Positions 1 to 64,000 of a stretch of 64,000 bases of DNA are shown here, in pieces. The first letter of the stretch is position 1. Every line of letters begins with the position of its first letter. Location of the stretch: assembly GCA_035635555.1 (NCBI GenBank), contig DASQAT010000003.1, forward strand, positions 1 to 64,000. The letters are read 5' to 3'. A program made the translations under genes and the position numbers. The stretch is from Candidatus Dormiibacterota bacterium. GTDB lineage: Bacteria > Acidobacteriota > Polarisedimenticolia > Gp22-AA2. The notes below the pieces were generated by a model. It was not told the origin of the DNA. It searched no databases and worked only from the letters and a program-made list of their open reading frames with translations.

Positions 1-206
1 CCGATTACCCGGAGCTGGTCCTGAACGCGCAGGAGCTGCGCCAGTGGGTCCTCGACGGCGGCATCGATCGTCTCGCGAGCAAGCGCGTGGCGCGCTTCTT
101 CATCAACCGGCAGCGCCTGCAGATGCCGGCCTACCGGCCGGTCCTGTCGCCGGAGGACGCCGATGCGGTCGGCGACTATATCCGCTACTTGAGACGGGAG
201 CGTTGA
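1..206 (+). CDS. C-terminal fragment of a probable cytochrome c-type protein
   Basis: Open at the left edge; the last 67 codons are present, frame starting at base 3. The tail contains an MPAY motif followed by a Leu/Pro-Glu-Asp-rich helix and the ending YIRYLRRER. In class I cytochrome c domains a Met in this position is the distal haem ligand and the following helix closes the fold, so a periplasmic electron-transfer role is likely. The haem-binding CxxCH would lie upstream of the window, so this cannot be confirmed. No overlap with the small peptide gene downstream, which has its own promoter-like sequence. Confidence 0.5.
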   Translation, partial: DYPELVLNAQELRQWVLDGGIDRLASKRVARFFINRQRLQMPAYRPVLSPEDADAVGDYIRYLRRER

Positions 207-251
207 GCATCACGCGTCTCCACACGCCGCGGTAGACCGCGCACAATCAAG

Positions 252-280
252 TTGCACCCGTGCCTCGCGCGTGGTAAATG
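252..280 (+). promoter_or_regulatory. Putative promoter of the first cysteine-rich peptide gene
   Basis: TTGCAC and TAAATG separated by 17 bp, about 40 bp ahead of the first peptide start. Nearly the same 33-bp stretch recurs upstream of the third peptide gene (917-945), with about 27 of 33 positions matching, including the spacer. This supports a shared control element. Confidence 0.5.
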
Positions 281-319
281 GAAAGGACAGTCCGTCGTCG
301 CCCAAGGGAGGAACCAACC

Positions 320-586
320 ATGCGTCAAGGCTTCAAGGTGGCGGCCGGCACGGCCGCTATCCTGATCGTTCTCAGTGTCGTCCCGATCGTGACCTCGACC
401 CTGCAGAAAGGACGCTCGCCCTACCTGTCAGCGCTCTCCGATCTCGCCGCGGGGTCCGCTCTCGCGACGCCGACCTGCAATGACAAGACGTGCGCCAAGG
501 AGCCCGGCCGCGGGCCCGCCTGCGTGAAGGCCGGTCCCGGGGTCACCTGTCTTGTCAAAAGCGGCTGCTTCTCTTCGACCTGCTAG
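320..586 (+). CDS. Small secreted six-cysteine peptide, paralogue 1
   Basis: An 88-residue protein. The start is the ATG preceded by AAGGGAGGAACC; a longer in-frame reading adds 14 Arg-rich residues and has no ribosome site. Residues 1-28 form a basic head and hydrophobic segment. GRSPYLSALS follows, then an Ala-rich stretch ending ALAT. The rest holds six Cys: C-x4-C-x9-C-x8-C-x5-C-x4-C, with the last Cys at the C-terminus. I infer export and cleavage after the Ala-rich stretch, giving a peptide of about 40 residues with up to three disulfides. Twelve bases separate it from paralogue 2, so the two are probably one transcript. Function unknown; bacteriocin, signalling peptide or disulfide-rich surface peptide are all possible. 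Confidence 0.8.
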   Translation: MRQGFKVAAGTAAILIVLSVVPIVTSTLQKGRSPYLSALSDLAAGSALATPTCNDKTCAKEPGRGPACVKAGPGVTCLVKSGCFSSTC

Positions 587-598
587 GAGGAGGATCGA

Positions 599-871
599 AT
601 GACACGTTCGCTTCGGTTCGCGTTGCATTTGACACTCGTCGTGGCCGTCGTCGCGGCGCTGCAGATCGTCGCCGGCACGCCGCCCGGCGGCGGCTCGCCG
701 TACCTTTCGTCCCTGTCGACCCTCGGCCCGAGCACGGCCCTCGCCGCCCCCGGCTGCAACTCCAAGTACTGTGCCAAGGAGCCCGGTCGCAAGTCCCCGA
801 CCTGTCACCAGGCCCCCGTGAACTACAACTGCTCCGCCAGCGGGAACGTCTGCACGATCACCGCCTGCTGA
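599..871 (+). CDS. Small secreted six-cysteine peptide, paralogue 2
   Basis: A 90-residue protein with a very strong ribosome site (GGAGGAGG) directly after the stop of paralogue 1. A hydrophobic segment spans about residues 9-25, followed by GSPYLSSLS, then TALAAPGC at the presumed cleavage region. Cysteine spacing is C-x4-C-x10-C-x8-C-x6-C-x4-C, ending on Cys. The mature part shares CN-K-C-KEPGR with paralogue 1 and NCS-SG with paralogue 3, so the three look like tandem duplicates that have diverged. Role unknown; periplasmic or extracellular location is inferred from the leader. Confidence 0.8.
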   Translation: MTRSLRFALHLTLVVAVVAALQIVAGTPPGGGSPYLSSLSTLGPSTALAAPGCNSKYCAKEPGRKSPTCHQAPVNYNCSASGNVCTITAC

Positions 872-916
872 TCCTGTCATTCGGGCGGGCTGGGTTCGAT
901 CGCCGGAAGAACGGCG

Positions 917-945
917 TTGCGCGGGTGCGCCGCTCGTGGTACATG
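917..945 (+). promoter_or_regulatory. Putative promoter of the third cysteine-rich peptide gene
   Basis: TTGCGC, a 17-bp spacer, then TACATG, in the 121-bp gap between paralogues 2 and 3. Spacer and flanks resemble the promoter-like sequence at 252-280. The -10 match is modest, so an alternative sigma factor or another DNA-binding protein is possible. Confidence 0.45.
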
Positions 946-992
946 GAGTCCGCCCGACCCTTTCCTGGCGCGCTCTCAACGTGGAGGAGATG

Positions 993-1259
993 ATGACTCA
1001 ACGAACTCGTCGCATCACGGCCCGCATCCTGTTCATCGTGGCGGTCCTGGCCACGGCCCAGATCGTCAGCGGCGTCTCGTCGCCGATCCGTTCACCATAC
1101 CTGTCGGCGCTTTCCGGCATGGCGGTTCAATCGGCGCTCGCCGCTCCGGGATGCAACAACAAGACGTGCGAAAAGGATCCCCGCAAGGGCCCCACCTGCT
1201 TCAAGGCGACCGGATCCAACTGCTCGGTCAGCGGCGGCTGCACCTCTTCGGCCTGCTAG
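993..1259 (+). CDS. Small secreted six-cysteine peptide, paralogue 3
   Basis: An 88-residue protein. Two ATGs lie side by side; the second was chosen because GGAGGA then sits 5 bases upstream. It has an Arg-rich head, a hydrophobic segment (about residues 10-25), then IRSPYLSALS and QSALAAPGC. Cysteine spacing is C-x4-C-x9-C-x7-C-x5-C-x4-C. A perfect-stem terminator follows immediately, so it ends its transcript. Downstream lies the truncated tRNA-Leu repeat that marks the island boundary. Before that insertion this gene would have stood directly upstream of tRNA-Leu and paralogues 4 and 5. Confidence 0.8.
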   Translation: MTQRTRRITARILFIVAVLATAQIVSGVSSPIRSPYLSALSGMAVQSALAAPGCNNKTCEKDPRKGPTCFKATGSNCSVSGGCTSSAC

Positions 1260-1267
1260 GTCTTCGT

Positions 1268-1304
1268 GGCGGGGCCGGGCGGTCTTCCGGCCCCGCCTCT
1301 TCTC
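1268..1304 (+). terminator. Rho-independent terminator after peptide paralogue 3
   Basis: GGCGGGGCCGG and CCGGCCCCGCC form a perfect 11-bp stem around an 8-base loop, followed by a pyrimidine-rich TCTTCTCC tail. It starts 9 bases after the stop of paralogue 3. Confidence 0.8.
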
Positions 1305-1377
1305 CTCCACGCCCCCTTCCCGGCTCTTCCGATCCCTCCCCTGGCTCCTCCGGCGTTTTTTGGTAACGTACGACCCG

Positions 1378-1421
1378 GCGTGCCGAAGTGGCGGAATTGG
1401 CAGTCGCGCTAGATTCAGGGT
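1378..1421 (+). repeat. Left attachment repeat: truncated tRNA-Leu 5' half
   Basis: Carries the acceptor 5' strand (GCCGAAG), the D arm and the anticodon loop up to GATTCAGGGT, then diverges from the tRNA. The bases that follow cannot pair with the acceptor or anticodon strands, so this copy is not a working tRNA. Confidence 0.75.
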
Positions 1422-1491
1422 AGCGCCACTCCCCCGCAACCCGTTGACAGTCAGAGATTCCAGCGAAGCTGGTATCACCAACCGCGAGGAT

Positions 1492-2916
1492 GGGGATGTC
1501 CCGCTCTCCGTTGAAAGTCGACGGTGATCCTGGTTCACGTTTTACGCCACGCTGACTTTCTTGTCGAGAGCCTCGACGCCGACGGTGGCGTCCAGAGCCG
1601 CGAGCAGTTGCGGCATGTCCCGATAGCCCTTCACCCGACGGAACTTCTTCTCCGCTTCCATCAGGGCCGTCGCGACCCAGCGCAGCACCATCGACCCGTC
1701 CCGCCAGCGCTTCACGTTGCGGGTGACGCGCCGGATGGTTCCCTGCATGTTCTCGATCGGGTTGGTCGAGCGCAGAGTCTGATGCAGCGACCCGACGACT
1801 CCGAGAGCGATGACCGTGAGCGTCTCGTCGAGCCCTTCCTCGATGGAAGCCGAAGCGCCCGGATGATCCGCACGCAACTGCGTGGCCAGGGTCCGGAGCT
1901 GCTCCCGGGCTCGGCCCACCGTTGGCGCCGACCAGGCGCGGCGAATCCCGGCGCGCACCCATGCCTTCTGCCGCTCAGGCAGGTGTTCGAGCACGTTGCG
2001 CATCTTGTGGACCTGGCAGCGCTGGATCAGGGCCCAAGTTCCGAAGATGCTGCGGATCGCCTTGCGCACCCCCTTGCCACCATCGATCACGAACAGCCGG
2101 GCGCGTTCGACGACCAGACCGCGCCCGATGAGGTTCTGGAGCAGACTCTTGCCCACCTCCTCACTCTCGCTGCTGCCTTCAGCGACTCCCAGCACCTGCT
2201 TGCGCCCCGTCGCATCAATTCCCTGAGCGGTCAGCACCAGGTGCTTGTCGAGAACGACACCGTCGAGCTGCAGCACCGGGAAGTCGACACCTCCAAGAGA
2301 CCGGCTGAGGAACGCTTCCACCGCCCGCGCCGTGCGGGCCACGAACCGTCGCGACACGCTGGAGCGGCGCGTGCCCCTCTCGGGCAGCTCGATCGGCAGC
2401 GCCTCCAGGCTGTCGGCGTAGCCTCGCGTGCTTACCCCGAGCAGGATCTGCCGCTGCGCCCTCTCATCCAGCGGGTCCTCCTGGCCGAAGTGGCGCCAGT
2501 GCGGCAGCTCCAGTTCGCATCCGTCGACACTGCGTGCTCGCGGCTTCGCGATGCGTACCTTGCGGCCCCCGAGCACGAGCTCGCCCACATCGTGGCCGTG
2601 CCGGTAAGCCCGCCGGTCGGTCTGGACCTTCCCCTTGGGGCCGCAGAGCAGCGTGCGGTCCGCCTCGAAAGCTTTCCGCAACTCCTGCAGCCCAGCGGCG
2701 AGCAGGAAGTCGCGCAAGGCAAGCCGTGTGTCCAGGACGGACCTCCGAAGCAGCAGTTGGCTGCTCGAGGCCGGGGTCAAAGAGGGAAAGATGGGATCCG
2801 CGACAGGTGCTTTCGTGCGATGCTTCTCCATGACGGTGGTTCCTCCTTTTGGCAACCCAATGATGTCATTGGGCTGAGGACCACCGTCAACTTTCAACGC
2901 TCAGAGGGACAACCCC
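1492..2916. mobile_element. Complete IS256-family insertion sequence
   Basis: A 1425-bp element. Its 40-bp imperfect inverted ends (1492-1531 and 2877-2916) match at 33 positions and begin GGGG-TGTCCC. It is flanked by a perfect 8-bp target duplication, GCGAGGAT, at 1484-1491 and 2917-2924. IS256-family elements typically make 8-9 bp duplications. The single transposase gene is full length and uninterrupted, so the insertion is probably recent and possibly still active. Confidence 0.9.
1542..2831 (-). CDS. IS256-family (Mutator-type) transposase
   Basis: A 429-residue DDE transposase. The start is the ATG preceded by AAAGGAGGAACC; an upstream in-frame extension runs into the terminal inverted repeat and was rejected. 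The visible family landmarks are the first catalytic Asp in LQLDGVVLDKH, the second in LFVIDGGKG, the QRCQVHKMRNVLEHLP block typical of IS256, and the C-terminal TNPIEN...KRW region that carries the catalytic Glu. Length is normal for the family. It catalyses cut-and-paste or circle-mediated transposition of its own element. It is the only gene inside the inverted repeats. Confidence 0.93.
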   Translation of the reverse strand: MEKHRTKAPVADPIFPSLTPASSSQLLLRRSVLDTRLALRDFLLAAGLQELRKAFEADRTLLCGPKGKVQTDRRAYRHGHDVGELVLGGRKVRIAKPRARSVDGCELELPHWRHFGQEDPLDERAQRQILLGVSTRGYADSLEALPIELPERGTRRSSVSRRFVARTARAVEAFLSRSLGGVDFPVLQLDGVVLDKHLVLTAQGIDATGRKQVLGVAEGSSESEEVGKSLLQNLIGRGLVVERARLFVIDGGKGVRKAIRSIFGTWALIQRCQVHKMRNVLEHLPERQKAWVRAGIRRAWSAPTVGRAREQLRTLATQLRADHPGASASIEEGLDETLTVIALGVVGSLHQTLRSTNPIENMQGTIRRVTRNVKRWRDGSMVLRWVATALMEAEKKFRRVKGYRDMPQLLAALDATVGVEALDKKVSVA

Positions 2917-2940
2917 GCGAGGATCGCGCTATCCGTAGAT

Positions 2941-3006
2941 GTCTCCACCTGTTACCACTGAAACCCCACCTAACCCCGGAGCAATCCGTGGAGACTTGGT
3001 TGAGAC
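2941..3006. repeat. Island-end motif cluster (TGGAGAC), left side
   Basis: GTCTCCA (the inverted form) lies at 2941-2947, and CCGTGGAGACTTGGT at 2986-3000 continues to GAGAC at 3006. The latter recurs near the right end (5631-5651) with 20 of 21 bases identical. With the IS removed, the left cluster lies about 95 bp from the left attachment repeat. It may be a set of integrase arm-binding sites. Confidence 0.4.
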
Positions 3007-3024
3007 CAATTGCGAGGGAAAGTC

Positions 3025-3327
3025 TTATTCCCGGGCCCGCCGCTCGACCACTTCAGCCAGCAGCGTCTCTATGGCGGTGCGCACGGCTGCGGAGCAGCCC
3101 TTGAACCGGAGCAGCGGCAGAATCTGCATGTCGGCGGTTGCGATCAGGGCCCCCAACAATTCGTCGGTGAAAGAGTCGGTCACGGACTCGATGCCAGAGA
3201 AATCGAGGATGATCGGCTGATCACCCGCCTGCACGGCGCGCAGAATCTCGTCGCGGTAGTGCTTCGCGGTGTATCTACTGCCGAGGTACTTGGTCCCGCT
3301 GGTGCTGAACCGCAACGTGGCCATCAT
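3025..3327 (-). CDS. STAS-like domain protein (DUF4325 type)
   Basis: A 100-residue protein. The central block PIILDFSGIESVTDSFTDEL matches the hallmark of the DUF4325 STAS-like family, in which a DFxGI strand leads into a conserved Ser-Phe-x-Asp-Glu helix. These domains are small alpha/beta modules thought to act as regulatory partners, like anti-sigma antagonists. Its start overlaps the stop of the upstream ATPase-domain gene by one base (TGATG), so the two are translationally coupled. This suggests a kinase-like/STAS regulatory pair. The target is unknown. Confidence 0.7.
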   Translation of the reverse strand: MMATLRFSTSGTKYLGSRYTAKHYRDEILRAVQAGDQPIILDFSGIESVTDSFTDELLGALIATADMQILPLLRFKGCSAAVRTAIETLLAEVVERRARE

Positions 3328-4271
3328 CAGTCCTCGAACTGGGCGAGCCCCTCGGGGACAGGGCCCCGGAGGCTGCGCCTGATCTCTGAGATCACATCGC
3401 CAGCATTATCGAGCACGTTCGCAGACAGCCGGACCGTGAGAATGGTGCCGTTCCAGCGAGGCAGATTCTCGACCGTCTCGCCGCCCCGCTCGACGCGCAG
3501 GAGAGTGTCTCCGCTGAGGAGCATCAATTCTCCGCCGGTCCGGCGGCACACTTCCGAGATCATGTACAGACCCATTCCCGGGCGCGATCCACCGTACATC
3601 CCGACGTAAGGGGCGGTCGACGTCACGTTGCGCTGAATCGCCAGACGGAGCGCCTGCTCGTCCGAGGGCAGGTCAGCGTGCTCGGGGGATCGACGCAACG
3701 ATCTAAGCACGCCGACCCCCATGTCGGCGATCGAAGCCTGACACCACCGGCGCGGGGTGTGCGGAAACAGTTGAGCAGCGGCCACAGCACCGACAGGCGA
3801 CTCGGCGTGCTGAAATACGTTGTCCATGGCCTCTTGGAAGCAGTAGGCCAGCGCCGACGTAGTCCCGGGCACGTGATCTCCGAACGTCGTGGCCAATTCA
3901 GACGCGAGGTTCTCCACGACCCCAACCCCCGGCTCCCGAAGATGGTGGACGGGAAAGTAGATCCCGCTGCTCCCCCAACTGATCTGGCTGCCGGTATTCT
4001 GGGGCGTCGGATTGAAAAAATCCATTACGTCCAAGTACTTCTGCACGTCGGCGCTGCGGGGTCTCGTCAGCGTGAACCCTCGGCATGTGGCCTGTACCCG
4101 GTTCTTCCACGCCCACAAAGACACCAGGCCGACTGGATCGATAAAGGCAAGGTCCGTTAGGTCCAGGGTCACCTCCTCGGCCGGTGGCGGGACCGTCAGA
4201 TCCATTTGCCGAAGGCAGCCCGCAAGGCTGGTCCTGCACGAGAACTGTGCCGGGGGGCGGATGGTGATCAC
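3327..4271 (-). CDS. STAS-like plus HATPase (GHKL) regulatory protein
   Basis: About 314 residues. The N-terminal 100 residues look STAS-like (VTLDLTDLAFIDPVG, then a YLDVMDFF helix). The C-terminal half is a GHKL ATP-binding domain: N-box QEAMDNVFQHAES, G1 box IADMGVGV, G2-like GGSRPGMGLYMISEV. No His-phosphorylation domain is visible, so it resembles anti-sigma-type kinases more than a sensor kinase. The GTG start was chosen because the STAS-like fold begins there. A TTG-initiated reading reaches 4409 but is Arg-rich junk and runs into the divergent gene. The ribosome site is weak, so the start is uncertain. Coupled to the DUF4325 gene downstream. Confidence 0.65.
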   Translation of the reverse strand: MITIRPPAQFSCRTSLAGCLRQMDLTVPPPAEEVTLDLTDLAFIDPVGLVSLWAWKNRVQATCRGFTLTRPRSADVQKYLDVMDFFNPTPQNTGSQISWGSSGIYFPVHHLREPGVGVVENLASELATTFGDHVPGTTSALAYCFQEAMDNVFQHAESPVGAVAAAQLFPHTPRRWCQASIADMGVGVLRSLRRSPEHADLPSDEQALRLAIQRNVTSTAPYVGMYGGSRPGMGLYMISEVCRRTGGELMLLSGDTLLRVERGGETVENLPRWNGTILTVRLSANVLDNAGDVISEIRRSLRGPVPEGLAQFED

Positions 4272-4408
4272 GGTCCGGGATCGTATCACGTCACGACGAG
4301 CCCGAGAGGTGACCCGCTGGGTCTTGACGGACGTTCTCCGGCACCTGTAACCTGCTCGAACAGTCACACGCCCCGAGTGAACTCGTCCGTCCCGGGAGGT
4401 GCCAGTCA

Positions 4409-5119
4409 ATGCCCCTTGATGAGAGAAACGTGGTCTCCGAGCACGTACTGGAGATCCGATACCGCGCTTTCGGCGCGCTGCTCGATATTCGGGGGCGGAT
4501 CGCGGATGCGGTTGCAGCCAAAGGACAGATGTCTGTCTGGAGCATCACCGACAGCCGGGTCGACTTCAAGCCGACCGATGAGGACGAGCGGGAGATCGGA
4601 TTCGTCAGCCACCGAAATATCGGGTACGTGGTCCGGACACCCGACACACGGCAGTACATGCACGACCGCGCCATGCGCTTCATCCGCGACGTTTTCGCCG
4701 TGGACGGCTACAAGTTGCCCGATGTGGTCCGATTCGGGTTCCGATCCCAGATCCTGTTCCCGACTCGTGACTCGTTCGCGGGGCTGCTGAAGAAAACGAG
4801 CGAGAGGATGCCGCAGCCAAAGCAACTGACCGAGGTGTTCGACGCGCAGATCGAGGACTACGGTCAAATCGTCGTCCTCAAGCGGGGGGAAACTCACATC
4901 AGGGTCCGAGGTGGTCCCATGCAGAGCGCACAGGCGAAGACGGAAACCTCGCTCGGGGCCCAGAAGGATCGGATTCCCGAGGTTGGATTCTTCCTGGATC
5001 TGGACCACTGGCGCACGAATCCGGGTCCGATGGATGAGCGGAAGATCAGCGCGCTGCTCCAGCAGTCGAACGACTCCGCGTGGAAGGCGGCGTCCGCCTA
5101 TCACGACATCCTGATCTGA
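4409..5119 (+). CDS. Hypothetical protein resembling the TIGR04255 family
   Basis: A 236-residue soluble protein with a good ribosome site (GGGAGGT, 9 bases upstream). The C-terminal segment FFLDLDHWRTNP...MDERKISALLQQSNDSAWKA resembles the end of TIGR04255, a sporadically distributed family of unknown function found in accessory regions; the match is from memory and tentative. It has no membrane segment or recognisable catalytic motif. It is divergent from the HATPase gene and is followed two bases later by a small membrane protein, so the latter two are probably co-expressed. A role in defence or element maintenance is possible but unproven. Confidence 0.5.
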   Translation: MPLDERNVVSEHVLEIRYRAFGALLDIRGRIADAVAAKGQMSVWSITDSRVDFKPTDEDEREIGFVSHRNIGYVVRTPDTRQYMHDRAMRFIRDVFAVDGYKLPDVVRFGFRSQILFPTRDSFAGLLKKTSERMPQPKQLTEVFDAQIEDYGQIVVLKRGETHIRVRGGPMQSAQAKTETSLGAQKDRIPEVGFFLDLDHWRTNPGPMDERKISALLQQSNDSAWKAASAYHDILI

Positions 5120-5121
5120 CA

Positions 5122-5502
5122 ATGGCCCGCCGCAACCGTCAGAAAGGGGCCATCCTCTCAACGACACCGTCCGCAGGCGAGACCGACCTTCAAGAGGCTC
5201 CGGAGACTACTGCGCTTGCGGTGCGCAGCAGCGCCGGCCCGCTGGACGCTGGAACCCAATTCACGCCAGCCACCGAGACGGCTGTTACAAACGCCGGGAA
5301 GGAATCGGTCGGGCGAACCGCCTATGATCTGTTGTATCCCTTCACCTCGAACCCCCGGTACCTCTACCTACTGATCCCTCTCGTCGTGGGCCTCGGCTTC
5401 GGCACGACGGGTCACCTGACGACGTGGATCGATGGTGCAGCCGCAGGCGGCGTAACCCTCCTTTGCTGGATCGTGCTGTTCTTGGTACAGTGGAAGAGGT
5501 AG
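5122..5502 (+). CDS. Small membrane protein of the island
   Basis: A 126-residue protein whose ATG lies two bases after the previous stop, with the preceding gene providing coupling. Residues 1-75 are polar, rich in Thr, Ala and Glu, and look disordered. Two hydrophobic segments follow: YLYLLIPLVVGLGFG and VTLLCWIVLFLVQW, with a basic end (KR). This gives a cytoplasmic tail with a two-helix hairpin. I do not recognise a family. A soluble partner plus a small two-helix membrane protein is an arrangement seen in some abortive-infection systems, but nothing here proves that. Confidence 0.5.
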   Translation: MARRNRQKGAILSTTPSAGETDLQEAPETTALAVRSSAGPLDAGTQFTPATETAVTNAGKESVGRTAYDLLYPFTSNPRYLYLLIPLVVGLGFGTTGHLTTWIDGAAAGGVTLLCWIVLFLVQWKR

Positions 5503-5630
5503 GGCGGGCCCGGTTGCGCATACCGGAGCCGCCCTGATCGGTTGCGCGGACCGGCACGGCCAACTGTTCGACGCGGGATACAACGTGCCCCGGCACTCGC
5601 GGGAGCGCATCTCTCTCGACCGGAATCCGC

Positions 5631-5654
5631 CCGTGGAGACTTGGTGGAGACTTC
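5631..5654. repeat. Island-end motif cluster (TGGAGACTT), right side
   Basis: TGGAGACTT occurs twice (5633-5641, 5646-5654), separated by four bases, about 47 bp before the right attachment repeat. The longer CCGTGGAGACTTGGT matches the left-side cluster exactly. It is a candidate arm-type recombinase site. Confidence 0.4.
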
Positions 5655-5700
5655 TGGGTTGGTACTGGCGTGCCGCCGCCCGTAAGTGGTAGAGTTTTCA

Positions 5701-5744
5701 GCGTGCCGAAGTGGCGGAATTGGCAGACGCGCTAGATTCAGGGT
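5701..5744 (+). repeat. Right attachment repeat inside the intact tRNA-Leu
   Basis: This is the second copy of the 44-bp repeat, with one mismatch to the left copy in the D-arm region. It supplies the 5' half of the functional tRNA. TAGAGT at 5690-5695 could be the -10 element brought in by the island to keep the tRNA expressed. Confidence 0.7.
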
Positions 5745-5791
5745 CTAGTGGCCTCCGGGCCGTGCAGGTTCAAGTCCTGTCTTCGGCACCA
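5705..5791 (+). tRNA. tRNA-Leu, anticodon CAG
   Basis: 87 nt including an encoded CCA. The acceptor stem GCCGAAG pairs with CTTCGGC, the discriminator is A, and the anticodon stem CTAGA/TCTAG encloses loop TTCAGGG with anticodon CAG. It has a long variable arm, as expected for a class II tRNA, and the T loop is TTCAAGT. It reads CUG, a preferred leucine codon in a GC-rich genome. Paralogue 4 of the peptide family starts 48 bases downstream with no terminator between, so they may share a transcript. Confidence 0.95.
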
Positions 5792-5838
5792 ATAATTTTC
5801 GCTTTGCGGGCGGGCATTCCCGGAAGGAGGTTCGTCTC

Positions 5839-6108
5839 ATGAGGATCAGCATCAAGTATGCCCTACGCTGTCTCGTCGTGGTCGTGGCGGTGGGACTGAT
5901 CCTGTCTTTCCTCGGCACGCCGGCGCCGACGCGCACGCCGTATCTCTCCGCCTTGTCGAGTGTCGCCGTCGGTCAGGTGTACGCCGCCGCCTACTGCAAC
6001 AACAAGGCCTGCGTCGGCGGGTCGCGCTACAACATCTCCTGCGGCAACGTCGACAACTATCACTGCGCGAAGTACGGCCGCGGTCTCTGCTCGAACAATC
6101 CCTGCTGA
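5839..6108 (+). CDS. Small secreted six-cysteine peptide, paralogue 4
   Basis: An 89-residue protein with an excellent ribosome site (GGAAGGAGGTTCG). A hydrophobic segment runs over about residues 9-25, then TRTPYLSALS, then VYAAAYC at the presumed cleavage region. Cysteine spacing is C-x4-C-x9-C-x7-C-x7-C-x4-C. The CNNKAC start matches paralogue 3 (CNNKTC), on the opposite side of the island. The mature part is rich in Asn, Gly and Tyr. It lies directly after tRNA-Leu and two bases before the ribosome site of paralogue 5. Confidence 0.8.
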   Translation: MRISIKYALRCLVVVVAVGLILSFLGTPAPTRTPYLSALSSVAVGQVYAAAYCNNKACVGGSRYNISCGNVDNYHCAKYGRGLCSNNPC

Positions 6109-6118
6109 GGTGACGCAG

Positions 6119-6388
6119 ATGCGAAGCAGCTCCCGTTTCGTCCTGAGAGTCGCCGCTCTCGCGGTCGTCGTCGCATTCGTGGCGGTCGCGTCGCAGTCGG
6201 TGCCGGCGAACGATCGCTCCCCTTACGCTTCAGCTCTCGCGAGCCTGACCGCGGGACAGGTCGCCCTGGCCGCGTCGAGGTGCAGCAACAGGACCTGCGA
6301 CGCGACCGGTACCCGCTGCGTCCATCTGAACGGCTCGCGCACGGACTGCGGGGTCGGGGACTTCTGCCGTACGCGCGCCTGCCTGTAG
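6119..6388 (+). CDS. Small secreted six-cysteine peptide, paralogue 5
   Basis: An 89-residue protein. The GAGGTGA ribosome site overlaps the stop of paralogue 4, so the pair is an operon; a longer in-frame reading overlaps paralogue 4 and was rejected. The leader has a basic head and hydrophobic segment, then DRSPYASALASL and QVALAASRC. Cysteine spacing is C-x4-C-x6-C-x9-C-x5-C-x4-C, with one extra Leu after the last Cys. This is the most divergent copy (PYAS instead of PYLS), yet it keeps all six cysteines. Confidence 0.78.
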   Translation: MRSSSRFVLRVAALAVVVAFVAVASQSVPANDRSPYASALASLTAGQVALAASRCSNRTCDATGTRCVHLNGSRTDCGVGDFCRTRACL

Positions 6389-6487
6389 TCTGCCGGGGCT
6401 TTGGGGGATTTGCCCTCCCCTGATTCAGCACCTCACGGATTGCCGTCCGATCCGCTCCGGGGCATGCTGCTTCCGAAGGAGGTCGTC

Positions 6488-6661
6488 ATGACTCTGGCCT
6501 ACGACGTGACAGTGGCCGATCATGTTCACCGGATTCGCATCGAAGTGCCTCACGGGTACGACCGGCGGCAGCTCGTGCATTTCCAGAAGTTCGCAATCTC
6601 GACGGCTCTTCTGGAGCACCTCGGCTATCTCCCGCGGGATGTCGTCAACGGGATCGCCTGA
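6488..6661 (+). CDS. Hypothetical 57-residue protein
   Basis: ATG preceded by GAAGGAGGTCGTC, a strong ribosome site that decides the start. Soluble, no Cys, no signal peptide, with mixed beta/alpha character (VTVADHVHRIRIEVP, then a helix FQKFAISTALLEHLG). I do not recognise a family. It lies 100 bases after peptide paralogue 5 on the same strand and could be co-transcribed. It converges with the glycosyltransferase gene five bases away. Confidence 0.55.
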   Translation: MTLAYDVTVADHVHRIRIEVPHGYDRRQLVHFQKFAISTALLEHLGYLPRDVVNGIA

Positions 6662-6665
6662 CCGT

Positions 6666-7778
6666 CTAACGCGGGACTCTGCCGCCCCCGATGAGGCGCA
6701 GGAGCCGTTCACGCACGCGCGGGCCAGGGGCAAGACGGCGTCGCTGGCGACGCACGTGGTTCTCGAGCGGCGCCGACAGGAACCGGAGATAGTCCGAGAC
6801 CGCCCGTGCCTCCGAAGCGGGTGGTTCGGGCGCGCCGTCCCGGTACTCTTCCAGGATCTCCCGGTAGAGCTCGAGGATCTCGTCCATGAGATCCTCGTGT
6901 CCGGCCTTCGCGCGAACGCGGCGCGACACCTCGGCGGCATCGGCGGCGTCGTAGGCCCCAACGCGCTCCGCGAGGATGTCCGGATCGATCCGGTCCCGCA
7001 GCGCCCTCACGCCGAAATTCAGAGGGCGGAGGTGCTCGAGATTCCGGGTCGTCACCAGAGGCCCGGCGCCTACCGCGTCGCACAGGATGACCGCCGCCCC
7101 GACCGACAGGGCCTCGATCGCCGACCGTCCCTTGGCGAACACGATGTCGGCCCGGCGGATCGCCGCTTCGGGCCGGTCGCTCTCCGATCCCGCCGCCCGG
7201 CCGACGATCTGGAGTTCGAGTCCTGTTCGCGCGCAGGCCTCGCGCACCGCGCCGAGGTAGGTGCGCTCCGAGGCGTTGTTGCTCAGGACCAGCGCCCGTC
7301 GCGGTCGATCGGGGAGCGGGCCGCGCGCCGCGAAGCGCTCGAGATCGACCGCATTGAGCAGAACGCGGATCGTCTCCTCCGGAATGCCGTGCTCGAACAG
7401 CAGACGGTCGCGGCAGGTCCAGTCGACCGCGACGTATCGCAGGATGCGCGGGAAGCGTGGCGGCGCCTCCTCCCAGGGGAGCCAGCCGTGGCAGACGAAC
7501 ACCGCCGGGACGCGCGGGAAGCGCAGCAGCGCGGTCATCGCCTCCAGGTGATGCTGGCCGTGGATCAGGTCGGGCGGAGCGCCGAGCAGGCCCAGATCGT
7601 CGATCACCGGCACCGTCGCGGCGCGCAGCTCGGCGGCCATGTCCCCCAGACGCGTGCTGTAGGCGATAGGCGTGTGGCCGCGCCGCACGAGCCCCACCGC
7701 CAGGTCGCGCACGTACGTCTCCGACCCGCCGCGGGCGGCCAGGCTATGATTCGTGATGAGGATTCGCAGGCCCGCCAT
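6666..7778 (-). CDS. Glycosyltransferase, GT4-like
   Basis: 370 residues. The N-terminus MAGLRILITNHSLAARGGSE followed by TYVRDLAVGLVRRGH is the classic first half of a GT-B, family 4-like enzyme, where a Gly-Gly-Ser/Ala-Glu turn follows the first strand. The second half has GRSAIEALSVGAAVILCD, a variant of the nucleotide-sugar-binding E-x7-E region. It probably transfers a sugar from a nucleotide donor to a surface glycan or lipid at the cytoplasmic face. The long upstream in-frame extension is Arg/Pro-rich and overlaps the neighbour, so the internal ATG was chosen. It overlaps the PIG-L-like gene stop by one base (TGATG), implying coupled expression. Confidence 0.8.
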   Translation of the reverse strand: MAGLRILITNHSLAARGGSETYVRDLAVGLVRRGHTPIAYSTRLGDMAAELRAATVPVIDDLGLLGAPPDLIHGQHHLEAMTALLRFPRVPAVFVCHGWLPWEEAPPRFPRILRYVAVDWTCRDRLLFEHGIPEETIRVLLNAVDLERFAARGPLPDRPRRALVLSNNASERTYLGAVREACARTGLELQIVGRAAGSESDRPEAAIRRADIVFAKGRSAIEALSVGAAVILCDAVGAGPLVTTRNLEHLRPLNFGVRALRDRIDPDILAERVGAYDAADAAEVSRRVRAKAGHEDLMDEILELYREILEEYRDGAPEPPASEARAVSDYLRFLSAPLENHVRRQRRRLAPGPRVRERLLRLIGGGRVPR

Positions 7779-8563
7779 CACCCTTCCGCTGCGATCCGGG
7801 CGCGCAGGGCCGCTGCGATCGGGACGATGTGCTGACGGTACCTCAGGACGCGGTCGTAGTGCCCGGCGGCGACCTGCCTCTCTCCGTGGGTCTCGTAGAA
7901 CGGCGGATCGTCGATCAGGCCGTCGAGATCGAGGGCGTACTCCACCGGGCGCAGGCACTCGACGCGAAACGCCTCCTGCGGGTGATCCCGCAACGCGGCG
8001 TCCACTTCCCCCGTGAGCGCGGTGTAGGCGCGGGCGGCCCGCATCTTGCGCGCCAAGGCATCATCGTCGAGCCGGAGCGTCAGCGCCCGCGGGAGCAGCG
8101 ACTCGCCACAGGGCCCCGGAGGTCCATCGAGCGGAAAATCGAAATTGCGCGGTGCGGCACCGGTGCGGCGGCGAACCAGCTCGACGGCGGCGTTGATCAG
8201 GAGCCGACACAGGTCGTGGGTGGGATTGAATCCTTCGACGGCGTCGCCGGCCACGCAGTCGATCCTGTCCTCCTCCAGCGCCGCCGCCAGCTCCTCGACC
8301 AGGGCGATCCAGCGATGGAACTCTCCCTCCAGGATGGCCGCGTAGGCCTGCGCGTCGGTGAGACGTCCGTAGATCGGACCCGCGACGCCGCCCGCCGCTT
8401 CGAGAAGCGCGGTCGTGAAGGCGAGGCGCGAGGCTCCCGAGCGTCCCGAGCCATCGGTGAGGACGAACAGCCGGGGCCGCGCGGCGCACAGGAGGCCGTG
8501 CACGCGCAGCTCGTGACCCGGATGGGCGACGACAATCGCCGTGCGCGACGATGGAAAATGCAT
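7778..8563 (-). CDS. PIG-L/LmbE-like protein (divergent deacetylase family)
   Basis: 261 residues. The N-terminal strand and loop TAIVVAHPGHELRVHG matches the PIG-L/LmbE position AHPDDE, which binds zinc. Here the loop reads AHPGHE, so the metal site differs from the canonical one. Downstream, FNPTHDLCRLLIN may supply another His/Asp ligand. PIG-L enzymes remove acetyl groups from N-acetylglucosamine-type sugars. The translationally coupled glycosyltransferase supports a role in making or editing a glycoconjugate. An upstream extension is Arg/Pro-rich and rejected. Activity is uncertain because of the altered motif. Confidence 0.6.
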   Translation of the reverse strand: MHFPSSRTAIVVAHPGHELRVHGLLCAARPRLFVLTDGSGRSGASRLAFTTALLEAAGGVAGPIYGRLTDAQAYAAILEGEFHRWIALVEELAAALEEDRIDCVAGDAVEGFNPTHDLCRLLINAAVELVRRRTGAAPRNFDFPLDGPPGPCGESLLPRALTLRLDDDALARKMRAARAYTALTGEVDAALRDHPQEAFRVECLRPVEYALDLDGLIDDPPFYETHGERQVAAGHYDRVLRYRQHIVPIAAALRARIAAEG

Positions 8564-8619
8564 CCGGATAGTGCCCCCACCCAGGAGGATCCAGCGGGCG
8601 GCAGAATAGCACAGGCGTC

Positions 8620-8877
8620 CTAGGACGCGCCTTGAAGGGTCTTCCTCACCTCTCCCGAGATCGTCGCGTCCCGGTCCACGAAGGCCTTGATCCTCTCCAG
8701 GTCGTCGAGGCGCGTGGCCCCCACGATGCGGTCGATCGCGGCGTGGCCGCGCCACTCGCAGTCGTCGATGATGTGCTTCCCCTGGGACTCGCAGTTGCGG
8801 CACTTCCGGGAGCCCCATTGCGGGTCCCAGCACGGACAGGTGGCGTGGGCGATATCGAGCTCGCGTTGCACGGTCAT
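8620..8877 (-). CDS. Small Cys-rich hypothetical protein, possible zinc site
   Basis: 85 residues. The ATG is preceded by GTGGAGGTGCGC; a GTG four codons upstream overlaps that ribosome site and was rejected. Near the N-terminus HATCPCW and, ten residues on, CRNC form a C-x-C-x10-C-x2-C set, with a further HIIDDCEW; this could hold a zinc ion. The second half is a helical segment without Cys. There is no signal peptide, so it is probably cytoplasmic. Divergent from peptide paralogue 6. I do not recognise the family. Confidence 0.5.
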   Translation of the reverse strand: MTVQRELDIAHATCPCWDPQWGSRKCRNCESQGKHIIDDCEWRGHAAIDRIVGATRLDDLERIKAFVDRDATISGEVRKTLQGAS

Positions 8878-8970
8878 GCGCACCTCCACTCGGAATGGAT
8901 GACAGCCCGCCTATTGTGTCTCATCGGGGTTCCCCGCGGGCCGAGATTCGATCCCGCCGCTCCTCCTGCC

Positions 8971-8999
8971 TTGCGCCGGCTCTCCGTTCGATGATAGAG
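8971..8999 (+). promoter_or_regulatory. Putative promoter of peptide paralogue 6
   Basis: TTGCGC, 17 bp, ATAGAG. The -35 hexamer is the same as that upstream of paralogue 3. A transcript starting about 9006 would have a 100-base leader before the peptide start. The -10 match is weak. Confidence 0.3.
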
Positions 9000-9105
9000 A
9001 TGGGCGCGCGTTCGCCGAGGCGTTTCGCCTGCGGCGACGCCACCCTCCCCGGCGCGCCCCCGGCCCGCGGCGGGGGAGGTCCCGGGGCCGGCTTGGAGAA
9101 TGCGC

Positions 9106-9360
9106 ATGAAACGTCCGATGAGGTTCGTCCTGTGTTTCGCCGCCGCCGTGACGGTCGTCGCCCTGCTGCACATCCTGGTCCCGTCGTCTATGCCCGCGGA
9201 CTCGCCCTACCTATCGGCGCTCTCCAGTCTGCAGTCGTCGACGCAGGCCGCCACCCACTGCGCCGACAAGACGTGCGCCTCGGTGGGAGGCGGATGCGTT
9301 CGGTCGGCGGGCAGCTTCTGCGCCAAGTCCGGTGGTCAGTGCTTCACGCGGGGCTGCTGA
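9106..9360 (+). CDS. Small secreted six-cysteine peptide, paralogue 6
   Basis: 84 residues from the second of two close ATGs; GGAGA lies 6 bases upstream of it but abuts the first. A basic head and hydrophobic segment are followed by ADSPYLSALSSL and TQAATHC. Mature cysteine spacing is C-x4-C-x6-C-x7-C-x6-C-x4-C, ending on Cys. CADKTC resembles CNDKTC of paralogue 1. A seventh Cys lies in the hydrophobic leader and would be removed by cleavage. This copy is isolated, 2.7 kb from paralogue 5. A PF13769-type gene follows 43 bases later on the same strand. Confidence 0.78.
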   Translation: MKRPMRFVLCFAAAVTVVALLHILVPSSMPADSPYLSALSSLQSSTQAATHCADKTCASVGGGCVRSAGSFCAKSGGQCFTRGC

Positions 9361-9403
9361 TCGGCGCGCTCACGATACCGGAAGGAACTGAGGTTCACGG
9401 CTG

Positions 9404-9700
9404 ATGGCCCAGGTCCGGATCATGTACTGGAAGGACATTCCGTACGGCGTGCGAGCCTCGGACGAGACGGGGACCCGGGTGAGCCGACAGCTCCCTCCCG
9501 AGTTCCAGGAGGCGGTGGACGAGGCCGCGATGTCCGAGGGGGCGACGTCGGCGGAGGACTACCAGGCCGGCTTCACCTGGGGCAATCCCGACGAGCGACC
9601 CGGCGCCGCCGCGGTTGCCGCCGACGCGGTGGTCGCCGAGATCGTAGCGGCCTATCCGAAGGAGCGGCTGTCGAAGATGGCGGGTCGCAAGGCGACGTGA
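9404..9700 (+). CDS. PF13769-type conserved small protein ("virulence factor" family)
   Basis: 98 residues. It opens with the highly conserved block MAQVRIMYWKDIPYGVRA and continues VSRQLPPEFQEAVDEAAM and YQAGFTWG, matching the conserved protein family labelled Virulence factor in Pfam (PF13769), found mainly in environmental bacteria. The biochemical role is not established and the name should not be taken as evidence of virulence. Soluble and cytoplasmic by sequence. It converges with a CBS-domain gene whose stop lies 3 bases away. Confidence 0.8.
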   Translation: MAQVRIMYWKDIPYGVRASDETGTRVSRQLPPEFQEAVDEAAMSEGATSAEDYQAGFTWGNPDERPGAAAVAADAVVAEIVAAYPKERLSKMAGRKAT

Positions 9701-9703
9701 GGC

Positions 9704-10210
9704 CTACCGCGCGTGATCGTTGAGAAAGCGCAGGACGCCGCGGACCGACACGAAACGCGGCGGAAGGCCCGGAGTCAGGATCGGGATGTGGCGGTAGTTG
9801 CCGACGGCCATGTAGTGCATCGCGGCGGCGACCGTGTCCTCGTCCCTGAGGGCCTTGGGATCCTTGGTCATCACTTCGCGCACGGGAAGCGTTTTCAGGT
9901 CGAACGTCTGTCCGGTGAGGCGGGTCAGGGCGTCACGCTCGGTGAAGATGCCGACCAGCTGGCCGCCGTCCATCACCAGCACGCTTCCCAGCCGGCGCTC
10001 GCGCATCTTCCGCACCACGTCGGCGACCGGCTCGGGCGGCGAAACGATGAGCGCCTGCGCCGGTGAGAGGTCTCGAAGCGGCGTCTTCAGGATGGTGCCC
10101 TGCAGTCCTCCCTGGGGCGTGGGGATGTCGATCGAGCTCAGGTCCTGACCGCAGTGGTCGCAGGCGTCCACGCCGTCGATGTTCTCGTGGCCGCAGTCGG
10201 GGCAGGTCAT
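9704..10210 (-). CDS. Zinc-ribbon plus tandem CBS domain protein
   Basis: 168 residues. Residues 1-25 form a zinc ribbon (MTCPDCGHENIDGVDACDHC; two CxxC pairs). Two CBS motifs follow: one around VADVVRKMRERRLGSVLVMD with GIFTERDALTRL, the second around TVAAAMHYMAVGNYRHIPIL. CBS pairs bind adenosine-containing ligands (AMP, ATP, S-adenosylmethionine) and usually regulate a partner. It lies 54 bases downstream of korB on the same strand, and another CBS gene lies upstream of korA. I infer that it senses the energy state for the ferredoxin oxidoreductase; this is untested. Confidence 0.8.
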   Translation of the reverse strand: MTCPDCGHENIDGVDACDHCGQDLSSIDIPTPQGGLQGTILKTPLRDLSPAQALIVSPPEPVADVVRKMRERRLGSVLVMDGGQLVGIFTERDALTRLTGQTFDLKTLPVREVMTKDPKALRDEDTVAAAMHYMAVGNYRHIPILTPGLPPRFVSVRGVLRFLNDHAR

Positions 10211-10264
10211 GGTCTCCTCTCGTTCGCGTAGAATCCACCGCGGGCCGCCGCGCGCGGAGGGCCG

Positions 10265-11290
10265 CTAGGTCACCGTCCAGGTCGCGCCCGACTTGAGCAG
10301 TCGTTCGATGCTTCCCGCCCCGAGCCGCGCGGTCGCCTGGATGCTCTGCTGCTCGAGGATCTCCTCCAGACGCGGCCGGTCGGCCCGGTAGAAAACCCCG
10401 ACCGGGACCGGGTAATCGGGATAGGTCATCCGGGACAGCAGGTACGCCAGGGTCGGCTCCTGGGCCGCCTCGTCGTGGACCAGGAGATCCTTCTCCGTGA
10501 CTCCGTTCTCGCCTATCGTCACGACCTCGGGATGCACGCCGCGCAGGCGGATCCCTTTGCGCCGATCCTTCCCGAAGATGACCGGCTTGCCGTGCTCGAG
10601 CTGCACCATCCGCTCGGTGCGCACCTCGCGGGCGACGAAATCGTCGAAGGCGCCGTCGTTGAAGATGTTGCAGTTCTGGTAGATCTCGATGAAGGCGGTC
10701 CCCTTGTGCCGTGCCGCCCGCTCCACGATCGACGACAGGTGGTGCGTGTCGATGTCCACCGAGCGCGCCACGAAGGTGCACTCGGAGGCCAGGGCCACAC
10801 CCAGCGGGTTGATCGGCTGCTCGGCGGTGCCGAACGGGCTCGACTTGGTCTTCTTGCCGAACTCGCTCGTCGGCGAGTACTGCCCCTTGGTCAGGCCGTA
10901 GATCCGGTTGTTGAACAGCAGGATCTTGATGTCGAGGTTGCGCCGCATGGCGTGGATCAGGTGGTTGCCGCCGATCGACAATCCGTCGCCGTCGCCCGTC
11001 ACCACCCAGACCGACAGGTCGGGGCGCGAGACCTTGATGCCCGTGGCGATCGTGGGGGCGCGGCCGTGGATGCTGTGGAAGCCGTACGTGTTCATGTAAT
11101 AAGGAAACCGGCTGCTGCAGCCGATCCCGGACACGAACACGATGTTCTCGCGCGCTATGCCCAACTCGGGCATTACCTTCTGAACCTGCGCCAGTATGGA
11201 GTAATCGCCGCAGCCGGGGCACCAGCGGACGGTCTGATCCGTCGCGAAATCGGCCCGTGTCGGCTTCGGCTCTTTGACGTCTATGCCCAT
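10265..11290 (-). CDS. korB: 2-oxoacid:ferredoxin oxidoreductase, beta subunit
   Basis: 341 residues. It binds thiamine diphosphate and the 4Fe-4S cluster: TVRWCPGCGDYSIL near the N-terminus and GIGCSSRFPYYMNTYGFHSIHGRAPTIATG split across the ligand region, followed by the TPP signature GDGDGLSIGGNHLIHAMRRN. With KorA it oxidatively decarboxylates a 2-oxoacid, most likely 2-oxoglutarate, to acyl-CoA, reducing ferredoxin; the reverse reaction fixes CO2. Length is that of a two-subunit (alpha-gamma fused, beta) enzyme. Six bases separate it from korA. Substrate is inferred from family resemblance, not proved by sequence. Confidence 0.9.
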   Translation of the reverse strand: MGIDVKEPKPTRADFATDQTVRWCPGCGDYSILAQVQKVMPELGIARENIVFVSGIGCSSRFPYYMNTYGFHSIHGRAPTIATGIKVSRPDLSVWVVTGDGDGLSIGGNHLIHAMRRNLDIKILLFNNRIYGLTKGQYSPTSEFGKKTKSSPFGTAEQPINPLGVALASECTFVARSVDIDTHHLSSIVERAARHKGTAFIEIYQNCNIFNDGAFDDFVAREVRTERMVQLEHGKPVIFGKDRRKGIRLRGVHPEVVTIGENGVTEKDLLVHDEAAQEPTLAYLLSRMTYPDYPVPVGVFYRADRPRLEEILEQQSIQATARLGAGSIERLLKSGATWTVT

Positions 11291-11296
11291 GGACTC

Positions 11297-13156
11297 TTAT
11301 CCTCGCAGGATCCCTTCGATCGCCTTCGTGATCTCCGAGACCCTGAACGGCTTTCCCTGGACCTTGTTGAGACCGATCGCGTCCACCAGGTATCGGGCGC
11401 GGATCAGCATGCGCAGCTGCCCCAGGTTGAGCTCGGGGACCAGCACCTTGTCGAATCGCTTCAGGACGTCCCCCAGGTTCGCGGGGAACGGGTTGAGGTA
11501 GCGCAGGTGGATCGACGAGACCGGCTGCCCCTTCGCCTGCAGCTCCTCGACCGCCGAGGCGATCGCCCCGAACGTGCTCCCCCATCCGACCACGAGCAGC
11601 CTGCCGGTGTCTTTGCCCATCACGCGCACCGGCGGGATGTCGTCGGCGATGCGGGCGATCTTCTCGGCGCGCAGACGGACCATCTTCTCGTGGTTCTCCG
11701 GATCGTAGGACACGTTGCCGGTGACGTCCTCCTTCTCCAGTCCCCCGATGCGATGCTCGAGACCGGGCGTCCCGGGGACGGCCCACGGGCGCGCCAGCGT
11801 CTTCGGGTCGCGCAGGTACGGCTGGAAGCCTTCCTTCTCGGTGCGGAACTTCACTTCGAACTTCGGCAGGTCCTGGGGGCCCGGGATCTTCCACGGCTCG
11901 GCGCCGTTTCCGAGATACCCGTCGGACAGGAAGAAGACGGGGGTCATGTGCTTGGTGGCGATGCGGAACGCCTCGATCGCCATGGTGTAGCAGTCGGCCG
12001 GCGTGGCCGGGGCGACGACCGCCACCGGACACTCGCCGTTGCGCCCGAGGATCGCCTGCATCAGGTCGGCCTGCTCGGTCTTGGTCGGCAGACCGGTCGA
12101 CGGCCCGCCGCGCTGGATGTTCGCGATGACCAGCGGCAGCTCGGTCATCACCGCCAGCCCGATCGCCTCGCTCTTCAGCGCCACGCCCGGGCCGCTCGTC
12201 CCGGTCAGTCCGAGGGCGCCGCCGTAGGCGGAACCGATCGCCGCCCCGATGGCGCTGATCTCGTCTTCTGCCTGGAAGGTGGTGACCGGGTAGTTCTTGT
12301 AACGCGACAGCTCGTGCAGGATGTCGCTCGCCGGCGTGATCGGATAGGAGCCGTAGAACAGCGGGCGGCCCGAGATGAGCGCCGCGCTGATGAACCCCAT
12401 CGCCGTCGCCTCGTTCCCCGTGATCTTGCGGTAGGTGCCGGGCTCGAGATTCGCCTTGCGCACGCGGAAGTGCGTGGTGAACACCTCCGTCGTGTCCGCG
12501 TAGTTGTAACCGGCCTGGAGGGCGAGCGTGTTGGCCTTGGCCATCTGCTCGCTGTTCTTGAACTTCTTCTCGATCCAATCGCGCGTGTAATCGACGGGGC
12601 GCTCGTACAGCCAGAACACCAGCCCCAGGGCGAAGAAGTTCTTGCAACGCGTCGCCTGCCGTCCGCTCAGTCCGGCCTCCGAGACCGCCTTCAGGGTCAG
12701 GGCCGTGAGCGGGATGTCGAAGACCCGGAAGCCGGCGAGACCGCCGTCCTTGAGCGGGTTCGTCTTGTACCCAGCCTTCGAAAGGTTCCCCTCGGTGAAG
12801 GCGTCGATGTCGACGATCAGGATGCCCCCTTCCTCGAGGTCGCCGATGTTGGTCTTCAGGGCCGCGGGGTTCATGGCCACCAGTACGTTCGGCTGGTCGC
12901 CCGGCGTCTTGATGTCGTGGGACGAGAACGAGATCTGGTAGCCGGAGACTCCGGCGAGCGTGCCGGCGGGGGCGCGGATCTCGGCCGGGAAGTCGGGCAG
13001 GGTGGCCAGATCGTTGCCGACCATGGCCGTCGTGTCGGCGAACTGCGTCCCGGTCAGCTGCATGCCGTCGCCGGAATCGCCGGCGAAACGTATCACGACA
13101 GTGTCGAGCTCGGTGACCTTGGCTTTGGAGGGGACGACCTCGGTCTGTGTACTCAC
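11297..13156 (-). CDS. korA: 2-oxoacid:ferredoxin oxidoreductase, fused gamma-alpha subunit
   Basis: 619 residues, GTG start abutting the upstream CBS gene stop. Residues 1-200 are the gamma domain (VIRFAGDSGDGMQLTG, then DIKTPGDQPNVLVAMNPAAL). The rest is the pyrimidine-binding alpha domain (GSYPITPASDILHELSRYKN, TFQAEDEISAIGAAIGSAYGG, TGTSGPGVALKSEAIGLAVM). This gamma-alpha fusion is the normal form of two-subunit KorAB. It pairs with korB six bases downstream to move electrons from 2-oxoacid oxidation to ferredoxin. The CBS-korA-korB-CBS layout suggests one transcript under nucleotide-sensing control. Confidence 0.92.
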   Translation of the reverse strand: MSTQTEVVPSKAKVTELDTVVIRFAGDSGDGMQLTGTQFADTTAMVGNDLATLPDFPAEIRAPAGTLAGVSGYQISFSSHDIKTPGDQPNVLVAMNPAALKTNIGDLEEGGILIVDIDAFTEGNLSKAGYKTNPLKDGGLAGFRVFDIPLTALTLKAVSEAGLSGRQATRCKNFFALGLVFWLYERPVDYTRDWIEKKFKNSEQMAKANTLALQAGYNYADTTEVFTTHFRVRKANLEPGTYRKITGNEATAMGFISAALISGRPLFYGSYPITPASDILHELSRYKNYPVTTFQAEDEISAIGAAIGSAYGGALGLTGTSGPGVALKSEAIGLAVMTELPLVIANIQRGGPSTGLPTKTEQADLMQAILGRNGECPVAVVAPATPADCYTMAIEAFRIATKHMTPVFFLSDGYLGNGAEPWKIPGPQDLPKFEVKFRTEKEGFQPYLRDPKTLARPWAVPGTPGLEHRIGGLEKEDVTGNVSYDPENHEKMVRLRAEKIARIADDIPPVRVMGKDTGRLLVVGWGSTFGAIASAVEELQAKGQPVSSIHLRYLNPFPANLGDVLKRFDKVLVPELNLGQLRMLIRARYLVDAIGLNKVQGKPFRVSEITKAIEGILRG

Positions 13157-13624
13157 TCAGGCTCCTTCCGGGGTGTTGAAGACTTGATTCAGTCGGGGAG
13201 GCAGGTTGACCACCTCCGCCGGAAAATGCTCCGCGATGTAGTGCACGATGTCGCGCGCCGCCACCAGGCCGGCCCGGCGGCCGCGCTCGTCCAGGAGCGG
13301 GATGTGCCGGTAACCGTGCTCCGTCATCAGCCGGACGGCGTCCCCGAGCGTGTGCCGGGGTGTCAGCGACGCGGGATGCGGGGTCATGAAGCGGTCGACG
13401 GTTTCCGTCTCGCTCACGCCGCTCCCGATCAGCTTGTTGAGGACGTCTCTCTCGGTGAAGATCCCGACCAGGCGATCCCCCTCGCACACCAGCACGCAGC
13501 CGTGCCCCTGCTCGCGCATCAGCCGCAGGGTCGCTTCGAGGCTCGTGCCGGGCGGGACGGTCGCCGGCTTGGAGAGAGGCAGGTTCCCCAGGTGCTCGTG
13601 CCTGAGGGCCTGTTCAATCGTCAT
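13157..13624 (-). CDS. Tandem CBS domain protein upstream of korA
   Basis: 155 residues. The ATG preceded by GGGGAG was chosen over an ORF start 8 codons upstream. Two CBS repeats: SLEATLRLMREQGHGCVLVC with GIFTERDVLNKLIG, then LGDAVRLMTEHGYRHIPLLD with GLVAARDIVHYI. No other domain. Its stop directly abuts the korA GTG, so expression is coupled. A -10-like TATATT lies about 30 bases upstream of the start. CBS pairs bind adenine nucleotides; here the partner is most simply the oxidoreductase, by position only. Its GIFTERD motif is shared with the zinc-ribbon CBS protein at the other end of the cluster. Confidence 0.82.
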   Translation of the reverse strand: MTIEQALRHEHLGNLPLSKPATVPPGTSLEATLRLMREQGHGCVLVCEGDRLVGIFTERDVLNKLIGSGVSETETVDRFMTPHPASLTPRHTLGDAVRLMTEHGYRHIPLLDERGRRAGLVAARDIVHYIAEHFPAEVVNLPPRLNQVFNTPEGA

Positions 13625-13743
13625 CTCGCCATTCTCCCCACGCAACATAACGAATATACCCCGTTTCTGCCACCCGCGGGAAGATCGGCACAGGTCCGAG
13701 GCGCGCGACTTTTTCCCGGCGCTTGTGATATAGATCGCCGGCC

Positions 13744-13947
13744 ATGGCGAAGCCGAACCGCAGACCCGGCGGGGCGACCCCTCCGGGACAGCAGGCCCAG
13801 ACAGGCCGCCCCAGCCTCGTGCCCGCCGACCCGCTCCCCGGCTGGAAGGCGGCGGTCCAGGCCCTCCTTCTACTGGGGATCCCGCTCACTCTGCTGTTCG
13901 CTGCCAAGCTGGTCCTGAAGAGGTTCTTCCCGGAACTCGGCTACTGA
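13744..13947 (+). CDS. Small single-helix membrane protein, unknown
   Basis: 67 residues. A Pro/Gly/Arg-rich first half is followed by one hydrophobic helix (VQALLLLGIPLTLLFAAKLVL) and a short basic tail. This suggests an inner-membrane anchor with a cytoplasmic N-terminus. No strong ribosome site. It precedes a DUF6982-like gene in the same frame, separated by its stop codon; whether they function together is unknown. Confidence 0.5.
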   Translation: MAKPNRRPGGATPPGQQAQTGRPSLVPADPLPGWKAAVQALLLLGIPLTLLFAAKLVLKRFFPELGY

Positions 13948-14028
13948 CTCAAGCGGGGAATCGATATTAGCCCCAACCTCGAGACAGGGCAAGAAGCGGT
14001 CCGGCCCTCTGCCAGGGGGACGGTCGCC

Positions 14029-14460
14029 ATCGGCGGCAACTCCAAGCTCGTCGCCCACTTCAAGGACGGCCGGGTGACCAAGGGGTTCTCGCGCGATTTC
14101 GACCCCACCCGCGACTCGTTCCATCTCGTGCGCCGCGAGGGCCAGGTCGCCGCGTCCCAGGAGATCCGCCTGCAGGACCTCAAGGCCCTGTTCCACGTCA
14201 AGACCTGGGGCCGGAAGGACAAGCACACCGGGATGGTGGCGGGGTTCCCGACGGCGAAGCGGGCCTCCAAGGGGGCCAGTGGCCCGCTGGTCAAGACGGT
14301 GATCGAGTTCTACGACGGCGAGAAGATCTTCGGATACAGCCTCGACTACGACCCGAATCGCCAGGGATTCTATGTGGTGCCGGCCGACCCGGCCGACAAC
14401 AACCGCACCATCTACGTCGTGCACTCGGCCCTGGTGAACATCCAGTTCGTCCGCGAGTGA
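14029..14460 (+). CDS. DUF6982-like protein, start codon unclear
   Basis: About 130-145 residues. The conserved opening KLVAHFKDGRVTKGFSRDFD, followed by FHLVRREG, resembles DUF6982-type proteins seen in Acidobacteriota and relatives. Later blocks KTVIEFYDGEKIFGYSLDYD look like a second copy of the same beta-rich module. The first canonical start in this frame is a GTG at 14074, which would cut the conserved KLVAHFKDGR. Upstream to the previous in-frame stop there is no ATG, GTG or TTG. An ATC at 14029, 9 bases after AGGGGGA, is the best-placed alternative and is used here. The stop overlaps the next gene (GTGA). Function unknown. Confidence 0.55.
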   Translation: MGGNSKLVAHFKDGRVTKGFSRDFDPTRDSFHLVRREGQVAASQEIRLQDLKALFHVKTWGRKDKHTGMVAGFPTAKRASKGASGPLVKTVIEFYDGEKIFGYSLDYDPNRQGFYVVPADPADNNRTIYVVHSALVNIQFVRE

Positions 14461-15038
14461 TCTCCTTCCCAGAGCACCGGCTGTCCGTCCTCCTTCTCCT
14501 GTGCACCGCATCCGTGTTCTGCCTGGAGGCCTCCGGTGCGACCCGCGAGCCGAAGACTCCGACCGGCAACCCGACGCTCGTCCTCGAGTCGCCGGGGGGC
14601 GAGCGGACGATCCCGGCCAGGGATCTGAGATTCGTGTTCTTCGAGCGCATCTACTACAGCCGGCATGCACCCCGCTCGGAAGAGGCGAGGGGCGAGCGCG
14701 TGGACATCGAGGATCGTCGGCGCGAGTGCCGCTGTGTGCGGCTCGCTGACTGGTCGAAGTTCAAGTTCTCCAAGGTGCGCCAGATCGAGATCGCCTACCC
14801 GCCGGACGGCGCGGTCGCCCTGCTGCGCGTCACCGAGATGGACGGCGCGATGCACGAGCTGCGCGCCGATTCCCTCTATGGTGCCATGGACTCGTTCGCC
14901 CCGCGCTTCGCGGCGCGCGTCGACGGGGAGGTGCGCGAGTTTCCGCTCATCCTCTCCGAAAGCGGCTCCGCCTGGCCGGAGGAGAAGCTGGTGCGCCTGC
15001 TCCTGAAGCGCCCGCCGAAGCGCACTCTCCGACATTGA
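14457..15038 (+). CDS. Secreted hypothetical protein
   Basis: 193 residues, GTG start overlapping the preceding stop by 4 bases, so the two genes are coupled. A signal peptide is likely (hydrophobic LSVLLLLCTASVFCLEASGA); the internal Cys is not in a clear lipobox. The body is charged and contains an RRRECRCVRL patch and a repeated beta pattern (RQIEIAYPPDGAVALLRVTE). No family recognised. Pairing with the DUF6982-like gene suggests a related envelope function. Confidence 0.55.
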   Translation: MISFPEHRLSVLLLLCTASVFCLEASGATREPKTPTGNPTLVLESPGGERTIPARDLRFVFFERIYYSRHAPRSEEARGERVDIEDRRRECRCVRLADWSKFKFSKVRQIEIAYPPDGAVALLRVTEMDGAMHELRADSLYGAMDSFAPRFAARVDGEVREFPLILSESGSAWPEEKLVRLLLKRPPKRTLRH

Positions 15039-15063
15039 TGCGGCTCCTTCCCGGCGGCGACCG

Positions 15064-18000
15064 GTGACGCGAGCCGCAGGATCATTGCGCGCCCTCGCGC
15101 TCATCTTCCTCCTCTCGGGATGCGCCGGGCTCATGCACGAAGTCGCCTGGGCGCGCGCGCTCGGTCAGAGCCTGGGCAACTCGCTTGTGGCCCTGACCGC
15201 GGTCCTCGCCGCCTTTCTTGGCGGCCTGGGCCTGGGCTCGATGCTCGCCGCGCGCGGCGCCGGCCGGCCGCGCGACCCGCTGCGCGTGTACGCGGCGCTC
15301 GAAGGCCTTCTGGCGATCTGCGGCCTCCTGGCCCCCGTGATCGTGTGGACGCTCCCCCGGGTCCTGGTGTTCGCCGGCCCTTTCTGCGGATCCGATCGGC
15401 TCCTCGCCCTCCTGCGCTTCCTCATGGCGGTAGCGGCGCTGACCCCTTCGACCCTTCTGATGGGGGCGACGCTTCCCTGGGTCGTGCGCGAGGCCGCCTC
15501 GCGTGGCGCGCCCGCGGGCTCGACCCTGGCGTTGCTCTACGGAGCGAACACTCTGGGGGCCGCGCTCGGAGCGATCCTCGGTTCGTTCGCGAGTCTTCCT
15601 CTGCTTGGAACGCGCGCCACCTTTTTCGCCGCCGGGTCGATCAACGCCGTCGCGGCCGTCACAGCACTCCTCCTCCGACGGTACCGGGCCGAGGCCCCAT
15701 ACGCCATGGCACCGGGGACTCGGCCGCCTCCGGCCGCGCCCGCGCCAGGCCGGTCGCATCCCCTCGCGGGGCGGCTCGTCCTCCCGCTCGCCGCCCTTCT
15801 CTCCGGAGCCATCGGGGCGATTCTGCAGATCGGCTGGACGCGCGTCGCGGCGCTGGCCTTCGGGTCGACCGTGTACGCTCTGGGCGCCACGCTCGGCGCC
15901 TATATCTTCGGCCTGGGCGCCGGCCCGCTCCTCGTGCGCCGGCGTCTGGCGCGCGGCCCCTCGCCCTGGCTGGCGGGCGCGGCCCTCGGGGCGGCGGGGC
16001 TGTTCTCTCTTCTTCTGGTTCCTATCCTGGGACGGCTGCCGGTGGTCGCCGCCCTCGTCTCGGGATCGATCGAAACGACATCCGCGGCGCTTCTCGTCCT
16101 GCAGTTCGCGGTCGTGGCCGCGCTCCTCATCCTCCCGACCATGGCCCAGGGGACGGTCTTCCCCGCCCTCGCGGCCCTGGCTCCGGGCGCGCCCGGGGAC
16201 GCGCACCGGACTGCAGGACGACTGTACGCCGCCTCGACCTGGGGCTCGGTCCTCGGTGTCCTGATCGCGGGCTTCGCGGCGCTGCCGCTCCTCGGGACGC
16301 GCCGCTCCCTGCTCCTGGCGTCCTGCGCGTCGATGGCGATGGCCGTTTGGCCGTTGACGCTCCTGCCGCTGCGCAGACGATCCCTCGCGCTCGGGGGCCT
16401 GGGATTCGTCCTGCTGGCGCTCGGGCTCTGCATCGTTCTGCCCGGCTGGGATCCCGACCTGATGTCGGGCGGGGGCTTTCTGTACGGGCCGATCTACCGC
16501 TCCGCGTCCCAAGGGCGGGGTCATCTGCGCGACCTGATGCATCGACGCGGCGAGATCCTGTTCTCTCGCGAAGACGGCGTCGGGCTGGTCACGGTGCGCC
16601 GCAGCCCCGCCGGTGTCCAGTCGCTGCAGATCAACGGCAAGACCGAGGCCTCGACGGGGGGGGACATGACGACCCAGCTCCTGTCGGCCCACCTGCCTCT
16701 CCTGCTGCACCCCGGACCCAGGAACGCCCTGGTGATCGGCCTCGCGAGCGGCATCACTCTCGGGGCCGCCGAGCGTCATCCGCTGCGCTCGATCGAGGTG
16801 ATCGAGATCGCCCCGGTCGTCATCGAGGCGGCGCGCCTGTTCGATCCGTGGAACGGCCGGGCCCTCGACGATGCGAGGGCGCGGGTCGTCGTGGACGACG
16901 CGCGCGGACGGCTGCTCGCCAGGCCCGATCGGTACGACGTCATCACGTCGCAGCCGTCCAACCCCTGGGTCGTCGGCGTGTCCAACCTGTTCACGGTCGA
17001 GTTCTACCGTCTGGTGCGCGCGCGCTTGAACCCGGGCGGACTGTTCTGCCAGTGGGTGCAGGCCTACCGTCTTTCCCCCGAGGACTTCCGGGGCGTCGTC
17101 GCCTCGTTCGTGCAGGTCTTTCCGGACGCGACGCTCTGGGAGGAGTCGCCGGGCGGGGGGGATTATTTTCTTCTGGGCGGCGATGCTCCCCTGCGGCCCG
17201 ACCCCGCACGTCTCGAGCGGGAGGACCGGCGCGAGGCCTGGAGCGACTTGAAACGGGGCGGTCTCGAAGGGGTCGCCGACCTGCTCGCCCGCTTCGTCAG
17301 CGGACCCGACGGCCTGCGCCTGCTGGCGCGGGACGCCCGGCCGCACACCGACGACGACCTCTACCTGGAGGCCCGGGCCCCCCTGACGATGTTCCGCGAT
17401 ACGTTGCGCGAGCAGGTGGCCCTGCTGCGCCGCATCCGCCGGCCGGTGTTCTCGATCCTGCCCGAGGGGATCGCGGCGCGGGAGCCGGAGCTCGCGGCAC
17501 AATTGCGGGAGCTGGCGCGGCGGCGCGACCTCAGGCTGGACATCGTTTCGGGATTGAAGGACGCCGACCTCTGGAGTCTCGGCGACCCCTACCTGGCGGC
17601 CGGGATCGCCGGGCTGCGCGCCGGACTCCTGGCCGAGTCGGTGGCGGCCCTGTCGCAGGCGGCCGCCACCAACCCGGAGAGCGGCACGGCCCACTACCTT
17701 CTCGGGGAGGCCTATCGCGCGTCGGGACTCGCCGATGCCGCGACGGTGGCCTACGCCGAGGCGGTCAGACGGGATCCCGATCTCGCCCCCGCCTGGAATG
17801 CCCTCGGACGATCGCTGCTGCTGCGCGGCGAGATCGAAAAGGCCTCGGCGGCCTTCCAGAGGGCCCTGACGATCGATCCGGGCCTGGCGGAGGCGCGCAA
17901 CAACCTGGGTGCGCTCCACCTGCGTGCGGGAGATCTGGAGGAGGCGGAGCGCTCGTTCAGGCGCGCCCTGGAAGACAATCCCGGCCTGGCGGCGGCGCAG

Positions 18001-18267
18001 GCGAACCTCGGCCTGCTGTTCAAGAGACGGGGCGACCGGGCCGGGGCCGAGGCGGCCTATCGAGCGGCGCTGGAGATCGATCCGCTGAACAGCGACGCCC
18101 GATACAACCTCGCGGTCCTCCTCGCGGACGGCGGACGTCTCGATGCGGCGCGGCTGGAACTGCGGAATCTCCTGGACGCCGACCCCGGCGACACCGACGC
18201 GGCCGGGTTGCTGCGCGCGATTGATCGGCCGCGGGGAAGCGGTGCGGTGCCGAGACGTGTGAACTGA
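15064..18267 (+). CDS. MFS-like transporter / spermidine-synthase-like / TPR fusion protein
   Basis: 1067 residues, GTG start. Residues 1-470 contain about a dozen hydrophobic helices beginning FLLSGCAGLMHEVAWARALG, the usual opening of fused "spermidine synthase" membrane proteins. Residues 480-750 form a SpeE-like Rossmann domain (NALVIGLASGITLGAA, then IEVIEIAPVVIEAAR and DVITSQPSNPWVVG). The last 200 residues hold about five TPR repeats (SGTAHYLLGEAYRASG, AWNALGRSLLLRGEIEKA, ARNNLGALHLRAGDLEEA). The SpeE domain may bind decarboxylated S-adenosylmethionine-like ligands, but true polyamine synthesis is doubtful for this class. It stands alone between unrelated genes. Confidence 0.8.
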   Translation: MTRAAGSLRALALIFLLSGCAGLMHEVAWARALGQSLGNSLVALTAVLAAFLGGLGLGSMLAARGAGRPRDPLRVYAALEGLLAICGLLAPVIVWTLPRVLVFAGPFCGSDRLLALLRFLMAVAALTPSTLLMGATLPWVVREAASRGAPAGSTLALLYGANTLGAALGAILGSFASLPLLGTRATFFAAGSINAVAAVTALLLRRYRAEAPYAMAPGTRPPPAAPAPGRSHPLAGRLVLPLAALLSGAIGAILQIGWTRVAALAFGSTVYALGATLGAYIFGLGAGPLLVRRRLARGPSPWLAGAALGAAGLFSLLLVPILGRLPVVAALVSGSIETTSAALLVLQFAVVAALLILPTMAQGTVFPALAALAPGAPGDAHRTAGRLYAASTWGSVLGVLIAGFAALPLLGTRRSLLLASCASMAMAVWPLTLLPLRRRSLALGGLGFVLLALGLCIVLPGWDPDLMSGGGFLYGPIYRSASQGRGHLRDLMHRRGEILFSREDGVGLVTVRRSPAGVQSLQINGKTEASTGGDMTTQLLSAHLPLLLHPGPRNALVIGLASGITLGAAERHPLRSIEVIEIAPVVIEAARLFDPWNGRALDDARARVVVDDARGRLLARPDRYDVITSQPSNPWVVGVSNLFTVEFYRLVRARLNPGGLFCQWVQAYRLSPEDFRGVVASFVQVFPDATLWEESPGGGDYFLLGGDAPLRPDPARLEREDRREAWSDLKRGGLEGVADLLARFVSGPDGLRLLARDARPHTDDDLYLEARAPLTMFRDTLREQVALLRRIRRPVFSILPEGIAAREPELAAQLRELARRRDLRLDIVSGLKDADLWSLGDPYLAAGIAGLRAGLLAESVAALSQAAATNPESGTAHYLLGEAYRASGLADAATVAYAEAVRRDPDLAPAWNALGRSLLLRGEIEKASAAFQRALTIDPGLAEARNNLGALHLRAGDLEEAERSFRRALEDNPGLAAAQANLGLLFKRRGDRAGAEAAYRAALEIDPLNSDARYNLAVLLADGGRLDAARLELRNLLDADPGDTDAAGLLRAIDRPRGSGAVPRRVN

Positions 18268-18294
18268 GGCGCCGGCCGGGGTCGGACCGGGCCC

Positions 18295-18678
18295 TCAGCC
18301 CGCGAGAAGAAGCGGAATGTCCTGACCGGCGCCTCGGCGGGTGTGCTTTCCCGGCAGCCCGCCGCGCTCGAACACGTCCAGGAGCGAGCTCTGCGCCAGC
18401 ATGGAGCGGACCGGGGCACTGCCGCGGGTCACCCTCAGGGTGGCGCCGTTGCGCTCGGCGTCCTGGAGACAGACCAGGAGCGCCCCAATGCCGCCGCAGT
18501 CGATGGCGGACAGTCCGGCCAGGTCGATCGTCAGTTCCCGCATGCCCCGTCTGCACGCCGCGCGCACGCGCGACAGAAGTCTTCCCGCCGTCGCCCCCGA
18601 CAGGATTCGCCCGGACAGGCGCACGACAGCCCTGTTCCCCATCCACTTCTCGCTGATCTGAATCGCCTGGCTCATCAT
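18295..18678 (-). CDS. STAS-domain protein (anti-sigma factor antagonist-like)
   Basis: 127 residues. The N-terminal 100 residues match a STAS domain: NRAVVRLSGRILSGATAGRL, then MRELTIDLAGLSAIDCGGIG and LLVCLQDAERNGATLRVT. In SpoIIAA-type antagonists the loop after the central Asp carries a phosphorylatable Ser; here the sequence is DCGGIG, so that Ser is absent. It may work without phosphorylation or in another regulatory role. A 25-residue Gly/Arg tail follows. No kinase or sigma gene is adjacent; the nearest HATPase-type gene in the window is in the left-hand island. Confidence 0.75.
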   Translation of the reverse strand: MMSQAIQISEKWMGNRAVVRLSGRILSGATAGRLLSRVRAACRRGMRELTIDLAGLSAIDCGGIGALLVCLQDAERNGATLRVTRGSAPVRSMLAQSSLLDVFERGGLPGKHTRRGAGQDIPLLLAG

Positions 18679-18772
18679 GGCGTCACCTCACTTTCCGAAA
18701 CCGCCCCTTGATACGCGCAGACGCGCATCCGGGTTCCGGACGTTACGAATCTTTTACAGGCGGGAAGGCGTG

Positions 18773-20224
18773 CTACCGGGGCACCGCTCCGGGCGACGTC
18801 GCGGGGGAAGGGGATGCCGCAGGGCTCGCCTCCGGCTTCGGCGCCTCGGAGGCCTCCTTGACGAGAGCGTCGACCTGGGCGTCGATCTTCTTCAGGACGT
18901 CCGCCGCCGCGACTGCGACCGGGTGCCAGGCCATGTCCCGCACCAGGATATGTCCCGCCCTGTCCGGCTCGGAGATCACGAGGTGCTGCGACTTCTGCTT
19001 TCCGGAGGCGGTGTCGGTCTCCTCCTGGAGGGTCAGGTCGAGCGCGGGACGCTTGAGGATGCCGGAGCGCACCGACTCCTTGGGAGAATCGTCGAACGCC
19101 ACGGCCTTCAGGTCGCTGATCATCCTGAGGAGCGTGTCGACCGAATCGGACTTGAGCTTTCCGACCGAGGCCCCGGTCAGCGTCCACGACTGCTCCTTGT
19201 CGCGCGTCAGCGTGAGGGCGGGCTGCCCCTTGCGCGCCAGGGTGATCGATTCGACGCGGTACTGCTGCACACCGAGCAGGTCGCGGCGTCTCAGGTCGAA
19301 GAATCTCGTCGTGACCTTGGGCCAGAAGTCGGCTGGAACCGTGAGGACCGGGTCGCGGCCGCTGGTGCGGGCGTAGCGGCCGCCGCCCGCCGCCTCCTTG
19401 CCGAACAGAACGGATTTCTCGACGTCCCACCCCTCCTGCAGCAGGGTCAGGCGCGCCTGGGGCGGCGACAGGCCGAACCGCCTCAGGTCCGGGGCCGCCG
19501 GTTTTTCCGAATCGAACCGGGTGGCGCGCAGGGTCTGCAGGGCGTTCAGGAGGTCCGTGATCGTCGGGCCGTCCGCCGGCGCCTCGACGGGCTGCCGCAC
19601 CACCCAGCCGTCGTCCGGTTTCTCGAGCCGGATCGTCTCCCGTCCCCTCTCGAGCGTGAGCGTCTTCACCTTCCACGGGTCGAGAGAGAGGAGGGACTTG
19701 TCGCGCAGCGAAATCGTCTCCTTGCGGGTGACGTCGCCGATCGTGGAGCTCACCACCGCCACGTCGTTCGTCCCGGGCAGGAGGGCGTAATAGGAGCCCC
19801 CGATCGGACTGCTCTCGCCGATCTGGAGCGTACGCGGCCCTTCCGGCGCGGAGGTCTCGATCGTGACGCTCGCCTTGGGCGGATCGAGTCCGTACTGCTT
19901 CCTGTCCTCGGACTTCGCGAGGCGTCTTTCGATCTTCGCGAACTCGAGAGAGTTGAGCAGCCCCTCGACCGCGTCCTTGTCGGCGTCGGCCTGCAGCGGC
20001 TCGGTGAGCTTCCACGCGTCCCCCTCCTTCTGCAGCCGCAGCGCGCCGCTGTCATTGGTGAGACGGATCGCCTTGAGTCTGGCGCGCTCGAACGGGATCG
20101 CCTTGTCCTTCGCGGTGTCGACCTTGTCCTCCCCCGCCCGGCCGCGGATCTCGTAGACGTAGACGTAGGCGAAGAGGCCGGCGAGGAGGAGGAGCGAGAC
20201 GAGGGGGCCGAGACGGCGCTTCAC
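18773..20224 (-). CDS. DUF4340 domain protein of the Gld-type ABC operon
   Basis: 483 residues, GTG start immediately before a single N-terminal membrane helix (LGPLVSLLLLAGLFAYVYVY). The rest is a long extracytoplasmic region made of beta-rich repeats (IRLTNDSGALRLQKEGDAWKL, then LTLERGRETIRLEKPDDGW and LTLARKGQPALTLTRDKEQS) characteristic of DUF4340. The tail is Pro/Ala/Ser-rich. DUF4340 genes commonly close operons of a GldA-like ATPase, GldF-like permease and GldG-like protein, exactly as here, with an 11-base gap. An upstream Arg-rich extension overlapping gldG was rejected. The operon probably supports envelope or surface machinery; gliding is not implied. Confidence 0.85.
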   Translation of the reverse strand: MKRRLGPLVSLLLLAGLFAYVYVYEIRGRAGEDKVDTAKDKAIPFERARLKAIRLTNDSGALRLQKEGDAWKLTEPLQADADKDAVEGLLNSLEFAKIERRLAKSEDRKQYGLDPPKASVTIETSAPEGPRTLQIGESSPIGGSYYALLPGTNDVAVVSSTIGDVTRKETISLRDKSLLSLDPWKVKTLTLERGRETIRLEKPDDGWVVRQPVEAPADGPTITDLLNALQTLRATRFDSEKPAAPDLRRFGLSPPQARLTLLQEGWDVEKSVLFGKEAAGGGRYARTSGRDPVLTVPADFWPKVTTRFFDLRRRDLLGVQQYRVESITLARKGQPALTLTRDKEQSWTLTGASVGKLKSDSVDTLLRMISDLKAVAFDDSPKESVRSGILKRPALDLTLQEETDTASGKQKSQHLVISEPDRAGHILVRDMAWHPVAVAAADVLKKIDAQVDALVKEASEAPKPEASPAASPSPATSPGAVPR

Positions 20225-20235
20225 TGAAGGGCGCC

Positions 20236-21816
20236 TCAGAGCTTCTTGCGCCGCCACCAGATCGCGACGCCCACGACGGTGATGGCGATCGGGGCGACGG
20301 CCACGATGGTGAAGAAATAGTAAAGGACCTGCTGCCGCGACAGGACCACGATCCGGGGCTGGGAGCTCTTCGGGCGGATCGACACGAGCTCCTCCTGCTC
20401 GGAGAGCCAGGCGATGCTGCTCAGGGCGAGGTCTCCGTCGCCCGAGGCGTTGAAAAATCCGTTGGTCAGGAAATCCGAGTCTCCGAAGACGACGAGGCGG
20501 GTCTCGGCGGTGCTCTTCGCTTCCCCCACAGCGCTCTTCGCCGGCTCGGTTGCGGGCTTCGGGATATCCGGGAGCTTCCTGCTGACCGCGGCGGCGATCG
20601 TGACCGGCCCCTTCGTGCCGCTCCCCTCGCGCAGCGTGATCTTGCCGGTCTTCAGCTCCCCGTTGTCCGGCTGGGCCCACGACAGCGGGGAGGTCTGCGC
20701 CAGCTTCGTGGCGGTGACCCCTTCCGGCAGCGAGCCCTTGATCTCCACCGAGGAGGCGAGCGGGAAGATCGTCTGGTAGCGGAACGTCTTCGTGATGGGG
20801 TGAACCTCGTCGTATCCGTCCGCGGGCACGAGCGGCAGGAGGTAGTCGCCTCCGAAGAGCCTCGACACCTTGTCCACGATCACGTCGTTGCGCACCGCCA
20901 CGCCGTATTCGGAGAGGACAGCGGCGAGACCCGGGTCGCTCCCGGGATCCTGCAGGTACAGGAGGTGCCCCCCCTTCTTCAGAGAGTCTCCGATCATCCT
21001 GACCTCGGCGTCGAGGAAGGCCTTCTGCGGACCGGCGACGACCACGACACTGGCGTCGTCCGGCACGCCCTGGCTCAGCACCAGCGGCTTGACCGTGTAG
21101 TGCTGCTTCTCGAGCTCGGCCTTCAGGAGGCTCAGCCCGGTCTTCTCGCTGACGCCCAGGTCGCGCTCGCCGTGACCGGTGGTGAAGTAGATGACCTTCT
21201 CGCGGTCCTTCGTGACCTTGATGATGGCGTTGGTGAGCGATTCCTCGTCGGCGGTGGTGACGCGGCTCTCGTTCTTGCCGCTCTCCACCACGATCGTGCT
21301 GGCCTCGGTGATGCCGTAGCGCTTGGCGTCGCCGGGGTGCGTGAACGGGTCGATCGTCTGCACGGTCAGCCTGCGGGTGTGATACTGGTACTCCCCGATC
21401 AGGTCGTCGAATTTCGATCGGGTCGGCTCGGCGTCCGCGTAAAAGGCTGTGACACGCACCTCGCGGGGCAGGGATTCCAGCACCTTCACGGTCTGTTCGC
21501 TCAGGGAAAATTCCTTGCTCTCGGTCAGATCGAAGCGCCTGTGATGCCGCGCCGCCAGGAAATTCACCAGGAGGAGCACCGCCAGCACGGTCAGGGCGTA
21601 GCCGGCGCTGGCGCCGGCGGCGCGCGCTCTCTTGCCCCGGAGCAGGGCCATGACCCGATCGTGGTTGAGGAGCAGCCCGGCGGCGAGCAGGACGGTCCCG
21701 AAGACGCCGACGCTCCAGACGTACAAGCGGCGTTCCGGAACCAGCGACGACAGGATGATCGCCAGCGCCAGGAGCAGCGCGCCGAACCCCGTCGCGTAAC
21801 CCTTCAGGAATCTCAC
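20236..21816 (-). CDS. GldG-like ABC transport system auxiliary protein
   Basis: 526 residues. Two N-terminal membrane helices, a short loop, a third helix (YALTVLAVLLLVNFLAARH), then a large periplasmic GldG-type domain: RRFDLTESKEFSLSEQTVKV, RVTAFYADAEPTRSKFDDL, YFTTGHGERDL (conserved TTGHGE). A final helix ends WWRRKKL. GldG-like proteins partner a two-component ABC exporter (GldA/GldF), and the three genes are contiguous here: a permease gene one base upstream and the DUF4340 gene downstream. The transported substrate is unknown. Confidence 0.87.
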   Translation of the reverse strand: MRFLKGYATGFGALLLALAIILSSLVPERRLYVWSVGVFGTVLLAAGLLLNHDRVMALLRGKRARAAGASAGYALTVLAVLLLVNFLAARHHRRFDLTESKEFSLSEQTVKVLESLPREVRVTAFYADAEPTRSKFDDLIGEYQYHTRRLTVQTIDPFTHPGDAKRYGITEASTIVVESGKNESRVTTADEESLTNAIIKVTKDREKVIYFTTGHGERDLGVSEKTGLSLLKAELEKQHYTVKPLVLSQGVPDDASVVVVAGPQKAFLDAEVRMIGDSLKKGGHLLYLQDPGSDPGLAAVLSEYGVAVRNDVIVDKVSRLFGGDYLLPLVPADGYDEVHPITKTFRYQTIFPLASSVEIKGSLPEGVTATKLAQTSPLSWAQPDNGELKTGKITLREGSGTKGPVTIAAAVSRKLPDIPKPATEPAKSAVGEAKSTAETRLVVFGDSDFLTNGFFNASGDGDLALSSIAWLSEQEELVSIRPKSSQPRIVVLSRQQVLYYFFTIVAVAPIAITVVGVAIWWRRKKL

Positions 21817-21817
21817 G

Positions 21818-22663
21818 CTAGCCCCGCCAGCGCTGCGAGTCGACCACCCGCTGCGTCAGGAACAGGGAAAAGAACACCACGCTCAGGTAGAACACGATGT
21901 GCTCCGTGTCGAGCAGGCCCTTCCGGAAGTCGTCCAGGTGATTGACGAACGACAGCTTGGTGAGAAAATCGCCGAGAGTCGGCCCTCCGAGCCCGAGATG
22001 CACCTTCTCCCACAGGCCGAACGTCAGGGAGTTCATCAGGCTCGCGAGCGTGACGGTCGCCGACTCGGCGATCCACGGGAGGATCCAGAACGCCAGGGAG
22101 GCCCCGAACGCCCCGACCGCGGCGACGATCTGGTTCTCGGTCATCGACGAGATCAGGAGCCCCACGCTCAGGAACGACAGACCCATCAGCAGCACGCCCA
22201 GGTAGCCGACGAGCGTCGGCTTCATGTCCGGGCTCGTGTTGCTCGCCAGGATCAGCACCGGGTAGCTGAGCGTCACCCCGATCATCACCACGAGAAGGAA
22301 GGCGGCGCCCAGGAACTTTCCGAGGATGACCTGTCCCGTCGTCACCGGGCAGGTGAACAGGAGCTCCGCGGTCCCGCTCTTCTTCTCCTCCGCGAACAGA
22401 CGCATGGAGACGACCGGGATCATCAGAAGGAAGATCACGCCCATGCTGCCGAACAGCGGCCGGATCACCATGTCGTTGACGTTCAGCTGGTTCAGGAAAT
22501 ACGGATTGCTCCCGAAGCGCAGGCACAGCTCCGAGAAGCGGACCAGGTGGGCCCAGAAGATGTAGCCGCTCAGCGCCAGGAAGACGCCGATGACCACGTA
22601 CGCGAGCGGCGACGTGAAGTAGGTCCGGATTTCCCGCCAGGCGATCGCCAGGACGTTCTTCAC
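21818..22663 (-). CDS. ABC-2 type permease, GldF-like
   Basis: 281 residues. Starts MKNVLAIAWREIRTYFTSPL, the usual opening of ABC-2 permeases next to GldG, followed by six predicted helices (for example VVIGVFLALSGYIFW, GVIFLLMIPVVSMRLFAEEK, FLSVGLLISSMTENQIVAA). The EEKKSGTAELLFTCPVT loop after helix 2 is a hallmark of this permease group and contacts the ATPase. Overlaps the ATPase stop by 4 bases and sits one base before the GldG gene, so all are one operon. Confidence 0.9.
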   Translation of the reverse strand: MKNVLAIAWREIRTYFTSPLAYVVIGVFLALSGYIFWAHLVRFSELCLRFGSNPYFLNQLNVNDMVIRPLFGSMGVIFLLMIPVVSMRLFAEEKKSGTAELLFTCPVTTGQVILGKFLGAAFLLVVMIGVTLSYPVLILASNTSPDMKPTLVGYLGVLLMGLSFLSVGLLISSMTENQIVAAVGAFGASLAFWILPWIAESATVTLASLMNSLTFGLWEKVHLGLGGPTLGDFLTKLSFVNHLDDFRKGLLDTEHIVFYLSVVFFSLFLTQRVVDSQRWRG

Positions 22664-23601
22664 GCCGCCCCCTCCGTCTCACCCCTGATGATCCCGATGA
22701 AGATGTCCTCGAGGCTCCGCGTGACCGGCCGCATCTCCAGGAGCCCCCAGCCCTGGCTGACCGCCCGCTCGGCGATCTGCTCCCGGACATCGCGCGCCCC
22801 TTCGGTCTCGACGACGTAGGACTCATCCTGCCCGTCCTCCCGCCGCACGTTCAGCACGCCCGGGATGGCGCGGATCTGGCCCTCTGTGGCGTCCGCCGCG
22901 CGCGCCAGCCGCACCACGACGCGACGCGTGCCCCCGCCGCGCGCCGCCATCGTTTCCATCGTCTCGTCGGCGGCGATCCTCCCCTCGTTGATGATCAGCA
23001 CACGATTGCAGGTCATGGTGACCTCCGCCAGGATGTGCGTCGAGAGGATGACCGTGTGCTCGCCGGCGAAGCTCTTGATGAGCTGGCGGATCTCGCGGAT
23101 CTGCGACGGGTCGAGACCGACCGTGGGCTCGTCGAGGATCAGCACGTCCGGCTCGTGCAGGATGGCCTGCGCCAGGCCCACTCGCTGCTGGTATCCCTTC
23201 GACAGATTGCCGATGAGCCTTCCCGCCACCGGACCCAGACCGCACCGCTCGACGGCGCGATCCACGCGGCCGTCCATCTCTTTGCGGGGCACGCCGCGCA
23301 CGGCCGCCACGAAGCGCAGGAAGGGCCGGACGATCATCTCCCGGTAGAGCGGAGGATGCTCCGGGAGATAGCCGATGCGCCGCTTGGCCTCGATGGGGGC
23401 GTCCTGGACGTCGAACCCGGCCACCCGCGCCGTCCCCGACGTGGGCGTCACATAGCCGGTCAGCATGCGCATCGTCGTGGTCTTGCCCGCACCGTTCGGG
23501 CCGAGGAACCCGGCGATCTCCCCCTTGCTGACGGAGAAGCTGATTCCGCCCACCGCTGCACGCTGACCGTACATCTTGGTCAATCCTGCCACTTCGATCA
23601 T
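22660..23601 (-). CDS. ABC transporter ATP-binding protein, GldA-like
   Basis: 313 residues. Complete nucleotide-binding domain: Walker A GPNGAGKTT, Q-loop YLPEHPPLY, signature LSKGYQQRVG, Walker B VLILDEPTVGLDP, and H-loop STHILAE. A C-terminal extension of about 90 residues (ATEGQIRAIPGVLNVRRED) is usual for the GldA/NatA group. It powers the GldF-like permease encoded 4 bases downstream. First gene of the four-gene operon, with a consensus promoter 100 bases upstream. Confidence 0.93.
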   Translation of the reverse strand: MIEVAGLTKMYGQRAAVGGISFSVSKGEIAGFLGPNGAGKTTTMRMLTGYVTPTSGTARVAGFDVQDAPIEAKRRIGYLPEHPPLYREMIVRPFLRFVAAVRGVPRKEMDGRVDRAVERCGLGPVAGRLIGNLSKGYQQRVGLAQAILHEPDVLILDEPTVGLDPSQIREIRQLIKSFAGEHTVILSTHILAEVTMTCNRVLIINEGRIAADETMETMAARGGGTRRVVVRLARAADATEGQIRAIPGVLNVRREDGQDESYVVETEGARDVREQIAERAVSQGWGLLEMRPVTRSLEDIFIGIIRGETEGAA

Positions 23602-23700
23602 GACGCCTCTTGGGGTCGACCCCGTGCCGCTCGAACGACCGATTACACTAGCAGAGGTCCAAAAAAAAGCCCAATCGATCGATGCGCTCGAAGGGGCGAT

Positions 23701-23729
23701 ACCGTACAGTGACGCACCCCGACTGTCAA
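23701..23729 (-). promoter_or_regulatory. Sigma-70 promoter of the Gld-type ABC operon
   Basis: On the minus strand TTGACA, a 17-bp spacer, then TACGGT. A start about 7 bases on gives a leader of roughly 93 bases before the ATPase start. The -35 is perfect. Confidence 0.7.
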
Positions 23730-23796
23730 GACGACGCAGGCTGCCCGGCCGAACCCGCCGCCGCGGCGGCCCGTCTCACGGGTGTTCCCCCGAGGG

Positions 23797-24510
23797 TCAG
23801 GGACGGGCGGGGTTGGACGGGGACTTTTCGGATTCCGAGGCGACTTCGGCGAGGTAGCCCGGTCCGATCGCGTAGAGAATCATGACCTGCCTGTCGGTCA
23901 CGGGAAACCAGGACGAGGATTCGCTCCGGATCTCGAGAAAGGGTATGAAGCGCGCCACGGAGAACAATCTCGCGGCGGCGCGCGGGAGCGGATCGAGGAG
24001 CGCGCGCTCGATGCGATCGGAGCGCGTCATGCCGGTCGTGTCGCTCGCCCCTATCAGGTAGCGCACCCGGTGACCGTCCCGGAAGCCGAGCCACCTCAGG
24101 CTGCGGTCCCAGGTGATGAAGTCCCCCACCACCGCCCAGCGCGCCCCGGCGATCTCCTGCTCCATCACCCGGCCCGACGGGTAGAGCGGGTCGGGGATCA
24201 AGCGGACCGAGACCTTCGCCCACCCGGACCGGTGCGCCTCGATCTGCCCGACCCTCACGGTCGATGCGTTCGGCTGGAAGTCGGCCTGGCCGAGGGCCAG
24301 GAACCCCAGGACGGCCCCGAGGAGGAGGACCACGATTTCGAGCAGGAGTCCGAGAAGACGGTCCTGGATCGTGCCGCTGCGGTAGGGCGCCCCGTAGGTG
24401 AAGCGGGAGCGGATCGACAGGGCGAGCCGGTACGAGCCGCGCGCGCACAGGACGACTCCTGCGATCGAAACGAGCGCCGCGATGATCTCCAGCCGGTCGA
24501 TCCAGCCCAT
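23797..24510 (-). CDS. Hypothetical membrane protein with two helices
   Basis: 237 residues. The start is the ATG of MGWIDRLEII; an upstream in-frame stretch is not conserved-looking. Two helices lie near the N-terminus (IIAALVSIAGVVLCARG and LGLLLEIVVLLLGAVLGFLA), followed by a beta-rich domain of about 150 residues likely in the periplasm (VRVGQIEAHRSGWAKVSV, GDFITWDRSLRWLGFRDGHR). This resembles no family I can name with confidence. It stands alone, about 200 bases from the ABC operon. Confidence 0.55.
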   Translation of the reverse strand: MGWIDRLEIIAALVSIAGVVLCARGSYRLALSIRSRFTYGAPYRSGTIQDRLLGLLLEIVVLLLGAVLGFLALGQADFQPNASTVRVGQIEAHRSGWAKVSVRLIPDPLYPSGRVMEQEIAGARWAVVGDFITWDRSLRWLGFRDGHRVRYLIGASDTTGMTRSDRIERALLDPLPRAAARLFSVARFIPFLEIRSESSSWFPVTDRQVMILYAIGPGYLAEVASESEKSPSNPARP

Positions 24511-24614
24511 GGCGCGCGCATCGTATGTCTCCGCCCGGCGCACGTCAACGACGTGCGCCGCCCGCTTGACCTCGAGCCGGGGTGTCCGGGATACTTCGCC
24601 GGGGAGGTGAGGGG

Positions 24615-24833
24615 ATGGAGTGGTGCCGATTCACGACGAGCTGGGGCGGGGTGGAGCGTTGCTCCGAGCCTGTCTACCGTCTCGGCTTCTGCCGCTTTCA
24701 CTTCGACTGCTACCGCCGCGGCGAGATCGACATCCGCGGCATCATCTCCGAGAGAGTCACGGACCAGGAACGGCGCCGGCAGATCAATTTCCACGGACTC
24801 CGGAGACCGAGCGCGACGCTTTCCGCAGCTTGA
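24615..24833 (+). CDS. Small Cys/His-rich protein, possible zinc binder
   Basis: 72 residues. GGGGAGGTGAGGGG precedes the ATG. Cys at 4, 16, 26 and 32 and His at 29 in MEWCRFTTSW...ERCSEP...GFCRFHFDCYRRG give a compact metal-site pattern, followed by a charged helix (ISERVTDQERRRQ). Converges with mltG, overlapping its last 50 bases. No family recognised. Confidence 0.5.
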   Translation: MEWCRFTTSWGGVERCSEPVYRLGFCRFHFDCYRRGEIDIRGIISERVTDQERRRQINFHGLRRPSATLSAA

Positions 24834-25866
24834 ACGGCCGGACCTGGTACTCCCACACCGCGCGGTTGTGCTCGCTGAGGGTCTTCGAGAAGAAGTGCCG
24901 GCCGGTGTTCATGGAGACGAAATAGAGGAAGCTCGTGTCGGCGGGCGCGACGGCCGCCTGGAGCGCGGCCGCCCCGGGATTGCCGATCGGACCGGGCGGC
25001 AGGCCGGAGTAGCGATAGGTGTTGTAGCGCGAATCGATCTTCAAGTCCTCCTTCCGGATGTTCCCGTCGAAGGCGTTCCTCATGGCCAGCGCGTAGATGA
25101 CGGTCGGATCGCACTGCAGCCGCATCCCGAGACGCAGGCGGTTGTAGAAGACCGAGGCCACCAGGCCGTTCTCGTCGGCCTGCGCCGTTTCCCACTCCAC
25201 CATCGAGGCGAGAGTCGTGGCCTCCCGGACCGTCAGACCCCGCTCCGTCACACGCGCGACCCAGGAGGTCTGGAACACTTCGCGGAAGCGCGCCACCATC
25301 ATGGCGACGATCGCCTTCGGCGTCGTTCCCTTCTGCAGGCTGTAGGTGTCCGGGAACAGGTATCCCTCGAGATCGGTCGCCTCCGCGTCGAGATCGGCGA
25401 TCGGCGAGGTGTCCCGGAACAGCAGGCGATAGTCCTCCTCGGTGCCGAATCCCGCCCGCACGAACTGCGCGAACACCTCGTCGGAGCGGACACCCTCGGG
25501 AATGGTCACACGGTGGTAGTACACGTCCCCCGATATCATCTTGTCGAACACCTCCCCGGGCGTCATCGGGCGCGTGAACGAGTACTCCCCCGCCTTCAGA
25601 CCGTGGGTCCGCCCGGTCAGGCGCAGGTAGACGAGCGCGAGGGGAGATCTCTGGATGACCCCGTGCTCCTCGAGAATCTCGATGGCGCGCGCGGCAGCGG
25701 TCCCTTCGGGGATGTCGATCATGGCGTACGAAGCGCCGTAGCCGCGGTACGGGATCGACGCCCACAGGAAGATCTGCGCGGAGACGGTGAGGAGGAGGAC
25801 CAGCAGGACGATCCCGATCATCCCCAGGAACCAATGGTCGCGGAGCCACGCGGGCCAGCGCTTCAT
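24784..25866 (-). CDS. mltG: Endolytic murein transglycosylase
   Basis: 360 residues. One N-terminal membrane helix (MIGIVLLVLLLTVSAQIFLW), a LysM-like segment (GTAAARAIEILEEHGVIQRS), then the YceG/MltG domain with LEGYLFPDTYSLQKG, the catalytic Glu region ATTLASMVEWETAQ and NRLRLGMRLQCDPTVIYA. It cuts nascent glycan strands in the periplasm and sets their length. Start overlaps the ruvX stop by 4 bases (ATGA), so they form a unit, an arrangement common in many bacteria. Full length for the family. Confidence 0.93.
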   Translation of the reverse strand: MKRWPAWLRDHWFLGMIGIVLLVLLLTVSAQIFLWASIPYRGYGASYAMIDIPEGTAAARAIEILEEHGVIQRSPLALVYLRLTGRTHGLKAGEYSFTRPMTPGEVFDKMISGDVYYHRVTIPEGVRSDEVFAQFVRAGFGTEEDYRLLFRDTSPIADLDAEATDLEGYLFPDTYSLQKGTTPKAIVAMMVARFREVFQTSWVARVTERGLTVREATTLASMVEWETAQADENGLVASVFYNRLRLGMRLQCDPTVIYALAMRNAFDGNIRKEDLKIDSRYNTYRYSGLPPGPIGNPGAAALQAAVAPADTSFLYFVSMNTGRHFFSKTLSEHNRAVWEYQVRPFKLRKASRSVSGVRGN

Positions 25867-26336
25867 CCCGGCGTCCCCCCCGCATGCTGCGCGTCCAGCC
25901 AGGCCTGCAGGAGAATGACCGCCGCGACCTGGTCGATCACCTGGCGGCGTCGCGCGCGGCTCACATCACCCGAGATGAGGAGTCTCTCGGCCTGGACCGT
26001 GGTGAGCCGCTCGTCCCACTCGATGACAGGCAGGCCGGTGGCGCCGCGGATCTTTTCGATGATCGTCCCGGTCAGGCGGGCGCGTCCTCCCCGCCGGCCG
26101 TCCATGTCCAGGGGAAGACCGACCACGATGCGGCGCACGTCATGATCGCGGATGAGACCTCTGAGGCGATCGAGATCCGCGGGCCAGGAGGTGCGCGTCA
26201 GGGTCATGAGTGGCCGGGCCGTGAGACCCAGTTCGTCGCTGAGGGCGATACCGATCCTCCGGTCCCCGTAATCGAGGGCCAGCGTGCGCCCCGCACCGCC
26301 GCCTCGTTCCGCCTTTCCGGCCGTGGAGTCGCTCAT
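25863..26336 (-). CDS. ruvX: Holliday junction resolvase-like protein / pre-16S rRNA nuclease
   Basis: 157 residues. The N-terminal ~20 residues are a Gly/Arg-rich extension, then the YqgF fold: TLALDYGDRRIGIALSDEL, IVVGLPLDMDGRRGGRA, IEWDERLTTVQAERLL and DQVAAVILLQAWL. The Asp in the first strand and the WDERLTT Glu are the metal-binding catalytic positions. YqgF family members process the 5' end of 16S rRNA or resolve junctions. Overlaps mltG. The ATG is preferred to longer readings that run into a gap. Confidence 0.92.
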   Translation of the reverse strand: MSDSTAGKAERGGGAGRTLALDYGDRRIGIALSDELGLTARPLMTLTRTSWPADLDRLRGLIRDHDVRRIVVGLPLDMDGRRGGRARLTGTIIEKIRGATGLPVIEWDERLTTVQAERLLISGDVSRARRRQVIDQVAAVILLQAWLDAQHAGGTPG

Positions 26337-26392
26337 GGCCGTAAGGTATACGCCGCGCCGGGGGAGGTCAAGGATAGGGGTTCGCGCCTCCG

Positions 26393-27883
26393 TCAGCGAC
26401 CGGCGGTGGCGCCGTCCCAGTGGATGACCTTGGGGACGTACTCGGCCGGAACGTAGTCGGGGGAGTTTTCCCGGGTGTGGCAGGTGACGCAGAAGGTGAC
26501 GTCGACCTTGCCGTACCCCGACTGCATCGCTTCGGGGTGCCGGCTCGAGGGGCCGTGGCAGGACTCGCAGCCCACGTTCTCGAACAGCGGCGTCGCGTGG
26601 GGGTTCACGTAGCCGCCCTTCTGGTTGTAGCCGATGGTGTGACAGGGGAGGCATTTCGGGTTGAAGTCCTGCTTCGCGCGCACCAGCGTCTCGAAGGCGC
26701 GCGCGTGGCCGCTCTTCGCCCACACGGCGAATGCCTGTTCGTGGCAGGTCGCGCAGCGATCGGATCCGGTGTAGGCCGGCTCCTGCGGCACGGCGGCGAC
26801 GGCCGGGGCCGCGAACGGGCTATCCGCCATCGTCTTCTTCTTGTTGTACTCGTTGACGCCCACTTTGACCCGGTCCATGACTTCCGCGAGCCTGGGATCG
26901 TCGGGCCATTCGCGGCTCAGCTGGATGATGGCCCGCTGCGTCGAGGTGACCGATCTCTTCGCATCGAAGAAGAGGCGCACATCGCCCAGGACCTTACCCT
27001 GGTCACCGGCGAACAGCAGTCGCGTGCGGCCGAACTGCGTGTCCTCCGGGAAATCGTCGGAGCGCGTGATCATCCCGGTCTTCCCGGGGGTGGGATCGGC
27101 GCCGACGACGAGATCGATGTTCTTCACTCTCTTCGGCAGCTGCCGCGCCTCTTCGAGGCCGAGGGCGACGAGCGCGACGACGATGTCCGCCTTCTGCTTG
27201 AGCGCCGGCACCTGCTTTTCCGCGGCCGCGTAGGCGTCCACGGTGACGATGCGCCGGCCCGCGGGCCCCTCCTTCTGGAACGCGGGGTCGTTGCGGGTCA
27301 GGCCAATGAAGCCGACGCGCACGTCCTTCACCTTGGCGCCGTCGCGCAGCGGCACCCGGACGACGGTCGTCGCGGACACGACCGGCTCGCCCGTGTCCTG
27401 CCACACGACGTTGGCGGAGACGAACTCGAAGCGGGCCTTCTTCCGGCGCTCGAGGAAGACATCGTAGCCGTGCGACAACTCCCGCTGCGACAGGTTGGAG
27501 ACCTTGTAGCCGAGGACGTTCATCCCGTCGATCAGCGCGTCCGTCTGCATCTTCCCCGGTTCGGTCGGATCGCCGGTGAAGTCGCCGGTGTCGGCCCAGA
27601 GGATCGGCGTAGCCGGGTAGTTCTTGTTGAAGATGTTGCGGTAACCGGCCCTCCGGGCCAGCCCTCCTCGAGGGTTGTGCGGTCAGCCACAGGGTTCGAC
27701 GTAGCCGGCCACCTCGGCGGTGAACACGAAATCCAGATCGGGCGCGGGGCCCGCCGGCAGCGGCGGCGGCAGGGTGATCGGCGACGGCTCGGCCGGGACG
27801 GCCTGCTCCTGGGGCGCGGCCACGGAAGCGGCCACCGTCCCGACCAGGATCAGAAACAAGGCGGCCGGAAGATTCGAGCGCAT
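26393..27883 (-). CDS. Tetrahaem cytochrome with 5'-nucleotidase-like domain, probable selenoprotein
   Basis: One reading frame of 496 codons containing an in-frame TGA at 27683-27685 (residue 67). Before it: signal peptide (ALFLILVGTVAASVAA) and a linker leading to FVFTAEVAGYVEPCG. After it, same frame: PHNPRGGLARRAGYRN and ATPILWADTGDFTGDPTEPG. Family members read EPCGC followed by GGLARR, so the TGA sits exactly on a conserved Cys and probably encodes selenocysteine. A metallophosphatase-like domain follows, then about 130 residues with four haem motifs (CATCH, CLPCH, CESCH, CVTCH). The protein should be a periplasmic redox protein. ATG chosen over TTG one codon earlier. If Sec machinery is absent, the gene would be truncated. 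Confidence 0.8.
27647..27674 (-). promoter_or_regulatory. Candidate bacterial SECIS hairpin(s) after the in-frame TGA
   Basis: Eight bases after the TGA, CCCTC and GAGGG pair around loop GAG (27662-27674); a second hairpin GGCCC-GGA-GGGCC follows (27647-27659). Bacterial SECIS hairpins lie at this distance inside the coding region. Structure by eye only. Confidence 0.4.
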
Positions 27884-28054
27884 CAAGGCAACTCCGTCCG
27901 AACGGCCGGAACACGCGCGCCGCAGGGTCCGGGAATTATAGAGTCGACCCCGGGCCCGGTCAAACGCCGCGTTGCGCGCCGCGCCATCGATCCGCTAGAG
28001 TGGATGCCGGCCCGGATGTCCCGGGTGCTGCGCCCGTCCAGGAGGGACCGCCGG

Positions 28055-28129
28055 ATGAAGAACCAGCCACGGCCGGAGATTCAGCTGCGCCTCCGCATCG
28101 ACGTCGACGCCTGGCGCGCGGGGTCCTGA
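28055..28129 (+). CDS. Possible 24-codon ORF upstream of the DUF4321-like gene
   Basis: ATG preceded by AGGAGG (9-base spacing), encoding a charged 24-residue peptide (MKNQPRPEIQLRLRIDVDAW), with a TGA that abuts the GTG of the DUF4321-like gene. It could be a tiny protein or a coupling leader. No conservation evidence is available from one sequence. Confidence 0.25.
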   Translation: MKNQPRPEIQLRLRIDVDAWRAGS

Positions 28130-28402
28130 GTGCCGCGCTCCGGTCTGCAGTTCTGGCACCTGGTGGTCATCGTCCTGCTGGCCGCAATGGCCGGCACCGC
28201 CCTGGGCGACCTTCTGGGCAAGGCGTTCCCCGACACGGCGGCCGGGCGGTTCCTGTCGGCAGGGGTCACCGTCGGCAGTACCACCCCCCTGGAGCTCGAG
28301 TTCCGGGTGGTGAGCCTGACGATGGGTGTCGTCCTGCGACTGACCGTGCTCGGCGCCCTCGCGGCCCTCGCGGCGCTGGTCATTTTCTTCCGCCGCCTCT
28401 GA
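28130..28402 (+). CDS. DUF4321-like small membrane protein
   Basis: 90 residues with two hydrophobic helices: FWHLVVIVLLAAMAGTALG and LTVLGALAALAALVIFFRRL. The layout (helix, Gly-rich loop, VSLTMGVVLRLTVLG, final FFRRL) resembles DUF4321, a two-helix family often found next to maf. maf begins 13 bases downstream here. GTG start abuts the stop of a 24-codon ORF. Function unknown; inner membrane location is expected. Confidence 0.7.
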   Translation: MPRSGLQFWHLVVIVLLAAMAGTALGDLLGKAFPDTAAGRFLSAGVTVGSTTPLELEFRVVSLTMGVVLRLTVLGALAALAALVIFFRRL

Positions 28403-28415
28403 GGCTGCCGGAACG

Positions 28416-29003
28416 ATGCCGTCCCGATCGATCGTCCTGGTCTCCGCTTCCCCCCGAAGGGCCGATCTCCTGCGCCGCGCCGGACTCGAGTTCACCATCC
28501 GTCCGTCCGAGGTCGACGAGACGCCGTTTCCGGGCGAGGCCCCGGGGGTTCTGGCGGAGCGTCTGGCGCGCGCCAAGGTCCTGGCGCTGCCCGCGCTGTC
28601 CTTCCCGGCGCTGGCGATCGGGGCCGACACGGTGGTCGCCGTTGCGGACGCGGTCCTGGGCAAGCCCAAGGACCGTGCGGAGGCCAGACAGATGCTCCGG
28701 CAACTCTCCGGCCGCGTGCACGAAGTGACGACGGCGATGGCGCTGCGCACGCTGCCGGAGGAGACGATCCAATGCGAGCGGGCGGTGTCGCGCGTCACCT
28801 TCGCCCCGCTCTCGGACCGGGAGATCGACTGGTACGCGGGGACCGGCGAGGGCATGGACAAGGCGGGGGCCTACGCCCTGCAGGGCATCGGCGCGCTGTT
28901 CATCGAGTCGATCGCCGGCAGTTACACGAACGTCATCGGTCTGCCTCTCGACCGGCTGTACCCGCATCTTCGCCTGCACGGCGTGCTTCCCGCGCTCTCC
29001 TGA
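28416..29003 (+). CDS. maf: Maf-type nucleotide pyrophosphatase
   Basis: 195 residues. Characteristic sequence IVLVSASPRRADLLRRAGLE at the N-terminus, then VDETPFPGE, the metal-binding AIGADTVVAV and LGKPKDRAEARQMLRQLSG. The final IESIAGSYTNVIGLPLDRL matches the family's end. It hydrolyses dTTP/UTP or modified nucleotides to monophosphates, keeping non-canonical nucleotides out of nucleic acids and affecting septum formation in some bacteria. Spacing to the DUF4321-like gene suggests one operon. Full length. Confidence 0.93.
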   Translation: MPSRSIVLVSASPRRADLLRRAGLEFTIRPSEVDETPFPGEAPGVLAERLARAKVLALPALSFPALAIGADTVVAVADAVLGKPKDRAEARQMLRQLSGRVHEVTTAMALRTLPEETIQCERAVSRVTFAPLSDREIDWYAGTGEGMDKAGAYALQGIGALFIESIAGSYTNVIGLPLDRLYPHLRLHGVLPALS

Positions 29004-29047
29004 GCGTCTCCCGGGACCGTCCCTCCCCTCCCCGTTCGCAGGCGTCC

Positions 29048-29076
29048 TTGCTCCTGCGCCCCCGCAGCCCTAAATT
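29048..29076 (+). promoter_or_regulatory. Putative promoter of the 2Fe-2S protein gene
   Basis: TTGCTC, 17 bp, TAAATT, about 40 bases before the ATG, inside the 111-base gap after maf. Confidence 0.5.
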
Positions 29077-29114
29077 TTCAGCGGCCACTGCCGACAACGG
29101 AGAGAGCGCGCGTC

Positions 29115-29396
29115 ATGGAATCCGCGGTCCTCGAAGCCTACGAGAAGCTGATCACGGTCACCATCAACGGCCGGAGCTACGAGGTGCCCGAGAACAACAC
29201 GCTCCTGCGCGTCCTGCAGTTCATGAACCTCGAGCTGGCCTACAGCAAGTACTGCTGGAACGGCGACTGCCGCAACTGCGCCTTCCGCTACGTCTCCCGC
29301 AAGTCGGGCAACGAGGTCGAAGCCCTCGGCTGCCAGATGCGTCTCTTCCAGAACATGGTCATCAAGTGCCTTCCCGAGGGCGTCCAGCTGAATTGA
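29115..29396 (+). CDS. Small 2Fe-2S ferredoxin-like protein
   Basis: 93 residues. KLITVTINGRSYEVPENNTL is the opening beta-grasp strand pair of plant-type 2Fe-2S domains. The cluster ligands read C-x4-C-x2-C (KYCWNGDCRNC) with a fourth Cys in ALGCQ, exactly the expected set. It stands alone, resembling the isolated N-terminal 2Fe-2S domain of larger dehydrogenases, so it probably acts as a soluble electron carrier. Converges with gcvPB. Confidence 0.75.
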   Translation: MESAVLEAYEKLITVTINGRSYEVPENNTLLRVLQFMNLELAYSKYCWNGDCRNCAFRYVSRKSGNEVEALGCQMRLFQNMVIKCLPEGVQLN

Positions 29397-29422
29397 GGCG
29401 GAGGCCCGCGCGGAGAGGCTTC

Positions 29423-30904
29423 CTAGCGCGCGCTCGTGTCGGGGGTCCAGCGGATGACCGGATTGCGGGCGGCGCCGACTTCGTCGAGCCGCCGCACCGG
29501 CGTCGTATGGGGGGCCGTTCGGACGAGATCGGGATTCGAGCGCGCCTCCTGGTCGATGCGCAGCATCGCGTCGATGAACGCGTCGAGCTCCTCACGGCTC
29601 TCGCTCTCGGTCGGCTCGATCATCAGGGCCCCCTTGACGATCAGCGGGAAATAGATCGTCGGGGGGTGGAAGCCGTAGTCCATGAGACGCTTGGCGATGT
29701 CGAGTGTGTGCACGCCGGTGTCTTCGAGGTTGCGATCGGAGAACACGACCTCGTGCAGGGACGGCGCGTCGTACGGCAGGTGGTAGGCGGCCTCGAGCTT
29801 GCGACGGAGATAGTTGGCGTTGAGCACGGCGGTCTCCGCCATCCGCCTGAGCCCGTCGGGTCCCAGCGCCAGGATGTACGCGAAGGCGCGCACGAACATC
29901 CCGAAGTTGCCGAAGAAGGAGCGGACCTTGCCGATGCTCTTCGGCCGGTCGTGGTGCAGGACGAAGGTCTCCCCCTCCTTCTCGACGGTCGGCACCGGCA
30001 GGAACGGCTCGAGATGACGCTTCACGCCGACCGGGCCCGCTCCCGGCCCTCCCCCGCCGTGCGGTGTCGAGAACGTCTTGTGGAGGTTGAGATGGTGCAG
30101 GTCGACCCCCATGTCGCCGGGACGCGCGACGCCGACGAAGGCGTTGAGATTGGCTCCGTCCATGTAGAGCAGGGCCCCGCCGGCGTGGACGGCGGAGGCG
30201 ATTTCCTGGATCTCCCCTTCGAAGACGCCCAGCGTGTTCGGATTGGTCAGCATGAGGAGGGCCACGTCCGGGGACATGCGGCGCCGGAGCGCGGCCAGGT
30301 CGACACAACCGCGCTCGTTGGAGGGGAGCTGCTCGACGCGGTATCCGGCGATGTGCGCGCTCGCGGGGTTCGTGCCGTGCGCCGAATCCGGGATCAGGAC
30401 CACCTGGCGCGGGTTGCCGCGCTCGCGATGGTACGCCCGCGCCATCATGATCCCGGTCAGCTCTCCCTGCGCCCCGGCGGCGGGCTGCAGCGTGAACCGG
30501 TCCATGCCGCAGATGGCGCACAGGGCCCGTTCGAGATCGTGCATGAGCCTCAGGCAGCCCTGGGCGGCGGCCGCCGGGAGCTGCGGGTGCGAGTCCGCGA
30601 ACCCGGGCAGGCGCGCCACCGTCTCGTGGACCTTGGGGTTGTATTTCATCGTGCACGAGCCGAGGGGATACAGGCCGAGATCGATCGCGTAGTTCAGGCG
30701 CGACAGGCGGGTGTAGTGCCGCACGATCTCGACCTCGCTGAGCTCGGGGAACCCCTCGATCGCGTCGCGCGTGTAGCGCGGATCGAGCCCGGCGCCGTCG
30801 CCGGTCGGGACGTCCAGGGGGGGCAGCGCGAAGCCGCGCCGTCCCGGTCTCGACAATTCGAACAGGAGCTTTTCCGGCGCGCGCAGGGTGCGCGTGTCGG
30901 TCAC
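29423..30904 (-). CDS. gcvPB: Glycine dehydrogenase (decarboxylating) subunit 2
   Basis: 493 residues. The PLP lysine lies in [15 protein letters not shown], with [15 protein letters not shown] and [11 protein letters not shown] typical of the beta half of the two-subunit P-protein. It starts [16 protein letters not shown]. With GcvPA it decarboxylates glycine and passes the aminomethyl group to lipoyl-GcvH. Overlaps gcvPA by 4 bases. Last gene of the gcvT-gcvH-gcvPA-gcvPB operon. Confidence 0.95.
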
Positions 30905-32262
30905 GACAGTCTCCCCAGCTCATCGGCAAGCCGGTCGATCTCGGCGCGGGGATTGGTCTCGGTGACACAGACCAGCAGGTCCCGCTCCATCCCGGAAAAG
31001 TAGCGGGACAGGGGGATACCGGGGACCAGGCCGCGGTCCAGCAGGTGACGCACCGCCTGCTCCGCCGGAACCGGCAGGCGGACGGTGAACTCGTTGAACA
31101 CGGGGGCGGCGTACGGGGCACTGCACCCCCGTGCGGCGGCGAGGGTCCTTCTGGCGTAGGCCGCCTTGGCGTGATTGTGCAGCGCCAGATCCCGCAGACC
31201 GGCCCGCCCGGCGACCGCCATGAAGATCGAGGCGATCAGGGCGCACAGCCCTTCGTTGGTGCAGATGTTCGAGGTCGCCTTCTCACGCCGGATGTGCTGC
31301 TCGCGTGTCGACAGCGTCAGCACGTAACCGCGCCGCCCGTCCACGTCCCGCGTCTCCCCGACGATCCGTCCCGGCATGCTGCGCAGGAAGGCCTGCCGCG
31401 CCGCCAGGAAACCGAGATACGGTCCGCCGTACGACAGCGGTACGCCGAACGAATGCCCTTCCCCCGCGACGATGTCCGCCCCCTGCCGTCCGGGCCCCTT
31501 GAGGAGGCCCAGGGCGACAGGCTCGGTGACGACGACGATCAGATGGGCGCCCGCCTCGTGCGCCGCCGCCGCAAATGTCTCGATCTCCTCCAGGCAGCCG
31601 AAGAAGTTCGGGTGCTGGACGACCACGGCCCCCGCCTTTCCTTCCCGCAGCGCCCGCCGGGCCGCCTCCGGGTCGGCGCTGCCGTCCGGTCGCGAGCCGA
31701 ACGGCGCGAGATCGATGTCGAGACTGGCGAGATAGGTCCGGCACACCTGAAGGTACTCCGGGTGCAGCCGGTCGGAGACCGCCACGCGCCCGCGGTGCGT
31801 CACCCTCTCGGCCATCAGGATCGCCTCGGCCAGTGCCGACGCCCCGTCGTACATCGACGCGTTGGAGATGTCGAGCTCGGTGAGCTGGCAGACGAGAGTC
31901 TGGAACTCGAAGATCGCCTGCAGCGTCCCTTGGCTTATCTCCGGCTGGTACGGGGTGTACGAGGAGTAGAACTCGGTCCGTGAGATCAGGTGATCGACGA
32001 GAACCGGACTGTGGTGCCGGTAGGCCCCGCCCCCCAGGAACTGCGCGCCCGGAGCGGGCTGACGGCTGTCGCGCGCCCTCCGGGACATCTCCTGGAGGAG
32101 CTCCTGCTCCGACAGGGCCGCGGCGAGCGGCAGCGGCTCCTTCAGGCGGAGCGCGGGCGGGATCGTGGCAAAGAGCTCGTCGATGCTCTTCGCCCCGATT
32201 TCCCGGAGCATCGACTCCCTGTCGGCGTCGGAGGCCGGAATGTAGCGGTGGACGTCCCCCAT
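30901..32262 (-). CDS. gcvPA: Glycine dehydrogenase (decarboxylating) subunit 1
   Basis: 453 residues. Starts [20 protein letters not shown], the normal opening of GcvPA, then [38 protein letters not shown] and [20 protein letters not shown]. It forms the alpha half of the heterotetrameric P-protein with GcvPB, encoded 4 bases downstream. Starts one base after gcvH, so coupled. Full length. Confidence 0.95.
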
Positions 32263-32263
32263 C

Positions 32264-32668
32264 TCAGTTGGCTTCTTCCTCGATGTACTTGCGGTACTCC
32301 GCCGGCGTCATCAGCGAATCGAGGTCCTTCGTATCGGCGAGCTTGATCTTGAGGAGCCACCCTTCGCCGTACGGGTCCTTGTTGATCGTCTCGGGGCTCG
32401 TGGCGAGCGTCGCGTTGACCTGCAGGACCTCGCCCGACACGGGCGCGAAGATCTCCGACACCGCCTTGACCGATTCGACCGTGCCGAACTCCTCTCCGGC
32501 GACGACCTGTGACCCGGCCGCCGGCAGCTCGACGTAGACGATGTCGCCGAGCTCGGACTGGGCGTAGTGCGTGATGCCGACCGTGCCGACGGAGCCGTTC
32601 ACCGCCAGCCATTCGTGCTCCTTCGTATATTTCAGGTCGTCGGGATAGATGCCGTTCCCTTTGCTCAA
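32264..32668 (-). CDS. gcvH: Glycine cleavage system H protein
   Basis: 134 residues. The lipoyl-lysine lies in FGTVESVKAVSEIFAPVSGE. The N-terminus (YTKEHEWLAVNGSVGTVGIT) and INKDPYGEGWLLKIK are typical. It carries the aminomethyl group on its lipoyl arm between the P, T and L proteins. Eleven bases after gcvT. The window shows no dihydrolipoyl dehydrogenase, so the L protein is encoded elsewhere. Confidence 0.96.
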   Translation of the reverse strand: MSKGNGIYPDDLKYTKEHEWLAVNGSVGTVGITHYAQSELGDIVYVELPAAGSQVVAGEEFGTVESVKAVSEIFAPVSGEVLQVNATLATSPETINKDPYGEGWLLKIKLADTKDLDSLMTPAEYRKYIEEEAN

Positions 32669-32679
32669 GAGGAGCCTCC

Positions 32680-33786
32680 TCAGTGCGGTCGTCTGTAGAA
32701 CGGCGTGGGCACGATCACCGCACGCGCATCGCGGCCGCGGATGCCGACGTGGAAGCGTGTCCCCGCCCGGGCCGCGCGGGCGGGGAAGTACGCCAGGCCG
32801 ATGCTCTTCTTCACGGTCGGACCGAACGTCCCGGAGGTCACCGCGCCCGCCGCGACACCCTCGATCGAGATCGGATGTCCGTGGCGCGGGATTCCCGGGT
32901 CGATCATCTCGAACCCCATCAGACTGCGGGACGGCCCTCTCTCCTTTTCGCGGCGCAGCGCCTCGGCGCCGACGAACGGTCCCTTGTCCAGCTTGACGAT
33001 GGACTCGAGCCCCGCCTCGAGGGCCGTCGTGGTCTCGTCGACGTCGTTGCCGTAGAGGAGCATGCGCGCTTCCAGGCGAAGGGTGTCGCGCGCCCCCAGC
33101 CCGCAGGGCAGAAGACCGTGCGGCGCACCCGCACGCAAGAGAGCGCGAAAGAGATCGGGAGCGGCCTCGGGGGGTCCGTAGATCTCGAACCCGTCCTCCC
33201 CGGTGTAGCCGGTGCGCGCCACCAGGCAGTTCGAACCGGCCACCCGGGTCTCGACGAAGTGGAAGGGGCGGATCGGAGCGAGGGGAACCGTCGCCTGGGT
33301 TTGCAGGATGTCCTGCGCCCGCGGACCCTGGAGCGCCAGCTGGGCGTAGCGTGCCGAGGCGTTGATCACTTCGACCCGGCCGCGCGCGTGCGAGGCGACC
33401 CAGGCGAAATCCTTCTCCGTGTTCGAGGCGTTCACGACCAGCAGGAAGTCATCCCCGCCCCGCCGGTAGACGATGATGTCGTCGACGAATGTTCCCGCCT
33501 CCGTCGTCAGGACGGTGTACTGGGCCCGGCCCGGGGCGAGGCGCGCGGCGTCGTTGCAGGTGACCGTCTGGACCAGATCGAGGGCCGCGCCGCCCCGCAC
33601 TTCCACCTCTCCCATGTGGGAAACGTCGAACAGACCGGCGGCCGTGCGCACGGCGTGGTGCTCCTCCAGGACGGAGGAGAACTGCACCGGCAGCTCCCAG
33701 CCGGCGAAGTCCACCATGCGGGCTCCCATCTCGCGAAACAGGGGGGCGAGCGGGGTCGCTTTCAGGGGGCCGGCCGCGGGGGGCAT
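32680..33786 (-). CDS. gcvT: Aminomethyltransferase (glycine cleavage T protein)
   Basis: 368 residues. TPLAPLFREMGARMVDFAGW at the N-terminus, the catalytic region LFDVSHMGEVEVRG, folate-binding YTGEDGFEIYG, and the C-terminal beta barrel (KGPFVGAEALRREK). It transfers the aminomethyl carbon to tetrahydrofolate and releases ammonia. First gene of the operon, with a consensus sigma-70 promoter just upstream. No glycine riboswitch is visible: the leader is only about 20 bases. Confidence 0.95.
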   Translation of the reverse strand: MPPAAGPLKATPLAPLFREMGARMVDFAGWELPVQFSSVLEEHHAVRTAAGLFDVSHMGEVEVRGGAALDLVQTVTCNDAARLAPGRAQYTVLTTEAGTFVDDIIVYRRGGDDFLLVVNASNTEKDFAWVASHARGRVEVINASARYAQLALQGPRAQDILQTQATVPLAPIRPFHFVETRVAGSNCLVARTGYTGEDGFEIYGPPEAAPDLFRALLRAGAPHGLLPCGLGARDTLRLEARMLLYGNDVDETTTALEAGLESIVKLDKGPFVGAEALRREKERGPSRSLMGFEMIDPGIPRHGHPISIEGVAAGAVTSGTFGPTVKKSIGLAYFPARAARAGTRFHVGIRGRDARAVIVPTPFYRRPH

Positions 33787-33810
33787 GACGACACCTCAAG
33801 AAGAACGCTA

Positions 33811-33839
33811 ACCGTAGCATAGGGACAGGGGGCAGTCAA
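33811..33839 (-). promoter_or_regulatory. Sigma-70 promoter of the glycine cleavage operon
   Basis: Minus strand TTGACT, 17 bp, TACGGT. The transcript would start about 18 bases before the gcvT ATG, too short a leader for a glycine riboswitch. The -10 hexamer is the same as at the ABC operon promoter. Confidence 0.7.
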
Positions 33840-33967
33840 GAAGACGTTTGTTCCCAAGTCCTTGCGTTTCTTGCAAATACGCACCACGGACCCTATATTC
33901 GCCCCGCCGGAATGCGACCCTCGCGTGCCCTCGTGGGGCTGCTCAGGGTCGCCCGTCGGAGCAGTCG

Positions 33968-36121
33968 GTGCCGCGAGAGTATCCGACTCAGTGCTGGTCC
34001 TGCCTCGGCGAGTTCGACGCCGTGTCGGCAATCTGGTGCGCCTGCAGCGCCCGGAGCGCCACCAAGCTCTGTCCGTTCTGCTTTCACTGCTTCTGCCAGG
34101 CTGACGCCGAATACCAGGAAGCCTTCTGGAGGAACGCTCCCCGCGAGCTCCAGGAGGAGCGCGATCTCCTGAAGGAGGCGGCCGGGTCTTCGGGTGAGGC
34201 GCTCATCCGGTCCAATCTGCTGAGCACCGATCAGCTCGTGTCGGCGCTGCGCTGGCAGCAGAACCGCGGCGCGAGCCTCGAGGATGCCCTCCTGGACCTG
34301 GGCTTCGTCTCGAAGGACAACCTCGAGCTCGTCGTGAAGCGTCAGCCCCCCGCGCCGGGCACGACCCTCGATCTCTCCAAGGGACTGGTGGACGCCTCGC
34401 TCGTGAAGGCGATCACGGTCGAGCTGTGCTACCGGAAGAAGATCCTGCCGATCAGCAGGGAGGAGATCGGAGAGAAGGCCATCCTGACGCTCGCCATGGC
34501 GGGCCCGACCGATGTGGAGACGATCGATCAGGTGCAGAGCCTGACGAACTGCCGGGTCATTCCGATGAACGCCTCGGAGAAGGACATTTTCGATCGCCTC
34601 GCCGATCTCTTCCCCGAGGAGTACAAAGCACTCGTGGCCGGCGAGGATCCGCCGGGAGCGGACGCCTCCGGGAAGGGCTCCGGTCGGACGCCGGGACCGA
34701 TCTCCCGGCCGGAGGCGCCTTCCCCCAGGGCCACGCGACCCGCTACGACTCCGGCCGCGGCGGGCGGCAGGGGGAGCTCCCGGGCCAGGTCGGTGGCACG
34801 CCAGGCGGCGAGGCCTGTGGAAGAAGAAGAGGTCGAGGAGATCAACGAGCAGGGGGAGGCGGACACCGCCCCTCCGTCGCCGGCGGTCGATCCTCTGGCG
34901 CTCGACCCGGCGGCCGGCCCACCGTCCGCGAAGGCGCCCTCCCCTGCCCGAGCCGCGCCCGCACCGGTCGCCGGCGACGATGCGCAGGCCCTGCAGACGA
35001 TCCTGTCCGAGGCGATCTCGAAGAGAACGTCGCTCGTGCAGTTCGAGATCCGTGGCACCGCGGTCTCTTTGTTCTTCCGGATCGACGGAAACCTGTTCCG
35101 GGCCAAGCTCTCCTCGAAGGCCACCGCGGCGGGTCTCCTGCGCGCCCTGAACACAGTCGCGGCGCTGCCGTCCGACGATCGGCCGGCGGCCGGCCGGCTG
35201 AGCGTGAAGGTGGGCGGGCGCAAGATCGAGGTGGTCGTGCGTCGCTTCCATTCGGCGGGGGGCACGAGTCTGCTCCTGAAAATCATCGAGCGCTCCGACT
35301 TCCTGCGGGCCCTCGAAGACCTCGGGCCGAGCGCCCTGGATCTCGAGCGGATCCGGCAGGCCATGACGCTGCCGAAGGGACTTGTCGTCCTCAGCGCCCC
35401 GCCGCACAACGGGCTCGAGACGACGCGCTACTCGCTGATGGCGCACGTCGCCTCCGAGCGCCGCCGGGCCCTGTCGATCGACTCGCCCCAGCTCTTCACC
35501 GTCCCGGGGATCCGCCAGGAGGAGGTCCTGTTCCCCGCCGACGCCGCCAAATGCGCCGCCGCTCTCGCCGGAGTCCCCGGCAGCGAGGTGGTGTTCCTCC
35601 CGGAAATCCAGGGCCCCGGGATGGCGAAGCTGGCCCTCGAGACCGCCGGCTCCTGCCTGGTCGTCGCGGCCATCCAGGCCCGCCGGGCCTCGCAGACACC
35701 GGCGGCGATCCTCTGGCACCAGGTCGATGCCGCCCTGCTGGCGTCGCGGCTGAAGCTGATCGTCAACCAGCGTCTGGTGCGGCGGATCTGCGCGACCTGC
35801 CTCAAGGCGACGCCGGTCACCGACCGTATCTTGAAGATGATGGGGCTGACACCCGACGAGGCGCTCGATCTCAAGGCCTCCCAGGGAGCCGGCTGCGACA
35901 CGTGCGGACCCTTGAGCCCGGGCTATGCCGGTCGGCTGGCCCTCGTCGAGGTGCTGCAGGGGACGCCGGAGATCGCGGTCCACGTCGCGGCCGGCGGATC
36001 GCCCGGCGAGATCGAGCGCGAGGCGCGCCGGGCCGGCATGAGCCCGCTGCGCGCCGGCTGCCTGTCCATGGTCGGACAGGGCGTCACGACGCTCGAGGAG
36101 TTCCAGAAGGGGAATTTTTGA
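33968..36121 (+). CDS. GspE/PilB-like protein with degenerate ATPase site
   Basis: 717 residues from a GTG with GGAG 6 bases upstream; a TTG 40 codons earlier is possible but the stretch is unlike the family. The N-terminus has a Cys-rich zinc-like module (CWSCLGEF, CACS, CPFCFHCFC). A MshEN-type domain follows (IRSNLLSTDQLVSALRWQQN), a Pro/Ala-rich linker, and a GspE-like C-terminal core. The Walker A reads SAPPHNGLETTRYSL, where GPTGSGKTT is expected, so the ATP-binding Lys is missing; Walker B is FLPEIQG instead of VGEIRD. The tetracysteine zinc motif (CATC, CDTC) is kept. I infer an inactive regulator or scaffold. No pilus genes adjoin. Confidence 0.75.
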   Translation: MPREYPTQCWSCLGEFDAVSAIWCACSARSATKLCPFCFHCFCQADAEYQEAFWRNAPRELQEERDLLKEAAGSSGEALIRSNLLSTDQLVSALRWQQNRGASLEDALLDLGFVSKDNLELVVKRQPPAPGTTLDLSKGLVDASLVKAITVELCYRKKILPISREEIGEKAILTLAMAGPTDVETIDQVQSLTNCRVIPMNASEKDIFDRLADLFPEEYKALVAGEDPPGADASGKGSGRTPGPISRPEAPSPRATRPATTPAAAGGRGSSRARSVARQAARPVEEEEVEEINEQGEADTAPPSPAVDPLALDPAAGPPSAKAPSPARAAPAPVAGDDAQALQTILSEAISKRTSLVQFEIRGTAVSLFFRIDGNLFRAKLSSKATAAGLLRALNTVAALPSDDRPAAGRLSVKVGGRKIEVVVRRFHSAGGTSLLLKIIERSDFLRALEDLGPSALDLERIRQAMTLPKGLVVLSAPPHNGLETTRYSLMAHVASERRRALSIDSPQLFTVPGIRQEEVLFPADAAKCAAALAGVPGSEVVFLPEIQGPGMAKLALETAGSCLVVAAIQARRASQTPAAILWHQVDAALLASRLKLIVNQRLVRRICATCLKATPVTDRILKMMGLTPDEALDLKASQGAGCDTCGPLSPGYAGRLALVEVLQGTPEIAVHVAAGGSPGEIEREARRAGMSPLRAGCLSMVGQGVTTLEEFQKGNF

Positions 36122-37643
36122 AGTAACGCAGCACCGCCCTGGACAGGTCGGGGACGGTGGAGACGCGCGGAACGACCGCCACCCTGAACCGCTCGCGCCG
36201 CGCGGTGGCCGCCGTGATCGGGCCGATGGCCGCCACCGGGACTCTGCGGATCAGACGCGCCTCGATCCTGCCGCGGAACAGGCGCGCGAACGAGGCGACC
36301 GCGGAGGACGATGTGAAGGTGATCAGGTCCAGCCGCCCTTGCCGCAGCGCGGCACGCACCTGCTCCGCACCGGCGCGCGTCGGGACCGTGCGGTACACCG
36401 GCACGACGTCGACCACCGCTCCTCTCCGCCGCAGCTCCGTGATCAGGAGGTCGCGCGCCACCGCCGCGCGCGGCACCAGGACGCGTGCCCCCCGCAGGGG
36501 GCGCTTCCTCATCAAGGAGACCAGGCCCTCGGCGCGGTAGTCCTCCGGGAGCGCCTCGACCCGCAGGCCGCGCGCCTCTACGGCCGCGGCGGTCGCCGGA
36601 CCGATCGCCAGCACGGTGATCCCTTTGAGATCGCGGACGTCCCGCCTCATCTCGAGAAGCCGCGCGAAGAAGGGCGTCACGCCGTTCACGCTCGTGAAGA
36701 TGATGGAGTCGTACGAGGTCAGTCTCCGCATCGCGCGATCGAGCGGGGCCCTGTTCCGCGGCGGTCGGAGCTCGATGGAGGGGGCCAGAAGGACGCGCGC
36801 CCCGCGCGCGCGGAGATCCTCGACGAACGGACCCGCCTGTTCGCGCGGTCGCGTCACGACGATCGTGCGGCCGTGGAGCGGCAGGCGGGAGACCCAGTCG
36901 AGGCCACGGCGCAGACGCACGACGCGCCCCGCGATCAGGAGGGCCGGCGGCCGCACGCCGGCGGCGCGGGCACGCGCCACGATGTCGCCGAGCCTGCCCG
37001 AGACGACCTCCTGTTCCGGGAGCGTCGCGCAGCGGACGAGCGCCACGCTCGTCGCCGGGCTCATGCCGGCGCGCAGGAGCCGCCCGACGAGCCCCGCGAG
37101 CCGCCGCACTCCCATGTAGAGAACCAGGGTGTCGGCGCGCGCCAGGAGCTCCCAGTCCGGTCCGCCGGTGCTTCGGGCCGGGCCGGGATGCCCCGTGGCG
37201 AAGACCACGGTCGAGGCGTGCCGCCTGTCGGTGAGCGGAATCCCGGCCCAGGCCGCGGCGCCGAGGGCCGCGGTGACGCCGGGGACCACGGTGAAAGGGA
37301 TCCGGGCGCGCCGGAGGGCCTCGGCCTCCTCTCCGCCCCGCCCGAACAGGCTCGGGTCCCCCCCCTTGAGACGCACGACGAGCAGGCCGCGACGCGCCCG
37401 GTCGATCAGCAGGCGGTTGACGGTCTCCTGACGGACGCTCTGTCTGCCGCCGCGCTTGCCGGCGTTGATCCGTTCCGCCGACTTGGGAGCCAGGTCCAGG
37501 AGCTCGGGGGACGCGAGAGCGTCGGCCACGACCACGTCGGCCCGCGACAGAAGGTCCTGCCCTCGTCTCGTGATCAGACCCGGATCGCCCGGTCCGGCGC
37601 CGACCAGGTGGACCGTGCCCGGCCGGTGCCGGCGACCGCTCAC
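36084..37643 (-). CDS. cobA-hemD: Uroporphyrinogen-III C-methyltransferase / uroporphyrinogen-III synthase fusion
   Basis: 519 residues, GTG start overlapping the hemC stop (GTGA). Residues 1-250 form a SUMT domain: TVHLVGAGPGDPGLITRRG, VVRLKGGDPSLFGRGGEEA, VPGVTAALGAAAWAGIPLT and YMGVRRLAGL. From about residue 265 a HemD domain follows (GRTIVVTRPREQAGPFVEDL, DSIIFTSVNGVTPFF, DLITFTSSSAVASF). One polypeptide thus cyclises hydroxymethylbilane to uroporphyrinogen III and methylates it toward siroheme or cobalamin. Overlaps the end of the convergent GspE-like gene by 38 bases. Confidence 0.92.
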   Translation of the reverse strand: MSGRRHRPGTVHLVGAGPGDPGLITRRGQDLLSRADVVVADALASPELLDLAPKSAERINAGKRGGRQSVRQETVNRLLIDRARRGLLVVRLKGGDPSLFGRGGEEAEALRRARIPFTVVPGVTAALGAAAWAGIPLTDRRHASTVVFATGHPGPARSTGGPDWELLARADTLVLYMGVRRLAGLVGRLLRAGMSPATSVALVRCATLPEQEVVSGRLGDIVARARAAGVRPPALLIAGRVVRLRRGLDWVSRLPLHGRTIVVTRPREQAGPFVEDLRARGARVLLAPSIELRPPRNRAPLDRAMRRLTSYDSIIFTSVNGVTPFFARLLEMRRDVRDLKGITVLAIGPATAAAVEARGLRVEALPEDYRAEGLVSLMRKRPLRGARVLVPRAAVARDLLITELRRRGAVVDVVPVYRTVPTRAGAEQVRAALRQGRLDLITFTSSSAVASFARLFRGRIEARLIRRVPVAAIGPITAATARRERFRVAVVPRVSTVPDLSRAVLRYFKNSPSGTPRAS

Positions 37644-38569
37644 GGCGCGTCGGGCAGGGGCGCGGACGTCCCCTGGACCAGCGCGGAAGCCCCGCGCGCC
37701 AGAAGGACCCGGGCCGCGTCGAGCCCGATCGCCTCGGCGTCCCGCGCATCCCCTTCGCGACGTTCCTTCAGGAGCGGCTCGCCGCCGGGACCGGCGACGA
37801 GAGCCCGCAGGGAGAGCCGCTCTCCGGCGACCTCGCCGAAGGCGGCGATGGGGGCCTGGCATCCTCCCCCCAGCCCGCGCAGCAGGGCGCGCTCCGCCGC
37901 CACCGCGATCGCCGTCGGGGCGTGATCGTAGGGACGCAGGATCTCCGCCAGACCGCGGTCGTCGGTGCGGATCTCGATCGCCAGGGCCCCTTGCCCGACG
38001 GCGGGGATCATCTGATCGTAGTCGAGCACGGTTCCCTCGACTTCGAGTGCCAGACGGCGCACACCTGCGCTGGCGAGCAGGATGGCGTCGTAGTCTCCTG
38101 TCCGCAGTCTCCTGAGCCGGGTGTCGAGGTTGCCGCGCAGGTCCTTGATCACGACGTCGGGACGCAGGGCCCGCATCTGGCAGGAGCGTCTCGGACTCCC
38201 CGTGCCGACGACCGCTCCCGGCCTGAGCCCCGCGGGGCCCGGGGCGCCGGGGGCAAGCAGGATGTCGCGCGGGTCCTCGCGCTCCGGCACGCAGGCGATC
38301 GTCAGGCCGTCGGGCTGTGAGGTCGGCAGGTCCTTGAGGCTGTGCACCGAGACATCGACGTTCCCCGCGAGCAACGCCTCCTCGATCTCCTTGACGAAGA
38401 CACCCTTCCCGCCCATCGACGCGAGCGAACGATCCGGGAATCGGTCCCCGGAGGTCCGGATGATCTCGACCCGCGAGTTCCGTCCTGCCTCGAGGAGCCG
38501 GAGCCTCAGCCACTCCGCCTGCCACAGCGCCAGGCGGCTACCGCGGCTGCCGATCACGAGGGTCCTCAC
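37640..38569 (-). CDS. hemC: Porphobilinogen deaminase (hydroxymethylbilane synthase)
   Basis: 309 residues. VIGSRGSRLALWQAEWLRLR, DVSVHSLKDLPTSQPDGLTI, GTGSPRRSCQMRALRPDVVI and the cofactor Cys in GLGGGCQAPIAAFGE, where the dipyrromethane is attached. It polymerises four porphobilinogens to hydroxymethylbilane. Seven bases after hemA; overlaps the next gene, so the tetrapyrrole genes are coupled. Confidence 0.96.
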   Translation of the reverse strand: MRTLVIGSRGSRLALWQAEWLRLRLLEAGRNSRVEIIRTSGDRFPDRSLASMGGKGVFVKEIEEALLAGNVDVSVHSLKDLPTSQPDGLTIACVPEREDPRDILLAPGAPGPAGLRPGAVVGTGSPRRSCQMRALRPDVVIKDLRGNLDTRLRRLRTGDYDAILLASAGVRRLALEVEGTVLDYDQMIPAVGQGALAIEIRTDDRGLAEILRPYDHAPTAIAVAAERALLRGLGGGCQAPIAAFGEVAGERLSLRALVAGPGGEPLLKERREGDARDAEAIGLDAARVLLARGASALVQGTSAPLPDAP

Positions 38570-38576
38570 GCGCGGG

Positions 38577-39923
38577 TCACCGGGTCTCCCGGCGGGTGGG
38601 AGCCCCGGTGGTCCCCTCGGGGGATTCCTCTTCCCGGGGCGTGTCTTCCGTCGGCGCCTCCTCAGGACGGTCGATCCCGAAGATCTCGCGGATCAGCATC
38701 ACGCCCTTCCCCGCTCCGTTCTGCGTGGCGAGGCGCTTCAGCGCCAGGGTCGGGGCGTGCAGGAGCTTGTTGACGAGGGAGGCCGCCATCTGCCGGACCG
38801 CCTCCTCCTGCCCGGGGGTCAGTCCGGACACCTTGCCCCGGAAGCGCTCCACCTCCTGGTCGGCGATCCCGTGCAGGTGCCGGCGCAGGTCGACGATCGT
38901 GGGGGTCACCTCCAGGGACTTCATCCACGCCAGGAACGCCTCGGTCTCACGCTCGACGATCGCCTCGGCGACCGTCATCTCCTTCCGACGCTCGTCCAGA
39001 CCTGCCTGCACGACCCCCTGCAGATCATCGATGTCATACAGGTAGACATTGTCCACCTCGTTGACCTTCGGATCCACGTCGCGCGGGACGGCGATGTCGA
39101 TGAAGAAGATCGGACGCCCGCGCCGGGCGCGGCTCAGCTGCTGGGCGTGCTCCCGGAGGATCAGCAGATGCGGAGCCGCCGTGGAGGCGATCACGATGTC
39201 GGCGTGCTCCATTTCCTGGAACAGGCGGTCGAACGGCACGGCCCGGCCCCCCAGCTGCCGTGCCAGCTCGTCGGCGCGCTGGTAGGAGCGGTTCGCCACC
39301 AGGATCGATCGCACGCCGCTGCCGGCGAGGTGCTGGGCGGCCAGGCGGGCCATCTTGCCCGCCCCCACGATCATCGCGGTGCGCTCTTCGAGGTCCCCGA
39401 AGATATCGCGCGCCAGGCCGACGGCGGCGTAGGCGATCGACACCGGGTGCCGGGCGATGCCGGTCTCAGTGCGCACCCTCTTGGCCACCGTGAACGCGCG
39501 CCGCAGCAGGGCGTCGAGGACCGGTCCGAGCGAGCCGACCTGGCCGGCGAGAGCGTACGCCTCCTTCACCTGCCCGAGGATCTGCGCCTCCCCGACCACC
39601 ATCGAGTCGAGCGAGGCCGCCGTCCGGAACACGTGCCGCACCGCCTCCCGCTCTCTGTAGAGATAGCAGTGTCTTTCGAGCTCCTCCCCGCTCACCGGGC
39701 GCTCGCGCGCCAGGAATCCCGAGAGAGCGCCCGCGCCGGTGCCGTGCCGCATGTGGACGATGATCTCGGTGCGGTTGCAGGTGGAGAGGATGAACGCCTC
39801 TTCCACACCGTCCGCCTGCCTGAGGCGGGCCACGGCGTTCTTCAGCTCCTGCTCCGGGAACGCCACTTTCTCGCGCACCGGTAGAGGGGCGCTCGCGTGG
39901 TTCATTCCGTAGACGATGGGCAT
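38577..39923 (-). CDS. hemA: Glutamyl-tRNA reductase
   Basis: 448 residues. The catalytic Cys is in EEAFILSTCNRTEIIVHMR, with EREAVRHVFRTAASLDSMVV, GEAQILGQVKEAY, and the NADPH fold TAMIVGAGKMARLAAQHLAG. It reduces glutamyl-tRNA to glutamate-1-semialdehyde, the first committed step of C5 tetrapyrrole synthesis. A 35-residue acidic C-terminal tail (EEAPTEDTPREEESPE) is an extension beyond the usual enzyme. Three bases downstream of the ccsA/hemX-like gene. Confidence 0.95.
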   Translation of the reverse strand: MPIVYGMNHASAPLPVREKVAFPEQELKNAVARLRQADGVEEAFILSTCNRTEIIVHMRHGTGAGALSGFLARERPVSGEELERHCYLYREREAVRHVFRTAASLDSMVVGEAQILGQVKEAYALAGQVGSLGPVLDALLRRAFTVAKRVRTETGIARHPVSIAYAAVGLARDIFGDLEERTAMIVGAGKMARLAAQHLAGSGVRSILVANRSYQRADELARQLGGRAVPFDRLFQEMEHADIVIASTAAPHLLILREHAQQLSRARRGRPIFFIDIAVPRDVDPKVNEVDNVYLYDIDDLQGVVQAGLDERRKEMTVAEAIVERETEAFLAWMKSLEVTPTIVDLRRHLHGIADQEVERFRGKVSGLTPGQEEAVRQMAASLVNKLLHAPTLALKRLATQNGAGKGVMLIREIFGIDRPEEAPTEDTPREEESPEGTTGAPTRRETR

Positions 39924-39926
39924 GGC

Positions 39927-40715
39927 TCAGTAAAATCCCAGGATGCGCACCAGCACGACGCTGAACGCAACCATGGTGAGAAGGGCGGCGTTGCGCCCTC
40001 TCCAGCCCCATCCCAGCCGCGCCACCACGACGACGGCCAGGATGACCCACGCGATGACCGCGAGCGTCTCCTGCGGCTGCCAGGCCCAGTAGGTGCGCTT
40101 GATGCTGGCGCTGTACATGGCGCCTGTCACGATACCCAGCGTCATCAGAGGAAAGGCCCAGAGGAGAGAGACCTGGCCCACCTTGTCGCAGCTCTCGAGC
40201 GAGGGCAGCTTGACGAAAAAACGCCCGGGGCGTTTGCTCTTGAGTGCCCGGTCGAGGAGGACGTACGCCACGCTCGCGGCGAACGTGATCGACAGCGCGG
40301 CCATCGCGAAGATGATCACGGTGACGTGGAGGCGCCGGAGCGACGGTCTGAGCGTCGCGGTCAAGGGGATCACGTCCTGCGGCAGGAGGTCCGAGACGAA
40401 CAGCAGCACCAGGACCAGGGGCAGGATGACCACGTGCAGGACCTCGATCCGGTGACGCCAGAAGACGACGAGATAGACCAGGACGGTGCTCCACGCAAGC
40501 GCCGACAGCACCTCCGGAACCGTGCCGAGCGGACAGCGCTTGAGCGCGGCCCCCAGCGCCACGAGGGCCAGCGTGTGCGCGACCCAGCCGGCGCCGGCGA
40601 GCCAGGGCGTGAAGCGCTGGGTCCTGACACGCCCCAGGATCGGCAGGAATGAATTGATGAATCCGAGGCAGTAGAACGCCAGGGCGATTCGAAGGAGGGT
40701 TAGACTCCAGTCCAT
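39927..40715 (-). CDS. CcsA/HemX-like cytochrome c assembly membrane protein
   Basis: 262 residues with about eight helices. The ATG is preceded by CCGGAG; a start five codons earlier is less likely. The WAFPLMTLGIVTGAMYS, then YWAWQPQETLAVIAWVI block is the WWD-like domain of the CcmC/CcsA/HemX group, which handles haem at the inner membrane, with a conserved His earlier (LHVTVIIFAMAALSITFA). First gene of the ccsA/hemX-like-hemA-hemC-cobA/hemD operon. A neighbour of hemA, as in many genomes where HemX modulates HemA level. Confidence 0.82.
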   Translation of the reverse strand: MDWSLTLLRIALAFYCLGFINSFLPILGRVRTQRFTPWLAGAGWVAHTLALVALGAALKRCPLGTVPEVLSALAWSTVLVYLVVFWRHRIEVLHVVILPLVLVLLFVSDLLPQDVIPLTATLRPSLRRLHVTVIIFAMAALSITFAASVAYVLLDRALKSKRPGRFFVKLPSLESCDKVGQVSLLWAFPLMTLGIVTGAMYSASIKRTYWAWQPQETLAVIAWVILAVVVVARLGWGWRGRNAALLTMVAFSVVLVRILGFY

Positions 40716-40814
40716 GGAGACTCCGGGCACGGTGGCGGGCGCGACGTCGGGATTCTAGCATGCGAGTCGCGGAAAGTCTTTGAGAGACCTCCATTTGCCG
40801 GAACGAGGTCCGGC

Positions 40815-40844
40815 TTGATCCGGCGCCGGATGGGATGCTAGGAT
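40815..40844 (+). promoter_or_regulatory. Promoter of the HAD hydrolase gene
   Basis: TTGATC, 18 bp, TAGGAT, with a start expected near 40851, only a few bases before the TTG start codons of the gene. Confidence 0.5.
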
Positions 40845-40868
40845 GGGCCCTACTTGGGGAACCTGCAG

Positions 40869-41522
40869 TTGATTCGCGGCATAATCTTCGACTTCGACGG
40901 CACGCTCATCGATTCGTACGAGGCGATTGCCGAGAGCCTGAATCACGTCCGGTCGTCGTTCTCACTCCCTAACTACACGGTCGAGGAAGTCCGACCCATG
41001 GTCGGTCACGGTCTCGAGCACCTGATCGCGGAGGCCATAGGTCCCGGGCGCGTCGTGGAGGGGGTGAAGCTGTTCCGGCAGTCCTACGCCAGCCTGTGCG
41101 AGCGCAAGACCACCATCCTGCCCCAGGTCAAGCAGACCCTCGACGCGCTGGACGGCCGCGGTTATCAGATGGCCATCGCCAGCAACAAGCCGTCCTACTT
41201 CGCGCGCGACATCATGAGGGCCCTCGAGTTCGATCATCTGTTCGCCGAGGTCCTGGGACCGAACGACGTGGAGCGGCCGAAGCCCGACCCCGAGATGCTC
41301 GAGATCATCATCATGCGCATCGGTCTCTCCCCCGAGGAGGTCGTGTACGTCGGGGACATGCCGCTGGACGTGGAGGTCGGCCGGCGGGCCGGCGTGGCGG
41401 TCTTCGCGGTTCCCACCGGATCGGCGACGCGCGACGCGCTTCTCGAGGCGCGTCCCGACCGCCTGCTGCATCGCTTCTCGGACCTCCTGACCTTCCTCCC
41501 GTCGCTCTCCGGCGCGCGCTAG
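40869..41522 (+). CDS. HAD-superfamily phosphatase, phosphoglycolate phosphatase-like
   Basis: 217 residues from a TTG with GGGGA 8 bases upstream; a TTG at 40854 would add five residues. HAD motif I is IIFDFDGTLIDSYEAIAES, motif II IASNKPSYF, and motif IV VYVGDMPLDVEVGRRAG. The alpha-helical cap lies between motifs I and II. This is the Gph/PGP branch, which removes phosphate from 2-phosphoglycolate or related metabolites; the true substrate is unproven. Stands between divergent and convergent neighbours. Confidence 0.85.
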   Translation: MIRGIIFDFDGTLIDSYEAIAESLNHVRSSFSLPNYTVEEVRPMVGHGLEHLIAEAIGPGRVVEGVKLFRQSYASLCERKTTILPQVKQTLDALDGRGYQMAIASNKPSYFARDIMRALEFDHLFAEVLGPNDVERPKPDPEMLEIIIMRIGLSPEEVVYVGDMPLDVEVGRRAGVAVFAVPTGSATRDALLEARPDRLLHRFSDLLTFLPSLSGAR

Positions 41523-41541
41523 GAGCCTGTCCGAGGCTCCT
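41521..41541. terminator. Hairpin terminator between convergent genes
   Basis: AGGAGCCT-GTCCG-AGGCTCCT, an 8-bp perfect stem, begins at the stop of the HAD gene and overlaps the end of the pseudopilin gene. There is no U tract, so it may only slow polymerase. Confidence 0.4.
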
Positions 41542-42142
41542 ACCGGCTCCAGAGCCAGCGATCCCTGTCGAAGCGCCAGATCCGGATACGGCCGGTGCCG
41601 CCGTACAGGACGACCGCGGCCACGGTTCCGTCGCCGTCGCTGACGTACAGGGTGCCGCTGCTGGACGTGCCCCGAGGCGTGAACGTGATGATGTCGGAGC
41701 GGCCGAAGCGCACGGGATCGCCCCCGGGCATCAGGACGCCGGAACCGGGGGGAGTCTCCGGGATCGACACATCCGGCAGGCTGAAATCGATCCCCTCGTA
41801 ACGTGACGGGAGGTCGCGACCGGCGCCGAGGACCGTATCACGGCCCGAGGCGATGTCGTCCGAGCGGACGCCGTCGCCGTCCCCGTCGGCATAGAACGCG
41901 TAGACGTAGCGGCCTCCCGACCAGGTGAGGCGCATCGCCACGTCGCGCCGCGAGGCGATCGCCTCCGAACGGAGGCGGGCCATCTCCTGCCCGAGCTCGC
42001 GCGCCGCCGCCGTCACCCGTCCGCGCGACAGGGCGGCGAACAGCGCCGGCGTCGCCGCCGCGGCAAGAAGACCGAGAAGGAAGAGGGCGAGAACGGTCTC
42101 CGGCAGGGAGAAGCCGCCCTCGCCCCGCAGGCGCGTCCTCAG
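41540..42142 (-). CDS. GspH/FimT-like pseudopilin with non-canonical start
   Basis: About 200 residues. The type IV prepilin signature is clear: a basic head, GGF|SLPETVLALFLLGLLAAA, with the +5 Glu present and a hydrophobic helix. The globular part (GRYVYAFYADGDGDGVRSDD) resembles GspH/FimT minor pseudopilins, with a GDGDGD acidic loop. In frame there is no ATG, GTG or TTG before the signature. CTG at 42142, overlapping the comEA stop by 4 bases, fits a coupled, non-canonical start. Prepilin peptidase would process it after Gly. Confidence 0.75.
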   Translation of the reverse strand: MRTRLRGEGGFSLPETVLALFLLGLLAAAATPALFAALSRGRVTAAARELGQEMARLRSEAIASRRDVAMRLTWSGGRYVYAFYADGDGDGVRSDDIASGRDTVLGAGRDLPSRYEGIDFSLPDVSIPETPPGSGVLMPGGDPVRFGRSDIITFTPRGTSSSGTLYVSDGDGTVAAVVLYGGTGRIRIWRFDRDRWLWSR

Positions 42143-42453
42143 CTCTTGCCGATGGTCAGCCTGTCCCGGATCCGCTCGAAGGTCTTCTCGCCGATCCCGC
42201 GGACGTTCAGGATGTCCTCGACCTTCTTGAACGGGCCGTTCTTCTGGCGGTATTCGACGATCCTCTCCGCGTAGGCCCGCCCGATCCCCGGGAGCGCCAC
42301 CAGCTCGTCCACGCCGGCCGTGTTGATGTTCACCTTCTCTCCGGGGGCCGCGGCCGGCGGGGCCGCTCCCCGGGCGGTGCCGGGCGCGAAGGCCAGGACC
42401 GCAAGCGCGAACACCAGGACCGCTCCCACGAACAGGAGACTCTGCCGTCTCAT
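42139..42453 (-). CDS. ComEA-like helix-hairpin-helix DNA-binding protein
   Basis: 104 residues. A signal anchor (LLFVGAVLVFALAVLAF), then a helix-hairpin-helix domain: VNINTAGVDELVALPGIGRA, then KKVEDILNVRGIGEKTFERI. ComEA-type proteins bind incoming DNA in the periplasm during natural transformation. The coupled pseudopilin gene downstream supports a link with pilus-type uptake machinery. The comEC channel is not in the window. Confidence 0.85.
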   Translation of the reverse strand: MRRQSLLFVGAVLVFALAVLAFAPGTARGAAPPAAAPGEKVNINTAGVDELVALPGIGRAYAERIVEYRQKNGPFKKVEDILNVRGIGEKTFERIRDRLTIGKS

Positions 42454-42936
42454 GGAACCTCCTTGGGTGAAGGAAAAATCTTGGGGGAGGGGGGATCATC
42501 GGATCCCCCACCCGCGTCGTGGAATGGGATGAATCTCCGGGATGGAGAGCCGATCGGTTGTTGTGACTCATCCCATGTCTCCCCCAAGCTCATGATTCCG
42601 CTCCACGCGCGATCTGACGTCACGCACAGATGCAGGTGCACGCGGTGTGCCAGGCCGCGCGCCCCGCCGCTCTCCCCGCTCCCCGCCCCTCTGCACGCCT
42701 TCTCCGCCGCGACTTTCGGGCCGGTCCGGGCGGCGCCAGGACCTCGCCGCCAGCGAGCGTCATCGTCCCGCGCCTGTCCTCCCGCGGCCGCGGCCCGAGT
42801 CGGCCTGTCCTCCATCGGACAGTTCGAGACGCCGACCCTCCGGGCTCATCGACGCGCTTGCGACGTCGACGGCGAGGGAATGATTTCCGGGGGACGCCCG
42901 GGCTCTTCTGGCGGGGATCGGTGCGCTCTTCGAGCT
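42454..42936. other. Intergenic region, 483 bp, no gene seen
   Basis: Between the comEA-like start and the serA stop. It opens with the comEA ribosome site (minus strand GGAGG). The rest is GC-rich, with short ORFs in several frames but no start with a ribosome site and no recognisable RNA, promoter or repeat. Confidence 0.5.
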
Positions 42937-44514
42937 CTAGAGGGTGACGCGCTCCGCCCAGAGAACGCCGCCGATCGCCGCGATGTCCCGCAGCAGGTCG
43001 TCGGGGACGGACGAGTCGAGGTTGAACACGGCGATGGCCCGGCCGCCGGAGCGATCGCGGCCGAGGGAGAGGTAGGCGATGTTCACGGACGCGGCGCCGA
43101 TCGCCGAGCCGATGCGACCGACCATGCCCGGACGGTCGTCGTTGCTGACGATCAGCATGTCCCCCTTGGGAAGGGCGTCGAGGTGGAACTCGTCGAGGCG
43201 GACCAGGCGCGGCTCGCGCTTGCCGAACAGGGCTCCCGCCGCCGAGCGCTCGCCGTCGCGGCCGCGCAGGGTGGCGGTGATCAGCGCCGTGAAGTCCTGC
43301 GGCTCGGCGGCGCGGACCTCCAGGACCCTGATCCCCGCCTCCCTCGCGAGGATCTGGGCGTTGACCACGTTGACCGGGTCCGAGAGCTTGGACTGCAGGA
43401 AGCCCTTGAGGAACGACGCGGTCAGCGGGCGCATGGGATAGTCCTGCACGCTCCCCGAGTACTCCAGGGCCACCTCGCCGACCGGCCCGCGCGCCAGGGA
43501 CGACAGAAGCTTCCCGAGCCGCTCGCAGAGGTCGCGGTACGGCTGCAGCGCCGGCAGCAGGCGGGGATCGATCCCCTCCATGTTGACGGCGTTGGTCACG
43601 AGATTGTCCTTCAGGTAGGCCGCGATCTGCTCGGCGATACGCACCGCGACCTTCTCCTGCGCCTCCTGCGTGGACGCGCCCAGGTGGGGCGTCAGGATCA
43701 CCGAGTCGAACGACAGCAGCGGGCTGCCGGTGGGCGGCTCGTTCTCGAAGACGTCGAGGGCGGCTCCCGCCACGTGACCGTCCCGCAGGGCCCCGCAGAG
43801 GGCCGCCTCGTCGATGATCCCGCCGCGCGCGACGTTCAGGATGCGCAGGCCCTTCCGGCAGCGCGCCAGCTCCTCCCTGCCGATGAGATGCCGCGTCCCG
43901 TCCGTCAGCGGCAGGTGCAGCGTGATGAAGTCCGAGCGCTCGTAGACCGTCTCGATCGGGACCAGGGCCACCCCGAGGCGCGCGGCCACCTCCTCCGACA
44001 GGACCGGGTCGAATCCGATCACCTCCATGCCGAAGGCGCGCGCCCGCGCCGCCACCTCGCGGCCGACCTTTCCGAGACCGAGGACACCGAGGGTCTTGCC
44101 GGACAGCTCCACACCCAGGATCCGGCCGCGGTCCCAGCGTCCGGCCTTCATGGAGCGGTCCGCCAGCGGGATCTGCCGCGCCAGGGCGAGCATGAGCGAC
44201 AGCGTGTGCTCGGCCGCCGAGATGGTGTTCTCGCCCGGCGCGTTCATCACGACGATGCCGCGCTTGGTGGCGGCCGCGACGTCGATGTTGTCCACCCCCG
44301 CGCCCGCCCGGCCGACGACGCGCAGCCTGGGGGCCCTGCGCATCACCTCCTCGGTGATGCGGGTGTCGGAGCGCACCACGATCCCCTCGACATCGGCGAC
44401 CGCCGCCAGCAGGTCGCTTCCGGTGATCCCCGGGCGATGATCGGCCTCGATCCCCGCCCGCTTCAGGACCTCCGAGCACACCGGCAGGATGGTGTCGGCT
44501 ATCAGGACTTTCAC
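42937..44514 (-). CDS. serA: D-3-phosphoglycerate dehydrogenase
   Basis: 525 residues, GTG start overlapping the aminotransferase stop (GTGA). LRVVGRAGAGVDNIDVAAAT, the NAD-binding LGVLGLGKVGREVAARA, the catalytic Arg/Glu/His set in ILNVARGGIIDEAAL and VILTPHLGASTQEAQ, then an intervening ASB domain and a C-terminal ACT domain (MLIVSNDDRPGMVGRIGSAI). It oxidises 3-phosphoglycerate to begin serine synthesis, and the ACT domain suggests serine feedback. The preceding class V aminotransferase would provide the next step. Confidence 0.94.
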   Translation of the reverse strand: MKVLIADTILPVCSEVLKRAGIEADHRPGITGSDLLAAVADVEGIVVRSDTRITEEVMRRAPRLRVVGRAGAGVDNIDVAAATKRGIVVMNAPGENTISAAEHTLSLMLALARQIPLADRSMKAGRWDRGRILGVELSGKTLGVLGLGKVGREVAARARAFGMEVIGFDPVLSEEVAARLGVALVPIETVYERSDFITLHLPLTDGTRHLIGREELARCRKGLRILNVARGGIIDEAALCGALRDGHVAGAALDVFENEPPTGSPLLSFDSVILTPHLGASTQEAQEKVAVRIAEQIAAYLKDNLVTNAVNMEGIDPRLLPALQPYRDLCERLGKLLSSLARGPVGEVALEYSGSVQDYPMRPLTASFLKGFLQSKLSDPVNVVNAQILAREAGIRVLEVRAAEPQDFTALITATLRGRDGERSAAGALFGKREPRLVRLDEFHLDALPKGDMLIVSNDDRPGMVGRIGSAIGAASVNIAYLSLGRDRSGGRAIAVFNLDSSVPDDLLRDIAAIGGVLWAERVTL

Positions 44515-45605
44515 GCCGCGACCTCCTTGAGGACGTCGTCCATCGCGGCCTGCAGCTCCTCGATCCCCGCGACGGTGTGGTCCCCCATGTGTCCGATGCG
44601 GAAGGTCAGCTCCTTGAGCTTCCCGTAGCCGTTGCCGATACCGAAGCCGCGCGCGGCCAGGGCCGCGACGAACCGCGCCAGGTCCATCCTCCGGGTGTTG
44701 GCCACGCAGGTGATGGTGTTGGAGCGCGCCTTCTCCTCGGCGAACAGACCGAAGCGCCTCGCCGCCCAGGCTCGCGTCGTGTCGGCCATGGCGCGGTGGC
44801 GCTGGTAGCGCGCCTCCAGGCCCTCCGCTTCGATGCGCTTCATCTGCGCGCGCAGGGCGAACATGTGGCTCACGGAGGGCGTGGCCATCGGCGTGCCCTT
44901 GTCGAAGCAGCTCTTCAGCCGCAGGAAATCGAAGTAGTACCCCTTCCCCGAGCGCCGGGCCGAGCGCTCCAGCGCCCGGGGCGACACGGCGCAGACGGAG
45001 AACCCCGGCGGCAGGGCCAGACATTTCTGCACCGAGGCCAGGCAGACGTCGATGCCGTTCCTGTCCACGTCCACCGGCATGCCCCCGAGGGAAGACACCG
45101 CATCCACCAGCAGGAGCACGTCCGCCTGACGGCGCACCGCCTCGGCGATGTCCGGCAGCGGATTCACCACGCCGGTCGCGGTCTCGTTGTGGACCAGCGC
45201 CAGGGCGTCATAGCGCCCGGTGGCGAGGTGGTCGGCGACGGCCTGCGCCGGGATCGCCCTGCCCGGCTCGACGTGCAGCGGGTCGGCGTCGAGTCCGCAG
45301 GCCAGGGCCACCTCGTAGAAGCGTTCCGAGAACGCCCCGCACACGGGAACGAGAACGCGGCGCGCCACGCAGTTCCGCAGGGCCGCCTCCCACAGCCCGG
45401 TCGCCGAGCAGGCGGTCAGGAAGACGTCGTGGGCGCGCGTCCCGAACACCGTCCGCAGGCGAGGGAGCAGGTCGCGGATCATCTCCTGCATCAGGGCGCC
45501 GCGGTGACCGATGACCGGGCGGGCCATCTCGCGCAGGATCTCGGGCGAGACCTCGGTGGGGCCGGGTGTGAAGAGGATCGTGTGGTCCCGTTTCGCGGCG
45601 GGCAC
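44511..45605 (-). CDS. Class V PLP aminotransferase, probably serine pathway
   Basis: 364 residues. Starts HTILFTPGPTEVSPEIL, typical of the alanine-glyoxylate/serine-pyruvate aminotransferase group. LVDAVSSLGGMPVDVDRNG contains the PLP-ring Asp, and DVCLASVQKCLALPPG the Schiff-base Lys. Alone it could be AGXT-like, but coupling to serA (4-base overlap) makes a role as phosphoserine aminotransferase likely; this functional assignment is inference. Preceded by rseP with a 14-base gap. Confidence 0.82.
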   Translation of the reverse strand: MPAAKRDHTILFTPGPTEVSPEILREMARPVIGHRGALMQEMIRDLLPRLRTVFGTRAHDVFLTACSATGLWEAALRNCVARRVLVPVCGAFSERFYEVALACGLDADPLHVEPGRAIPAQAVADHLATGRYDALALVHNETATGVVNPLPDIAEAVRRQADVLLLVDAVSSLGGMPVDVDRNGIDVCLASVQKCLALPPGFSVCAVSPRALERSARRSGKGYYFDFLRLKSCFDKGTPMATPSVSHMFALRAQMKRIEAEGLEARYQRHRAMADTTRAWAARRFGLFAEEKARSNTITCVANTRRMDLARFVAALAARGFGIGNGYGKLKELTFRIGHMGDHTVAGIEELQAAMDDVLKEVAA

Positions 45606-45619
45606 GGAGTCCGTCTCCT

Positions 45620-46951
45620 TCAGCGCGGGAACAGCTTGCTGATGTCGAGGTAGATGACGGTGGCCATGAACAGGAGGAGGAGAACGAGCCCGGCCTGCAT
45701 GACGCGCTCCTTGAGCTGGACCGAGAGGTCGCGCCTGATCGTCCCCTCGATCAGAAGCGTGAACACGTGTCCGCCGTCCAGGGGAGGGATCGGGAACAGA
45801 TTGATGATCCCGAGCTGCAGGCTCACGAACGCGATGAATTCGAGGAAATGGGTCAGACCCTCCTGGGCGGACACGCCGGACGCGAGATAGAGGCCGATCG
45901 GCCCCGAGAAGGAGCGCAGCGACAGCTCTCCCAGGAACAGCTTCTTGAGCGTCAGGAACATCAGCGAGGCGCCGTCGAGGTTCCGGCGCAGCGCGCCGCC
46001 CAGGGCGTCGAACAGGCCATACGTCCGGGTAATCGTGGGGACCGACGGGAGGAACCCGATGACCCCCTTGCCGTTGTCGCGCACCGGGGTGATGACCTTC
46101 TCGATCCTCTGGCCGCCGCGCTCGATGACGAAATGGAGCGGCTTGCCGGGGGAGCCCTGGATGGTCTTGATCACCTTCGAAATGGTCGTCATCGGCTCAC
46201 CGTCGATCGAAACGATCCGGTCGCCGTTGCGCAGATCGGCCTTCTCGGCCGGTCGTCCGGGCTGGGGCTCGCTGACCAGGACATCCGTGGCGGGGGCTAT
46301 CGGAGGGATGCCGATGCTGTTGCGCGTGTCGGCCTTGATCGTCAGCTGCACCGTCAGCCTCTGGCCCGCGCGTTCGAGCACGACCTCCTTGGTCTGTCCG
46401 GGGCTCAGGAGGATGGCCCACTCGAGATCCTTCCAGGTCGCCACGGACTGCCCCCCGAAACTGAGGATCCGGTCGCCCGGCTGAATGCCGGCCTGGACCG
46501 CCGGGGAGTCCGGATCGACCTCGCCGACCAGCGGGGGCTGGTACGGATAGATCGGCTCCTGGATGCCCATCAGGAGAATCGCCACCGTCAGGACGTAAGC
46601 CGTGATCAGGTTGAACACCGCGCCCATGACGAACACGAGAAACCGCTGAAAGCGCGAGCGGGACATGAGGTCGCCGGGATCGTGCGGCCCGCCGCTCTCG
46701 TCGGGGGTCTCCCCCTTCAGCTTCACATAGCCGCCCAGCGGCACCCAGGACACGCGGTAGTCGGTCCCGCCGCGGGTCCAGCCGAAGATGCGCGGACCGA
46801 ACCCGATCGAAAAGACCTCCACCGTGACGCCGAGCCACTTGGCGACGACGTAGTGCCCGAACTCGTGGAACAGGACCACGACCCCCAGGACGACCACGAA
46901 CGGCAGCGCGAACTGCCAGATCCAGCTGATGTGCTCAAAGATGAAGCTCAA
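45620..46951 (-). CDS. rseP: Site-2 intramembrane zinc protease, RseP
   Basis: 443 residues from a TTG overlapping the dxr stop (TTGA), with GGAGG upstream in dxr. Zinc motif VLFHEFGHYVVAKWLGV in helix 1, two PDZ domains (VDPDSPAVQAGIQPGDRIL and PGRPAEKADLRNGDRIVSID), then LFPIPPLDGGHVFTLLIE carrying the third ligand. It cleaves membrane-bound regulators such as anti-sigma factors. dxr-rseP adjacency is common in bacteria. Confidence 0.94.
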   Translation of the reverse strand: MSFIFEHISWIWQFALPFVVVLGVVVLFHEFGHYVVAKWLGVTVEVFSIGFGPRIFGWTRGGTDYRVSWVPLGGYVKLKGETPDESGGPHDPGDLMSRSRFQRFLVFVMGAVFNLITAYVLTVAILLMGIQEPIYPYQPPLVGEVDPDSPAVQAGIQPGDRILSFGGQSVATWKDLEWAILLSPGQTKEVVLERAGQRLTVQLTIKADTRNSIGIPPIAPATDVLVSEPQPGRPAEKADLRNGDRIVSIDGEPMTTISKVIKTIQGSPGKPLHFVIERGGQRIEKVITPVRDNGKGVIGFLPSVPTITRTYGLFDALGGALRRNLDGASLMFLTLKKLFLGELSLRSFSGPIGLYLASGVSAQEGLTHFLEFIAFVSLQLGIINLFPIPPLDGGHVFTLLIEGTIRRDLSVQLKERVMQAGLVLLLLFMATVIYLDISKLFPR

Positions 46952-48126
46952 CGCGCACCTCCCCGCAAAAGGATTTCCTCGGCGACGCCTCGCGCCCAGG
47001 CGTCGGCTTGAAGAACGGTCGAGAGCGAAGTGACGGGCGACGGGCGATGACGCTCGAGGACCTCTCCGACCAGCCGCGAAATGCCCGGGAACGACAGCCG
47101 GCCGGACAGGAAATTCTGGACCGCGATTTCGTTGGCGGCGTTCAGGACGGACGGAGCCGTCCCGCCGGCGCGCAAGGCGCCGTAGGCGAGATCGAGACTC
47201 GGGAATCGCCGCCCGTCGACCGGAAAGAATTCCAGCGGAGGACGCTCCGCCAGGTCGGGCGCCTTCACCGGTCCCTGGAAGCGCTCCGGGTAGCCGAGCG
47301 CGTACTGGATCGGCCCCCGCATGTCGGGCAGACCGACCTGGCAGAGGACGGAGCCGTCCACCATCTCGACCAGCGAGTGCACCAGGCCCTGCGGGTGGAG
47401 CACGACCCCGACCCTCTCGGCCGCGAGGTCGAACAGCCAGCGCGCCTCGATCACCTCGAGCCCCTTGTTCATGAGCGTGGCGCTGTCGATGCTGATCTTC
47501 TTCCCCATGGCCCACACCGGATGACGCAGCGCCTGCTCGGGGGTCACGCGCGGCAGGTCCTCCAGGGGGGTGGTGCGAAACGGACCTCCGGAGGCCGTCA
47601 GGACCACCCGTGCCACGTCCTCCGGGCGCGCGCCGCGCAGGCACTGGTGCACCGCCGAGTGCTCGCTGTCCACGGGGAGGAGCACGGCGCCCGTCTCGCG
47701 GGCGACCGCCTGCAGGAGCTCCCCGGCCATCACCAGGCTCTCCTTGTTGGCCAGCGCCACCGTCTTGCCGGCCTTGAGCGCCGCGTGCGTCGCCGGCAGG
47801 CCGGCGGCCCCCACCACGGCAGCCACGACGATGTCGGCCGCCGGGAAGACCGCGGCCGCAAGCAGGCCCTCCTGCCCCGTCAGGATCTCGCAGCGCGCCT
47901 GCCGTGCCGCGTCCTCGAGCAACCCGGCGCTCCCGGCGTCGGCGATCGCCGCCAGGCGCGGACGGTGCGTCTCGATCTGCCGGGCGAGCAGCCCGGCGTT
48001 ACGGCCGGCCGCGAGCGCGACGACCTCGAAGCGCTCCGGGAGGGAGGAGATCAGGTCGAGCGTCTGCACCCCGACCGAGCCGGTCGACCCCAGCACGGCC
48101 ACCGCGCGGCGCGCGTTCCCGGCCAT
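46948..48126 (-). CDS. dxr: 1-deoxy-D-xylulose 5-phosphate reductoisomerase
   Basis: 392 residues. VAVLGSTGSVGVQTLDLISS is the NADPH site. LANKESLVMAGELL, PVDSEHSAVHQCLRG, LTASGGPFRTTP and MGKKISIDSATLMNKGLEVI are the conserved catalytic blocks. It converts DXP to MEP in isoprenoid synthesis. An upstream extension was rejected because the ATG of MAGNARRAV overlaps the cdsA stop by one base. Downstream of uppS, so isoprenoid precursor and undecaprenyl carrier genes are grouped. Confidence 0.95.
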   Translation of the reverse strand: MAGNARRAVAVLGSTGSVGVQTLDLISSLPERFEVVALAAGRNAGLLARQIETHRPRLAAIADAGSAGLLEDAARQARCEILTGQEGLLAAAVFPAADIVVAAVVGAAGLPATHAALKAGKTVALANKESLVMAGELLQAVARETGAVLLPVDSEHSAVHQCLRGARPEDVARVVLTASGGPFRTTPLEDLPRVTPEQALRHPVWAMGKKISIDSATLMNKGLEVIEARWLFDLAAERVGVVLHPQGLVHSLVEMVDGSVLCQVGLPDMRGPIQYALGYPERFQGPVKAPDLAERPPLEFFPVDGRRFPSLDLAYGALRAGGTAPSVLNAANEIAVQNFLSGRLSFPGISRLVGEVLERHRPSPVTSLSTVLQADAWARGVAEEILLRGGAR

Positions 48127-48941
48127 CAGTGTGCCCTCATCGCAAAGAGGTAATAGTAGTAGAGGACCGGACCGGCGTACAGGAGGGAATCGACACGATC
48201 CAGGATTCCCCCATGGCCGGGGACGAGCGAGGCGCTGTCCTTCATCCCCGCCCCGCGCTTGAGCATGGATTCGACGAGGTCCCCCAGAAGCCCGATGGTC
48301 CCGAGCGCCAGGCCCAGCACGACGCAGTCCAGGACGCTCAGTCGCCTGTAGAACCAGACGCTGGCCACGAAGGCCGCGAGGAGCGCTCCCATCACGCCGC
48401 CCACAGCTCCTTCCACCGTCTTCTTGGGACTGACCCGAGGCGCCAGAGGTCGGCGGCCGAAGGTCGTTCCGATGTAGTAGGCGGCTGTGTCGCTGGTCCA
48501 CACCACGAAGAACAGCAGCAGGACCAGGTCGGAGCCGGCCTCGTCCCCCTTGGGCGGATCGTGGACGGTTCTCAGGTCAATCAGGTAGCCGAACAGCACG
48601 CCGGTGAACAGCGCGATGAAGAGCGTGGTGCCGATATCGGCGAGCGCCGGTCCCCACTCCCCGCCGCGCCAGAGAGAGGCGATCGGCAGGACGATCAGCG
48701 CGAAGGCCAGGGCGTAGCGGATATCGAACCCGGTGAATGCGAACGATGCGATCACCAGGAGGGTCACGAGCGTCCCGAGGAGACGATGGCAGCGCTGGCC
48801 GCTCGCCGAGGCGAGACGGAACAGCTCGCGCAAGGCGAGGAGCGCCGCCACGGCGACCAGGATCTCGTACGTCTCCGGGCGGAACTTCACGATGACCCAG
48901 AACACAGGAAGAAAGACGGCGGCGGAGAGGACGCGTTTCAT
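48126..48941 (-). CDS. cdsA: Phosphatidate cytidylyltransferase
   Basis: 271 residues with about eight helices. Family signature near the C-terminus: SPKKTVEGAVGGVMGALLAA, then KDSASLVPGHGGILDRVDSL. Earlier, DTAAYYIGTTFGRRPLAPRV. It makes CDP-diacylglycerol for phospholipid synthesis at the inner membrane. The gene order uppS-cdsA-dxr-rseP is a widely conserved envelope cluster. Confidence 0.94.
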   Translation of the reverse strand: MKRVLSAAVFLPVFWVIVKFRPETYEILVAVAALLALRELFRLASASGQRCHRLLGTLVTLLVIASFAFTGFDIRYALAFALIVLPIASLWRGGEWGPALADIGTTLFIALFTGVLFGYLIDLRTVHDPPKGDEAGSDLVLLLFFVVWTSDTAAYYIGTTFGRRPLAPRVSPKKTVEGAVGGVMGALLAAFVASVWFYRRLSVLDCVVLGLALGTIGLLGDLVESMLKRGAGMKDSASLVPGHGGILDRVDSLLYAGPVLYYYYLFAMRAH

Positions 48942-48974
48942 CGGGGATCCGGGGCGGCTTTCACTCGGGCCGGC

Positions 48975-49805
48975 TCAGACGCCGGCCTTGCCGGGCGACA
49001 GGCTGATCGCCTCGGGCTCGGCGCCCACGACCCGGCCGTAGCGCCGCTCGCGCTTCTGATAGTCCACGATGGCCTGCAGAAGCTCTCGCTTGCGGAAGTC
49101 GGGCCACAGGGTCTCGGTCACCCAGATCTCGGCGTAGGCGATCTGCCACAGCAGGAAGTTGCTGATGCGCAGCTCTCCCGAAGTGCGGATGAGGAGGTCC
49201 GGGTCGGGCTGGCCGGCGGTATAAAGGTAGCGCGAGAACGCGGCCTCGTCGACCGCCGCTGCCGGGGCGCCGGCCACGCGGCGGTCGGCCAGGATCCGGT
49301 TGACCGCATCCACGATTTCGGCCCTGCCGCCGTAGGACAGGGCGATGTTGAACAGCAGCCCCGTGTTCTCCCGCGTCGCCAGCATCCCTTCCTGGAGCTC
49401 CTTCTGGATCGCCGGGCCGAGCTCGTCCATCCGCCCGATGACGTTGAAGGCGATGTTGTTGCTCTGCAACGTGTCGATTTCCTTCTTCAGATATTCGCGC
49501 AGGAGACCCATCAACGTGTCGATCTCGCGCCGCGGCCGCTTCCAGTTCTCGACGGAGAACGCGTAGAGCGTCAGCACCTGGCAGCCCAGGCGCGCCGAGG
49601 TCTCGACCACGTCGCGCACGGCCGCGATGCCGGCCCGGTGGCCGGCGACGCGCGGCAGGCTCCGCATCCGGGCCCATCGCCCGTTCCCGTCCATGATGAT
49701 GGCGATGTGACGCGGCAGACGCGCGAAATCGATCTGCGCGAGGAGCTGCTCCTCGGGCGATCCTTTCGTGATGAGTCCTGCCAAGTCTCGTGCCGGATGG
49801 GACAT
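48975..49805 (-). CDS. uppS: Isoprenyl transferase (undecaprenyl diphosphate synthase)
   Basis: 276 residues. LPRHIAIIMDGNGRWARMRS with the catalytic Asp, AGHRAGIAAVRDVVE, LYAFSVENWKRPRREI, and DLLIRTSGELRISNFLLWQ. It extends farnesyl diphosphate with isopentenyl units to the C55 lipid carrier for peptidoglycan. The ATG of MSHPARD gives a normal-length enzyme with about 25 extra N-terminal residues; no strong ribosome site separates it from a GTG just upstream. First gene of the uppS-cdsA-dxr-rseP-aminotransferase-serA run. Confidence 0.94.
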   Translation of the reverse strand: MSHPARDLAGLITKGSPEEQLLAQIDFARLPRHIAIIMDGNGRWARMRSLPRVAGHRAGIAAVRDVVETSARLGCQVLTLYAFSVENWKRPRREIDTLMGLLREYLKKEIDTLQSNNIAFNVIGRMDELGPAIQKELQEGMLATRENTGLLFNIALSYGGRAEIVDAVNRILADRRVAGAPAAAVDEAAFSRYLYTAGQPDPDLLIRTSGELRISNFLLWQIAYAEIWVTETLWPDFRKRELLQAIVDYQKRERRYGRVVGAEPEAISLSPGKAGV

Positions 49806-49885
49806 GGAGGGGGTCGTCGCTCCCACGCGGAGTGCGCTCGAATCGTAACACACGCTCGACTGAGGGAGCAAGGAATGCCGCCGGC

Positions 49886-50632
49886 TCACGTTCTCTCCTC
49901 GTAGAGGACCCTCTCGAGGCAGAGTCCGCGCGCCGGGGCGACCGGCCCCGCGCGCCCGCGGTCCCTGGCCGCAAGGATCTGTGGAACGGCGCCTGCGTCC
50001 AGCTGTCCCCGTCCGGCGAGGAGCAGGGTGCCGGCGAGGGTGCGCACCATGTGACGCAGGAACCCGTTTCCCACGACGCGGTAATGCACTTCCGGACCGT
50101 GCTCCGTGACTTCCGACAGCGTCAGGGTGCGGACCTTGTCCTCGATCTCGGATTTCGCGGGACAGAACGAGGTGAAGTCGTGCGTCCCCACGAAGTGCGC
50201 GGCGGCCCTGCGCATCGCCTCGACATCGAGCCGCCCCCGCACGTGCGCGACGAAGGGGGCGTCGAAGGGAGACACGACCTCCGCCCGCGAGACCCGGTAG
50301 AGATACTCCTTGCCGCGCGCGTCGGCCCGCGCGTGGAAGGACTCCGGCACTTCCTCGACGCGAATCACGGCGATGTCCACGGGGAGCCGGGCGTTCAATC
50401 CGCGCCGCAGTCCCTCCACCGGGATGCGCCCGCCGGTCACGAAATTGCCTACCTGGCCGCGGGCGTGCACGCCGGCGTCGGTGCGGCCCGCCCCGGCTAT
50501 TCGCACAGGCTCCTGCAGCATCCGGCCGATGCGCTCCTCGAGGATCCCCTGCACCGTCGGACATCCCGGCTGGACCTGCCAGCCGGCGAAGCGCGTGCCG
50601 ACGTACGACACGACGATCTTGAGGTTACGCAC
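49886..50632 (-). CDS. truA: tRNA pseudouridine(38-40) synthase
   Basis: 248 residues. KIVVSYVGTRFAGWQVQPGC, then the catalytic Asp in RIAGAGRTDAGVHARGQV, RVSRAEVVSPFDAPFVAHV, and VVGNGFLRHMVRTLAGTLLL. It isomerises uridines at 38-40 in the anticodon arm of many tRNAs. A -10-like TATAAT occurs on this strand at 50656-50661, about 25 bases before the start, with no good -35. Stands alone, 80 bases upstream of uppS. Confidence 0.94.
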   Translation of the reverse strand: MRNLKIVVSYVGTRFAGWQVQPGCPTVQGILEERIGRMLQEPVRIAGAGRTDAGVHARGQVGNFVTGGRIPVEGLRRGLNARLPVDIAVIRVEEVPESFHARADARGKEYLYRVSRAEVVSPFDAPFVAHVRGRLDVEAMRRAAAHFVGTHDFTSFCPAKSEIEDKVRTLTLSEVTEHGPEVHYRVVGNGFLRHMVRTLAGTLLLAGRGQLDAGAVPQILAARDRGRAGPVAPARGLCLERVLYEERT

Positions 50633-50690
50633 GTCCGGCCACCCGCACCCGGCGCATTATAGCCGCCCTCCGCTCCGGACCCCGGACCGT

Positions 50691-50719
50691 TTGACCGCCC
50701 CGAAGACGGCCGGTATAAT
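50691..50719 (+). promoter_or_regulatory. Sigma-70 promoter of the GWxTD protein gene
   Basis: TTGACC, 17 bp, TATAAT: a perfect -10 and five of six at -35, about 45 bases before the ATG. Among the strongest consensus matches in the window. Confidence 0.8.
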
Positions 50720-50761
50720 CTCGCACCTCCCGGGAAGCAGGATCGAGACACTCACGAGGTG

Positions 50762-52243
50762 ATGATGACGATCTTCCGCCGTTTCGAGACCCTGTTCCTG
50801 CTGCTCGCCGCCGTCCTTGTGCTTGCCGCCGGCCCCCCCGACTACAAGACGCCGGGGAAGGACTGGGCGAAGGGCCCGGTGAAGTGGATCATGACCGAGG
50901 ACGAGGAGAAGGAGTGGAAGAAGCTGCGCACCGACGATGAGCGCGCCGCCTTCGTGAAGGCGTTCTGGGACAAGCGCGATCCCACGCCGGGGACGCCGGA
51001 AAACGAATATCAGGCGGTTTTCTGGAAAAAGGTCGAGGAGGCGGACAAGAGATTCAAATCGATCACCGGCCCGGGCTGCCTCACGGACATGGGACGCACC
51101 TACCTCCTGCTGGGATCCCCCACCAAGGCGGACAAGGACACGCGCGGTCGGAACATCTGGACCTACGACCCGAACGAAGTCACCGGGATCAAGGCGCACC
51201 TCGATCTGATGTTCGCGGGCGGCGGGGCGGCGCCGCTCCTCCTGGACCGCAAGAAGCTCGAGGAGTATGTCGCGACCCACCCCGAGACGCGCGGTATCGG
51301 CTGGAAAATCCCCGCGGCGCAGACGGCGGAGGCCCTGCCGGACGTCCCGACCGCGACGACCCGGAAGCCGGAGGAGGACCTGACGCCCGAGAGCAAGCGG
51401 CAGATCCCGATCCTCCAGGATCTCCTCGCCAAGGGGGGCGGCCGGACCGACGTGCCGTTCCAGATCGGCATCGACTCGTACGCCGCCGCGGACGGCACGA
51501 CGCTGAGCGTCATCACCATCGAGACCCCGCGCGAGGCGGCCCACGGGAGCGGCGACGCAGCCCTGCACCCGTTCGCACGCATCGAGCCGGCGGGCGAGGG
51601 AAAGCCGGTCAACCTCACCGGCGACCTCCCCTTCGTCCCGTCGTCCCCCGGCGAGGCGCCGCCGGCGTCCTTCGTCTACCAGGCGCGTCACAATCTGGCG
51701 CCGGGCAGCTACCGGCTCGCCGTCGTGGTCGAGGACAAGGTCGTCCCCGGGCAGATGGGAACGCTGGTCAAGACGATCGACGTGCCGGATTTCCGAGAGA
51801 AGGACCTGCGCATGAGCAGCGTGGCGCTGCTCGCCGGATTCAAGCACCTCGATCCCGGCCAGGACCCCGACGAGAAGTCGCACGCAGGACCCTACGTCCT
51901 GGGGTCGTTCCGTCTCGTGCCCCGCGCCTCAGCCGTCCTGACGAAGAACGAAGCGGTGACCTTCTACTACCAGGTCTATAACCCCGCGAGCGATCCGGCC
52001 GCCGGCCACCCCAGCCTGGAATCGATCGTCACGTTCTTCCTGAAGGACGGAGCCGGCTGGAAGCGCTACCGGCCGCCGGTGGTCCGCCCGCTCGCCGGCC
52101 AGGTCGATCTCTATTCGATCGACCTGAAGGATCTCCTGGCGCCGAACCAGCCGCTGCCGGTCGACTTCAAGATGGAGATGAAGCTCCTGGACAAGATCGG
52201 CGGGAAGGAGCTGGACCGCGATGTCTTCTTCACGGTCCGCTGA
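50762..52243 (+). CDS. GWxTD domain-containing secreted protein
   Basis: About 493 residues; two adjacent ATGs follow GAGGTG, so the exact start may be one codon later. A signal peptide (FETLFLLLAAVLVLAAG) is followed by the GWxTD-type module: KGPVKWIMTEDEEKEWKKL, FWDKRDPTPGTPENEY, RTYLLLGSPTKADKD and TYDPNEV. The C-terminal half is beta-rich (YQARHNLAPGSYRLAVVVED). GWxTD proteins are abundant in Acidobacteriota and relatives; no activity is established. Location would be periplasm or surface. Confidence 0.82.
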   Translation: MMTIFRRFETLFLLLAAVLVLAAGPPDYKTPGKDWAKGPVKWIMTEDEEKEWKKLRTDDERAAFVKAFWDKRDPTPGTPENEYQAVFWKKVEEADKRFKSITGPGCLTDMGRTYLLLGSPTKADKDTRGRNIWTYDPNEVTGIKAHLDLMFAGGGAAPLLLDRKKLEEYVATHPETRGIGWKIPAAQTAEALPDVPTATTRKPEEDLTPESKRQIPILQDLLAKGGGRTDVPFQIGIDSYAAADGTTLSVITIETPREAAHGSGDAALHPFARIEPAGEGKPVNLTGDLPFVPSSPGEAPPASFVYQARHNLAPGSYRLAVVVEDKVVPGQMGTLVKTIDVPDFREKDLRMSSVALLAGFKHLDPGQDPDEKSHAGPYVLGSFRLVPRASAVLTKNEAVTFYYQVYNPASDPAAGHPSLESIVTFFLKDGAGWKRYRPPVVRPLAGQVDLYSIDLKDLLAPNQPLPVDFKMEMKLLDKIGGKELDRDVFFTVR

Positions 52244-53141
52244 CGGCGAGACGGAGTGACGCGGTATCGAGCCTCACTGTTCGTCCGAGGGGTAGCGTGG
52301 TCTTACCGGCGCAGTGACCCGCCGGGAAGTCGATGACCACCGGGAATCGCGTGCCCTCGAGGTGCCTGTCCAGGATGTCGCGCAGCGGCATGTCGTTTTC
52401 AGGATCCTGGGCCGCGCAATCGACCAGGCGGCCGACCACCATCCCGCGCAGGTTCTTCAACCGTCCGGACAGCCGGAGGTGGCCTAGCATCCGATCGATC
52501 CGGTACGGCTCCTCGTGGACCTCCTCCCAGAACAGGATCGCGCCGTCCAGCGGCGGCTCGTAGGGCGTCCCCACCAGGCCGACCAGGAGCGACAGGCAGC
52601 CTCCGACGAGAGTCCCCTCCCCGTCGCCGCCCGCGTGGATCGACGATGCCGGGAGCGGCCAGGACAGGTCGCTCCCGCCCCCCGACAGGGCCTTCCAGAG
52701 AAACGCCTCGTCGAACAGGGCGGGGTCTCCCAGCTCGGAGACCAAAGGCCCGTGCCAGGTGGCCAGTCGCGCCGTTCTCAGGACCGCCGCGTGCAGGATC
52801 GTGATGTCGCTGTATCCGATCAACGCCTTCGGGTGCCGCCGCAGGGGATCCAGATCCAGCCCGGCGACGAGGCGGGCGCTGCCGTACCCGCCGCGCGCGC
52901 ACCAGATGCCCCTGATCGTCGGGTCCTCCACGAAGGCGGCGAGATCCTCGAGTCTCTCGCGATCGGTCCCAGCCAGGTAGGCCTTGCGCCGATGCAGGTT
53001 CCTCCCGAGGACCGGCAGGAATCCGCGCGCCTCGAGGTAGGACAGGCCGCGCCCGAGCGCCTCCGCCCGGATCGGCCCGCCCGGAGCGGCGACACCGATC
53101 CGGTCGCCCGGTTGCAGGGGCGGCGGCAGGAGCGGCTTCAA
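52230..53141 (-). CDS. ldcA: LD-carboxypeptidase (muramoyltetrapeptide carboxypeptidase)
   Basis: 303 residues. LQPGDRIGVAAPGGPIRAE, WCARGGYGSARLVAGLDLD with the GGYG nucleophile region, LIGYSDITILHAAVLRTA, and ILFWEEVHEEPYRIDRMLGH. It removes the terminal D-Ala from tetrapeptides during murein recycling in the cytoplasm. Overlaps the M20 gene by 4 bases (operon) and the convergent GWxTD gene by 14. Confidence 0.92.
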   Translation of the reverse strand: MKPLLPPPLQPGDRIGVAAPGGPIRAEALGRGLSYLEARGFLPVLGRNLHRRKAYLAGTDRERLEDLAAFVEDPTIRGIWCARGGYGSARLVAGLDLDPLRRHPKALIGYSDITILHAAVLRTARLATWHGPLVSELGDPALFDEAFLWKALSGGGSDLSWPLPASSIHAGGDGEGTLVGGCLSLLVGLVGTPYEPPLDGAILFWEEVHEEPYRIDRMLGHLRLSGRLKNLRGMVVGRLVDCAAQDPENDMPLRDILDRHLEGTRFPVVIDFPAGHCAGKTTLPLGRTVRLDTASLRLAVSGP

Positions 53142-54340
53142 CGCTTCCTCCGCCGGACGCTCCGGAGGAAGATCTGGAACTCGTGCCGGGCCCGCCGCAG
53201 CGTGTCGTGATCCGCCATCACCACGAATCCGACCCTCGCCAGGGCCCGCATCGCCACGCGCAGACCGGAGCGGCCGCGTGGTCCGCCCGCGAGCCGCGCG
53301 AAACCGCGCGAGTGCAGCGGGACCGAGCGCGGCGCGATGGCGACGTAGGGATGGATCGAGGGCACGACCTGGCTGACGTTGCCCATGTCGAGCGAGCCCA
53401 TCTTCTTGCGCGGGGCATCGACGGTCCTCCGGCCCAGCCTCCGCAGCTCCCTCTTGAAGAGGTCGGCCAGCACCCGGTTGGTGATCATCTCCGCGTAGGG
53501 GTGGTCGAGCGACTGGATCGAATAGCGGGCGCCCGTGAGCCGCGCCGCGTCGCTCACCGCGCCGCGGAAACGCTCCTCCACCCGCGCCAGGGTGGCCAGG
53601 TCCCGCGCCCGCAGGGTGAACCGGCCCACGGCCCGGTCCGGAACGATGTTGGCCCGTTTCCCGCCCTCGATGATCACGCCCGGCATGCGCACCTCGCGCG
53701 GCAGGCGGTGCCGCAGCCGGTGCACTTCAATGAACAGACGGATCAGGGCGTCGAGGGCGTTGATCCCCTTCTCGGGCGACGAGACGGCGTGCGACGAGCG
53801 TCCATGGAACGTCACCTGGAGAGAATGGCAGGCGAGCGAGGTGGTGTAGACGCGGTTCTCCGTCGAAGGATGAAACATGAGGGCGCAGTCGACGCCGCGG
53901 AACACCCCCTTCTCGGTCATCAGCACCTTGCCGCCGATGGTCTCTTCCGCGGGCGTGCCGACCACGAGGATCTCGCCCGGCGATCCCGAGAGGGCGCGCG
54001 CCAGCGCCGCGCCCGCGCCCGCGGCCGCGGCGCCGATGAGATTGTGACCGCAGGCGTGTCCGAGCCCCGGCAGCGCATCGTACTCCGCCAGGAATGCGAC
54101 CCGCGGTCCGCCGCGCCCCAGCCTCCGGCGCGCCAGAAACGCCGTCGGCAGCCCGGCGACTCCGCGGCGCACCGTGAAGCCCTCGCGCTCGAGGAAGCGC
54201 GCCACCAGACGGGACGATTCGAATTCTTCCAGGCTGAGCTCGGCGCGACGGTGCAGCGACCGGCTGAGCGCCTCCACCGAAGGACGCAGGCGGGCGACCG
54301 CGCGATCGAGCCGGGCTCTCAGCGGGTCAGACGCGGGCAT
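53138..54340 (-). CDS. M20-family metallo-amidohydrolase
   Basis: 400 residues. Zinc-binding residues in AFLAEYDALPGLGHACGHNLI, VVGTPAEETIGGKVLMTEKG, and a late His. The dimerisation domain (GRSSHAVSSPEKGINALDALI) is intact. This subgroup (AbgB/HipO-like) hydrolyses N-acyl amino acids or peptides; the substrate is unknown. Coupled to ldcA, so a role in recycling cell-wall-derived peptides is plausible but inferred. Confidence 0.85.
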   Translation of the reverse strand: MPASDPLRARLDRAVARLRPSVEALSRSLHRRAELSLEEFESSRLVARFLEREGFTVRRGVAGLPTAFLARRRLGRGGPRVAFLAEYDALPGLGHACGHNLIGAAAAGAGAALARALSGSPGEILVVGTPAEETIGGKVLMTEKGVFRGVDCALMFHPSTENRVYTTSLACHSLQVTFHGRSSHAVSSPEKGINALDALIRLFIEVHRLRHRLPREVRMPGVIIEGGKRANIVPDRAVGRFTLRARDLATLARVEERFRGAVSDAARLTGARYSIQSLDHPYAEMITNRVLADLFKRELRRLGRRTVDAPRKKMGSLDMGNVSQVVPSIHPYVAIAPRSVPLHSRGFARLAGGPRGRSGLRVAMRALARVGFVVMADHDTLRRARHEFQIFLRSVRRRKR

Positions 54341-54391
54341 GGCGGACTCTCACCTGGGAAAAACGGTACGTGCGCCTGCCGCTTCGAGATT

Positions 54392-54834
<443 letters not shown>

Positions 54835-54840
54835 GCCGTG

Positions 54841-54870
54841 ATCTTAACAAAGCCGCGGATCGCCGCGCAA
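54841..54870 (-). promoter_or_regulatory. Promoter of rnpB
   Basis: Minus strand TTGCGC, 18 bp, TAAGAT, placing the transcription start at about 54834, the first base of the predicted P1 helix. Confidence 0.65.
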
Positions 54871-54912
54871 CAACGCGTGCTACGATACAGCCCCGCGCGG
54901 TTCGGAGACCGG

Positions 54913-56256
54913 ATGCCCGGCGACATCACTCTCGAGAAAGACATTCCCTGCAGCGTCGAGGCCGAGCGCTCCGTCCTCGGCGCCATCCTCATCGAAAACA
55001 CCGCCATCAACCGCGCCCAGGAGATCCTCAAGGAGGAGGATTTCTACCGGGAGCCGCACCGGAAGATCTTCAAGGTGATGTCCGATCTCTCGGAGAAGAC
55101 GACCGCGATCGATCCGGTCACCGTCAAGGAGGAGCTGTCGCGTGCCGGCGTCCTGGAGGCGGTGGGCGGTCCGGCCTATATCGCGTCCCTTCTGGACGGG
55201 GTGCCGCGCTCGGCGAACGTGGAGTACTACGCCCGGATCGTCAAGGAGAAGTCGATCCTGCGCAATCTCATCGTGGCGGGCGGCCGGATCGTCTCGACCG
55301 CTTACGAAGCCAGCCAGGATCCCGACGACATCCTCGATCAGTCGGAGCGCATGATCTTCCAGATCGCCCAGGACCGGCTGCGCGAAGGGTTCGTCCCGAT
55401 GAAGACGATCGCCGACCAGAGCCTGAAGGCGATCGAGGAGCTCGCCGAGAGGCGCGAGCTGATCACCGGTCTCGCCACCGGGTACCGGCTGCTGGACGAG
55501 TACACCTCCGGCCTGCAGGCGGCCGATCTGATCGTGCTGGCGGCCCGTCCCGGCATGGGCAAGACTTCGTTCGCCCTCAACATCGCTCAGCACGTCGGGC
55601 TGCGTGAAGGGAAGCGCGTCGGCATCTTCTCGCTGGAGATGACGCGCGAGCAGCTCTTTCTGCGGATGCTGACCGGCCTGGCCAGGGTCGACAGCCACCG
55701 CCTGCGCACCGGACGACTGACCAAGGAGGAATGGAAGCAGCTCACCCGGGCGTTCGGCGAGCTGGCCGGGGCCCGCGCGTTCATCGACGACAAGGCCGGG
55801 ATCTCCGTTCTCGAGATGCGCGCGCAGAGCCGTCGACTGAAGATGGAGCAGGGGCTCGATCTGGTGGTCATCGACTACATGCAGCTCATCCGGAGCCGGG
55901 GACGCTTCGAGAACCGGCAGCAGGAGATGGCGGAGATCTCCCGCTCGCTGAAGGAGCTCGCCAAGGAGCTCAACGTGCCGGTCATCGCCGTCTCGCAGCT
56001 GTCGCGCGCCCCCGAGCAGCGCGGCGAGAAAGGCCGGCCGCAGCTCTCGGACCTGCGCGAATCGGGGGCGATCGAGCAGGACGCCGACGTCGTCCTCCTC
56101 CTGTACCGCGAGGAGATGTACAAGCCGACGGAGGAAAACCGCGGCATCGCCACGGTGATCATCGCCAAGCAGAGGAACGGTCCGACGGCCGAGTTCGACA
56201 TGGCGTTCATCCGCGAGTACACGCGCTTCGAGGATCTGGAGCGTCAGCCCGGGTGA
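54913..56256 (+). CDS. dnaB: Replicative DNA helicase
   Basis: 447 residues from the ATG of MPGDITLEK; a longer in-frame reading crosses rnpB and was rejected. N-terminal domain (CSVEAERSVLGAILIENTAI), then the RecA-like core with Walker A LAARPGMGKTSFALN, Walker B DLVVIDYMQLIR, and QLSRAPEQRGEKGRPQLSDL. It unwinds DNA at the replication fork as a hexamer. Ends overlapping the alr ATG by one base (TGATG); dnaB-alr is a common pair. Confidence 0.96.
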   Translation: MPGDITLEKDIPCSVEAERSVLGAILIENTAINRAQEILKEEDFYREPHRKIFKVMSDLSEKTTAIDPVTVKEELSRAGVLEAVGGPAYIASLLDGVPRSANVEYYARIVKEKSILRNLIVAGGRIVSTAYEASQDPDDILDQSERMIFQIAQDRLREGFVPMKTIADQSLKAIEELAERRELITGLATGYRLLDEYTSGLQAADLIVLAARPGMGKTSFALNIAQHVGLREGKRVGIFSLEMTREQLFLRMLTGLARVDSHRLRTGRLTKEEWKQLTRAFGELAGARAFIDDKAGISVLEMRAQSRRLKMEQGLDLVVIDYMQLIRSRGRFENRQQEMAEISRSLKELAKELNVPVIAVSQLSRAPEQRGEKGRPQLSDLRESGAIEQDADVVLLLYREEMYKPTEENRGIATVIIAKQRNGPTAEFDMAFIREYTRFEDLERQPG

Positions 56257-57419
56257 TGGCGAGCCTCGACGCGCACCGGCCCACCTGGGCGGAGATCGAC
56301 CTCGGCATCCTGGCGGCCAACCTCGGGGCGGTGCGCCGGCGCGTCGGCGGCCGGCCCGTCCTGGCCGTGGTCAAGGCCGACGCGTACGGGCACGGCGCCG
56401 TCGAGGTGGCGCGCGCCCTGCAGGAGGACGGAGTCGAACGGTTCGGTGTGGCGATCCCCGAAGAAGGGATCGAGCTGCGCCGGGCGGGGATCCGATCTCC
56501 GATCCTGGTGCTGGGCGGGTTCGCCCCGGCGCAGGCCGACCTCCTGCTGCAGCACGACCTGATCCCGGCAATCTACCGGCGCGACCAGGTGGAATCGCTG
56601 TCGTCGACGGCGGCTCGGCGGGGAGTGGTCGCGGCGGCGCATCTGAAAATTGACAGCGGGATGGGCCGTCTCGGTGTTCCCGCCGGGGACGTCCCGGCGT
56701 TCCTGGACATCCTCGGCAAGGCCTCCTCGATCCGGCTGACGGGGGCCTTCTCCCACTTCGCCGTGGCCGACGACCCCGCCGACCCGTTCACCCGCGAGCA
56801 GACCCGCCTGTTCCAGGAGGCGACCGCGGCCATCTGGGCCGCGGGGCTGAGGGCGGACGAGATCCACCTCGCCAACAGCGCCGCCATCATGGACCATCCC
56901 CCGGCCTGGATGACTCTCGTCCGTCCGGGCCTGATCCTTTACGGGTATCCCCCGTCGTCCCGGATGACGCCGCTTCCGGTCCGCCCGGTCCTGGCTCTCA
57001 GGACCCGCATCATCTATATAAAGGATATCCGCCCGGGGACCACCCTGGGTTACGGGCGCACGTATAAGGCGCTCCGCCCCACCCGGGTGGCCTCTCTGGC
57101 GCTCGGCTACGACGACGGGCTTCCGCGCCTGGTGTCCAACCGCGGCCACGTCCTGGTTCGCGGCCGTCGGGCCCCCATCGTCGGTCGAGTCAGCATGGAC
57201 CTGACGACCGTCGATGTGACGGACGTCCCCGCGGCCGCGCTGGGAGACGAGGTCACGGTGATCGGCGCCTCCGGAGAGGAGACGCTCGGCGCCGACCAGA
57301 TCGCCGAGTGGGCCGAGACGATCTCCTGGGAGGTTCTGTGCGGGATCGGCTCCCGTGTGCCACGTCTCTACGTCCGCGGAACCGAGCGGCGGATCGTCTC
57401 ACGATTCGGAGAACTCTAG
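56256..57419 (+). CDS. alr: Alanine racemase
   Basis: 387 residues. The PLP lysine is in VLAVVKADAYGHGAVEVARA. Other landmarks are LKIDSGMGRLG, IHLANSAAIM, GYGRTYKA, and VGRVSMDLTTVDVTD with the conserved Met-Asp near the second catalytic residue. It interconverts L- and D-alanine for peptidoglycan. Directly coupled to dnaB. Full length for the family. Confidence 0.95.
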   Translation: MASLDAHRPTWAEIDLGILAANLGAVRRRVGGRPVLAVVKADAYGHGAVEVARALQEDGVERFGVAIPEEGIELRRAGIRSPILVLGGFAPAQADLLLQHDLIPAIYRRDQVESLSSTAARRGVVAAAHLKIDSGMGRLGVPAGDVPAFLDILGKASSIRLTGAFSHFAVADDPADPFTREQTRLFQEATAAIWAAGLRADEIHLANSAAIMDHPPAWMTLVRPGLILYGYPPSSRMTPLPVRPVLALRTRIIYIKDIRPGTTLGYGRTYKALRPTRVASLALGYDDGLPRLVSNRGHVLVRGRRAPIVGRVSMDLTTVDVTDVPAAALGDEVTVIGASGEETLGADQIAEWAETISWEVLCGIGSRVPRLYVRGTERRIVSRFGEL

Positions 57420-57517
57420 GAGCCTGTTCTAGTCTGGGCCGCGCCGAGACGCTATCATGATCCTGATGTCATAATGTCATAGGTCCGTCTGAACGGCCCG
57501 TTCCGGGCCGCAACGAG

Positions 57518-58558
57518 GTGAACGCTGTGGGAACATACGTGCTCCGGACGCTTCTCGTCGTCCTGTCCATCATCCTGGGCGCCCAGATCCGGCCCATCAC
57601 GCTCGAACCGCTCGACCTGACCGGTCTCGCCATCGGCGTCGTGTGCGCCGGGCTCATCCTCGGTCTCGAATACGTGCTGCGCGGTCTCGAGATGAACGCC
57701 CTTCTCGGCGGTCTCGCCGGTCTCCTGGTCGGGGGCGCGGCGGCCGGCGTCGTGGTGGCGCTCCTGCCCCTCGACATGTTCTCCTTCGCGCCGGCGATCG
57801 CCATCCAGGGGTTCATCGTCCTGCTGTTCGGATACACCGGAATGGCGATCGGCGCCGTGCGCGGCGAACGCTTCTCGCTCTCGAGCCTTCGCGCGGCCTG
57901 GTCCGAGGGCGGGCAGAGTCAGAACTTCAAGATCCTCGACACGAGCGTGATCATCGACGGGCGCATCGCCGACGTCTGCGAGACCGGATTCCTCGACGGG
58001 ACGCTGATCGTTCCGCAGTTCGTGCTGCGCGAGCTGCAGTACATCGCCGATTCGCAGGATTCCCTGAAGAGGAACCGAGGGCGCAAGGGACTGGACATCC
58101 TGCAACGCATCAAGAAGGGCCCCGACATCAAGGTCGTGATCTCCGAGGCCGAGTTCCCCGAGATCAAGGACGTCGACATGAAGCTCATCGAGCTGGCCAA
58201 GCAGCTCGGGGGCAAGATCATCACCAACGACTTCAATCTCAACAAGGTGGCCGAGCTGCGGGGCGTCCAGGTCCTCAACATCAACTCACTCGCCAACTCC
58301 CTCAAGCCGGTCGTGCTCCCGGGCGAGTCGATGAAGGTGTTCATCCTGAAGGAGGGCAAGGAGGCCAATCAGGGGGTCGGGTACCTGGACGACGGCACCA
58401 TGGTCGTGGTCGACAACGCCAAGCGGCACTTAGGCCGCAACATCGACATCACCGTGACGTCCGTCCTCCAGACCACGGCCGGCAAGATGTTCTTCGGCAA
58501 GTCCGACACGGCCGAGGAGGCCACCCCCATCGATCGGCCGCGCAGGACAGGCGCTTGA
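57518..58558 (+). CDS. PIN/TRAM domain membrane protein
   Basis: 346 residues, GTG start. Four N-terminal helices (to about residue 115), then a PIN domain: FKILDTSVIIDGRIADVCE with the first acidic cluster, IVPQFVLRELQYIADSQD, and IITNDFNLNKVAELRG with the last Asp. A C-terminal TRAM domain (GESMKVFILKEGKEANQGVG) should bind RNA. This is the YacL layout, presumed a membrane-tethered RNase; its target is unknown. Followed by a TPR gene whose TTG overlaps its stop. Confidence 0.9.
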   Translation: MNAVGTYVLRTLLVVLSIILGAQIRPITLEPLDLTGLAIGVVCAGLILGLEYVLRGLEMNALLGGLAGLLVGGAAAGVVVALLPLDMFSFAPAIAIQGFIVLLFGYTGMAIGAVRGERFSLSSLRAAWSEGGQSQNFKILDTSVIIDGRIADVCETGFLDGTLIVPQFVLRELQYIADSQDSLKRNRGRKGLDILQRIKKGPDIKVVISEAEFPEIKDVDMKLIELAKQLGGKIITNDFNLNKVAELRGVQVLNINSLANSLKPVVLPGESMKVFILKEGKEANQGVGYLDDGTMVVVDNAKRHLGRNIDITVTSVLQTTAGKMFFGKSDTAEEATPIDRPRRTGA

Positions 58559-59580
58559 AGCGGTCGCTGTCCCTTCTCCTGCTCGCCACGGCAGCGGCGG
58601 GCGCGCCGCTTCTCGCCGCCGACACGACGGCGCCCGCGCACGCCTACCTCGTCCTGCCTTTCGAGAACACGGCGGAGGACCGATCCCTCGACTGGCTGTC
58701 CACCGGCCTGGCCCATGCGCTGGAGGAATACATGCTGGGTTTCGGCCAGCAGGTGATGGACGACGAGGAGCGCTCGGTCCTCCTCGAGGGGAGCGGCATC
58801 CCGTCCGGAGCGCCCCTCGCCCTGGCAAGCGCCCTGGAGCTCGGACGCAAGACTCTGCAGCGACCGGGCGGCCCGCGATCCGACCGCCTGGTCCTCGGGC
58901 GCTTCAACCTGGACAAAGGGGACATCACGGTCGCCGCCCGGGTCATCGACATCAAGCAGGAGAAGGCCCGGCCCTGGGTGCAGCGCACCGGGCGTCTCAA
59001 GGACCTCCTGGAGGTGAACCGCAACCTGGCGGTGGCGCTGGCGCGTGATGAGAAGATCGCCCTGCCGGACAGCCGCTCGGATCTCCTCCGCCAGCAGTCG
59101 GAGGACGCGCCGCTCCTGGCGTTCGAGACCTACTGCCGCGCCATGGCCGAGAGCGATTCGAAGAAGCGGCTGCAGCTCCTGCGCAAGGCCCTGCAGCAGT
59201 ATCCGGGCTATCCGAAGGCGGCGTATCAGGCCGGCTCGCTCCTGACTCGCGAGGAGCGCTGGGAGGACGCGGCGGCGGTCCTGGGAAAGGCGTCGTCCGA
59301 CCCCTTTCCCTACGAGTCCGACTTTCACCTGCTCAACGCCCTCGTCGCGTTGCGTCGCAAGGACCCGCAGGGGGCGATGTCCGAGGCGCGCCACGCACTG
59401 TCGATCGCCGACACCGCGCGCGGCCACCTGCTGCTGGGCCGGGCCCTGCAGGCCACGGGCGACCGTGCCGCGGCGCTGGCCGAGCTGGAGAAGGCCAAGA
59501 CCGCCGATCCCACCGATGCCGAGATCGACGATCTGCGCCGGGCCCTCAACGAGGGGAAGAGCGAACGGAGGACCCCGTGA
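58555..59580 (+). CDS. Secreted TPR-repeat protein
   Basis: 341 residues, TTG start overlapping the PIN/TRAM stop. A signal peptide (LLLLATAAAGAPLLAA) is followed by a domain beginning AYLVLPFENTAEDRSLDWLS, the opening typical of CsgG/TolB-like N-terminal modules in TPR proteins. The C-terminal half contains three or four TPR-like repeats (YPKAAYQAGSLLTREERWED, ARGHLLLGRALQATGDRAAA). A periplasmic scaffold is likely; no partner is identifiable. Its stop overlaps the fhs GTG. Confidence 0.75.
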   Translation: MKRSLSLLLLATAAAGAPLLAADTTAPAHAYLVLPFENTAEDRSLDWLSTGLAHALEEYMLGFGQQVMDDEERSVLLEGSGIPSGAPLALASALELGRKTLQRPGGPRSDRLVLGRFNLDKGDITVAARVIDIKQEKARPWVQRTGRLKDLLEVNRNLAVALARDEKIALPDSRSDLLRQQSEDAPLLAFETYCRAMAESDSKKRLQLLRKALQQYPGYPKAAYQAGSLLTREERWEDAAAVLGKASSDPFPYESDFHLLNALVALRRKDPQGAMSEARHALSIADTARGHLLLGRALQATGDRAAALAELEKAKTADPTDAEIDDLRRALNEGKSERRTP

Positions 59581-61265
59581 GCCTGTCCGATCTCGAGATC
59601 GCCCGCCGGGCGAAACTCGTGCGCATCGAATCCCTCGGGGAGTCGCTCGGCCTCCTGCCCGACGAGCTGGAGCCGTACGGCCGCTACAAGGCGAAGATCT
59701 CGCTGCAGGCGATCGAACGCCTGAAGGACCGGCCGCCGGGCCGCTATGTCTGCGTGACGGGGATCAACCCCACGCCCCTGGGCGAGGGGAAGACCGTGGT
59801 CACGATCGGGCTGGCCCAGGCGCTCCGGAAGCTCGGGAAGCGCGCCCTCTCGACCCTGCGCCAGCCGTCCATGGGCCCGGTGTTCGGCATCAAGGGGGGC
59901 GCCACCGGCGGCGGGTATTCCCAGGTCGTGCCCATGGAAGAGATCAACCTGCACTTCACCGGCGACTTCCACGCGGTCGCCGCGGCGCACAACCTGCTGG
60001 CGGCCCTCATCGACAACCACCTGCACCACGGCAACCGACTCGGTCTCGATCCGGAACGAATCCTGTGGCGCCGGAGCCTCGACCTGAACGACCGGGCGCT
60101 GCGCCGCGTCCGCGTCGCGCTCGGAGGCGGGTCGAACGGCGTCGAGCGGGAGAGCGGCTACGACATCACGGCCGCCTCCGAGGTGATGGCAATCCTGTCC
60201 CTGTCCCGCAGTCCGCGCGATCTCAAGGAGCGGCTCGGACGGATCCTCGTGGGGGTGGACCGCGAAGGACGCGGGGTCGTGGCCTCGGCGCTTTCGGCCC
60301 AGGGGGCGATGGCGGCGATCCTGAAGGACGCGATCAAGCCGAACCTGGTGCAGAACCTCGAGGGCGGAGCCGCGCTGATCCATTGCGGTCCGTTCGCCAA
60401 CGTGGCGCACGGCAATAATTCCATCCTGGCGGATCTTCTGGCGCTGAAGCTGGCCGATTACGTGGTCACCGAGAGCGGCTTCGGGTCGGAGATGGGGGCC
60501 GAGAAGCTGTTCGACATCAAGTGCCCCGTCGCCGGCCTGGTCCCTTCGGCGGCCGTCATCGTCTGCTCCGTGCGCGCCTTGAAGCTGCACGGCGGCATTG
60601 CGATCACCGGCAGGGACACGTCGGCCCTCAGGAGGCCGGACCCCGCCGCGGTCGGGCGCGGGTGCGAGAACCTGCGCAAGCACATCGAGAACGTGCGCAC
60701 CTTCGGCCTGCCGGCCGTGGTCGCCGTGAACCGTTTCGACGGCGATACGCAGGCGGAGATCGACGAAGTGATCGGCAGGGCGGGCGCCGCCGGCGCGACC
60801 GCGACGGTCGCCGCCGACGTGTGGGCGCGCGGCGGCGAGGGAGGTCTCGAGCTCGCCCGGGCGGTCGTGCGCGCCGCCGAGTCCGGCGCCCAGTTCCGGA
60901 GCCTGTATTCCCCCGACCTGTCGATCGAGGAAAAAATCGAGACCATCGCCCGGACGATCTATGGAGCCGCGGGCGTGACCTACACCGACAAGGCCAGGGA
61001 GAGGATCGAGTTCTGCCGGCGCCAGGGGCTCGGACGCCTGCCGATCTGCATGGCGAAGACCCCCCTGTCCCTGTCGCACGACCCTGCCCTCAAGGGGCGT
61101 CCGGAGGGGTTCGTCCTGCCGGTGACCGACATCCGCGCCGCCGCGGGCGCCGGGTACGTCTATCCGCTGGTGGGGAGCATCATGACGATGCCCGGCCTGC
61201 CTTCGGTACCGGCGGCCGAGCATTTCGACCTCGACGACGAGGGACGGATCAGCGGGCTGTCATGA
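59577..61265 (+). CDS. fhs: Formate-tetrahydrofolate ligase
   Basis: 562 residues, GTG overlapping the TPR stop by 4 bases. P-loop VTGINPTPLGEGKTVVTIGL, LRQPSMGPVFGIKGGATGGG, HLNLHF-like INLHFTGDFHAV, and IKPNLVQNLEGGAALIHCGPF. It joins formate to tetrahydrofolate with ATP, making 10-formyl-THF. Together with the glycine cleavage operon and serA, it shows a complete route between formate, glycine and serine, though only in part within this window. Confidence 0.95.
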   Translation: MSLSDLEIARRAKLVRIESLGESLGLLPDELEPYGRYKAKISLQAIERLKDRPPGRYVCVTGINPTPLGEGKTVVTIGLAQALRKLGKRALSTLRQPSMGPVFGIKGGATGGGYSQVVPMEEINLHFTGDFHAVAAAHNLLAALIDNHLHHGNRLGLDPERILWRRSLDLNDRALRRVRVALGGGSNGVERESGYDITAASEVMAILSLSRSPRDLKERLGRILVGVDREGRGVVASALSAQGAMAAILKDAIKPNLVQNLEGGAALIHCGPFANVAHGNNSILADLLALKLADYVVTESGFGSEMGAEKLFDIKCPVAGLVPSAAVIVCSVRALKLHGGIAITGRDTSALRRPDPAAVGRGCENLRKHIENVRTFGLPAVVAVNRFDGDTQAEIDEVIGRAGAAGATATVAADVWARGGEGGLELARAVVRAAESGAQFRSLYSPDLSIEEKIETIARTIYGAAGVTYTDKARERIEFCRRQGLGRLPICMAKTPLSLSHDPALKGRPEGFVLPVTDIRAAAGAGYVYPLVGSIMTMPGLPSVPAAEHFDLDDEGRISGLS

Positions 61266-61293
61266 GGGCGTGGCGGCCGGACGGCGAATCGTC

Positions 61294-62088
61294 TCAGCCC
61301 CTTCGTCCCTTCGTGTAACGCGCCACGACGAAGGCGTCGTAGGTGCTGAGCAGCCAGGACAGCGCCGTCACGAAAAGGATCCCCATCCCGACCTTGATGG
61401 CCTTGTCCAGGATGAGTCTCTGCGGCTCGATGTCGACCAGGATGCGGAACAGCGGCGACATCATGTACATCGTCATCAGATAGCCCTGAAGCAGGAACGA
61501 GAACAGGAAGAAGACCGCCTTGCCGAGCTGGCCGTTGAGCAGCTGCCCCCATCCGGGAACGCACAGCGACGCGAGCCCCGAGACGAACGGCTGGTGCAGT
61601 CCGTCGAATCGCCCGCCACGGCTCTCGGCCCCGCGGTACGCCTGCGCCACGTTGTAGATCAGGAAAAAGATGACGCAGAAGTCGATCGACGAAGCGTAGA
61701 GCATCAGCTCCCACTCGCTCACGAAGAACAGGTGCGCGAAGGTCCTGATCCGATCCCAGGTCATGTACATGAAATAGTGGAACGCCAGGATGAGCACCTC
61801 GCTCAGGAAGAACAGCGCCGCGAGCCTGCCGTCGCCGTTGTAGAGCTGGCCCAGTCCGCAGATGAACAGGGACAGGGTGGACGCGGCGGCGGGGCTCCGT
61901 CGCCCCCGGCCACGAGTCGCGGCCGGTCTGTCGACCACCGTCTCCCCGGCCTCGGCCTGTCGCTCGGCCGCCCTGGCAGCCTTGGTCGCGGGGACGGCGC
62001 GCGGTCCACCGCCCTTCCCCTTGCCCTTGTCGGAGGGCTTGAGGATGTCGTCCTCCGTGATCACGAAGACCTCGTCCTGGTTGATCAT
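61294..62088 (-). CDS. Membrane protein with duplicated GxGQLxNG motif
   Basis: 264 residues. A charged, disordered 70-residue N-terminus (KPSDKGKGKGGGPRAVPATK) precedes about six helices. Two copies of a motif, ICGLGQLYNGDGRLAALFF and CVPGWGQLLNGQLGKAVFFL, suggest an internal duplication of a TM2/DUF5683-like hairpin. No enzymatic motif. The YMTWDRIRTFAHLF segment lies between the two halves. Stands between fhs (convergent) and the DAHP synthase gene. Function unknown. Confidence 0.6.
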   Translation of the reverse strand: MINQDEVFVITEDDILKPSDKGKGKGGGPRAVPATKAARAAERQAEAGETVVDRPAATRGRGRRSPAAASTLSLFICGLGQLYNGDGRLAALFFLSEVLILAFHYFMYMTWDRIRTFAHLFFVSEWELMLYASSIDFCVIFFLIYNVAQAYRGAESRGGRFDGLHQPFVSGLASLCVPGWGQLLNGQLGKAVFFLFSFLLQGYLMTMYMMSPLFRILVDIEPQRLILDKAIKVGMGILFVTALSWLLSTYDAFVVARYTKGRRG

Positions 62089-62359
62089 CTCCCGCCCTCC
62101 ATCACCGACCGGAACGATGTCCTGCCCGTATCCAAGTTGCTCCCTCCGGCCGACGCGCGCAACCTCGGTGAGAAGAGCAAGGGGCGTACCAGAACGTGTC
62201 CAATCCAGCGAATCGGGCTAAACCCCGCTCCTCGCAAGGCTTCGCAGCGGGGGCCGGGGCGCTGGAGCGAAAGACGGTCGCCCTCGCAGGCTGCTATGCG
62301 GCAAAAATGGTAAGGGGGATCACGGAACGGTAACCAACGCCGACGGGTCCCGCGAAGAT

Positions 62360-63376
62360 CTAATCGTGTGTGCGGCCCAGGAGACCGGCCAGGGCGCGGA
62401 GGTCGTGCACCAGGCTGGCGAACTCCTCCGGGAGGATGGCCTGCGGACCGTCGGAGAGGGCCCGGGCCGGATCGTTGTGGACTTCGATCATGACGCCGTC
62501 GGCCCCGGCGGCGATCGCGGCCCGGGCCAGGGGGGCGACCTTGTCCCGCCGGCCGGTGCCATGGCTCGGATCGACCAGGATCGGCAGGTGGCTGAGGTGC
62601 TTGACGGCCGGAACGATCGCCAGGTCCAGCGTATTGCGTGTGTGATCGGCGAAGGTCCGCACGCCGCGCTCGCAGAGGAACACCTGGTAGTTCCCTTCCG
62701 ACACGACATACTCCGCGGCCATGAGGAACTCGTCGAGAGTCGCCGACATGCCCCGTTTCAGGAACACCGGGATCTTCGATTTGCCGGCGCGCTTCAGCAG
62801 GGAGAAGTTCTGCATGTTGCGCGCTCCTATCTGGACCGCGTCGGCGTGCTCTTCCACCATCGCCAGAGATTCCTCGTCGACCGCTTCGCTGACGATCGGC
62901 AGGCCGGTCTCCTCCCGCGCACGCGCCAGGATTCGCAGCCCCTCGAGCCCGAGCCCCTGGAAGGAGTACGGCGACGTGCGCGGCTTGAAGGCCCCGCCCC
63001 GCAGCAGATCGGCGCCGGCCTCGCGCACCTTGTGCGCGATGGCCAGCGTCTGGGCCTCCGACTCCACGGCACAGGGGCCGGCGATGATCGTCAGACGCGG
63101 CCCACCGACCGGTCGTCCCCCCACCTGGATGACGCTGTCGGCCGTCTTCACCTCGCGGCTCACCAGCTTGTACGGCTTGGTGACCCGGATCGCCTGCTGC
63201 ACCCCCGGCAGGATCTCGAACTCCGCCGGATCGAGGGGCCCGTGGTTGCCGGTGATGCCGATGGCCGTGCGCTCGGCCCCGGGGATCGGGTGCGGCCGCA
63301 GGCCCAGGGCGAGGATCCTGTCCGTGACCGCCCTGATCTGCTCTTCGCTCGCGCCTTTCTCCATCACGATGAGCAC
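62360..63376 (-). CDS. aroF: 3-deoxy-7-phosphoheptulonate synthase (DAHP synthase)
   Basis: 338 residues from a GTG, giving the usual family opening VLIVMEKGASEEQIRAVTDR; an ATG 43 codons upstream starts in poor sequence. An N-terminal ferredoxin-like regulatory domain is followed by the core: LTIIAGPCAVESEAQTLAIA, LLRGGAFKPRTSPYSFQG, QIGARNMQNFSLLKRAGK, and ILVDPSHGTGRRDKVAPL. It condenses phosphoenolpyruvate and erythrose-4-phosphate, the first shikimate step. The domain layout matches the DAHP synthases of Thermotoga and Bacillus type. Confidence 0.93.
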   Translation of the reverse strand: MLIVMEKGASEEQIRAVTDRILALGLRPHPIPGAERTAIGITGNHGPLDPAEFEILPGVQQAIRVTKPYKLVSREVKTADSVIQVGGRPVGGPRLTIIAGPCAVESEAQTLAIAHKVREAGADLLRGGAFKPRTSPYSFQGLGLEGLRILARAREETGLPIVSEAVDEESLAMVEEHADAVQIGARNMQNFSLLKRAGKSKIPVFLKRGMSATLDEFLMAAEYVVSEGNYQVFLCERGVRTFADHTRNTLDLAIVPAVKHLSHLPILVDPSHGTGRRDKVAPLARAAIAAGADGVMIEVHNDPARALSDGPQAILPEEFASLVHDLRALAGLLGRTHD

Positions 63377-63451
63377 GTTCGCCGATTCTCCCGGAACTCC
63401 CGGATGATACGCCTCGGGGCCCTTCTCCGCAACGGGAAGTTGCCTGTTCGG

Positions 63452-63481
63452 TTGACAATAGCGCGGATCGCCCCGTATACT
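63452..63481 (+). promoter_or_regulatory. Promoter of tRNA-Val (and possibly thrS)
   Basis: TTGACA, 18 bp, TATACT: near-consensus sigma-70, about 65 bases ahead of the mature tRNA. Confidence 0.75.
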
Positions 63482-63544
63482 CTCGCGTTCGCAAGGCAAA
63501 GCCATGAGGCGCTTGAAGCGGCGCCAGTCCGGGCTTTCAAGTGA

Positions 63545-63619
63545 AGGCGCGTAGCTCAGGGGGAGAGCGCTACCTTGACACGGTAGAAGTCAGCGGTTCA
63601 AATCCGCTCGCGCCTACCA
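63545..63619 (+). tRNA. tRNA-Val, anticodon GAC
   Basis: 75 nt including an encoded CCA. The acceptor stem AGGCGCG pairs with CGCGCCT; the anticodon stem CTACC/GGTAG encloses loop TTGACAC with anticodon GAC. It reads GUC and GUU, which suits a GC-rich genome. Confidence 0.94.
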
Positions 63620-63702
63620 CTCCCGCCTTTCACTGCACATGACCCCGGCCCGGGCGAAACCAGGGACAGGATGGGGCGCCACGATTGAAAGGACAGAGCG
63701 CC

Positions 63703-64000
63703 GTGGAGACCGTCGAAGTGATCCTGCCCGGCGGGGCAGTCCGCGCGTTCACGCGCGGCACCCCCCTGAGCCAGATCGCCGCGTCCCTGGACGCCGATCT
63801 CGCGAAGCGCGCCATCGCCGCGGTCGTGGACGGGATCGCCAGAGACATCTACCTGCCGCTGGATCGGAGCGCCCGGGTGGAGTTTCTCACGCCCGATTCG
63901 CCCGGGGCTCTGGAGATCTTCCGGCACACCACCTCGCACCTTCTGGCGAACGCGGTCAAGGACCTGTTCCCCGAGGTGAAAATCGGCATCGGCCCCGCGA
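63703..64000 (+). CDS. thrS: Threonyl-tRNA synthetase, N-terminal part
   Basis: Runs off the right edge; 99 codons present. The GTG with AGGA upstream was chosen over a TTG 6 codons earlier. Residues 1-63 form the TGS domain (EVILPGGAVRAFTRGTPLSQ), then the beginning of the editing-domain motif FRHTTSHLLANAVKDLFPEV, followed by KIGIGPA. It charges tRNA-Thr and edits mischarged serine. Catalytic and anticodon-binding domains lie outside the window. Confidence 0.93.
   Translation, partial: METVEVILPGGAVRAFTRGTPLSQIAASLDADLAKRAIAAVVDGIARDIYLPLDRSARVEFLTPDSPGALEIFRHTTSHLLANAVKDLFPEVKIGIGPA

What the first reader, a model, noticed from the sequence alone, without database searches (positions are those of the whole stretch)
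320..9360. A family of six secreted six-cysteine peptides, possibly undescribed
Six genes (320-586, 599-871, 993-1259, 5839-6108, 6119-6388, 9106-9360) encode 84-90 residue proteins with a hydrophobic leader and a mature part of about 40 residues. All six keep exactly six Cys in the mature part in one pattern: C-x4-C-x(6-10)-C-x(7-9)-C-x(5-7)-C-x4-C, with the last Cys at or next to the C-terminus. Loop lengths and other residues vary freely. That is the signature of a disulfide-stabilised miniprotein under diversifying evolution, such as a toxin, bacteriocin, ligand or surface peptide. I recognise no named family.
Basis: partly seen in the sequence, partly recalled or inferred. Interest (0 to 1): 0.9.

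Follow-up and report, generated by a model that had tools for sequence, protein, structure and literature searches.

The report
Lineage-private secreted six-cysteine peptide family
A little-studied branch of soil and sediment Acidobacteria carries up to 19 scattered genes per genome for small secreted six-cysteine peptides with one shared leader, and about a third of these genes start with a folded RNA element, found in front of no other gene, that probably controls their translation; neither the peptides nor the RNA matches a known family.

Summary
In detail: the six genes exist with the stated cysteine pattern. They belong to a larger family: 19 members in this genome, 4-18 in four relatives of the same taxonomic family, none in other Acidobacteriota searched. 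No match in Pfam, NCBIfam, PHROGs or PDB. Besides six Cys, aligned members share a leader motif, PYxSALS, 18-20 residues before the first Cys, and mostly an AxA-type cleavage site. Members are stand-alone genes at dispersed sites with unrelated neighbours, often syntenic orthologues, yet absent from intact sites in sister genomes. 'Diversifying evolution' is not supported: between orthologues dN is nearly always below dS and the mature part usually changes less than the leader. New here: about a third of members (none of the six in the window) carry a structured 5' UTR: hairpin P1 (palindrome GCCGGYGGYRCCRCCGGC; all six exact genomic copies flank family genes), hairpin P2, and a pseudoknot between the P2 loop and the bases just before the Shine-Dalgarno, supported by compensatory changes and swap tests. 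Its covariance model finds it only before family genes. Best reading: exported, disulfide-stabilised, cationic effector peptides, partly under shared translational control. Function is inferred; no expression data.

The parts
320..586 (+). six-Cys peptide gene 1 (88 aa)
   Evidence: ORF; family profile E 5e-35; aligned
599..871 (+). six-Cys peptide gene 2 (90 aa), 12 nt after gene 1, AGGAGGA Shine-Dalgarno
   Evidence: ORF; profile E 9e-36
993..1259 (+). six-Cys peptide gene 3 (88 aa)
   Evidence: ORF (in-frame start within 936-1259); profile E 2e-35
5839..6108 (+). six-Cys peptide gene 4 (89 aa), 47 nt after tRNA-Leu
   Evidence: ORF; profile E 5e-34
6119..6388 (+). six-Cys peptide gene 5 (89 aa), 10 nt after gene 4; orthologue in G004:C93
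   Evidence: ORF; profile E 6e-28; reciprocal best hit
9106..9360 (+). six-Cys peptide gene 6 (84 aa); orthologue in G004:C93
   Evidence: ORF; profile E 4e-30; reciprocal best hit
416..439 (+). leader motif SPYLSALS of gene 1
   Evidence: P-Y and L invariant in 50 members
695..718 (+). leader motif SPYLSSLS of gene 2
1092..1115 (+). leader motif SPYLSALS of gene 3
5935..5958 (+). leader motif TPYLSALS of gene 4
6218..6241 (+). leader motif SPYASALA of gene 5
9202..9225 (+). leader motif SPYLSALS of gene 6
467..583 (+). predicted mature peptide of gene 1 after ALA|T
   Evidence: AxA-type site; inference, not measured
746..868 (+). predicted mature peptide of gene 2 after ALA|A
   Evidence: AxA-type site; inference
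1143..1256 (+). predicted mature peptide of gene 3 after ALA|A
   Evidence: AxA-type site; AlphaFold2 model of this stretch, best pLDDT 81, other models 47-59
5986..6105 (+). predicted mature peptide of gene 4 after VYA|A
   Evidence: AxA-type site; inference
6272..6385 (+). predicted mature peptide of gene 5 after ALA|A
   Evidence: AxA-type site; inference
9250..9357 (+). predicted mature peptide of gene 6 after TQA|A
   Evidence: AxA-type site; inference
1269..1296 (+). terminator-like G+C hairpin after gene 3 (GCGGGGCCGG...CCGGCCCCGC)
   Evidence: read directly from the sequence
5705..5791 (+). tRNA-Leu(CAG) just upstream of genes 4-5
   Evidence: ARAGORN, Rfam

Best explanation
The six genes belong to a lineage-private repertoire of exported, disulfide-stabilised, mostly cationic peptides (about 39 residues). 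Shown by sequence: one precursor plan in all members (charged N-terminus, hydrophobic helix, linker, PYxSALS motif, AxA-type site in most, six-Cys mature part); many dispersed stand-alone paralogues; conserved orthologues; patchy presence. Inferred: the helix directs Sec export, PYxSALS plus AxA is a shared recognition and cleavage signal, and the six Cys pair in the periplasm or outside. Also shown by sequence: about a third of members (none of the six here) have a 5' UTR with hairpin P1, hairpin P2 and a pseudoknot between the P2 loop and the bases just before the Shine-Dalgarno. Inferred: pseudoknot formation controls ribosome access, giving shared translational control. Most likely role: a set of secreted effectors against or towards other microbes, each paralogue kept for its own target. 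Anatomy about 0.9; dedicated cis-regulatory RNA about 0.8; intermicrobial effector role about 0.4.
For: Family. Leader geometry, AxA-type site, mean net charge +2.6, 15% Cys, PY-to-C1 distance 18-20 in 50 of 54. Purifying selection on mature parts of orthologues; reciprocal best hits; synteny. Patchy presence: 0 members in same-genus genome G003 (92% complete), 4 in G001 (100%), 19 in G000; the tRNA-Val/tRNA-Ala site is intact but lacks the gene in G001 and G003. No common partner among 20 flanking proteins. RNA element: palindrome found 6 times in G000, all beside family genes; fixed positions; pseudoknot swap test Z 4.2 for all members (4.5 with one per orthologue group) against -0.3 to 1.5 in six control gene sets, P1-selected subset p 0.002, P2 p 0.0003; RNAalifold recovers P1 and the pseudoknot helix; covariation reached in 0 of 500 shuffles; all 17 covariance-model hits with E below 0.01 lie at family starts.
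Against: No expression, secretion or activity data. The ~23 residues between helix and AxA site are long for an ordinary signal peptide, so the cleavage site is uncertain. No immunity, transporter or modification gene is linked to the peptides, which a classical bacteriocin would have. Purifying selection fits a conserved target better than an arms race. The RNA element covers only about a third of members. The AlphaFold model is weakly supported.
Confidence: 0.5

Rival explanations
1. The peptides are intercellular signals or developmental cues rather than weapons: each paralogue is a distinct secreted ligand read by a sensor in kin cells.
For: Orthologues are conserved across genera with purifying selection, as expected of a ligand with a fixed receptor; dedicated RNA control fits regulated release; a hybrid histidine kinase with PAS domains sits next to the C28 member.
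Against: No receptor or kinase is consistently adjacent; 19 parallel six-Cys signals in one genome would be unusual; patchy presence between sister species.
Confidence: 0.2
2. The peptides are envelope, matrix or metal-handling components: small cross-linked structural or redox proteins of the cell surface.
For: High Cys/Gly/Ser/Thr content and conserved export leader; no immunity gene; one orthologue group lies beside a cytochrome c554-type gene.
Against: Whole family absent from a 92%-complete sister genome and members absent from intact sites, so not a core structure; no CxxC pairs in the window members; little sequence shared beyond Cys.
Confidence: 0.2
3. The genes spread as small mobile cassettes: palindromes at both ends of many members and the frequent tRNA neighbourhood mark integration, and the peptide is cargo.
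For: P1 upstream and a near reverse-complement palindrome 13-41 nt after the stop flank ten members; 4 of about 15 separate sites in G000 lie within 200 bp of one of its 43 tRNA genes; empty sites in relatives.
Against: The upstream palindrome is part of a covarying UTR at fixed distance from the start codon; the downstream copy sits in longer G+C stems and looks like a terminator; insertion boundaries and target duplications were not sought systematically; several members are syntenic with orthologues.
Confidence: 0.1

Closest known systems
CRP-I cysteine-rich peptides of Mytilus mussels (PMC10138031)
   Same: Cationic, six conserved Cys with variable spacing, conserved leader and propeptide region, many paralogues, presence/absence variation, lineage-restricted.
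   Different: Animal family; its mature part is reported under positive selection, whereas here orthologous mature parts are under purifying selection and often more conserved than the leader; here also a structured RNA leader.
Bacterial defensins such as actinomycesin (PMC8819291, abstract seen)
   Same: Six-Cys secreted bacterial peptides.
   Different: The C-x3-C plus C-x-C signature of CS-alpha-beta defensins (recalled from general knowledge) is present in 0 of 54 members; no profile or fold match.
Knottin / inhibitor cystine knot peptides
   Same: Six Cys in ~35-40 residues; loop lengths of 26 of 54 members fit generic knottin ranges recalled from memory; weak, non-significant fold matches include knottins.
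   Different: The C3-C4 loop (7-9) sits at or above the usual range; connectivity not determined; no sequence match.
H-type pseudoknot translational riboswitches and other pseudoknotted 5' leaders (kind, from general knowledge)
   Same: 5' UTR pseudoknot ending just before the Shine-Dalgarno, suited to translational control.
   Different: No Rfam family matches: in six loci with the element only a tRNA and a sub-threshold PYLIS_3 hit at E up to 1; found only before one peptide family in 10 genomes; ligand unknown.

Membership tests
Any described protein family (Pfam-A, NCBIfam, PHROGs) | profile score above the curated cut-off | tested here: not met
   50 members scanned one by one; no family matched by more than one member, best E 0.004 to an unrelated model
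Proteins of known structure | sequence-profile or fold match to PDB | tested here: not met
   profile search best E 5.2; Foldseek best E 3.7 on a weak model
CS-alpha-beta defensins | C-x3-C with C-x-C | tested here: not met
   0 of 54 six-Cys members
Knottins (inhibitor cystine knot) | generic loop-length ranges | tested here: inconclusive
   26 of 54 fit
Knottins (inhibitor cystine knot) | C1-C4, C2-C5, C3-C6 connectivity | not testable with these tools
   model coordinates not available; needs mass spectrometry or NMR
Lipoproteins | lipobox ending at the first mature Cys | tested here: not met
   residue before C1 is G, T, G, Y, R, H and no L at -3 in the window members
Classical bacteriocins / RiPPs | linked immunity, transporter or modification gene | tested here: not met
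   20 flanking proteins of G000 members share no such function; genes lie at separate sites
Sec signal-peptide substrates | charged n-region, hydrophobic helix, AxA-type site | tested here: met
   net charge +1 to +5, hydrophobic stretch from residue ~11, Ala at -1 in 49/57 and at -3 in 46/57; but the helix-to-AxA spacing is unusually long
Known structured RNAs (Rfam 15) | covariance-model hit over gathering score at the 5' UTR | tested here: not met
Translational riboswitch | structured UTR with conserved pseudoknot next to the Shine-Dalgarno | tested here: met
Translational riboswitch | binds a small ligand and switches | not testable with these tools
   needs in-line probing and reporter assays

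The most novel reading that the evidence does not exclude
A bacterial secreted-peptide repertoire whose dispersed genes are controlled together by their own class of translational RNA switch, a P1-P2-pseudoknot leader used by no other gene, so that one intracellular signal sets which disulfide-rich peptides are made.
Probability: 0.35. Interest if true: 0.8.

Novelty: new variant of a known kind. Interest (0 to 1): 0.66.

Why it matters
Acidobacteriota are abundant in soil but poorly understood in how they interact with neighbours. A multigene family of compact disulfide-rich peptides with one export leader offers ready candidates for antimicrobial, signalling or binding scaffolds. A structured RNA leader private to one peptide family would be unusual and gives a direct handle: find its ligand or protein and learn when the peptides are made. 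The invariant PYxSALS motif likewise predicts a shared processing factor that can be looked for.

Tried and rejected
Library searches for a named family: none. Plasmid and phage records and viral contigs: no match, so no sign of a phage or plasmid origin. A common partner gene near members: none. CS-alpha-beta defensin: rejected. Lipoprotein: rejected from the residues before C1. Diversifying selection: not supported. A first RNAduplex swap test over wide UTR regions was not significant (p 0.12); the ungapped-helix test on position-fixed segments is; both are reported. Long-range pairing of the 5' palindrome with the 3' palindrome is only weakly favoured over swaps (p 0.04, n 10), so not claimed. 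Three palindrome hits without a family gene (G001:C55, G005:C45, G006:C44) were checked: no missed member seen.

Full report
OBSERVATION. The six ORFs are real and at the stated coordinates. Their alignment has 12 invariant columns: Met1, P-Y-x-S-x-L in the leader, an Ala before the mature part, and six Cys. A profile of the six found 19 members in the window's own genome: the six on contig C3 and 13 on eight other contigs. Four relatives of the same taxonomic family have 4, 11, 8 and 18. Three other members of that family have none; one of these, G003, is the same genus and 92% complete. No other genome matched among about 390 Acidobacteriota sampled, including all 41 held for the class. Two carriers are named in public records: 'Acidobacteria bacterium isolate gp22 AA3' and 'CR_Sed_300A_bin.1'.

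PRECURSOR PLAN. Across 50 aligned members the only invariant residues are P, Y and a Leu of the PYxSAL motif and six Cys. In 58 sequences: the n-region carries net +1 to +5; a hydrophobic stretch starts near residue 11; PY is at residue 34 (median); an AxA-type site follows at 49 (Ala at -1 in 49 of 57, at -3 in 46 of 57); the first Cys comes 18-20 residues after PY in 50 of 54 six-Cys members. The mature part averages 39 residues, net charge +2.6, 15% Cys. The ~23 residues between helix and cleavage site are long for a signal peptide, so I read PYxSALS as a shared recognition segment (inference). No library family, PDB sequence or fold matches. AlphaFold2 gave a four-strand model for gene 3 (best pLDDT 81, the other four 47-59) and a poor one for a second subfamily; I draw nothing from the fold.

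EVOLUTION. Many members fall into orthologue groups found across genomes with conserved neighbours. In 24 orthologue comparisons the mature part is at least as conserved as the leader in 22, and mature dN is below dS in all but one (short sequences, so ratios are rough). The clearest group keeps CPN[ND]SCGGKKGCR[AS]DHGFYC across two genera while its leader drifts to 41-53% identity. Presence is patchy: only 2 of 19 members have a reciprocal best hit in the complete same-genus genome G001. At the tRNA-Val/tRNA-Ala site, G001, G003, G005 and G006 keep the upstream gene and both tRNAs but lack the peptide gene. Flanking genes of members share no function (histidine kinase, peptidase M28, mannosyltransferase, aminotransferases, MFS, ABC, cytochrome).

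RNA ELEMENT. Reading the flanks showed a palindrome, GCCGGYGGYRCCRCCGGC, about 80 nt before the start codon and again just after the stop of many members. It occurs six times in the 4.28 Mb genome, every time beside a family gene; the reversed-pattern control occurs once. With up to two mismatches, 14 of 58 members have it upstream and 13 downstream. Between palindrome and start lies a second hairpin, P2, whose loop (CUCGGC in most) can pair with GCCGAG directly before the Shine-Dalgarno; variant members change both strands together: UCCGGCUC/GAGCCGGA, CGGCCC/GGGCCG, CCGGCG/CGCCGG, UCGGCC/GGCCGA, CUCGAC/GUCGAG. Tests: (a) swapping the downstream strand among all 57 UTRs gives Z 4.2 (p below 5e-5), Z 4.5 with one per orthologue group, while six equally sized sets of other genes give -0.3 to 1.5; (b) in the 14 UTRs chosen by P1 alone, p 0.002; (c) P2 swap test p 0.0003 on 17 UTRs chosen for the pseudoknot; (d) RNAalifold on 16 UTRs recovers P1 and the pseudoknot helix; (e) 85% of cells paired against 34-45% when slid, covariation not reached in 500 shuffles (the structure was partly chosen on these rows, so (a) and (b) are the cleaner tests). 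An earlier, looser RNAduplex test was not significant. A covariance model searched in ten genomes gave 17 hits below E 0.01, all ending at a family start codon, one of them (G004:C467) not in the seed; a further non-seed member scores 0.024, and the weak hits checked look like coding sequence. Rfam has no such family. The six window genes lack the element; genes 4-5 follow a tRNA-Leu closely and gene 2 follows gene 1 by 12 nt, suggesting co-transcription (inference).

MECHANISM. Shown by sequence: export-type leader, six-Cys mature part, dispersed accessory paralogues, covarying UTR. Inferred: Sec export, cleavage near AxA with PYxSALS as recognition segment, oxidation to three disulfides, and for a third of genes translational control by pseudoknot formation beside the Shine-Dalgarno. 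The role as effectors towards other microbes is the most likely of several (about 0.4), from positive charge, lineage restriction, patchy presence and large paralogue number; signals and surface components remain open.

NOVELTY. Secreted disulfide-rich peptide families with conserved leaders are a known kind (for example mussel CRP-I, PMC10138031), but this bacterial family matches none, and the dedicated structured UTR has no counterpart that I found. Literature searches for a described equivalent found nothing (open-access library only).

Noticed in passing
window 1378-1421 and 5701-5744: A 44-bp near-exact duplication of the 5' half of tRNA-Leu(CAG) bounds a ~4.3 kb insertion that splits the peptide genes (3 before, 2 after). 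It carries a Mutator-family transposase (1545-2897 -), a DUF4325 STAS-like protein and a weakly STAS-like protein; no integrase was recognised.
   Followed up: partly
G000: C3:5839, C46:146385, C46:177887, C56:38411; also G001:C13, G006:C199, G006:C3: Family genes lie unusually often within 200 bp of a tRNA gene (4 of about 15 sites; 43 tRNAs found in 4.28 Mb; about 0.07 expected for uniform placement, perhaps ten times more if only intergenic space counts).
   Followed up: partly
13-41 nt after the stop of ten members, e.g. L074:5847, L075:5998, L069:6778: A downstream palindrome is close to the reverse complement of the upstream P1; centre GGTGCC upstream and GGCACC downstream in nine, with a double change to GGCGCC/GGCGCC in one (L051). 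Could be a terminator, a kissing partner or a repeat end.
   Followed up: partly
L059 (G005:C60) and L055 (G006:C235:2737-2991): Possible decaying members: one lacks two of the cysteines, one runs out of frame after the fifth Cys; assembly error not excluded.
   Followed up: no
G000:C35:48587-48781: Weak leader-to-mid match (E 0.017) with a TAG inside, possible pseudogene of the family.
   Followed up: no
window 54393-54829 (-): RNase P RNA class A, Rfam 259 bits.
   Followed up: no

Follow-up and report, generated by a model that had tools for sequence, protein, structure and literature searches.

A predicted UshA-like multihaem selenoprotein with a Cys-Gly-Sec motif in an acidobacterial genome

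The gene, its internal TGA codon and the selenocysteine machinery

The gene described here lies in the window, that is, the whole stretch of 64,000 nucleotides that was analysed, and belongs to a genome of 4.28 Mb (59 contigs, completeness 99.24). The features of the locus are given below, in each case with the evidence from which they were assigned.

26393 to 27883, minus strand: putative UshA-like multihaem selenoprotein gene, 496 codons plus a terminal TGA, the internal TGA very probably read as selenocysteine (Sec) (translation, NCBIfam match)
27815 to 27883, minus strand: probable signal peptide, residues 1-23 (hydrophobic N-terminal stretch, judged by eye)
26813 to 27739 (approximate), minus strand: nucleotidase/metallophosphatase-like domain, residues 49-357, most metal ligands replaced
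27683 to 27685, minus strand: predicted Sec codon TGA (residue 67), which supplies the U of the CGU motif (translation and homologue comparison)
27643 to 27663, minus strand: core of a predicted bacterial SECIS hairpin, 9-bp stem, apical loop GGA, 28 nt from TGA to loop (covariation across homologues)
26459 to 26773 (approximate), minus strand: four CxxCH haem sites in a Cytochrome_C554-like region, residues 371-475 (Pfam and translation)

The original prediction named this interval and no strand; the interval stands, with the gene on its minus strand, and a plus-strand reading of 26393-27883 was rejected, as the open frame found there is unrelated. Read from 27883 down to 26393, the translation comprises 496 residues with one single internal TGA, at codon 67, and ends at a further TGA that is the ordinary stop of the same frame; the frame continues across 27683-27685, as had been predicted, and the rest of it is intact. 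Residues 60-81 read GYVEPCGUPHNPRGGLARRAGY, with U at the internal TGA, such that the GYVEPCGU motif is followed by PHNPRGGLARRAGY. When five pairwise comparisons were made, the third codon position was the most changed on both flanks of the TGA (9/10 segments, the upstream segment of L064 giving a tie).

The absence of selenocysteine machinery from the genome had been named in advance as counting against a selenoprotein. All four components were found: profile searches identified selA (542 bits), selB (333.7 bits) and selD (365.8 bits), and a tRNA-Sec match of 75.9 bits was called tRNA-SeC with anticodon tca (UCA) by ARAGORN. The selD gene has an in-frame TGA of its own, within SGGU, at what we take to be the position where other SelD selenoproteins carry Sec.

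G000:C46:119634-120566, minus strand: selD (L021) of the same genome, itself a selenoprotein gene with SGGU (translation)

Further tRNA-Sec matches of about 50 bits in this genome probably represent other tRNA species whose variable arm is long; control genomes give matches too. Across the order, selA scored above the cut-off in all 12 genomes and a tRNA-Sec match above 70 bits was found in eight, the remaining four giving 45-55 bits, perhaps because the gene is missing through incomplete assembly.

The TGA codon and the hairpin across homologues

An orthologue (E 1e-60 or better) is present in 10 of the 12 genomes of the order, namely the gene's own genome and nine others. The TGA falls at the identical codon in every one, each main match enclosing exactly one TGA, in agreement with the claim that the stop is not a random one. 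These genomes bear directly on whether the codon is a true stop, either as part of a pseudogene or as a sequencing error, in a gene that formerly contained Cys. Such a stop would account for the formal interruption of the frame, and under the ordinary code the list of open reading frames gives just a downstream ORF of 385 residues from 27550; the intact remainder of the frame and the complete Sec machinery speak against it, and a sequencing error cannot be upheld when ten genomes share the TGA. On the strength of this shared codon the explanation was rejected, and we consider it very improbable. The gene is one that standard annotation would cut off early, which reading the TGA as Sec corrects.

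More widely, a survey of 396 genomes of the phylum returned a match to the NCBIfam model NF041198 (E 1e-40) in 40. Codon state was scored in 30 homologous loci, being those fetched among the 43 matches listed: TGA was found in 23 (including the gene in the window) and Cys in seven, the two states thus alternating at the position that had been proposed to be Cys in the family. The script sought CG followed by U or C and would have scored any other residue as missing, which happened in none of the 30. The gene's own genome also encodes a paralogue with Cys at the Sec position, in ENCGC.

G000:C48:137597-138952, minus strand: Cys paralogue L002, 957-residue frame with NCGC and four CxxCH, without the hairpin

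The relatives L056-L058 come from Acidobacteria metagenome-assembled genomes, which makes an uncultured acidobacterium the most likely source of the window. L057 has its haem sites in a different frame from the nucleotidase-like part, and for that reason this copy may be broken or misassembled (frameshift or assembly error). Its context is the same as that of L068, a second piece in one of the ten genomes (G287, contig C168, with L063), which shows an additional TGA.

Sec insertion in bacteria involves a SECIS hairpin, for which the rules set out in the relevant part of PMC13188914 are a spacing of 16-37 nt, a loop of 3-9 nt and a G within the first two loop positions. The hairpin of the window gene agrees with all three. 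When the minimum-energy fold of 55 nt was scored by these rules, the bSECIS energy rule not serving as a filter, a fitting hairpin was obtained in 24 of 28 distinct Sec sequences versus 2 of 8 distinct Cys sequences. In both of these Cys cases the hairpin is a different one farther downstream, and the SECIS-type hairpin is mostly lost in Cys homologues. In an alignment of 15 of the 28 distinct Sec sequences, chosen for equal TGA-to-stem spacing (a choice that favours structure), 95.6% of stem cells are paired, exceeding all 500 shuffles, and three stem pairs are changed on both sides, indicative of covariation. Left out of this alignment were L037 (spacing 25), L042 and L050 (both 18), and ten sequences from a single distant genus, eight of them with a spacing of 21 and two (L027 and L033) folding differently. 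The corresponding figure for seven of the eight distinct Cys sequences, L036 being excluded for its differing spacing, is 58.7%, which is not above shuffles. Taken alone, the hairpin of the window gene is weak evidence, because the peptide and its GC-rich codons often yield a stem of this kind: nine pairs are reached in 1436 of 20000 synonymous recodings, 236 of 3000 fold at least as stably, and a 71-nt stretch has a folding z of only -1.69. The argument for a putative SECIS element is thus carried by the comparison between species, being strong across homologues and weak for the single gene.

These data also bear on whether the TGA might be decoded as another amino acid, through readthrough or reassignment. 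The open frame would allow this and nothing else points to it; TGA also terminates this very gene, selD has its Sec TGA, the alternative state among homologues is Cys only, and the SECIS-type hairpin is conserved, so that such decoding seems scarcely credible. Selenocysteine insertion, as originally predicted, is very likely given the frame, the machinery, the TGA at the same codon in ten genomes, the alternation of TGA and Cys and the covarying hairpin, and on this combination of sequence evidence we are nearly certain that the internal TGA is read as Sec.

The nucleotidase-like domain, the haem region and a possible redox role

The architecture around the Sec codon is as had been proposed: the N-terminus is hydrophobic and resembles a signal peptide by eye, and a nucleotidase-like domain and four CxxCH sites are both present in the translation and profile matches. 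UshA and 5'-nucleotidases hold a dinuclear metal site through the motifs DxH and GNHE and two later His motifs. In an alignment with solved nucleotidases, TNDLH is replaced in the window protein by TAEVA, GNHE by SQRE, HSG by ALG and GGHSNT by GADPTP, leaving the D of the GD motif as the sole ligand retained; the dinuclear ligand set of UshA/5'-nucleotidase is lacking. The CGU motif comes a short distance C-terminal to what was once the first ligand motif. Structure prediction from a four-row alignment gave a mean pLDDT of 32.7, and this model was set aside.

With its ligand motifs replaced, a working metallophosphatase is unlikely and the protein is probably no hydrolase. A selenoprotein that acts as a phosphatase or nucleotidase, with CGU in a metal-binding or structural part, would be in keeping with the similarity to solved nucleotidases and with the D-x-H that a few homologues (L046, L048 and L052) keep at motif I. 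It is harder to square with the loss of GNHE and both later His motifs from the window protein, and with the finding that GNH occurs nowhere in the listed regions of 44 homologue rows (eight of which repeat an already counted genome). Alternation of Sec and Cys at a position preceded two residues earlier by another Cys is moreover a pattern typical of redox sites. This alternative is considered improbable, and a metal-dependent nucleotidase was judged unlikely after the alignment to solved structures.

The haem region contains CATCH, CLPCH, CESCH and CVTCH and matches Pfam PF13435 (Cytochrome c554-like) with 62.5 bits against a gathering score of 20.8. The name cytochrome given in the original prediction is apt as far as these four sites go, but the TGA itself lies in the UshA-like domain and its motif is also found in homologues that lack haems. 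CxxCH is absent from the protein in 7/30 loci, two with Cys and five with TGA (L037, L038, L040, L042 and L050, out of 23 TGA loci); in these loci no CxxCH was found in frames of at least 150 residues on the read strand within the fetched stretches. It follows that the CGU motif can do without haems in the same protein, and the case for an electron path from Sec to haem is weakened. Elsewhere in the genome, a 730-residue frame (L003/L004; G000:C28:17697-18620, minus strand) with two stretches resembling the haem region is separated from the tRNA-Sec gene by about 10 kb.

The selenoprotein gene adjoins ruvX and mltG in the window, L056 and L058, neighbours that give no pointer to redox function in these three; glycine-cleavage genes lie upstream in L056. 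At 29115-29396 on the plus strand, between maf and glycine-cleavage genes, the window encodes a small, free-standing protein whose domain is of the 2Fe-2S ferredoxin type.

It is proposed that the ribosome would decode the internal TGA as selenocysteine by means of SelB, tRNA-Sec and the hairpin that closely follows the codon, and that the product would be exported, its location being presumably outside the cytoplasm. The mature protein would consist of an UshA/5'-nucleotidase-like domain whose metal site is mostly lost and, C-terminal to it, a cytochrome c554-like domain with four haems. The CGU motif may then act as an extracytoplasmic thiol/selenol redox centre, exchanging electrons with the haems of the same protein or, where a homologue has none, with some other component. 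A redox role for CGU is somewhat favoured, whilst the haems as its direct partner are a possibility that we hold with some doubt. The joint reading, in which an exported selenoprotein has its CGU redox centre outside the cytoplasm and exchanges electrons with haems or some other partner, appears likely. A bolder and decidedly tentative form of it would see a widespread acidobacterial pseudo-nucleotidase whose dead phosphatase site was rebuilt as a Cys-Gly-Sec centre wired to four haems, creating an extracytoplasmic oxidoreductase. That the CGU is kept while most metal ligands are lost offers a testable idea of what UshA-like selenoproteins do.

Relation to known selenoprotein families

The gene very probably belongs to an already catalogued selenoprotein family and is no new kind of thing. 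Its best NCBIfam match is NF041198, 'UshA-like (seleno)protein' (UshA_like_PCGU; E 7.4e-78), with 262.4 bits, obtained with C substituted for U, against a curated cut-off of 275; the score thus lies just below the cut-off, marking the protein as a close homologue, and the PCG(U/C) motif is present. Like that family the protein has the PCGU motif and a nucleotidase-like domain with a haem region after it, the latter aligning to profile positions 346-516 of 519; unlike it, it represents a more divergent acidobacterial branch. UshA-like CxU selenoproteins were listed in 2008 (PMC2398784), and NF041198 appears in a table of a 2026 review (PMC13188914). The COG0737-like domain, CxU motif and Cys homologues are shared with the proteins described there, whereas the four haem sites of the window protein have no mention in the parts of these two papers that deal with them. 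UshA-like selenoprotein family 2 (NF049981) shows weak similarity over residues 51-275 (E 1.2e-11), but with a score of 44.6 bits where the cut-off is 140, and its motif is given in the table of PMC13188914 as CxxU where the window protein has CGU. The multihaem selenoprotein cytochrome ExtKL (NF040886) likewise combines c-type haems and Sec within one protein, but the similarity is limited to the haem region (residues 374-445, 18.2 bits versus 250). With this gene, a selenoprotein family that is known though uncharacterised reaches into an acidobacterial order for which the NCBI model scores slightly under its cut-off.
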